A stretch of DNA of 26,630 bases, from IMG/VR virus record IMGVR_UViG_3300042565_001635, positions 1 through 26,630 of that record; one strand, written 5' to 3'. Of this stretch, positions 1 to 26,630 are shown in pieces. Position 1 is the stretch's first letter. Each line of letters begins with the position of its first letter. This DNA is from a virus. The position numbers were made by a program, and so were the translations under genes. The notes beneath the pieces were generated by a model. That model saw nothing but the letters and a program-made list of their open reading frames with translations. It was not told the DNA's origin and made no database searches.

Positions 1-2
1 AG

Positions 3-422
3 GTGCAAAAGAATTCGTTTGGCGGGATTTCTATTCAATTAGCGGATGCGGTTTTTGGAAAATGGGTAAAAAATAGGGATGCGGATGCCTCAAAAAATAT
101 TATTTGCCCATGTTGTGAAAAAAAATTCAATTTGCAAGACAAGACGAATGATGGAGGTTTTGTAGTGCAGCCTTTACACTTTGTAAAAAGGTCGGTTTAT
201 TCGCTAAGGTGGGATGAATTTAATGTAAATGCGGGATGTTGTTACTGTAATTTTGATATGTTTATAGAACCAAAAGGAAAGGATTATCAAGGGTATAGAA
301 AGTTTTTAGTAAATAAAATCGGAGAAGAAAAAGTAGCAGAAATGGAACTTGAAGAAAGAAAAATAAACAAACTTGACAAGTCATTAATTCAGGAAGTTAT
401 TTTAAAATACAAAAAACCATAA
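3..422 (+). CDS. ninG: NinG/Rap-like recombination protein (5' end at window edge)
   Basis: Phage lambda NinG (Rap) is a zinc-containing structure-specific endonuclease that acts on branched recombination intermediates. This 139-residue protein carries the family layout. A first cysteine pair lies at C35/C38 in CPCC. A histidine follows at H59, where relatives have the DAGHF motif. Next come LRWDEFNV (68-75), a second cysteine pair in CCYCN (79-83), and then YRKFLVNKIGEEKV (98-111), which matches the family's conserved YR..L...G.E.V stretch. The frame opens with GTG at base 3 and has no upstream stop in the window, so the true start may lie outside. The sequence from LADAVFGKWV onward covers the usual core. 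It is followed four bases later by a small unknown gene. The DAGHF motif is altered to QPLHF, so activity is uncertain. The assignment rests on motifs only. Confidence 0.68.
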   Translation: MQKNSFGGISIQLADAVFGKWVKNRDADASKNIICPCCEKKFNLQDKTNDGGFVVQPLHFVKRSVYSLRWDEFNVNAGCCYCNFDMFIEPKGKDYQGYRKFLVNKIGEEKVAEMELEERKINKLDKSLIQEVILKYKKP

Positions 423-425
423 AGC

Positions 426-614
426 ATGAAAAGACTTTTCTTTTGGATAAGAAAGAACTTTGGAGTACTTACCTTAAAGGAGTGCAATAAATTAAACTTA
501 AAGTTTTGCTACAACCTATACGGAGAAAATGCACAAAGATTTGCTTGTAGAAGTATGTGGATGGATAAGTACGGAGAAATTTATAGATGTTCGGAATTTT
601 ATAACGAAGGGTAA
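426..614 (+). CDS. Small hypothetical protein
   Basis: I do not recognise this 62-residue product. It is basic at the N-terminus (MKRLFFWIRKNFG) and contains four cysteines spread through the chain (ECNKL, FCYNL, ACRSM, RCSEF), so a small metal-bound or disulphide fold is possible but unproven. It starts with ATG four bases after the NinG-like gene and is probably co-transcribed with it. About 70 bases without a convincing gene separate it from the methyltransferase that follows. Confidence 0.55.
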   Translation: MKRLFFWIRKNFGVLTLKECNKLNLKFCYNLYGENAQRFACRSMWMDKYGEIYRCSEFYNEG

Positions 615-684
615 ACCCATTTTTCACAAGCTGCTCCGTCAGATAGCGGTAAAGAACTATTTTGAAACAAAATGAGCATGTATT

Positions 685-1212
685 ATGGGAAGGGTTATAT
701 TTAATAGAATTTGGGAAATGCCTAACAGTAACACATTTGATATAAAATGTATTTCTAAGTTAATTCATAAATATTTAGAGCCAGGAATGAAAAGCATTGA
801 TCCTTTTGCAAATAAATGCAAATTAGCAAAGATTACCAATGATTTAAACCCTGATTATAATACAGATTATCATTTGGATGCTTTACAATTTCTTAAATTA
901 TTTGATGAAAATAGTATTGATTTCGTTTTTTATGATCCTCCTTATTCATTAAGGCAGGTAAGTGAATGCTATAAGAACGTAGGGATTTCTGTAACAATGG
1001 AAACAACTCAAAGTTCTTGGAGAACAAAGCACATAAACGAAATTAGCAGAATACTAAAGCCAAACGGGATAGTAATGTGTTTTGGCTGGAATAGTAGTGG
1101 GGTTGGAACTAAAAGAGGAATGGAACTTATCGAAGTGTTATTAGTATCACATGGAGGTAGTCACAATGACACTATTTGTACAGTTGAAAGAAAAATTGAA
1201 ACTTTATTTTAA
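685..1212 (+). CDS. DNA methyltransferase, DPPY type (probably adenine N6)
   Basis: Probably transfers a methyl group from SAM to an exocyclic amino group in DNA. The catalytic motif IV is a clean DPPYS at residues 84-88, typical of N6-adenine methyltransferases. SIDPFANK at 37-44 occupies the place of the SAM-binding motif I, and ILKPNGIVMCFGW forms the following conserved beta-strand region. At 175 residues it is short: there is no obvious target-recognition domain. That is common in phage orphan methylases, which protect phage DNA from host restriction or modulate timing. No restriction enzyme lies next to it. Its stop TAA overlaps the possible ATG of the next gene (TAATG), which suggests coupling. 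The upstream ATGs at 672 and 678 share one frame and stop after a few codons, so ATG 685 is taken. Confidence 0.78.
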   Translation: MGRVIFNRIWEMPNSNTFDIKCISKLIHKYLEPGMKSIDPFANKCKLAKITNDLNPDYNTDYHLDALQFLKLFDENSIDFVFYDPPYSLRQVSECYKNVGISVTMETTQSSWRTKHINEISRILKPNGIVMCFGWNSSGVGTKRGMELIEVLLVSHGGSHNDTICTVERKIETLF

Positions 1213-1250
1213 TGAGCATACAAAGCACACAGATAACTAAAAACCAAAAA

Positions 1251-1898
1251 ATGAAAGCAAACTTAAAGCCTATTCTTTTCTCCACGCCTATGGTAAAGGC
1301 TATTCTTGAAGGGGGAAAAACACAAACAAGGCGAATAGTAAAAACAAACGCTACTCAAATACAATGGCAACCAATAGTTTTAAATGGGTATGGTGGATTT
1401 TGCGATGAGCATGGGAACCCTGTAAAACCAAAGTATTCTATTGGAGACGTTTTATGGGTGAGAGAAACATGGCAGGTAACTGACTTTTTGCATATTTCAG
1501 ATGATAATTGGGGTTACATCTACAAGGCATCTGAAAATGGGGAGGATTGGGAAAGCAATTCAGAAGACTGGAAATGGAAGCCATCAATATTTATGCCTAA
1601 AGAAGCCTGCCGATTATTTTTAGAAGTAACCGATATCAGAGTTGAAAGGTTACAGGATATTTTAGAAGAAGATGCTATTGCGGAAGGTATTGGTAGTTGG
1701 GTGGAGGAAAGATTAAAAAGCAAACCAACACACTATGAACTTTATTATAGAGAAAAAGGTGATGAGAGTACTTATAGTTCATGCCCAATAGTTTCATATC
1801 AAAGCCTTTGGCAAAAAATAAACGGTAAAGAATCATGGGATGAAAATCCTTTTGTATGGGTAATCGAATTTAAAAAATTAGAAAACTTTAAATTATGA
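1251..1898 (+). CDS. ASCH-like phage protein
   Basis: Members of this phage family are usually annotated as ASCH-domain or morphogenetic proteins. The ASCH fold is a PUA-like beta-barrel suspected to bind RNA or modified nucleotides. Visible signatures, numbered from this start, are LKPILFSTPMV near the N-terminus, KTQTRRIVK at about 23-31, GDVLWVRETW at about 65-74, FMPKEACRLFLEVTDIRVER in the middle, and the C-terminal YQSLWQKING and PFVWVIEF. I chose ATG 1251 because relatives begin just before KPILFSTPMV and because an A-rich leader precedes it. ATG 1212 is in frame, would add 13 low-complexity residues, and overlaps the preceding stop, so it cannot be excluded. The biological role is unknown. 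The end overlaps the next start (ATGA). Confidence 0.72.
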   Translation: MKANLKPILFSTPMVKAILEGGKTQTRRIVKTNATQIQWQPIVLNGYGGFCDEHGNPVKPKYSIGDVLWVRETWQVTDFLHISDDNWGYIYKASENGEDWESNSEDWKWKPSIFMPKEACRLFLEVTDIRVERLQDILEEDAIAEGIGSWVEERLKSKPTHYELYYREKGDESTYSSCPIVSYQSLWQKINGKESWDENPFVWVIEFKKLENFKL

Positions 1899-2203
1899 AC
1901 TTAGAAGAAAAAATAATGAAAGAAATAGGCAAGCCTTACTTTAGGGTAATTGGGGCATTGGAGTTTGTTTGTGTTTGTGGAATTATAGCAACTCCTTTTG
2001 TTTGGTTTTTTAATGGGGGAAAGGTGGGATTGATGTTTTTTGGGTTTGGGTGTTTAGGGGCTTTATTTTTTAGCATATTGTACAACAAAGTAGAGATAGT
2101 AATTTACGATAAGGTAGAACACGTACTCCATAGGCTAAGGTTTAAAGAGCCAAAGACAAAGTTTGAATTAAAAATTGTAAAGTTATCTCAAAAAATACCT
2201 TAA
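1895..2203 (+). CDS. Small membrane protein with two transmembrane helices
   Basis: The 102-residue product has two clear hydrophobic segments, about residues 17-39 (FRVIGALEFVCVCGIIATPF and following) and 44-63 (VGLMFFGFGCLGALFFSILY). They are joined by a very short turn NGGK, so it looks like a helical hairpin in the inner membrane with both ends on the same side. The C-terminal 40 residues are charged. No holin, spanin or superinfection-exclusion family is recognisable. Two-helix holins exist, but nothing nearby looks like an endolysin. It overlaps the upstream gene by four bases (ATGA). Confidence 0.6.
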   Translation: MNLEEKIMKEIGKPYFRVIGALEFVCVCGIIATPFVWFFNGGKVGLMFFGFGCLGALFFSILYNKVEIVIYDKVEHVLHRLRFKEPKTKFELKIVKLSQKIP

Positions 2204-2222
2204 ACACTTAAACCATTTATTT

Positions 2223-2660
2223 ATGACACCTGAAATTGATTTTACTAAAAAGTTAGAGGCTTATCTTGATTGTAAATTTTCTGATTACGGAAAAAAAAGA
2301 ATACATTTGTACCTTAAAGATTATGCTGCAAGTACGCCAAAAATAAAAAAAATAAATACTCAAATTATTGGGCTTCCAGAAAACCTAAAAAAACCAACAA
2401 CTAAAGATAGTTTACTTATTGAAGCAGAGCAAATTTGCGAATTGTATGGAGTTGGAATTACAGAATTTATGAGTTCTAATAATGGCAAGTCCACATCTGT
2501 TGTTGCCGATGCAAGAAAAACATTTTGTAATCATGTATTAAATATGTTTATAGTTAATAAGCAAGATTTAAAAAAGTTTTTTGGAGTTGACCACACCACA
2601 ATATCATACTACATACACGGTAAAAAATACAAACCAACAACTGCTAATAGAGATAATTAA
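2223..2660 (+). CDS. DnaA domain IV-like DNA-binding protein
   Basis: The C-terminal half resembles the duplex-DNA-binding domain IV of the initiator DnaA. VADARKTFCNHVL (95-107) fits the helix that in DnaA contains the conserved R-Q-I-A-M-Y-L-like pattern. KKFFGVDHTTISYYI (117-131) closely fits the DnaA signature G-R-D-H-T-T-V, with GVDHTTI here. The N-terminal half has a short charged helix and no Walker motifs, so the ATPase domain of DnaA is absent. It may recognise DnaA-box-like sequences as a phage replication or regulatory factor, or compete with host DnaA. These roles are inferences. It lies between a membrane protein and small regulatory-looking genes, with an A/T-rich leader before its ATG. 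Confidence 0.65.
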   Translation: MTPEIDFTKKLEAYLDCKFSDYGKKRIHLYLKDYAASTPKIKKINTQIIGLPENLKKPTTKDSLLIEAEQICELYGVGITEFMSSNNGKSTSVVADARKTFCNHVLNMFIVNKQDLKKFFGVDHTTISYYIHGKKYKPTTANRDN

Positions 2661-2694
2661 CAAAACACCAATTCAACAATTAACACCTTAATCC

Positions 2695-2904
2695 ATGAAT
2701 CATAATACAGAACACAACTTTAATAAAGAAGAAGACAGTAACGAATTAACATCATCCCTTATAAAAGTTATAGGAGTTTTTAATTACAGGGGTTTACTTG
2801 TGGAAAAAACAAAAGAAGGATTAATATGGAACAATAAAAAATTCCAGTCGCTTGAAGAACTTCAAACATACTTAGAGTACAAGCCAATTATATCCACACA
2901 ATAG
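2695..2904 (+). CDS. Small hypothetical protein
   Basis: This 69-residue protein is not recognised. It starts with an acidic, asparagine-rich tail (residues 1-18), followed by a compact region with alternating hydrophobic residues (SLIKVIGVFNYRGLLVEK) that could form a small beta-hairpin and a final helix around FQSLEELQTYL. It precedes a candidate promoter and the small HTH gene. Coding potential is supported by the amphipathic pattern and the tight fit between neighbours. Confidence 0.5.
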   Translation: MNHNTEHNFNKEEDSNELTSSLIKVIGVFNYRGLLVEKTKEGLIWNNKKFQSLEELQTYLEYKPIISTQ

Positions 2905-2912
2905 CAAAAAAA

Positions 2913-2920
2913 TAATTTTG
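2913..2920 (+). promoter_or_regulatory. Candidate Bacteroidetes-type -7 element
   Basis: TAATTTTG matches the Bacteroidetes -7 consensus TAnnTTTG. It sits in a 48-base AT-rich gap, 33 bases before the ATG at 2953. No good TTTG/TTG -33 element is visible about 19-23 bases upstream, so this is a half-site candidate only. If real, it would drive the HTH gene. Confidence 0.3.
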
Positions 2921-2952
2921 GTAATTAAAAATTTTATTTTAAAATTGCTTCC

Positions 2953-3216
2953 ATGATAAACATAAAAGGTTATAAACAGGTAGAGTACAAGCACTTTATC
3001 AAATCCCTATGTTCCCATTTTGAGGAATCAGGGAAGACACAACTTGAAATCGCAACCAAAATTGGGTCAAAAACTCCAAACACGGTAAGAAACGCTATGC
3101 TTGATTATAGCCAAGTAGTTTCAGATCAAAAGCTAAGTAAAATTTGCGAAGTGGTTGGAAAGGAAGGATTTATCCTTTGGATTAACGGAGAAAAATATTT
3201 CTATGAAAAACAATAA
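2953..3216 (+). CDS. Small HTH-type DNA-binding protein
   Basis: The 87-residue protein has a helix-turn-helix-like core at about residues 28-52 (GKTQLEIATKIGSKTPNTVR and following). This resembles XRE-type or similar repressor folds, in which Q-x-E-I-A-x-x-I-G forms helix 2 and TPNTVRNAM the recognition helix. The remaining C-terminal part, ending GFILWINGEKYFYEKQ, looks like a beta-hairpin cap. It is likely a phage regulator. The adjacent hairpin and dyad-symmetric CACGTG site are possible targets, but that is inference. An AT-rich gap with a -7-like element precedes it, so it may be separately transcribed. Confidence 0.6.
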   Translation: MINIKGYKQVEYKHFIKSLCSHFEESGKTQLEIATKIGSKTPNTVRNAMLDYSQVVSDQKLSKICEVVGKEGFILWINGEKYFYEKQ

Positions 3217-3268
3217 GTGGGGTGGCGAAGGTGCAGAATCACCTGCCGAACTCGAAGACGAAAGTTAA
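3203..3268 (+). CDS. Possible 21-residue ORF
   Basis: An ATG at 3203, overlapping the last 14 bases of the HTH gene, opens a 21-codon frame that begins MKNNKWGGEG and ends in a strongly acidic tail, ELEDES. Such end-overlaps are typical of this genome, and the frame fills part of an otherwise 119-base gap. The stop falls inside the 5' arm of the downstream hairpin. It is too short to judge by family, and it may be chance. Confidence 0.28.
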   Translation: MKNNKWGGEGAESPAELEDES

Positions 3269-3303
3269 GCCAGATATTTAAAACATTTGGCTTAATCTTT
3301 AAT
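3265..3303 (+). terminator. Hairpin, candidate intrinsic terminator
   Basis: The arms TTAAGCCAGAT (3265-3275) and ATTTGGCTTAA (3285-3295) pair over 11 bases with one G-U, around a 9-base loop. The sequence TCTTTAATT follows. The stem is AT-rich and the U-tract is interrupted, so it may be a weak terminator or an operator-like dyad that ends the left gene block before the parS-like site. Confidence 0.42.
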
Positions 3304-3308
3304 TACAA

Positions 3309-3324
3309 TGTTCCACGTGAAACA
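3309..3324. promoter_or_regulatory. parS-like ParB-binding site
   Basis: The 16-mer TGTTCCACGTGAAACA fits the chromosomal parS consensus TGTTNCACGTGAAACA, defined in Bacillus subtilis and conserved broadly in bacteria, at every defined position. It is intergenic, between a hairpin and the start of a GroES-like gene (ATG 3336). No parA or parB gene is seen in the window, so a host ParB or a phage ParB encoded elsewhere would have to bind it. An alternative is a phage repressor operator centred on CACGTG. Confidence 0.6.
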
Positions 3325-3335
3325 AAAGTATAATT

Positions 3336-3620
3336 ATGCAAAAATTTGAACCACAGGGAAGGAAAATGTTAGTCCTACCTATATCTGAATCAGAGAACTA
3401 CAAGACGGAAACAGGACTTGAATTAGTACAAGACCATATAGCAAGGGGAATGGTTTTAGAGGTAAGTAAGGAGTATGAAGGAGTATATGAAAAAGGAGAT
3501 GTTGTAGCCTTTTCTAAAGGCGCAGGAGTTTCTCAAACGTACAATTCGCAGCAATGCCTATGGATAGATGCTAAAGCAGCACCAGATGGAGATGTTTGGT
3601 TTATAGAAAAACAATCGTAA
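3336..3620 (+). CDS. GroES/cpn10-like co-chaperonin
   Basis: The 94-residue size and motif order match the cpn10 fold: GRKMLVLPI (8-16) as the first strand, then a mobile-loop-like stretch YKTETGLELV (22-31), then RGMVLEVS (38-45) and YEKGDVVAFSKGAG (51-64), the counterpart of GroES V-G-D-x-V-x-F-x-x-Y-A-G. The hydrophobic LEL in the loop corresponds to the IVL tripeptide with which GroES docks on GroEL. A phage co-chaperonin, as T4 gp31 does for the capsid protein, would let the host GroEL fold a difficult phage protein. This is a family-based inference. It is the first gene after the parS-like site, and its stop overlaps the next start (TAATG). Confidence 0.65.
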   Translation: MQKFEPQGRKMLVLPISESENYKTETGLELVQDHIARGMVLEVSKEYEGVYEKGDVVAFSKGAGVSQTYNSQQCLWIDAKAAPDGDVWFIEKQS

Positions 3621-4348
3621 TGGACACATTGAAAATACTATTTAAGTTCCCTTGCAGGGGTAGGAAAGATATGTTTTTTGAAAGTTTGGAATCAATCCAC
3701 AACTTTATTGCCGACAAGGAAAATTATCACGTATCTCTTACGTTAGATACTGATGATGAGGTACTTAACAAGCCTGATGTAGTAGAAAGGATAAATGAGT
3801 TCCCTAATACGTCTATTGAGTGGGGGCTTTCGGAATCAAAAATACACGCTATTAATAGGTCTATGCCCACTAATTACGATTGGGATATTATTATTTGTTG
3901 GTCGCAGGATATGTTTGCTAAAATGTATGGGTTTGACCAAATAATCAGAGAAGGAATATTTAACGTATGGGGCAATACAGGACTTGATGGACTGGCGCAT
4001 TTCCCTGAACCAGATAGCAAGCAGTATCTAAACGTACTTTATATTGCTACAAGAAAGTATTATGAAAGGTTTGGGTACATATATCATCCAAGTTACAAAA
4101 GCCTTTGGTGTGATAATGAAAGCATGGAAGTGGCTAAGAAATTAGGAAAGTATAATTATTTTGATACAATGGGGTTATATGAGCATAGAAACCCTGCTTA
4201 TCACCAATACAATATACCAAGAGATGAATTGTTTAATTTACAGCAGTCTTTTTGGGCAGTTGACGAAGCGAATTTTAAAGAAAGACAATCTAATAACTTT
4301 TTCATCAGTAAATTAAAAGAAAATGAATGTATCGTTTCAGGGTCATAA
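3620..4348 (+). CDS. GT-A-type glycosyltransferase-like protein 1
   Basis: Looks like a family 2-type glycosyltransferase that would use a nucleotide-sugar donor. A first beta-strand LKILFKFPCRGR leads into an amphipathic helix, and LTLDTDDEV (41-49) supplies an acidic DxD-type metal-binding site. Then comes WDIIICWSQDMF, which can be the second acidic loop. The remainder, with LWCDNESMEVAKKLG and HRNPAYHQYN, is typical of acceptor-side sequence. The start at 3620 (TAATG overlap with the GroES-like gene) is preferred over an in-frame start at 3596 that would lie inside the previous gene. Donor and acceptor cannot be told. It is the first of five such proteins in this cassette. The 3' end overlaps the next ORF by 26 bases. 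Confidence 0.65.
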   Translation: MDTLKILFKFPCRGRKDMFFESLESIHNFIADKENYHVSLTLDTDDEVLNKPDVVERINEFPNTSIEWGLSESKIHAINRSMPTNYDWDIIICWSQDMFAKMYGFDQIIREGIFNVWGNTGLDGLAHFPEPDSKQYLNVLYIATRKYYERFGYIYHPSYKSLWCDNESMEVAKKLGKYNYFDTMGLYEHRNPAYHQYNIPRDELFNLQQSFWAVDEANFKERQSNNFFISKLKENECIVSGS

Positions 4349-4553
4349 CCCTGCACAATCAGAAGCGGAAAATCAAGCAAGGAAATTTGGCAAGCAAATG
4401 TGGGTAGTAAAGGACAATTCAGGAGGCATACACTACCGAGTTGTTGATAGTATTGGCGACATTTTGCCGGAAAATAAGATACTTGACCACTACAACGAAA
4501 AGGGAGAAAGAGTTGATGTATGGGTAAGTGAAAAGGTTAAGGTAACGCAGTAA
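4323..4553 (+). CDS. Small hypothetical protein
   Basis: Unrecognised 76-residue protein. It begins with a polar helix (NPAQSEAENQARKFGKQM), continues with a beta-rich part (WVVKDNSGGIHYRVVDS) and ends with DVWVSEKVKVTQ. The start overlaps the upstream glycosyltransferase-like gene by 26 bases, so a later start is possible, but no other ATG lies near. It sits between two glycosyltransferase-like genes. Confidence 0.5.
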   Translation: MNVSFQGHNPAQSEAENQARKFGKQMWVVKDNSGGIHYRVVDSIGDILPENKILDHYNEKGERVDVWVSEKVKVTQ

Positions 4554-4562
4554 AAAAATGAT

Positions 4563-5351
4563 ATGCTCCACTATGAAAAGAAAGTAGATGCCAACAGGTT
4601 TGCTGCAAGGAGTTCAAAAAAAGGAAGCGAATCGAGGTATATAATTAAGTGTGGCAAAGGTTATTTTGTAAGTAGTTCTGATTTTTGTGATGATTGGGAG
4701 AAAGTGGTATCAAGGTATTTCAAAGGAAAAAAAGTTGACATTATGAAGCCAAGTCCTTTACTAACAATAATGATACCTACTACCGTTGATAGGAGGGAAC
4801 TATTTAACGCTTTAATGGTAGAACTTAACAGGCAGGTTCGTGCTTTTTGTGAGGATTGGGAAGTGGAGATAATATCAAATGAGGATAACAAAGAAATTTC
4901 AGTAGGTAAGAAAAGGCAGATACTTTTAGAACAAGCAAAGGGATTATTTGTTGTTGGATTTGATAGTGATGATTTTCCTGCACCTGATTACATAAGTGAA
5001 ATAGTAGGGGCGTTAAGGGCTTGCAATGATGATATAGACCATATTGGGTTTCTTGAAAACTGCAACATTGATGGAGCAATAAGTACCTCAATATTCAGCA
5101 TTAAGTATCACAAGTGGGCTGAAAATGCAGCAGGGTATGATCACATAAGGTGCGCTAATCCAAAGTCCGTAATAAGGAGAGAAAAGGCATTACAAGTAGG
5201 GTTTGAGGATAGCAGATTCGGAGAAGATAGATTATTTAGCGAAGCAGTAACCCCTCTACTCAAAGGTGAAATATTTATTGATAAGCCATTGTATAATTAC
5301 ATTCACAAAAGTTCACCTTACATTGAAAGATACGGTTACGATAAAGATTAA
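4563..5351 (+). CDS. GT2-family glycosyltransferase-like protein 2
   Basis: This is the clearest glycosyltransferase of the group. SPLLTIMIPTTVDRRELF (64-81) is the classical first strand and helix of GT2 proteins. GKKRQILLEQAKGLFVVGFD (115-134) leads to the DSDD metal-binding motif (134-137). SVIRREKALQVGFEDSRFGED (a stretch ending about residue 222) fits the conserved G-E-D region that positions the acceptor. The first 60 residues (before M61) are not part of the GT fold and contain basic and cysteine-containing sequence. They may be an extra domain, or the true start may be M61 at base 4743. The substrate is unknown: virion protein, glycan, host surface or DNA are all possible. Confidence 0.75.
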   Translation: MLHYEKKVDANRFAARSSKKGSESRYIIKCGKGYFVSSSDFCDDWEKVVSRYFKGKKVDIMKPSPLLTIMIPTTVDRRELFNALMVELNRQVRAFCEDWEVEIISNEDNKEISVGKKRQILLEQAKGLFVVGFDSDDFPAPDYISEIVGALRACNDDIDHIGFLENCNIDGAISTSIFSIKYHKWAENAAGYDHIRCANPKSVIRREKALQVGFEDSRFGEDRLFSEAVTPLLKGEIFIDKPLYNYIHKSSPYIERYGYDKD

Positions 5352-5466
5352 ACCTGCTAAGTTATCAAAATTTGGCAAATTGTATTATAAGGTTATGGAT
5401 ATGCTTTATAAAGATAATCCAAATGGACTTTTGATAAGACCGCAGCAAGTAGAGGTAAAAAAATAG
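5323..5466 (+). CDS. Small basic hypothetical protein, probable TTG start
   Basis: The frame encodes a 47-residue basic protein from a TTG at 5323, with the core KIKPAKLSKFGKLYYKVM followed by NPNGLLIRPQQVEVKK. The part after the upstream stop (5352-5466) has coherent, amphipathic coding character. There is no ATG early enough except 5266, which would overlap the glycosyltransferase by 86 bases, so TTG with a 29-base overlap is preferred. Function unknown. Confidence 0.45.
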   Translation: MKDTVTIKIKPAKLSKFGKLYYKVMDMLYKDNPNGLLIRPQQVEVKK

Positions 5467-5490
5467 TTAAGATGTCTTTAAAAAAAAACA

Positions 5491-5793
5491 ATGACAATCG
5501 AACAACAAATAAAAGAATACTTGGTAAAAGAAGGTTGGGAGAATAGTAGATTACCTTACCAATACCACACAGATGACTATTATATAGTTGAAAATAAAAG
5601 GGATTCTTTTGATTTTCCTATTTATTCAATTATAAATAAGCGGTATGACGAAAGAATGTTCATGGGAAGGATACTTAGCCTTAACCAGTTAATATATTTG
5701 TTGTGCTTTATTAAGGAGGACTACAATTTAACGGAATCCGAAAAATTGAAACTTGATGAAATTAAAAAATTAACACAATGCCCGCCATGTTAG
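5491..5793 (+). CDS. Hypothetical protein
   Basis: I do not recognise this 100-residue protein. It opens with a helix (IEQQIKEYLVKEGW), has an aromatic-rich middle (YQYHTDDYYIVENK), a hydrophobic helix around LNQLIYLLCFI, and ends CPPC, a two-cysteine motif at the extreme C-terminus that resembles a thioredoxin-type CxxC, although the fold is not evident. An A-rich leader precedes the ATG, and it overlaps the following gene by 16 bases. Confidence 0.55.
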   Translation: MTIEQQIKEYLVKEGWENSRLPYQYHTDDYYIVENKRDSFDFPIYSIINKRYDERMFMGRILSLNQLIYLLCFIKEDYNLTESEKLKLDEIKKLTQCPPC

Positions 5794-5996
5794 AATTTAG
5801 CCACCCGATTCCCGTAGTAACCGAACAGGGTGAAGAAGGTTATGCTATTTATGTAGAGAGTGGAGGAAGTTTTGAGAACGACTTATGGTGCGTAGCTTTA
5901 TGTGATGGAGGAATTATTAGGCATTATAACACATCTCAACTAAGGATTCACCAAAATTTGACACTTCAAATCAATAAAAAAAATGGAGAACATTGA
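5778..5996 (+). CDS. Small beta-rich hypothetical phage protein
   Basis: This 72-residue protein has alternating strands: PIPVVTEQGEEGYAIYV, then NDLWCVALCDGGIIRHYNT, then a C-terminal LRIHQNLTLQI. The pattern suggests a small beta-barrel. Similar short proteins are common in Bacteroidetes phages, where their function is not known. The ATG at 5778 lies inside the previous ORF. A second in-frame ATG at 5787 (MLEFSHPIP) may be the real start. It overlaps the HNH gene by 14 bases. Confidence 0.55.
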   Translation: MPAMLEFSHPIPVVTEQGEEGYAIYVESGGSFENDLWCVALCDGGIIRHYNTSQLRIHQNLTLQINKKNGEH

Positions 5997-6636
5997 TAAA
6001 GCAGTTATAAAAGGAGATTTAGTTACGGATGGCATGAGAAGACTTTGGCATCAGCTAAGGAGCAATCTTGTAGTAAAAAGCATTCCAGGCGAATTATGGA
6101 AAGACGTAGTCGGGTATGAGGATAAATACGAAGTTTCTACTTTTATGAGAGTTCGTTCAAAGGAAAGAATTTGTAAAGCCAACAGGGGCGGTAAAATGAC
6201 AGTTAAAAGCCGTATTTTAAGTCAGCATATAAATGGTTGTGGATATTGGGAAGTTAGGTTTTACGAAAATAATAAAAGGATTGGCAAAAGAGTTCATAGG
6301 CTATTTACAGATGCTTTCTATCAAAATCCTGATAACAAAACTGTTATTAATCATAAAAATTTAATTAAAACAGATAATATTCCATGTAATATAGAATTAA
6401 ATACACCATCGGAAAATATAAAACACGCTTGGATTAATGGGGCTATTTTAAAAGGGGAATCGGTTAAGCACTCTAAATTAAAGGCTTTACAAGTGTTGGA
6501 AATATACAATTCTAAATGTAGGTTTATTGAAATACAAAAAAAGTATGGGATTACGCATAGGATGGTAGTTAAAATAAAAAATGGTATAAGTTGGAAATCA
6601 ATAACAAATCATCATAATAATGGACTTGACAAATAA
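5983..6636 (+). CDS. HNH homing-type endonuclease with NUMOD4 domain
   Basis: Likely a free-standing homing endonuclease that nicks or cuts DNA and spreads with its own gene. The NUMOD4 motif is visible as ELWKDVVGYEDKYEVS with RVRS (37-59). The HNH core runs from VHRLFTDAF (104-112) to INHKNLIKTDN (122-132), with catalytic-type H105 and H124, and ends in TPSENIKHAW (141-150). A C-terminal helix-turn-helix follows (HSKLKALQVLEIY to VKIKNGISWKSI, about 163-207), typical of the DNA-contacting repeat in this family. The first 34 residues do not belong to the usual enzyme and may come from a neighbouring or disrupted gene. There is no sign of intron boundaries. It separates two glycosyltransferase-like genes and overlaps both neighbours. 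Confidence 0.82.
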   Translation: MENIDKAVIKGDLVTDGMRRLWHQLRSNLVVKSIPGELWKDVVGYEDKYEVSTFMRVRSKERICKANRGGKMTVKSRILSQHINGCGYWEVRFYENNKRIGKRVHRLFTDAFYQNPDNKTVINHKNLIKTDNIPCNIELNTPSENIKHAWINGAILKGESVKHSKLKALQVLEIYNSKCRFIEIQKKYGITHRMVVKIKNGISWKSITNHHNNGLDK

Positions 6637-7315
6637 CAAAAAGCCTATTCTTATATCCGCTGGAATAGGAGGGCATTATTCGGCAGGAATAGATAGGCTT
6701 GAACGAAGCCTATATTATGAAGGCTTTGCTGGCGATATGCGTTTTTGGCGCAATAACTATCCAGATAGCTGCCCAGAACACAATGGAGACGGTCAATATA
6801 ATTTCAAGCCGTTTTGTTTTAGAGAAGTTTTTAATGAGCAGTATAAGGTTGCGTGTTGGGCAGATGCAAGTTTTTTTTGCGTGAGGAATCCAATGCCTTT
6901 ATTTGACTACGTTAATGAACATGGTTTATATCTTTTTAAAAGTGGATATTCCCTTGCAGAAACAGCCACAGATAGATTATTAAATTATGCAGGTGTTGTT
7001 AGGGAAGAACTAACAGAGGTAAGTGAATTTGCAACCGGACTTGTGGGAATAAATATTGACAATCCAAAAGGGAAAGAATTTTTTAATTTATGGGATCAAT
7101 ATAGAGAAGCAGGTATGTTTGGAGGTAATAGGGTACATGACTTAAATGATAGTTATCATCCCTTGTTTAAGTTTTCCAGACAGGATCAATCTGCCGCGTC
7201 GATGATACTTTACAAAATGGGAATTACGACAGCAGGTGAAGATATGGATTTTCAGGCGTATAAGGGAACAAATCATAATCCAGATAAAGTTTTATTTTTC
7301 ATTGGTGGTATCTAA
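6620..7315 (+). CDS. GT-A-type glycosyltransferase-like protein 3
   Basis: Resembles nucleotide-diphospho-sugar transferases. PILISAGIGGHYSAGIDRL forms the first strand and helix. KPFCFREVF precedes a hydrophobic strand ending in WADASFF (80-86), which takes the place of the usual W-x-D-x-D metal site with the second Asp replaced by Ser. FATGLVGINIDN and SRQDQSAASMILYKMG fit the conserved acceptor-side and F-x-D-Q-x-x-x region of such enzymes. The weakened DxD suggests either a metal-independent or an inactive version. The start overlaps the HNH gene by 17 bases. Acceptor unknown. Confidence 0.6.
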   Translation: MDLTNNKKPILISAGIGGHYSAGIDRLERSLYYEGFAGDMRFWRNNYPDSCPEHNGDGQYNFKPFCFREVFNEQYKVACWADASFFCVRNPMPLFDYVNEHGLYLFKSGYSLAETATDRLLNYAGVVREELTEVSEFATGLVGINIDNPKGKEFFNLWDQYREAGMFGGNRVHDLNDSYHPLFKFSRQDQSAASMILYKMGITTAGEDMDFQAYKGTNHNPDKVLFFIGGI

Positions 7316-7324
7316 AAACAAGAT

Positions 7325-7516
7325 ATGTCAACAGAGTTGATAGTACCATTAGAATACACATTAAAAGATTCAGAAAGCTTTACAGATGCGATTCATAAAC
7401 TAACTAAAGAAACAGGCGAAGCATTATATTGCGCCAAAGTCGGTGTAAAATTATTTTGTATACCAATGTCAAAATGGGATGAGTTTTTAAAACAAGAAAA
7501 TATTAATATTTCATGA
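7325..7516 (+). CDS. Small hypothetical protein
   Basis: Unrecognised 63-residue protein with an N-terminal strand (ELIVPLEYTL), an amphipathic helix (SFTDAIHKLTKETG) and a second strand pair (YCAKVGVKLFCIPMSKW). It starts nine bases after the previous stop, and its end overlaps the next start in an ATGA junction, which supports it as a real gene of the cassette. Confidence 0.55.
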   Translation: MSTELIVPLEYTLKDSESFTDAIHKLTKETGEALYCAKVGVKLFCIPMSKWDEFLKQENINIS

Positions 7517-8340
7517 AAGCAGTTATTTCTACAACTTATGACGACAATTATTTTTGGTTTGTTCCTTTAACAACATGGCTATGGAATAAACTTGGTGTAG
7601 AGGTTTTACTTTTTAAGCCATTCCTACATGAATATCATTCAATAAAATCAGAAAAGTTTAACCTTATTCAAAATCTAAGGCGAGATGGGATTATAAAATT
7701 AACTTCATTATCATTTGTTTCTCCTGAAAACAAGGAAGCCACCTATGCGCAATGTGTTCGATTGTATGCCGCCTGTAAATCTAAACAAGCAGATTTAGAT
7801 TTACCTGAAGATGAAATACTTATAACTTCCGATATTGATATGGGAGTATTCAAAATTCCTGACTATGTTAAGGGTACTTTTAGTGTATTTGGTGCTGATT
7901 TAGTTCCAGAAGGGCAAGTTCCAATTTGTTTTCTTACAGCAACAGTAAAACAATGGAGAGATACATTCAACTTGTACGGGAAATCATACCAACAATGCTT
8001 AGATGAACTATTGGGCGATATTGAGTGCGAAAATATGAGAGGGAATTATTGGTCGAAAGACCAACAAGAAGCATACGATAAAATACACCACAATAGGTTT
8101 TCGCATACTGAAATAAAAAGGGCTAAAGAAGGAACGCAGTTTGCTTCAAATCGTTACGATAGGGATGATGCGTACATACTTGACAGGCTTTCACCAGATA
8201 CGATAGACTACCACATGAATCGCTCTGGTTTTGAGGACAGGAATTTTGAAATTATACTTACCATAATGTATTACCACTTTCCTGACGAAGACTTCCAATG
8301 GCTTATTGATTATAATGAACAGTATAAGAAACTATTATGA
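7513..8340 (+). CDS. GT-A-type glycosyltransferase-like protein 4
   Basis: The protein starts MKAVISTTYDDNYFWFVPLT, a typical opening of GT-A proteins that act on surface glycans, and has the conserved acidic strand EILITSDIDMGVF (101-113) with D107 and D109 as the DxD metal site. YAQCVRLYAAC (79-89) lies just before it, as in related transferases, where it contacts the nucleotide. It is about 275 residues, a plausible full length. The stop overlaps the start of the phosphatase gene (ATGA), so the two products are probably made together. Donor and acceptor are unknown. Confidence 0.65.
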   Translation: MKAVISTTYDDNYFWFVPLTTWLWNKLGVEVLLFKPFLHEYHSIKSEKFNLIQNLRRDGIIKLTSLSFVSPENKEATYAQCVRLYAACKSKQADLDLPEDEILITSDIDMGVFKIPDYVKGTFSVFGADLVPEGQVPICFLTATVKQWRDTFNLYGKSYQQCLDELLGDIECENMRGNYWSKDQQEAYDKIHHNRFSHTEIKRAKEGTQFASNRYDRDDAYILDRLSPDTIDYHMNRSGFEDRNFEIILTIMYYHFPDEDFQWLIDYNEQYKKLL

Positions 8341-8747
8341 GGCATAAGATAGCGGATAATATTTATGTTGGTGATGATTCTGAATGTAGAAATGAAGATG
8401 GGTGGGTAGTTCTTCACGCCTGTAAAACTTGTTTTAAGAAAGAAGATAAAAACGCAAATGATTTGTATTTGAATATTATTGACCCCGTAGAGCCGCTATT
8501 TAATATTGGGTTATTTAAAGATGCGATTGATTTTATAAAGGAAAATGTTAATGACAAAAAAATACTGATTCATTGCAATAAGGGAGTATCAAGGTCGCCA
8601 AGTATAGCCATGCTTTATGTTTTTGGGAATTTAGATTATTGGGAAGCGCTTTATAATATGGCAACAACATACCCTAAATTTCAGCCGTCAATGGGAATAA
8701 ATACTTATATGGGAGATAATTGGGATGAATTAAAAAAACTATTATAA
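8337..8747 (+). CDS. Dual-specificity-type protein phosphatase
   Basis: A cysteine-based phosphatase. The active-site P-loop HCNKGVSRS (79-87) is an intact H-C-x5-R-S motif with C80 as nucleophile and R86 to bind phosphate. D49 in NIIDP is placed about 31 residues before the cysteine, where the general acid of dual-specificity phosphatases usually lies. At 136 residues it is close to the minimal catalytic domain. NIYVGDDSEC at the N-terminus corresponds to the strand and turn seen in the family. Substrates could be phosphoproteins, but related enzymes also act on phosphorylated sugars, which would fit the glycosyltransferase setting; this is inference. It is translationally coupled to glycosyltransferase-like gene 4. 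Confidence 0.82.
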   Translation: MRHKIADNIYVGDDSECRNEDGWVVLHACKTCFKKEDKNANDLYLNIIDPVEPLFNIGLFKDAIDFIKENVNDKKILIHCNKGVSRSPSIAMLYVFGNLDYWEALYNMATTYPKFQPSMGINTYMGDNWDELKKLL

Positions 8748-8767
8748 ATACAGAGCGATTTGTCGAA

Positions 8768-8968
8768 ATGCCGAAAGGACGTATAAAAATAAAATTTATT
8801 AATTATAATGGAGCGTCTATTATAATGACAGATGAAATGTTATGGCATATACTTACCATAGACACTGAAATCCTTAATAAATTAGTTCACTTAGAAACAA
8901 TAGGAACAAATCGGTTTTTAAATATTTATACAAAAGAATGGTATAATGATGAATATTGTAAAAAATAA
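8768..8968 (+). CDS. Small hypothetical protein
   Basis: Unrecognised 66-residue protein, basic at the start (MPKGRIKIKFINYNG) and rich in hydrophobic residues and isoleucine in the middle (LWHILTIDTEILNKLVHL), ending in an aromatic, lysine-rich tail. An in-frame ATG at 8827 would give a shorter form. It stands alone between the phosphatase and the first methyltransferase-like gene. Confidence 0.45.
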   Translation: MPKGRIKIKFINYNGASIIMTDEMLWHILTIDTEILNKLVHLETIGTNRFLNIYTKEWYNDEYCKK

Positions 8969-8982
8969 TAAAAACAACTACA

Positions 8983-9561
8983 ATGACTAAATTAATTACG
9001 TCCGATTACTTAGATTATTATAAAAAGTATTTTTTTGAATTTAACAGGTTAGCTGTGGGTAAGTATGCTGACCTTAGTTATGGAAATCCTAACCCAAATC
9101 CAACAGCAGGGTCTTTAGAATCAATTATTGCGTACTACAACTACATAGACGATAAAAACGTTAAAGTGTTGGATTCTGGTGCAGGGGCTTCATCTTGGAT
9201 GTTACGAAGTTTATTTAATGATGTCATCAGTAATGACCCAAACAATCATTACTTAGAATTTATTGAATTAATATGCAATGAGAATAATATCAAAGGTGGG
9301 ATATTTCAAATAGGATTTGAAAATATTAATTGCGACCATGTGTATTATGATTATGGAGATGCAATCCGTATGCCGCATCTTACCGATGCCATAAGGGTAG
9401 CAAAAAAAAGCGTGTATGTTGATGACACTAACCACAGACCAGAGTGTTTTGAATATAGAGAGTACACTATTAATTTATGCAAAGAACTTGGTTTTAAATG
9501 TTTTGATTTAGCAGATGGGTTTGATATTAATGGTAGGGGCGGCTTAATAATTGAAAAATAA
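8983..9561 (+). CDS. Class I SAM-methyltransferase-like protein 1
   Basis: A Rossmann-type protein with a recognisable motif I, VKVLDSGAGASSWMLRSL (60-77), which usually binds SAM, followed by DVISNDPNN as the acidic strand-2 motif. The later CDHVYYDYGDAIRM fits the motif IV strand, and KSVYVDDTNHR fits a further acidic strand. At 192 residues it is near the minimal domain. It probably methylates a small molecule, sugar or protein rather than DNA, because no DPPY or PC motif is present. An A-rich leader precedes the ATG. Whether it binds SAM cannot be shown from sequence alone. Confidence 0.55.
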   Translation: MTKLITSDYLDYYKKYFFEFNRLAVGKYADLSYGNPNPNPTAGSLESIIAYYNYIDDKNVKVLDSGAGASSWMLRSLFNDVISNDPNNHYLEFIELICNENNIKGGIFQIGFENINCDHVYYDYGDAIRMPHLTDAIRVAKKSVYVDDTNHRPECFEYREYTINLCKELGFKCFDLADGFDINGRGGLIIEK

Positions 9562-9619
9562 TTTTAAACTTGACGTTATGACTGCATCATGGATATTAAT
9601 AAAACCTTAAAAAACTACT

Positions 9620-9838
9620 ATGAATATAAATCATATTGAACTTACAGAAGATTTAATTAGGTGCAGTAATACATATCCTAAAGGAACACAAGGGGAACTT
9701 ATTGGTACATTGCCAGAAAACCCGATTAACAGCGTAATTATGCTTTGTATTAAAATTAAGGATACAGATGAAATTGTAGAAGTAACTGATGATTTGGAAA
9801 ACTGTATTGATTTTCATTACATAAAAAACGCATACTAA
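9620..9838 (+). CDS. Small hypothetical protein
   Basis: This 72-residue acidic protein is not recognised. Strand-like stretches (NHIELTEDLIRC, GELIGTL, SVIMLCIKIKD) suggest a small beta-barrel of the SH3 or KOW sort. The upstream 58-base gap holds only a 10-codon ATG frame, which I do not call. The start context is A-rich. Confidence 0.5.
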   Translation: MNINHIELTEDLIRCSNTYPKGTQGELIGTLPENPINSVIMLCIKIKDTDEIVEVTDDLENCIDFHYIKNAY

Positions 9839-9848
9839 AACAACGACT

Positions 9849-10217
9849 ATGAGTACAAAAAATATATTGGAAAATAATGAAGATTTGCAAAAAAGCATTG
9901 ATATTATTAGTACTTACAATAATAACCCTGTTTTTAAAGATACGCTTAATACCCTTTGTAACGATAGAAACGTATTGAAAAATACTATTATAGGCATAAA
10001 TAAAGCAGAAAAATATGTCAACTTGCTTTTAAAGTTAACAGAAGATATACCTTATCACCATTTAGCAGTTACCATGTTTTTTTTAGTAAATAATTCAGAT
10101 ACCGATTTGAACTTTTTCAATAGTGAAACAGTTAAGGTGAGGGAGTTGATGCATGTAATTAATGAGCTTAAAAAAATACACCCTAATTATATAAAAAAGT
10201 TTTGCGAGTGCAAATAA
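9849..10217 (+). CDS. Hypothetical helical protein
   Basis: Unrecognised 122-residue protein, predicted mostly helical from its repeated pattern of leucine, isoleucine and lysine (LQKSIDIISTYNN, VLKNTIIGINKAEKYVNLLL, VRELMHVINELKK). It carries two cysteines at the C-terminus (CECK). It starts ten bases after the previous gene. Confidence 0.5.
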   Translation: MSTKNILENNEDLQKSIDIISTYNNNPVFKDTLNTLCNDRNVLKNTIIGINKAEKYVNLLLKLTEDIPYHHLAVTMFFLVNNSDTDLNFFNSETVKVRELMHVINELKKIHPNYIKKFCECK

Positions 10218-10222
10218 AAAAA

Positions 10223-10813
10223 ATGCATGAAATAACCCTTGTGGAGTGGCAAAGGGTTTCACCTGTAAACAACTTAGTTCAATGTTGGTTTACCCATCCT
10301 TGTTTAGATTGGATGGAGCAGCAAGATTGGACTGATAAAAAAGTTCTGCAATATGGTAGTGGGTTAGGAGATGCGTGGTTAGCAAAAAAATCAAAGTACT
10401 TAATATCTATTGAAAGAAATGATGAGTGGGCAATGCGAGTACAGGAGTACGTTAGTGAGAATAATATAGATAACTACGAACTGCATTACAGACCACTGAA
10501 TGATGGAGAAAACCAACACGAAAGGTACATAAAGCTGCCTGTATCGTATAACACACAAGATGTTTTTGTTCCTGATGTAATTATTGTTGATGATGCCTAC
10601 CGATTGGAATGTATTAAGTATGCAATATCATTAAAAAGAAACTTGATACTTGTGGTTGATAATTGGATGCAATCATACGTCTTTCTAAATACAGAGGCAA
10701 GAGATATATTAGAGCCTTACGAAAAATTAATATTTGAACAGAAAGACCATAAGGATAATGACGGTGTAAATAAATGGAAGACTGGCGTATTTTTCTTAAA
10801 ACATAACACATGA
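10223..10813 (+). CDS. Class I SAM-methyltransferase-like protein 2
   Basis: A second Rossmann-like protein. KKVLQYGSGLGDAWLAKK (39-56) is a variant of motif I in which the usual acidic residue is Gln and the glycines remain. YLISIERNDEWAMRVQEYV supplies the strand-2 acid (E64) and helix, and VFVPDVIIVDDAYRLECIKY is a motif IV-like strand with two Asp. Numbering is from ATG 10223, chosen over a TTG at 10202 that would overlap the previous gene. Like its neighbour it has no DNA-methylase signature. It overlaps the next start (ATGA). Confidence 0.55.
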   Translation: MHEITLVEWQRVSPVNNLVQCWFTHPCLDWMEQQDWTDKKVLQYGSGLGDAWLAKKSKYLISIERNDEWAMRVQEYVSENNIDNYELHYRPLNDGENQHERYIKLPVSYNTQDVFVPDVIIVDDAYRLECIKYAISLKRNLILVVDNWMQSYVFLNTEARDILEPYEKLIFEQKDHKDNDGVNKWKTGVFFLKHNT

Positions 10814-11313
10814 CAATAGCAGAATTGAACGAACCGAAAGAATGGATTAAACAAGGTGATTGGGGAAGCCACTTGCCTTTACTTCATTTAGCCTTGACTA
10901 AAACAACAGGTGCAGTAGTTGAGTTGGGAAGTGGGCTTATCAGCACTCCTTTATTAAGAAAGTATTGTCTTGAAAATGAAAGGGAGTTTTATTCGTTTGA
11001 TGCTAATAAAGAGTGGGCCGAAAAAACACAAAGCCATTGGATAGAGGATTGGCACACGACAGAAGATTGGGTAATACCCTGCGGATTGGTGTTAGTTGAT
11101 GAATCTCCGGGCGAACACAGAAGAATATCCATTGAGGTTTACAGTAAGATTGCAGATGCTTTAGTTGTGCATGATACCGAAGTTGGTGCAGAGTATGTTT
11201 ATGGTATGTCCGATATACTTTCAAAATGTAAATACAGGCTAGATTATCAGTCCGATTATTACCCAAGAACAACATTAGTATCTAACAATTTTAATGTTAC
11301 TGAATGGAGATAG
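10810..11313 (+). CDS. Class I SAM-methyltransferase-like protein 3
   Basis: The third Rossmann-like protein, 167 residues. AVVELGSGLISTPLLRKY (35-52) is a good motif I. REFYSFDANKEWAEK (57-71) gives the strand-2 acid. GLVLVDESPGEHRRISIEVY is followed by DALVVHDTEVGAEY, which matches the V-D-x-x-P-G-E-x-R and VVHDT pattern seen in some class I methyltransferases near polysaccharide genes. It is coupled to both neighbours by overlaps. Substrate unknown; a sugar or glycan is a reasonable guess from context. Confidence 0.6.
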   Translation: MTIAELNEPKEWIKQGDWGSHLPLLHLALTKTTGAVVELGSGLISTPLLRKYCLENEREFYSFDANKEWAEKTQSHWIEDWHTTEDWVIPCGLVLVDESPGEHRRISIEVYSKIADALVVHDTEVGAEYVYGMSDILSKCKYRLDYQSDYYPRTTLVSNNFNVTEWR

Positions 11314-11870
11314 TACCCAATATACTGTACGATGATAGGAGGTTAGAATATTTTCCTCTTATAGTTGATGAAATGCAAAGACAGGGGATAGTTGATTACA
11401 AATGGGTAAGCCCAATCATGTCGAATAATGTTGTAAAATCTATTAACCTATCTCAAAAATCAATAGTACAAAAGGCAAAAAATAACAATGAGGAAATGGT
11501 TTGTATTTTTGAACAAGATATACATTTCCCACATGAAAAAGGTTGGCAGTACTTTTTAGATAATATGCCAAAAGAATTTGACGTTTACATCGGAGGTTCG
11601 TATTTATTGGATAACAGGTACGAATATAAATTTCCCTTAGTAAAAGTAAATGAGTGGGTAGGAAACCATTGCATAATTATTCACAAAAAGTATTACGATA
11701 CATTCCTTTCACTTCCTGATGATAGGCACATAGATACAGAGAATAAAGGAAAAGGAGATTTTTATGTATGTTTCCCATACGCAGCGTTACAAAGAGCAGG
11801 ATTTAGCAGCAACAATATGTGCGAAGTAAATTACAACTCAATACTTACAGACGAATACATTTATAAATGA
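11304..11870 (+). CDS. Glycosyltransferase-like protein 5 (GT25-like)
   Basis: Similar in layout to family 25 glycosyltransferases that extend lipopolysaccharide or protein glycans. An early helix SLNLSQKSIVQKAKN-like region (about 46-60) is followed by EEMVCIFEQDIHFP (63-76), where GT25 proteins have an E-D-D metal motif and this one has E-Q-D. Then come KEFDVYIGGSYLL and NHCIIIHKKYYDTFLSLPDD with a following HIDT, which fits the family region that binds the acceptor. At 188 residues it is shorter than typical GT25 enzymes (about 250). The start overlaps methyltransferase-like gene 3 by ten bases. Confidence 0.6.
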   Translation: MEIVPNILYDDRRLEYFPLIVDEMQRQGIVDYKWVSPIMSNNVVKSINLSQKSIVQKAKNNNEEMVCIFEQDIHFPHEKGWQYFLDNMPKEFDVYIGGSYLLDNRYEYKFPLVKVNEWVGNHCIIIHKKYYDTFLSLPDDRHIDTENKGKGDFYVCFPYAALQRAGFSSNNMCEVNYNSILTDEYIYK

Positions 11871-12196
11871 GTGATTTTATAACCTTTAGAGAACTTGATG
11901 CAGACGGTCAATTTGCTTATTACATATTACAAAAGGACTTTCCTCATTATGTAGGGGTTATATATCCATTTCCTAAAAAGAAAGTAGTAGAACCATCGCC
12001 AATAGCAGGGTATAATCTTTGGGTTTCTTTTAATGGAACTTTAAGGGGAAACGCTATACCGTCATACAACCATTTTTTAGAAGAAATTGTATTTATTTTA
12101 GACAGAATGGCTAATTGGTATCTCCAACAACGAATAATCCCTGATTATAAACGATATAAAAAATTTAAAATAAATGATACAATCTCCAGCAAATAA
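11867..12196 (+). CDS. Hypothetical phage protein
   Basis: Unrecognised 109-residue protein. It begins FITFRELDADGQFAYYILQ, with a middle strand region (HYVGVIYPFP) and a C-terminal helix (YNHFLEEIVFILDRMANWYL). Short proteins with this opening occur in Bacteroidetes phages close to virion genes, without assigned function. It overlaps the upstream gene by four bases and the downstream cpn10-like gene by 23. Confidence 0.5.
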   Translation: MSDFITFRELDADGQFAYYILQKDFPHYVGVIYPFPKKKVVEPSPIAGYNLWVSFNGTLRGNAIPSYNHFLEEIVFILDRMANWYLQQRIIPDYKRYKKFKINDTISSK

Positions 12197-12821
12197 GGTA
12201 ATAGTTCTCCCTGCGGCAAGATACACTAAGAACATAACAGACTTAATGAAGCGTTCTGCAATACAAAATGGGGCTACCGTTGACCCTGCGGACTTGGTTA
12301 ATATTGTTGGGGAGGTAATATCAATTCCAAGATACATAAGCCCTACTGCCGACTATAAAGGGTTTTCAACTAAAGATATAAAGATTGGAGATGTTGCGAT
12401 ATTCTCGTATAAAGTAATCTACGATGTAATCATAAAGCAGGAAGGAGAAGAACCAATTTACAGAAATAGCCTACCCTACAATGGCAAAGAGTATTTTGCT
12501 TGTGATATAAGAAATCTATTTGGGGTTATCAGGGGTGAAGAAATAATCATGGTAAACGGATATGTGATGCTTGATGATTTTGAAGATGATAGGATAATTT
12601 TGCCAGCATCCCTAAAAAAACAAAAAAACGCTACACTTTCAAAAATACTATATATCGGGGCAAACAGAACACATTTAAGAAGGATTGAAGCCCAACAAGG
12701 GGATGACGTTTTCTTTAACGCTAAACGGGCGCAGAGGTATCAGATAAATGACAAAAAGTTCGTAATACTCCAACAAGAAAAGATTTTAGGCAGGGTTACA
12801 GAAGAAACAAAAGTTAAATAA
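12174..12821 (+). CDS. Tandem cpn10/GroES-like protein (two domains)
   Basis: Two cpn10-like domains appear in one chain. Domain 1 (about 5-125) has the opening SPANKVIVLPAAR, a long polar loop (20-45) in the place of the GroES mobile loop, NIVGEVISI as the third strand, and IKIGDVAIFSYKVIYD as the G-D-V-x-F barrel motif. Domain 2 (about 126-208) has DDRIILPASLKK, ATLSKILYIG and QQGDDVFFNAKRAQRY, ending KKFVILQQEKILGRV. Each half is about the size of GroES (95 residues), so the protein may be a fused pair that forms part of a co-chaperonin ring or binds capsid protein. This is inference. It is the last gene before the virion module, well placed to help fold its products. Confidence 0.58.
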   Translation: MIQSPANKVIVLPAARYTKNITDLMKRSAIQNGATVDPADLVNIVGEVISIPRYISPTADYKGFSTKDIKIGDVAIFSYKVIYDVIIKQEGEEPIYRNSLPYNGKEYFACDIRNLFGVIRGEEIIMVNGYVMLDDFEDDRIILPASLKKQKNATLSKILYIGANRTHLRRIEAQQGDDVFFNAKRAQRYQINDKKFVILQQEKILGRVTEETKVK

Positions 12822-12843
12822 TTTTTTTAGATATTATAGTTTA

Positions 12844-12851
12844 TATATTTG
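12844..12851 (+). promoter_or_regulatory. Candidate -7 element for the virion operon
   Basis: TATATTTG fits the Bacteroidetes -7 consensus TAnnTTTG exactly. It lies in the only gap of any size between the middle cassette and the virion genes, 18 bases before ATG 12869. An A/T-rich stretch precedes it, but no -33 TTTG or TTG is found at the proper spacing. It may need a phage activator or be weak. Confidence 0.4.
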
Positions 12852-12861
12852 GGAAATTCCC
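12851..12861. promoter_or_regulatory. Operator-like dyad GGGAA-A-TTCCC
   Basis: An 11-base imperfect-centre palindrome, GGGAA A TTCCC, directly adjoins and shares one base with the -7-like element. It would cover the transcription start region, as an operator does. It could also be an early hairpin in the leader, but the single-base centre argues against an RNA loop. Only one copy was noticed. Confidence 0.35.
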
Positions 12862-12868
12862 CTAATTA

Positions 12869-13549
12869 ATGAACATTAAGGAGTGCGTAGATTTTATTAA
12901 TTTTTGGATAAGAAAAGACAGAGGTGCTTTTCTTACTATTGAAGAAAGCGTAGCCGCTATTGATAGCGGTCAACTTGCTTATTATTCAGACATAAAGCCC
13001 AAGTACGCTACATCGCAACTGATAAAAGATACATTAGCCCCATTTAAAAAACAATACAATTTCACTCCCGCAAATACTATTTCTGGCTACATAGTTATTC
13101 CATCAAACGTTGATTACCTTGATTTATTAGACGTAGAAATACAGTTTAACATAAGTAATAGGACAGTTTATGCGCCAGTTGAAATGACAAATGAAGATGA
13201 AAGGTCAAACAAACTTAACTCTCAAATAGACCCCCCCACAGTTACAAGTCCAGTAGGGGAAATGCAAATTCCAAGATACATTAAACTATACCCACAGACA
13301 GGATATACAGGCACGGTTACATTTTTTTCAAGACCTAAAAAACCTGTCTATGCCTATAATGTTATTTCTGGCAGAGTTATTCAATACGATGCAGCCAACT
13401 CGGTACAACTTGAATGGAGAGATACGGAACACATCCCGATACTATTAAAAGCACTTGTAAGCGTTGGAATTAACCTTAGTGATGCAGAAGTTTCGCAATT
13501 TGCACAATTAAAAACACAAGAAAACTATCAAGGAGTTAATCATCTATAA
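12869..13549 (+). CDS. Putative neck/head-tail connector-like virion protein
   Basis: First gene of the virion block. The 226-residue protein has a helical N-terminal part (CVDFINFWIRKDRGAFLTIEE, starting at residue 6) and a beta-rich middle: SGYIVIPSNVDYLDLLDVEI (72-91), then LNSQIDPPTV and RYIKLYPQTGYTG. The conserved GTVTFFSRPKKPVYAY (148-163) and VQLEWRD (179-185) precede a C-terminal helix (LLKALVSVGINLSDAEVSQF). Proteins of this pattern lie near neck and tail genes of Bacteroidetes podovirus-like phages. A connector or ring role is inferred from position. The assignment to the virion is firmer than the exact role. Confidence 0.5.
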   Translation: MNIKECVDFINFWIRKDRGAFLTIEESVAAIDSGQLAYYSDIKPKYATSQLIKDTLAPFKKQYNFTPANTISGYIVIPSNVDYLDLLDVEIQFNISNRTVYAPVEMTNEDERSNKLNSQIDPPTVTSPVGEMQIPRYIKLYPQTGYTGTVTFFSRPKKPVYAYNVISGRVIQYDAANSVQLEWRDTEHIPILLKALVSVGINLSDAEVSQFAQLKTQENYQGVNHL

Positions 13550-13558
13550 TATTTTTTT

Positions 13559-13864
13559 ATGTTTTATCAATCATTAATAGACGGTGTAAACAGGATGATT
13601 GGCAATCCACCAACGGAAGGTGAAGACCCAAGAGCAGAAAAGCGTAAGGCAAAGTTATTTGGGAAGAAATTGCCCGGCACGTATAAAAAGTATAGTGCAA
13701 TAATTGATGAAAAAGGGAAGACCATAAACAACCCAACTCAATTACAGGCAATAAGAACAATGATTCAGTACTTAAACAACAACACTCCCGATTCAAATGT
13801 GTATAGACCCGAACACGCACATACATCGGTTGTTTACAAACCAAAACCACAGTCGCTAACTTAA
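13559..13864 (+). CDS. Hypothetical virion-module protein
   Basis: Unrecognised 101-residue basic protein rich in Lys, Pro and Asn: RAEKRKAKLFGKKLPGTYKK at about 25-44, then a polar helix (NPTQLQAIRTMIQYL) and a proline-rich tail. It starts ten bases after the connector-like gene in an AT-rich leader and may be a small minor virion or assembly factor. No function is assigned. Confidence 0.5.
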   Translation: MFYQSLIDGVNRMIGNPPTEGEDPRAEKRKAKLFGKKLPGTYKKYSAIIDEKGKTINNPTQLQAIRTMIQYLNNNTPDSNVYRPEHAHTSVVYKPKPQSLT

Positions 13865-13872
13865 AATAAATA

Positions 13873-14565
13873 ATGGCAACAACTATATATAGATTAGCGG
13901 AAATGGCTTTCAAACTTATTGAAGGAGGAACTCCTGGTGCAGCATCGTCTATAACATTTAATGAGTTAAAAATAGCTTGTCAAAACGTTGTCAATGCTTC
14001 ATTAAAAACACAATACTTTTCCGTAAATGCAAAAATTGGAGAAACAATCCCCAATGGCACAGTTTTAGGATTTTATGAAGGCATTGATGTTGTTTCTTAT
14101 AATGGAAAGAGTAAAACGACATTGCCAATAAAGCCAATCATGCTTCCAAGAAACATAGGCATTTGGGCGATATATCCAAAGTTTACAACAAAGGGAAACT
14201 ACGAATTAGACAAAGAGTTTATTCCTATGCAAATGGGGCAAATAGGGTTAGTTCAATCGCAGCCATTACTAAATGGAATACTTGGGCAGATAGCGTATGA
14301 AAATTACGGATTGGAATTGATTTTTAATAAAGACTTGAAATCGCTATTCCCTGAAATTAAGCTGGCAATGAGATTGGCTATAATGGATATTTCTCTTTAT
14401 AGTGATTACGATATTTTGCCAATACTTCCTGAAATGGAACATGAAGTAGTAACAGAGGTAGTTAAATTGTATAGCGCAGAACCAACAGGAGATAAAGTAG
14501 TTGATGCAACAGAAAAGGGTCAAAAGGGTGTTCCTATTAACCAACAAACGCAAAGCACTAAATGA
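13873..14565 (+). CDS. Putative structural protein of the neck or tail
   Basis: The 230-residue protein begins ATTIYRLAEMAFKLIEGG, a helical segment, then NELKIACQNVVNASLKTQYF, and a long beta-rich region with repeated Gly and Pro (GETIPNGTVLGFYEGIDVVS). The middle LPIKPIMLPRNIGIWAIYPK and YELDKEFIPMQMGQIGLV look like a structural barrel. Its position between connector-like and tail genes, and the absence of enzymatic motifs, suggest a neck or tail component. The leader, taaaataaataATG in form, lacks a Shine-Dalgarno. It overlaps the next gene by four bases. Confidence 0.5.
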   Translation: MATTIYRLAEMAFKLIEGGTPGAASSITFNELKIACQNVVNASLKTQYFSVNAKIGETIPNGTVLGFYEGIDVVSYNGKSKTTLPIKPIMLPRNIGIWAIYPKFTTKGNYELDKEFIPMQMGQIGLVQSQPLLNGILGQIAYENYGLELIFNKDLKSLFPEIKLAMRLAIMDISLYSDYDILPILPEMEHEVVTEVVKLYSAEPTGDKVVDATEKGQKGVPINQQTQSTK

Positions 14566-15314
14566 CACTTACCAACTTAGACATAATCGTTAGGCGTGGA
14601 CTATTGGAGGCAGGACTTCCTATTCACTACTACTTTGAATACTTAGTACATAGTTCTACTTGTATTAGGGAACTTAGTTTTGATACTTTAAAGATTGTGA
14701 ATACAGTAAGACTTCCAATAAATGAATACGGGGCTATTGATGTACCAAATGACTACGTTGATGATGTAGCATTATGTATCTCAAATTCAGGCATAATGCA
14801 GCCCATACCGCATCAAAAATACATAGACCCAATAAGAGTTCATAACCCAACAACAGGGGTATTTACCCATCAACAAAGTGTATCAGATAATATTGAAAAT
14901 GATTACTTATGGGGTAGTGCAGGGTGGATGTGGTTTTGGAATGTAAATGACTTTGGAGAACCAACAGGAAGATTTTTTGGCGCAACAGGAGGTACATCTA
15001 TTGGGTATAAATTTATTAAGGAAAGAAGGCAAATACAAATGACAGGAGGCTTTACGTCAGGTAGTGTTGTATTGCAGTATATTTCAGACGGACAAAGCGT
15101 TGACAATGCAAGTCAAATTGATGTACAGGCTTTTCAATGTATCAGAGCATGGCAAGAATGGAAAAAATCGCCAAATGCAAACAACGGAAATTCACCAGAG
15201 GCATATTTGTTTTATAATGAAAAAAAGAAATTGAGAGCAAGGTTATCGGGTATGTCATTGGTTGATGTTAAAAACGTATTGCGTAGTTCTTACACAGCTT
15301 CAATTAAAAACTAA
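14562..15314 (+). CDS. Putative head-tail connector or tail-associated protein
   Basis: The 250-residue protein opens with a helical stretch (LDIIVRRGLLEAGLPIHYYF), then YGAIDVPNDYVDDVALCI (57-74). FIKERRQIQMTGGFTSGSV (151-169) leads into VLQYISDG (170-177), a pattern seen in connector-like proteins of crAss-like and other Bacteroidetes phages, where the strand is followed by a helix such as VQAFQCIRAWQEWKKS (188-203). A Gly/Trp-rich insertion (WGSAGWMWFW) lies at about 117-126. The ends overlap both neighbours (ATGA and TAATG). Role by analogy only. Confidence 0.5.
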   Translation: MTLTNLDIIVRRGLLEAGLPIHYYFEYLVHSSTCIRELSFDTLKIVNTVRLPINEYGAIDVPNDYVDDVALCISNSGIMQPIPHQKYIDPIRVHNPTTGVFTHQQSVSDNIENDYLWGSAGWMWFWNVNDFGEPTGRFFGATGGTSIGYKFIKERRQIQMTGGFTSGSVVLQYISDGQSVDNASQIDVQAFQCIRAWQEWKKSPNANNGNSPEAYLFYNEKKKLRARLSGMSLVDVKNVLRSSYTASIKN

Positions 15315-15610
15315 TGGCTTTTAATACAGTATTTAAGGGAACAACAAGTGGCAGTATTGCATCTATACCCTTGAACAATTCATGCGTGATAAAGTCGTTT
15401 ATAATAACAAGCGTAGGCGTAGCACAGTTTACAGTTTATATTGCATCAAATGAAGATGGTTCAGCCGTTAGAATAACAGCAATTGATACGGCTCTTGCAG
15501 AGAAAGGTAAATTAGAAGTAAACTTAGATATAAAAGTAAACCCTAATCATGCCATTTTAATAGTTACGGATGCGGAAATTGATTACTATTTTACAATATC
15601 AGCAGAATAA
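15314..15610 (+). CDS. Small beta-rich virion-module protein
   Basis: The 98-residue protein is almost wholly strand-like: AFNTVFKGTTSGSIASIPL, SFIITSVGVAQFTVYIA, RITAIDTALAEKGKLEVNLD, HAILIVTDAEIDYYFTISAE. It suggests a jelly-roll or immunoglobulin-like decoration or tail-cap domain, though I do not recognise the family. TAATG overlaps on both sides show tight coupling with the structural genes. Confidence 0.55.
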   Translation: MAFNTVFKGTTSGSIASIPLNNSCVIKSFIITSVGVAQFTVYIASNEDGSAVRITAIDTALAEKGKLEVNLDIKVNPNHAILIVTDAEIDYYFTISAE

Positions 15611-15870
15611 TGACAGTAACAGATTTTATATTAAAGAATAAGCAGATAATTATTACCGAAACAGGCAATGATGCAGAATTTCAGCCTGATAATTCTGCTT
15701 TACTATTTGGAGAAGTAGTGGCAGTAAACGACTTGACTGAATTTTACACAGTTGGCGACAGGATTTATTTTGATGCAGGTGATTCAAGAAAGTTTTTATT
15801 AAATGATGTATTGTATTATTTAACAACAGAAGACAAGGTTTACTTAACATACCCATACGTAGCACCATGA
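15610..15870 (+). CDS. Small cpn10/GroES-like barrel protein
   Basis: The 86-residue protein follows the cpn10 pattern in shorter form: KNKQIIITETG (9-19) as the first strand, then a polar loop, LLFGEVVAVNDL (31-42) in place of G-x-V-V-A-V, and FYTVGDRIYFDAG (45-57) in place of V-G-D-x-V-x-F-x-x-Y-A-G. It ends DVLYYLTTEDKVYLTY (66-81), as GroES ends in a strand pair. The mobile loop is short (about 20-30). It may be a chaperone-related protein or a structural barrel of the same fold. Its stop overlaps the start of the 1029-residue tail gene. Confidence 0.5.
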   Translation: MTVTDFILKNKQIIITETGNDAEFQPDNSALLFGEVVAVNDLTEFYTVGDRIYFDAGDSRKFLLNDVLYYLTTEDKVYLTYPYVAP

Positions 15871-18800
15871 GGCAAATGGAAAAAAAGGTTTTTGCGGATA
15901 TTCAATCAGGCAGATTAAATTCTGATGATTCTCCATTTGTTGTGGGTACTAATGAGTGGGTAAACATGGAGAATTGCAGGACAGGAAGCACGGACTTAGG
16001 CGAAACAGGAGTAGTAGAAAGCATAGGTAGCAATGTTCTTATTTCAGTACCACAACCATCTGTAAATTTCATCACAATAGGTTCGGTAGAAGATATAGAA
16101 AATTCAAGGATTTGCTACTTTAAATTTAACACCACAGGACTTGGGCATAAGATAGTTTGTTTCTATACTGATACTAACACAGAGTACGATGTTTTACTTT
16201 CATCACAAGTAACAGGTGGGTTGAATTTTAGCAAACAAACAGTAATACATAGCGCACAAATAGTAAACGGTCTTTTGTATTGGGTAGAGGGAACTGTTAA
16301 TCAGCCAAGAAAAATAAACATCGAAGCAGGAATAAAAGCCAATAATCCTTCATTTGTTACTACCGAAGTTGCGTACACATTCCCATTGAACTTTAGTGAG
16401 ATAACAATAATAAAACCCTGTGCAATATATCCTCCAACAATAGCTAAGGGATATGATTCTATTTATTATGCAAACCTAATAGAAAACACTTCTTTTCAGT
16501 TTGCGTATCAATATGTTTATTACGATGGAGAAAAATCAGTTGTAAGCGCATATAGTGTAGCATCAAGAATTAATGAAGATGGTTCTACACTTAACTATAT
16601 ATTAGTTTCTATGAACGCAACGGAAAGAATACCAACATCCGTAAAAATAGTTAATTTAATATTCAGAATAAACAATACAAACTTTGCCTTTATTGCAAAA
16701 TCATGGAATAAAGATAATCCTACATCAGCAATAGAAATAAATGAACACAATGCTGGACTATTCTTACTAAGGCATTATTTTTATAACAATAACAATTACG
16801 AAGCAATAGCAGAAGACGATACGTTAAGACCATTTGATAATGTTCCTATTTATTCGCAAGCGTTATCTGCTGCTAAAAATAGAATTTTCTTAGGCAACAA
16901 TACCGAAGGGTATAATACCCCACAGAAAACATCAATGGCTATATCTCAAACGTTATTTACACCTTCTACGCTACCTTTATATCAATCGTTTGCGGCAGGT
17001 CAATATCAAACAGGTATTGTATTTTATGATTTTGCAATGAGGAAATGTGGAGTAGTAACAAACGAATATCTTGTTAGTGTTGTTAATGAAAGAAGTTACG
17101 TTTACACCAACGCTGTTAGTTCAATAACTTGGACTTTAAATAATTTAACACCACTTACGGAAATACCTGATTGGGCTTACTATTATGCGCCAGTAAGGAC
17201 ATTAAATAATAAGACAAGAAACTACATAGAATCATTTTGCAACACATTAAAGTATGCAACAAAAACGGCAACAGGTGACTATGATTTTGTTGCAACCTCT
17301 TTTACAAACAACGCAGTTGGAATTGCAATAGATACATCTGCTTTAGTGCAAACAAAATTAGGGTATGTATTTACGCAAGGCGATATGTGCCGAATAGTTA
17401 CACAGGGTAGTGTTGTGTATAGCCTTCCTGTAATTGGGCAATACGGAAACTATATAATTCTTAAACCGGTAGATATTGGATCGGTAGTTGGGCTAAGAAT
17501 AATCTACAACATTTACACGCCTTACGGCAGTAATACGCAAGAGCCTTTTTATGAAGTAGGACAAATGTACAAGGTAAATAATCCTACAACAAGCGTAAGA
17601 AGCTACTCTACATTATCAGGAAGTTTTGCTGCTGATAGTTATATATTGGCAAGGCAGTTCAAGCCATTTCCTGTAATATCGTATTACGCAAGTGCAATGT
17701 CGCCCAATGATAACTTATACCAAAATTGGTTCAATGATGCAGGGAAAATAAACTTAATTACGCTTCTTGGTCAATCTGTAAAAGATAGATATGTTTCATG
17801 GAGCGATACATACATACCAAATACAAACGTAAATGGGCTTTCTACATTTAGAGCATTAAACCAAACAAATGTTCCTGATGATAGCGGAAGCATCACTAAG
17901 TTGCAGTTGACTTCTAAAATACAAAATGAAGGTTCTGTAATGCTTGCTATTTGTAAAGCTGAAACCAATTCACTTTATTTAGGCGAAGTTCAAATTACAG
18001 ATAGTACAGGCGCAACACAATTCTTTTCTTCTTCACAAAATGTTATCGGTACAATAAACGAATTGAAAGGGAACTACGGATGCATCAATCCTGAATCTGT
18101 ATGCCAATACAGAGGTAACGTTTATTTCTTTGATGCAACAAATGGTAGATGGATACAATATTCCGCAAATGGGCTTGATGATATTTCTTCGTACAAAATG
18201 ACAAGGTTTTGGAGGTATTGGGCAAAGAAATATTTAAGCCTTACTTATTCTCAAATAGAAGCATTAGGAGATAGGCCCTTTGTGTTTGCTGCGGTAGATA
18301 GCGCACACAACGAGCTACTTATATCAATCCCAAAACTATCAAATACGCCACCAAAGGGCTATCTTCCTGATTATCCTTCAACGGTATATCCATTTGATAT
18401 TTTAGATTATCGTGGTAAAACAATAGTGTATAAAATTGGAATAGGTACAGAAATTCCGCATTGGCAAGGCGCAATGACTTTTACAACGGAATATTTCTGC
18501 ACTATTCAAAATAGATTATTTTCATTCAGGAACGGACACTTGTACGAACACAATCAGACAACAAGTCAAAATAATTTTTATGGAGTTCAGTACACTTCTA
18601 AAATTATGGCTACGTCGAATATGTTTCCCCAAGTTCCAAAAGTGTACGATAATATACTTTCAGAATCAAACATTTCGCCTATTTTCGTATATTTATACAA
18701 TCAATATCCATATCAGCAAAGTTCTGATTTATTGGATAGCGATTTTTCGGATGTTGAAGGACTTTGGTATGCAAGTATTTTAAGGAATAAACTTGTACCA

Positions 18801-18956
18801 ACGTCTGATGGATTTAATACGGATGGATTATTAACAGGGGAAGTAATGAGGAACGTGAACATGATGTTTATGGTTGAATATTCCCCAACAACTAAACCAT
18901 TGCAATTAAGATTTATTCAAATATCCTTTGCCACAAGCAGGGGTCATATAGTTTAA
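15867..18956 (+). CDS. Large tail protein (hub/stabilisation type)
   Basis: The 1029-residue protein has no enzymatic motif. It begins KVFADIQSGRLNSDDSPFVV (7-26), then NEWVNMENCRTGSTD and GVVESIGSN, an opening found in large structural tail proteins of Bacteroidetes podovirus-like phages. The body is rich in short strands with Tyr, Asn, Ser and Gly (YQYVYYDGEKSVVSAYSVAS and later EYLVSVVNERSYVYTNAVSS), which fits repeated beta-blades or a barrel-rich tail hub like P22 gp10. That comparison is by layout, not by search. It is the largest complete gene here and the centre of the tail block. ATG 15867 is the first of two close starts; 15876 is possible. Confidence 0.62.
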   Translation: MRQMEKKVFADIQSGRLNSDDSPFVVGTNEWVNMENCRTGSTDLGETGVVESIGSNVLISVPQPSVNFITIGSVEDIENSRICYFKFNTTGLGHKIVCFYTDTNTEYDVLLSSQVTGGLNFSKQTVIHSAQIVNGLLYWVEGTVNQPRKINIEAGIKANNPSFVTTEVAYTFPLNFSEITIIKPCAIYPPTIAKGYDSIYYANLIENTSFQFAYQYVYYDGEKSVVSAYSVASRINEDGSTLNYILVSMNATERIPTSVKIVNLIFRINNTNFAFIAKSWNKDNPTSAIEINEHNAGLFLLRHYFYNNNNYEAIAEDDTLRPFDNVPIYSQALSAAKNRIFLGNNTEGYNTPQKTSMAISQTLFTPSTLPLYQSFAAGQYQTGIVFYDFAMRKCGVVTNEYLVSVVNERSYVYTNAVSSITWTLNNLTPLTEIPDWAYYYAPVRTLNNKTRNYIESFCNTLKYATKTATGDYDFVATSFTNNAVGIAIDTSALVQTKLGYVFTQGDMCRIVTQGSVVYSLPVIGQYGNYIILKPVDIGSVVGLRIIYNIYTPYGSNTQEPFYEVGQMYKVNNPTTSVRSYSTLSGSFAADSYILARQFKPFPVISYYASAMSPNDNLYQNWFNDAGKINLITLLGQSVKDRYVSWSDTYIPNTNVNGLSTFRALNQTNVPDDSGSITKLQLTSKIQNEGSVMLAICKAETNSLYLGEVQITDSTGATQFFSSSQNVIGTINELKGNYGCINPESVCQYRGNVYFFDATNGRWIQYSANGLDDISSYKMTRFWRYWAKKYLSLTYSQIEALGDRPFVFAAVDSAHNELLISIPKLSNTPPKGYLPDYPSTVYPFDILDYRGKTIVYKIGIGTEIPHWQGAMTFTTEYFCTIQNRLFSFRNGHLYEHNQTTSQNNFYGVQYTSKIMATSNMFPQVPKVYDNILSESNISPIFVYLYNQYPYQQSSDLLDSDFSDVEGLWYASILRNKLVPTSDGFNTDGLLTGEVMRNVNMMFMVEYSPTTKPLQLRFIQISFATSRGHIV

Positions 18957-18967
18957 AATAAAATAAA

Positions 18968-19714
18968 ATGCCAATACCATTATTAGGATTAGGGTTAGGG
19001 CTTGCAGGAGCATTAGGGAAGATGGCAGGCAGGAGCAAAGCCAATAAGAAAATGAACCGTCTTTTAGGCGAAGACCCTGTATATTCTGAAAACCCAATAG
19101 CAAGACAAAGGATGGGGCTTGCTCAAACTATGCTAAATGCCCGTATGCCAGGAGCACAAGCCGTAGAAAACAACATCTATGGAAATCAAGCCAACACCCT
19201 ATCTAACATACAAAGAGGGGCAACAGACAGCTCCCAAGCGTTAGCAATGGCATCAGGGGTGCAGGGTAGTACAAATGACGCATTTCAAAACTTAGGGATA
19301 ACAGAGGCGCAAGACTATCAACGTAGGTACGGTAACTTATCGGATGCACAAGAAGGAGTAATTAGGGAAGGTGATAAAGTGTTCCAAGATAAAACAAGAA
19401 GGTTTGGAAATAAGATGCAGGTTAATGGTGCGATAAATGAAAATAGGCAAAATAATTGGGGCGATATCTCTAATATGGGATTTGGGTTAGCGGACTTTGC
19501 AATGAACGGTGGTTTTAATAGTTTGCAAGGTGGTGGTTCTCCAAGTTTAGGTAAAATGGGTATGCCGCAAGTTGGGGGATATCCTAATCAATCGGGAACG
19601 GTTGCAGGGGCTTATAATCCTATGGCGATGCGAAATATGAGTTTTATGGGTATGCCACAACAAGGTAATTACAGAACACCAAGATACAATCCGTCAACAG
19701 GGCAAATGGAATAA
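18968..19714 (+). CDS. Putative internal/ejected virion protein
   Basis: The 248-residue protein starts with a hydrophobic glycine-zipper-like segment, PIPLLGLGLGLAGALGKMAG (2-21), then a basic patch. A long polar helical region has QAVENNIYGNQANTLSNI and AFQNLGITEAQDYQRRYG, rich in Gln, Asn and Ala. The C-terminal part is rich in Gly, Met and Asn (after about residue 165). Similar proteins in podovirus-like phages sit inside the head and leave with the DNA to form a channel. The hydrophobic start and neighbourhood suggest such a role, by inference. The leader is a run of AT (taaaataaaATG). Confidence 0.55.
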   Translation: MPIPLLGLGLGLAGALGKMAGRSKANKKMNRLLGEDPVYSENPIARQRMGLAQTMLNARMPGAQAVENNIYGNQANTLSNIQRGATDSSQALAMASGVQGSTNDAFQNLGITEAQDYQRRYGNLSDAQEGVIREGDKVFQDKTRRFGNKMQVNGAINENRQNNWGDISNMGFGLADFAMNGGFNSLQGGGSPSLGKMGMPQVGGYPNQSGTVAGAYNPMAMRNMSFMGMPQQGNYRTPRYNPSTGQME

Positions 19715-19726
19715 AACAAAAAAGAC

Positions 19727-21277
19727 ATGGCACTTGATTTACAAGGGTGGGTAACACCCGAACAAGATTTTAAAGGACTTTACAACTTGTCAGAAAATTT
19801 CCGTAGGCAAGGTGCTGAAAAAAAACGTGAAGACCAGATGGGCGCAGCTAAACAGGCAGGGCTATCTACCTATCTGCAAGGGTTCTTAGACCCAAAGGAA
19901 TATCTTACTGGAACAGTTTACGACCCACACATCACTAAAAGGATTTCAGAAATAATGATGAAGGGGATGGATTTGGCAAAGATGAAAGGGATGGATAACG
20001 CAACATTGTATGCGGCACTTTCTCCCGATGTAAATAAACTAACAAAAGAATCTTTAAATATCAGGGAAGTTGAAAGAAGGAGAAAAGAAGCAGAAGGAAT
20101 ACTGAAAGGACAGAAAGGAATTGACTTAGCAAAGGTGAATGACAGGGTACGCAGAAGGGCTTATTACAATGAAGATGGTTCTCTAAAAGACGACTTATCA
20201 TCAATAGACCCTACGATTGATTATGCTGATATGGTTCTTAGAAACGATGATGTGTACACTCCTGATGCATTGGATGAAATAATCGCTAAGGCAGGAAAGA
20301 ACTCACGAACACTTGACACAACAGTAACAGATGCAGACAAGCGTAGCAGAAGAACAAAGTTGCAGGTATCTTCACCTGAATTTATGCAGCCTGTAATCGA
20401 AAACGGAACATTCCAAAATAGGTTTGAACCAAGATACGAATTTGCAACAGATAACGGTCAACCAATAGAAGAAGTTGTGATTGATGAAACAACAGGGTTG
20501 CCAAAGAAAGGTACTAACGGTCAACCTATAACACAGAAAGCAAAGATGCTTATGAAGGATGATTGGGATATGCTGTTAGACAACAAGGCTGCCGCTATGT
20601 ATTTAAGACAAGAAATAAGAAAATACGCAAAAGAAATTGGTGTTGACCCGAACTCTACACAGGCAATAAATTTCGGAAAAACTTTAGGATGGGATATGCT
20701 AAACAGGTCATCAAAAGGTAGTTCAACCTTTAGTGAAGTAGTAGAAAAGAAAGATGCTCCTATTGTTATAAATGATAATAGAGGTTCAGGTGGTAAAGGA
20801 GGTTCAGATGCAATTATAAGGGATGTGTACAATGAAATTGATAGTAAGTTAAAAAAGGGTGCAGGGATGTTCCGTCAAGGAGAAACAACTCCCGCAGGTG
20901 ATACATACCGCCTACCTGTAAACGAACTAAGTAATGCAGCACAAGGAGTAATTATAAAACAACTATCGGAAATTACGGGTGGTGATATTGAAAAACAGTC
21001 TAAATTTTACATAAAGTTAGACCCCGAAGACGGAATGATAAAAGCATACAAGGCAAGTGATTTAAAAAGTACAGGTAAAGATGGCAAACCTATTGGAACT
21101 ATTGACTTTACAGGAACTAATTTAAGATCAGGGCAACCGAATACAAAAAGCAAAGTGGCAACGGTAGAGAAGGGGAAAGGTTTTTTTGATAAACTAAAAG
21201 GTTATATTAACAACTCTAAGCCACAAAAAGAAATGACATTAGCAGAAAGAATGAAGGCAGCAGCCAATAAAAGATAA
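19727..21277 (+). CDS. Putative virion protein (internal or tail-associated)
   Basis: The 516-residue charged protein has a helical N-terminal half: LYNLSENFRRQGAEKKREDQ, LTKESLNIREVERRRKEAEG. A more polar C-terminal half has Gly-rich linkers (NDNRGSGGKGGSD at about 349-361) and the basic tail KEMTLAERMKAAANKR. No enzyme motif is seen. It lies between the putative internal protein and the giant polyvalent gene and is likely packaged with them. Similar long helical proteins in Bacteroidetes phages are annotated only as structural. No Shine-Dalgarno precedes its ATG. Confidence 0.5.
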   Translation: MALDLQGWVTPEQDFKGLYNLSENFRRQGAEKKREDQMGAAKQAGLSTYLQGFLDPKEYLTGTVYDPHITKRISEIMMKGMDLAKMKGMDNATLYAALSPDVNKLTKESLNIREVERRRKEAEGILKGQKGIDLAKVNDRVRRRAYYNEDGSLKDDLSSIDPTIDYADMVLRNDDVYTPDALDEIIAKAGKNSRTLDTTVTDADKRSRRTKLQVSSPEFMQPVIENGTFQNRFEPRYEFATDNGQPIEEVVIDETTGLPKKGTNGQPITQKAKMLMKDDWDMLLDNKAAAMYLRQEIRKYAKEIGVDPNSTQAINFGKTLGWDMLNRSSKGSSTFSEVVEKKDAPIVINDNRGSGGKGGSDAIIRDVYNEIDSKLKKGAGMFRQGETTPAGDTYRLPVNELSNAAQGVIIKQLSEITGGDIEKQSKFYIKLDPEDGMIKAYKASDLKSTGKDGKPIGTIDFTGTNLRSGQPNTKSKVATVEKGKGFFDKLKGYINNSKPQKEMTLAERMKAAANKR

Positions 21278-21282
21278 TAATA

Positions 21283-24200
21283 ATGGACGAGAAACAACTT
21301 CAATTTTTATTTGATAATTACGGCAAATCAAAAGGGTTTGTTGACTTCAATGAATTTAAGTCTTTAATGCAAAACGAAGGAAGCAGAAAAGTATTTTTTG
21401 ATGATAGCAATAAAGATTTAGGATTTAAAGACTACAATGATTTTGAAGCTACCATAGGAGTAAAAAAAAACGGTGGCGGCAACGATGCTCCTCCACCTAC
21501 GCCTTTGGGTATTGCATCACCTTCCGTTCCCCAATCACAATCAAAAAGTTGGGAAAGTAGTCCACTAAACCCTGCATCTGGAAACTTTACACAAAAGCCA
21601 GAAGATAAAAAAGTAGATACATCAGGAAGAATCATTTTTGATCTAAATGATAAAGGGCAAATTGTAATGCCTACTAAAAAAGCAGACAACATAGAAGCCC
21701 ATAAAGAAGCCGTAAAAAACAATCCTGATAACAGGGGTGGTTATATTGGGAATAAACTGTTAAGAGGTATTGGTGAGCTTATAACAGGCGCATCCGACAA
21801 TGTGATGAATCTTATGACTTCCGTACTTCCAGAATCAGTTATTGGTGGCACAAAAGAGGAGGCTATGAAGCAATGGAGAGAAGAAGTAAGCCCAATTAGT
21901 AGGGAGTTTTTTGAAAAGAACTTGGGAGATAAAACGGTAACAGAAAAACAAAAAGATAAATACGATAACGAATTAATTACATCATCTATTGGCGGTATTG
22001 CACAATCTCTACCCGCTATGCTATCTCCAAAAGGGGCAAAAGCTATTGCTTTAATTTCGCAAGCGGAAGACGCTGCTTTGCAAAGTATTAATAGTACAGA
22101 ACAAGGCAAGGCTCTTCCTGAAAGCACAAAGTCTGTATTTATTTCTGGGGTTGGTGTTGCGCAGGGTCTTATTGAAAAATTTGGACTTGATAAAATATTT
22201 GGCAAGCAATCATCTGCACTCTCACGTAAAATTGCAGGAAAGGTTTTTGCTGATTTATTAAAAACAGCAGATAGTCCTATAACAAAAGAAATGTTTGATG
22301 AGGCTTTAGAGGTATATACAAAGTCAGCAAAACAACAACTACTTAACGCAGTAAAAAAGTTAGGAACAGCAGGTGCGGTAGAGTTTGTTACAGGAACATT
22401 GCAAGAAGGCAGTACCATTTTTGCAGAAATATTATTAAATAAAGGAGTAGGCAAAGATATATTTGAACCGACATCATGGGGCAAGGCAATAGGCAGGTCA
22501 GCAAAAGCAGGATTACAAGAGGCTATTGGAGGTTTTGTATTAGGTGGGGTAACAGTTCCATTTTCTAAAGTAGATAATTACATTTCAGATAAAGTTTCGC
22601 AAGCAAAATCAAGCGAAGATATTGATGTGTTAAAAGTAGAACTTGAACAGGAAATGGATAGGTTAGGTGCTTTTGATGAAGATTCTAAAAATGAAGTAAG
22701 GAAATTAATAGATGATTACACAAGGGTAAATTCTAAAATTCCAGATTCCGTACCTAACAGAAAATTTGCAGCAGATAAAATAATTGAGAGAGAAAACATA
22801 GAACAGGAAATAGAAAGTAAAATTGCCGAAAAAGATTTAGTTGATGTTGCATTTCAGCCCGAAATTCAAACAGAAATAGATTTACTTTCGAAAAAAGTGG
22901 AAGATATAAATAACGAATTGGTTAATCCTAATACCGTAACAGAAGATGGAATACCTAACACCACAACACAAGAACCTGCACCAACAGTTGATAAGCCTAT
23001 CATTGAGGCTACTACAACAGCCAAAGAACAAGGAGGTGAAGCAGCAGTACAACAAAGTACTGAACCAACTGGACAAGGAACTACAAAAACTACCGATGCC
23101 GTTTTAGAAGAAGGTAAAGTAGAACAACTAAGGGCAGCAGAGCAAGCAGAGTATGATGCAATGCCTAATCCAAACGACAAAGGAGCAAGACAAGAAATTT
23201 ACGATAAGTACGATAAACTGATAACTCCTTTATTAGAAAAACAAAAATCAGAAACACCACCTGCATCAAAAGAGTACGTGGTTAAAAAAACAGACGACTA
23301 TGTAAAAGATAAAACAGATAATATAAGTTTGGCTAAAGAAATATTAAATGACTTAGGAGTTGATGCCACTTTTACTGGATTTTCAGACACTAATGGAGTA
23401 TCAGTTTATTTCGAGGATGCAAACGGTCAAAAAATTAGAGTATCAGACCACGATATAACTAACAAGGATAGGGTAAAAGATGAAATTAGTTTAAGGTTCG
23501 ATAACAAAAGGTACGGTGGTGGCGTATATTCAAAATTTGAACAAAATAAAAAAGCAGTAGAATCCCTACTATCTAATCAACAAGTAAATGAACCTACACC
23601 AACAGAAATTACTGCAAATAGCAAACATAGAGGTGTTATTAACGGGAAAGAAGCTACAATATCGGTTAGCAATATTATCACCGAAGGCAAATACAAGGGT
23701 AACGCAAATGTAAATGTAACGTACAATGACGGAAGTGGTGGGTTTGGAGGTAATATGACAGTTGCAGACATTCAAAGAGCAAAATCCCTACTATCTAAAG
23801 AACAATCACTTAAAACAGAAGTCAAGCCTATTGTACAAGAAAGTAAAGAAGTAGGTAAGGAAGATAAAAAAGAAAGCACTACTAATAACCCTGCATCATC
23901 AAGCAAAAAAGAAGAATCAGAAAAAGGAAAAGTAGATACTAAAAAAGAAGGTAAGTACGAAGCTAAAGCAAAGGAACTTGCAGATAAGGTTAGGTCGTTA
24001 AAAGTAAATCTTTCTAAACTAAGTGGTGGTGGTTTACAGTCAAATGTATTGGGTCTTCCTATATCAGTATGGGATGCTTCAATGGAGATAGTGGCTAAGA
24101 CTATTGAAGCAGGTGGGAATGTTGCAGACGCAATTAAAAGAGGTATTAACTACATCCAAAAAAATCATCGTGGACAATGGGATAAGAAAGGGTTTAATGA

Positions 24201-26630
24201 CCAAGTAATGAAAGAATTAGGGGTAAGAGGAATTACTATCAATGGTGAAGACGTAATGGTAAAAGATGATGTAAAATCAAATCGTGAATATGCGGAAACA
24301 GTCAACGGATGGTATTCAGATTTAGAACAATCAGTATTGGATATTAAAGGAGAAAAAGCAAGTGGAACATCATGGGTAAAGGCTTTAGGTAATTCAGATG
24401 AAGCAAAGTGGACAGGGCTTAATGATTGGTTAAATTCACAAACAGGAAGTGTATCTAAAAAAGACATACAACAGTATCTTAAAGATAATAGAATTGAGAT
24501 TGTGGAAGTGGTGAAGGGTTCTAAATATGTGCCTAATTATACAATAGAAAACGAACCACCTGCAAAGTTTGGTGCTACAAGAAATGATTTATTGGGTGCA
24601 TTAATGGCAGCAGAATCAATAGACAATCCACGATTTGAAAAATACCTTGAAAATAGATATGGGAACGGAAAAGAACTACTTGATTGGTTAAAAGAAAATA
24701 CAACAGAAAAAGGGAGTTACTTAAAAGAAGAAGATACAAAATTTGGAGACTACCAATTAGAAGGAGAAAAAGAAAACTACAAAGAGGTATTGGTTACGAT
24801 GCCTGATGGCAATAGAGTAAAAAAATTAGAAACTCAATTACAAGATGAATACGATAAAGCAAATAAGGCGGTTAATGAAGCATTAAAGCCGTTAGATGCT
24901 AAAGCAAAAGAAATTTACGGTGTAACATTTTACACCAGTTTAGACTATAATGAAAAACTTGAAGTTCAATTTGCCTTTTTTAATAAGGGCAACGAGTATA
25001 AGAATTATGAAAAAGCAGTAAAGGAAATGGTTGCTGCAAAAGAAAAGTTGCAGAATATTGATAAGTCAAAATTCAAATCCTCCCACTTTGACGAACCTAA
25101 CATTCTTGTTCATTTAAGAATGAATACAAGGGTAGATGAAGAAGGTAAGAAGACGCTTTTTCTCGAAGAAATTCAGTCAGATTTTGGACAAGCTGGTAAA
25201 AAACAAGGGTTTAAACTTACCGAAAAAGAAGCAGGAGAAGCGTGGAATATTGCCGATAAAAAGTACGCAGATTTTATGAAGCGTATGGAAAGCAAGTATG
25301 GAAAAGAGTGGGAAGATGAATTAGAAAAAAGTGAAGTTGATGAAGAAACTAAACTTTTAGATGCAAGAGAAAATACCAAAGGTGGAACTATACCGCAAGC
25401 CCCCTTCGTAACCGACACAAACGCATGGACTAAATTAGGCTTAAAAGTAGCCCTTAAAGAAGCAGTTAAACAAGGTGCTGATAAAATAGCTTGGACAACA
25501 GGTGAGCAACAGAATGATAGGTATGATTTGAGTAAGAGTGTTGATTATATTAGAAGGTTTGACGACAGAACAAATGACGACAGGTCTTATATTGATATTT
25601 CTACGCCTACATCGCTTATATCATTAGTTGTTGATAATCGCATTGAAAAAGGGAAGGTGCTTGAAAGTAGAAATTCAACAGAAGGGAATGCTTATGTAGG
25701 TAAAAATCTTGAAGATGTTATCGGAAAGGATATTGCCGAAAAAGTAATGAATTTAAGAGATGGGCAAGAATTATCAGGCGAAGGATTAAAAGTAGGCGGC
25801 AAAGGAATGAAAGGCTTCTACGGTTCACCAACAGAGGGAAGTTTAGGCATAGTAGGTAATGTAGCAAAAAGTTTGTTTAAGCAAGAACCGAAAACGGTGG
25901 AGATAGAGGTTGGGGATAGTGGATATACATTAACCTTAAAAGATAAAGACACAGGCAGAACCACGATAAATCAATTTGACAATAAACAAAAAGCAAGTGC
26001 ATGGCTTTCTAAAGAAGTAAATGCAGGTAGAAATTATGAAGTTGTTAGTGAAGAAAGTGGTAAACGAAATTCGACCCAACACTCCATAGACATAACACCC
26101 GAACTAAAAGCAGAGGTAGAGAGTGGTCTTCCATTATTTAAGGACATAAAAGGAAGGGGTAAAGAAATAGCGGACTTATTGCGTAAGGGAAAGATAAAGT
26201 TAGGAAGCAGAGGATTGCAGTCTAACATAGCAGGGCTTCCTATTGCAGTATATAACGGTGCAATAGAGGTTATAGCAAGGGGATTGGAAACAGGTGCTAC
26301 ATTAACACAAGCAATTAATCAAGCCTACAAAAAATTAAAACTAAAAGAAAGAAAAGGTTTTAATCAAGATGAATTTATTAAGCAACTTGAAGATGCCACA
26401 GGGGAAAAATTCATTGAAGAATCCGATGTTCCACCACCTAAAAAACCACCAGTAGAAACAGCCAATACAGAAGGAGAGGGAGAACTTTCTGAAAAGGGAA
26501 TCATGAACAGGCTAAACAAAGCAAAAAATGTTTCTGATGAATCAAAAAAAGGCTATCAGGAAGCAGGGCTTAAATATGTAGTAGCAAGTAGGGAGGAAGC
26601 GCAATCTGTTGCCAAGTCCATTATAGATGA
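21283..26630 (+). CDS. Giant polyvalent virion protein, 3' end outside window
   Basis: The open frame from ATG 21283 runs 1782 codons to the window edge without a stop. Residues 1-60 contain two short repeats around DFNEFKSLM and GFKDYNDFEATIG. A Pro/Ser linker follows. Helical, glycine-rich hydrophobic stretches lie at about 390-430 (GKAIGRSAKAGLQEAIGGFV). Long charged linkers follow. A conserved block at about 1270-1540 has the signature of phage large polyvalent proteins: EPNILVHLRMNTRVDEEG, FLEEIQSDF (1293-1301), AWTTGEQQNDRYDL (1403-1416) and GMKGFYG (1508-1514). DITPELKAEVESGLPLF (about 1603-1619) follows. One 43-residue unit occurs twice. Such proteins are thought to be carried in the virion and delivered to the host. 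The activities of this block are not established. Confidence 0.72.
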   Translation, partial: MDEKQLQFLFDNYGKSKGFVDFNEFKSLMQNEGSRKVFFDDSNKDLGFKDYNDFEATIGVKKNGGGNDAPPPTPLGIASPSVPQSQSKSWESSPLNPASGNFTQKPEDKKVDTSGRIIFDLNDKGQIVMPTKKADNIEAHKEAVKNNPDNRGGYIGNKLLRGIGELITGASDNVMNLMTSVLPESVIGGTKEEAMKQWREEVSPISREFFEKNLGDKTVTEKQKDKYDNELITSSIGGIAQSLPAMLSPKGAKAIALISQAEDAALQSINSTEQGKALPESTKSVFISGVGVAQGLIEKFGLDKIFGKQSSALSRKIAGKVFADLLKTADSPITKEMFDEALEVYTKSAKQQLLNAVKKLGTAGAVEFVTGTLQEGSTIFAEILLNKGVGKDIFEPTSWGKAIGRSAKAGLQEAIGGFVLGGVTVPFSKVDNYISDKVSQAKSSEDIDVLKVELEQEMDRLGAFDEDSKNEVRKLIDDYTRVNSKIPDSVPNRKFAADKIIERENIEQEIESKIAEKDLVDVAFQPEIQTEIDLLSKKVEDINNELVNPNTVTEDGIPNTTTQEPAPTVDKPIIEATTTAKEQGGEAAVQQSTEPTGQGTTKTTDAVLEEGKVEQLRAAEQAEYDAMPNPNDKGARQEIYDKYDKLITPLLEKQKSETPPASKEYVVKKTDDYVKDKTDNISLAKEILNDLGVDATFTGFSDTNGVSVYFEDANGQKIRVSDHDITNKDRVKDEISLRFDNKRYGGGVYSKFEQNKKAVESLLSNQQVNEPTPTEITANSKHRGVINGKEATISVSNIITEGKYKGNANVNVTYNDGSGGFGGNMTVADIQRAKSLLSKEQSLKTEVKPIVQESKEVGKEDKKESTTNNPASSSKKEESEKGKVDTKKEGKYEAKAKELADKVRSLKVNLSKLSGGGLQSNVLGLPISVWDASMEIVAKTIEAGGNVADAIKRGINYIQKNHRGQWDKKGFNDQVMKELGVRGITINGEDVMVKDDVKSNREYAETVNGWYSDLEQSVLDIKGEKASGTSWVKALGNSDEAKWTGLNDWLNSQTGSVSKKDIQQYLKDNRIEIVEVVKGSKYVPNYTIENEPPAKFGATRNDLLGALMAAESIDNPRFEKYLENRYGNGKELLDWLKENTTEKGSYLKEEDTKFGDYQLEGEKENYKEVLVTMPDGNRVKKLETQLQDEYDKANKAVNEALKPLDAKAKEIYGVTFYTSLDYNEKLEVQFAFFNKGNEYKNYEKAVKEMVAAKEKLQNIDKSKFKSSHFDEPNILVHLRMNTRVDEEGKKTLFLEEIQSDFGQAGKKQGFKLTEKEAGEAWNIADKKYADFMKRMESKYGKEWEDELEKSEVDEETKLLDARENTKGGTIPQAPFVTDTNAWTKLGLKVALKEAVKQGADKIAWTTGEQQNDRYDLSKSVDYIRRFDDRTNDDRSYIDISTPTSLISLVVDNRIEKGKVLESRNSTEGNAYVGKNLEDVIGKDIAEKVMNLRDGQELSGEGLKVGGKGMKGFYGSPTEGSLGIVGNVAKSLFKQEPKTVEIEVGDSGYTLTLKDKDTGRTTINQFDNKQKASAWLSKEVNAGRNYEVVSEESGKRNSTQHSIDITPELKAEVESGLPLFKDIKGRGKEIADLLRKGKIKLGSRGLQSNIAGLPIAVYNGAIEVIARGLETGATLTQAINQAYKKLKLKERKGFNQDEFIKQLEDATGEKFIEESDVPPPKKPPVETANTEGEGELSEKGIMNRLNKAKNVSDESKKGYQEAGLKYVVASREEAQSVAKSIID
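24031..24159 (+). repeat. Copy 1 of a duplicated unit in the giant protein
   Basis: Encodes residues 917-959 of the giant protein, starting GLQSNVLGLPISVWDASMEI. It matches copy 2 at 16 of the first 39 positions, with mostly conservative changes elsewhere. It follows a long acidic/basic linker (KKEGKYEAKAKEL). Confidence 0.6.
26212..26340 (+). repeat. Copy 2 of a duplicated unit in the giant protein
   Basis: Encodes residues 1644-1686, starting GLQSNIAGLPIAVYNGAIEV. The distance between copies is 2181 bases (727 codons). It comes just after the DITPEL motif and may start a second module of the protein, beyond the conserved polyvalent block. Confidence 0.6.

Follow-up and report, generated by a model that had tools for sequence, protein, structure and literature searches.

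The question raised by this locus is what a giant phage protein does with a block of short motifs that recurs in large proteins of phages from unrelated hosts. The window, that is, the whole stretch of DNA analysed here, comprises an entire virus record of 26,630 bases, which is probably a fragment, and it ends inside the giant gene. The first-pass annotation had reported a protein of more than 1780 residues, and the open reading frame read here gives 1782 residues and is still open at the contig end; the motifs that it had listed were all recovered, with HLRMN at residue 1277, EEIQSD at 1295, AWTTGEQQNDRYDL at 1403 and GMKGFY at 1508. The features of the giant gene are as follows:

21283..26628, + strand: giant open reading frame, ATG start, no stop up to the window end; 1782 residues, open at the contig end
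21298..21462, + strand: N-terminal pair of units of about 25 residues, LF.xN.GKxKGFxDFxEFxS.. / FF..xKDLGFKDYxDFEA (by eye)
23950..24237, + strand: first LQSN repeat, residues 890-985, a module of about 90 residues (sequence comparison)
24295..24522, + strand: linked helical module FYS..WTGL..VSK..EVV, residues about 1005-1080 (sequence comparison)
24733..26139, + strand: conserved domain with predicted GNAT-like fold, residues about 1151-1619 (homology, alignment, model, coevolution)
25150..25176, + strand: residues 1290-1298, strand equivalent to beta4 and containing EEIQ, with E1296 as putative catalytic Glu (model, coevolution, conservation)
25417..25503, + strand: residues 1379-1407, covering helix alpha3, strand beta5 (predicted to run parallel to beta4) and AWTTG (model, profile comparison, coevolution)
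25801..25878, + strand: alpha4-equivalent region GKGMKGFY..., residues 1507-1532; Y1513 is invariant and the candidate general acid (model, conservation)
26146..26418, + strand: second LQSN repeat, residues 1622-1712 (sequence comparison)

The range of residues 1270-1540 originally given for the block was right as far as it went, but the conserved unit is longer, extending from TKFxxYQLxGxxENYxE (about residue 1151) to DITPEL...PLF (about 1619). A search with 531 residues around the motifs returned 21 viral loci at 33-53% identity, and the relatives match over about 470 residues with E-values down to 1e-110, so that the motif block lies far beyond chance. Four further scans of 600 candidates each confirmed at least 548, 586, 598 and 589 relatives, respectively, in overlapping sets; the relatives come from hundreds of phage contigs and from contigs of many bacterial phyla, and one scan of bacterial genomes yielded 24 loci from many phyla. 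The spread over unrelated hosts was likewise borne out, as the domain is carried by Bacteroidota phages and, among annotated records, by Dolichospermum phage Dfl-JY45 (where a single protein has it twice), phages of Nostoc and Microcystis, Pelagibacter phage HTVC028P, a Manatee Spring phage and Pseudomonas plasmids; it also lies on contigs that binning places with Desulfobacterota, Acidobacteriota and Patescibacteria, among other groups. In an alignment of 86 diverse relatives the block forms one domain of about 360-520 residues with 16 invariant columns, and residues E24, H68, R79, E96, Q98, S99, P170, G203 and Y292 (numbered as in the compact relative L101) are about 100% conserved across 256-308 sequences. 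The giant proteins of loci L048 and L023 also hold two copies of the domain per chain.

Around this domain the chain is a mosaic. The linked helical module of about 80 residues (FYS..W..L..VSK..I..FL..N.IxVxEV) precedes the domain and was found in 95 open reading frames, and compact relatives of 660-810 residues have nothing besides the domain, its helical module and a short stretch at the N-terminus. In giant relatives the domain shares its chain with ART-PolyVal, LPD38, ddrB-ParB, InPase, LPD5, LPD3, RadC and other domains. The term polyvalent holds for the relatives (ART-PolyVal, ddrB-ParB, LPD and other domains). In the part of the window protein read here, open at the contig end, a Pfam search left only the conserved block and the repeats, with no second known enzyme domain. 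Two diverged copies of the repeat module of about 90 residues, LQSN[IV]xGLPI, stand one on each side of the conserved block; the module occurs in several relatives too, as one or two copies, and residues 140-440 are common to the window protein and one relative. The giant protein of locus L003 (near 3121) opens with a unit pair similar to that at the N-terminus of the window protein (pattern KGFxDFxEF / KGLPEDxxxF), and phmmer among the loci returned no match for the window pair. Such paired N-terminal units could serve as a packaging or virion-targeting signal.

The domain occurs in hundreds of phage contigs, yet it is described by no curated family that we searched. No model in Pfam, NCBIfam or PADLOC covers it, a sequence search of the PDB returned no relative, and the literature searched here yielded no paper that deals with EIQSD as a phage motif; the uncatalogued domain may be the same as an LPD that lies outside Pfam (for example LPD19 or LPD21). 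The only profile covering the block is PHROG 7348 ('endolysin', 2564 positions), which does so in 74 of 86 members. We rejected that name for the block, which has no feature pointing to a lysin; the name was most likely inherited from another domain of the giant protein. An ADP-ribosyltransferase identity was considered because ART-PolyVal often shares the chain with the block, and was rejected since ART-PolyVal is a separate domain.

Structure prediction, the check proposed at first pass, gave confident AlphaFold2 models for both the compact relative L101 (pLDDT 87.2, pTM 0.81) and the window domain (pLDDT 91.2, pTM 0.82). In a Foldseek comparison with the PDB, the top-ranked matches of the L101 model were Eis-like proteins, RimI, SSAT, FeeM, Naa50, AAC(2') and ICL2 (through its GNAT-like domain), and among the best 50 matches 45 were GNAT or GNAT-like (32 named acetyl- or acyltransferases and 13 ICL2 entries, whose C-terminal domain we take to be GNAT-like). 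These PDB matches had E-values of 0.05-0.6, none below 0.001, with poor superpositions, which counts against the GNAT reading. In a viral library the same model gave 23 matches at E<0.001 to large phage proteins that apparently belong to the same family, followed by several named N-acyltransferases (E 0.01-0.3). The model of the window domain carries long helical hairpin inserts and retrieved mostly coiled-coil hairpins first, with a few GNATs lower, which again counts against. By profile comparison the alpha3-beta5 part of the block aligns on alpha3-beta5 of ordinary GNATs (P 0.006-0.009), a weak match that is suggestive only when taken alone; as controls, two unrelated families gave P of at least 0.04, reversal of one side gave P of at least 0.13, and column-permuted queries scored lower.

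The topology of the sheet was then read from coevolution, using mean-field direct coupling analysis (DCA) of 308 sequences (Neff 284) with strand boundaries from the AlphaFold2 model. The resulting order is b1-b2-b3-b5-b7-b6, with b1/b2, b2/b3, b5/b7 and b6/b7 antiparallel and only b3/b5 parallel (10.0 versus 6.8). Only 0.08-1.1% of randomly chosen segment pairs reached the scores of the five adjacent pairs, and the remaining, non-adjacent pairs reached at most 5.4; the adjacent-pair signal collapsed in a column-shuffled alignment, the pair directions were the same in both halves of the alignment, and helices 175-192 and 286-306 were found to pack together. The GNAT sheet has the order beta3-beta4-beta5-beta7-beta6. 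In strand order and direction, the predicted sheet of the block has this topology, except that one of the classical seven strands is absent at the N-terminus and that inserts separate beta4 from alpha3 and beta5 from alpha4. There is good evidence, in computation, that the block is a common phage domain with a GNAT-like fold and more than a lone motif.

Catalysis by GNATs often relies on a beta4 Glu as the base (for example E173 of Gcn5) and an alpha4 Tyr as the acid. The corresponding residues of the block, E96 and Y292 of L101 (E1296 and Y1513 in the window), are both present in 300 of 301 sequences, at the usual GNAT catalytic positions. The Q/RxxGxG/A pyrophosphate loop expected after beta4 is not conserved, the pattern being present in only 54 of 298 sequences, and the motif conserved there instead is QxG[RK]xxG. 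Because this defining loop signature was looked for and is missing, we call the block GNAT-like and not a proven member. The block thus resembles the GNAT superfamily (Eis, RimI, SSAT) in its predicted sheet order, its parallel beta4/beta5 with alpha3 crossover, the beta4 Glu and the alpha4 Tyr, but differs from it in that the sheet is one strand shorter at its N-terminal side, large inserts follow beta4 and beta5, the canonical CoA-pyrophosphate loop is absent, and the sequence has no significant match to GNAT models of Pfam; the absent loop and this last result, too, count against the GNAT reading. In the Bacteroidota-phage clade the stretch of alpha4 after the invariant Tyr (25801-25878) reads GSPTEGSLGIVGNVAKSLFKQ, whereas elsewhere it is usually DxIxPxxxxKLxKK. 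This is an apparent clade-specific change adjoining the putative active site, and its presence in the clade of the window phage counts against a GNAT-acyltransferase reading.

How such a domain might reach the host is suggested by the genes upstream:

12869..13549, + strand: virion structural protein, relative of phi38:1 gp95 (sequence match)
14562..15314, + strand: virion structural protein, relative of phi38:1 gp96 and elemoF gp23 (sequence match)
15867..18956, + strand: muzzle protein of 1029 residues with crAss_MUZ_C domain, PF25729 (domain and sequence match)
18968..19714, + strand: protein of 248 residues in cargo C1 position, hydrophobic N-terminus (gene order)
19727..21277, + strand: protein of 516 residues in cargo C2 position (gene order)

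The muzzle protein is related to virion proteins of Cellulophaga phage phi38:1, the elemo phages and Gundel_1. The order of muzzle, a protein of about 220-260 residues, one of about 400-610 residues and the giant protein is found in five phages (the window, L003, L035, L036 and L104); L032 has the reverse of this usual order, with its muzzle gene downstream of the gene for the giant protein. In phiCrAss001 the muzzle gp44 is followed by the cargo proteins gp45, gp46 and gp47, which were all detected in virions by mass spectrometry and are proposed to leave ahead of the DNA (PMC10172136). The window has the same order of C1, C2 and giant protein after the muzzle as gp45-gp47 (PMC10172136); gp47 is annotated as RNA-polymerase related, and the likeness drawn here between it and the window giant protein is one of gene position. 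The positional counterpart in phi38:1, gp101, is annotated as a structural protein, and the giant proteins of phi38:1, elemoF and Gundel_1 occupy the same position with no detectable sequence in common with that of the window. In unrelated phages the gene for the domain adjoins genes for an internal virion protein, terminase, portal, scaffold, head or lysozyme. Given the cargo gene order and these neighbours, ejection of the window protein is likely, and by analogy it is probably packed in the particle and injected into the cell; the early proposal of an injected protein finds indirect support in the synteny with crAss-like podovirus cargo genes and in the packaging or internal-virion genes beside the domain elsewhere. 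Polyvalent proteins are phage-delivered and multidomain, are encoded with virion or transfer genes and include GNAT families (Iyer et al. 2017, PMC5512222), and the window protein is likewise encoded with virion genes. The block's relatives share with the polyvalent-protein GNATs the multidomain chain, often with an ART domain alongside, but those two families are RimI-like and recognisable (PMC5512222).

The reading that we prefer, with a confidence little above even, is that the block is a divergent, insertion-rich GNAT-fold domain which, with its helical partner, forms part of a giant cargo protein of a crAss-like podovirus and acts as an acyltransferase on a host target. The giant protein would be packed in the capsid, as synteny suggests, would exit through tail and muzzle ahead of the DNA, as proposed for phiCrAss001, and would refold in the cytoplasm. 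There the domain would acylate an amine of a host macromolecule, by transfer of acetyl or another acyl group, the candidate base being E1296 (beta4) and the candidate acid Y1513 (alpha4). Computation shows the conservation of the domain, its association with phage structural genes and its GNAT-type sheet topology; the use of acyl-CoA, catalysis itself, the target and injection are inferred. Since the domain resembles a heavily modified acetyltransferase, host molecules may receive a chemical tag from it within the first minutes after infection, with takeover or counter-defence as the possible outcome. A model for such a function is Rac of phiKMV-like phages, described as a GNAT that acts early in infection on the alpha subunit of host RNA polymerase, which it acetylates (PMC7824862), and set beside the block by this described function. 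Separate, ordinary GNAT-like matches occur in the same polypeptide as the block at residues 587-666 (L003), 1177-1253 (L026), 1033-1106 (L004) and 102-174 (L042) of the giant frames, and the block is therefore unlikely to be a simple duplicate of an ordinary GNAT function.

The missing loop also gives room to a possible, if doubtful, reading in which the fold is that of a GNAT but some other donor, such as aminoacyl-tRNA or an acyl carrier, takes the place of the usual acetyl-CoA, or in which the domain modifies nucleic acids in the manner of Mom. A new donor site would then arise from the absence of the CoA loop together with the three-strand insert and the wealth of invariant His, Arg, Gln and Trp; the DCA topology, QxG[RK]xxG in place of the canonical pyrophosphate loop, invariant polar residues that are unusually many for a GNAT, and FeeM among the structural matches are all consistent with it, but the Glu/Tyr pair stands at the usual places and there is no direct evidence of another donor. 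A broader version, in which a widespread uncatalogued superfamily of virion-delivered GNAT-fold enzymes has lost the classical CoA site in favour of another donor or target and owes its spread over many phyla to acting on something universal in bacteria, seems to us unlikely.

It is similarly improbable that the domain is a non-catalytic part of the ejection machinery, which packs, threads or anchors the ejected protein and whose conserved residues hold the fold. Such a role would suit the gene's neighbours in unrelated phages, which encode internal virion protein, portal, terminase or lysozyme, as it would the compact versions of 660-810 residues, one of which, from the head of the scanned set, has no known Pfam domain; yet the invariant E, H, R, Q and Y residues gather at strand ends in the fashion of an active site, the domain is one among effector domains (ART, InPase) in mosaic proteins, and one protein can hold two copies. 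The earlier suggestion of an enzyme is supported by the dense invariant polar residues and by the fold evidence, which points towards GNAT acyltransferases, whereas its companion, a protease-like unit that cuts the giant protein, is very improbable indeed. The general idea that large ejected proteins may need processing speaks for a protease, but Pfam, PDB and Foldseek searches returned no protease match by sequence or fold, the topology is GNAT-like, and the alignment has neither an invariant Cys nor a recognisable invariant Ser-His-Asp set of a known type.

If the acyltransferase reading is true, the giant 'dark' proteins found in crAss-like phages and in many others would gain a testable function, and an injected enzyme of this kind would be among the commonest early host-modifying enzymes of phages. 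E1296 and Y1513 are named residues to mutate, and the compact natural versions (360-390 residues) suit expression and assay.

Other genes of the window were observed alongside. The gene at 12174-12821 encodes a protein of 215 residues whose C-terminal part matches Cpn10/GroES (PF00166) and whose N-terminal part is different; in isolates of the window phage's group a GroES gene precedes the terminase. Two adjoining glycosyltransferase-like genes lie at 3596-5351, and the window also encodes a DNA methyltransferase (685-1212) and an HNH endonuclease (5983-6636).
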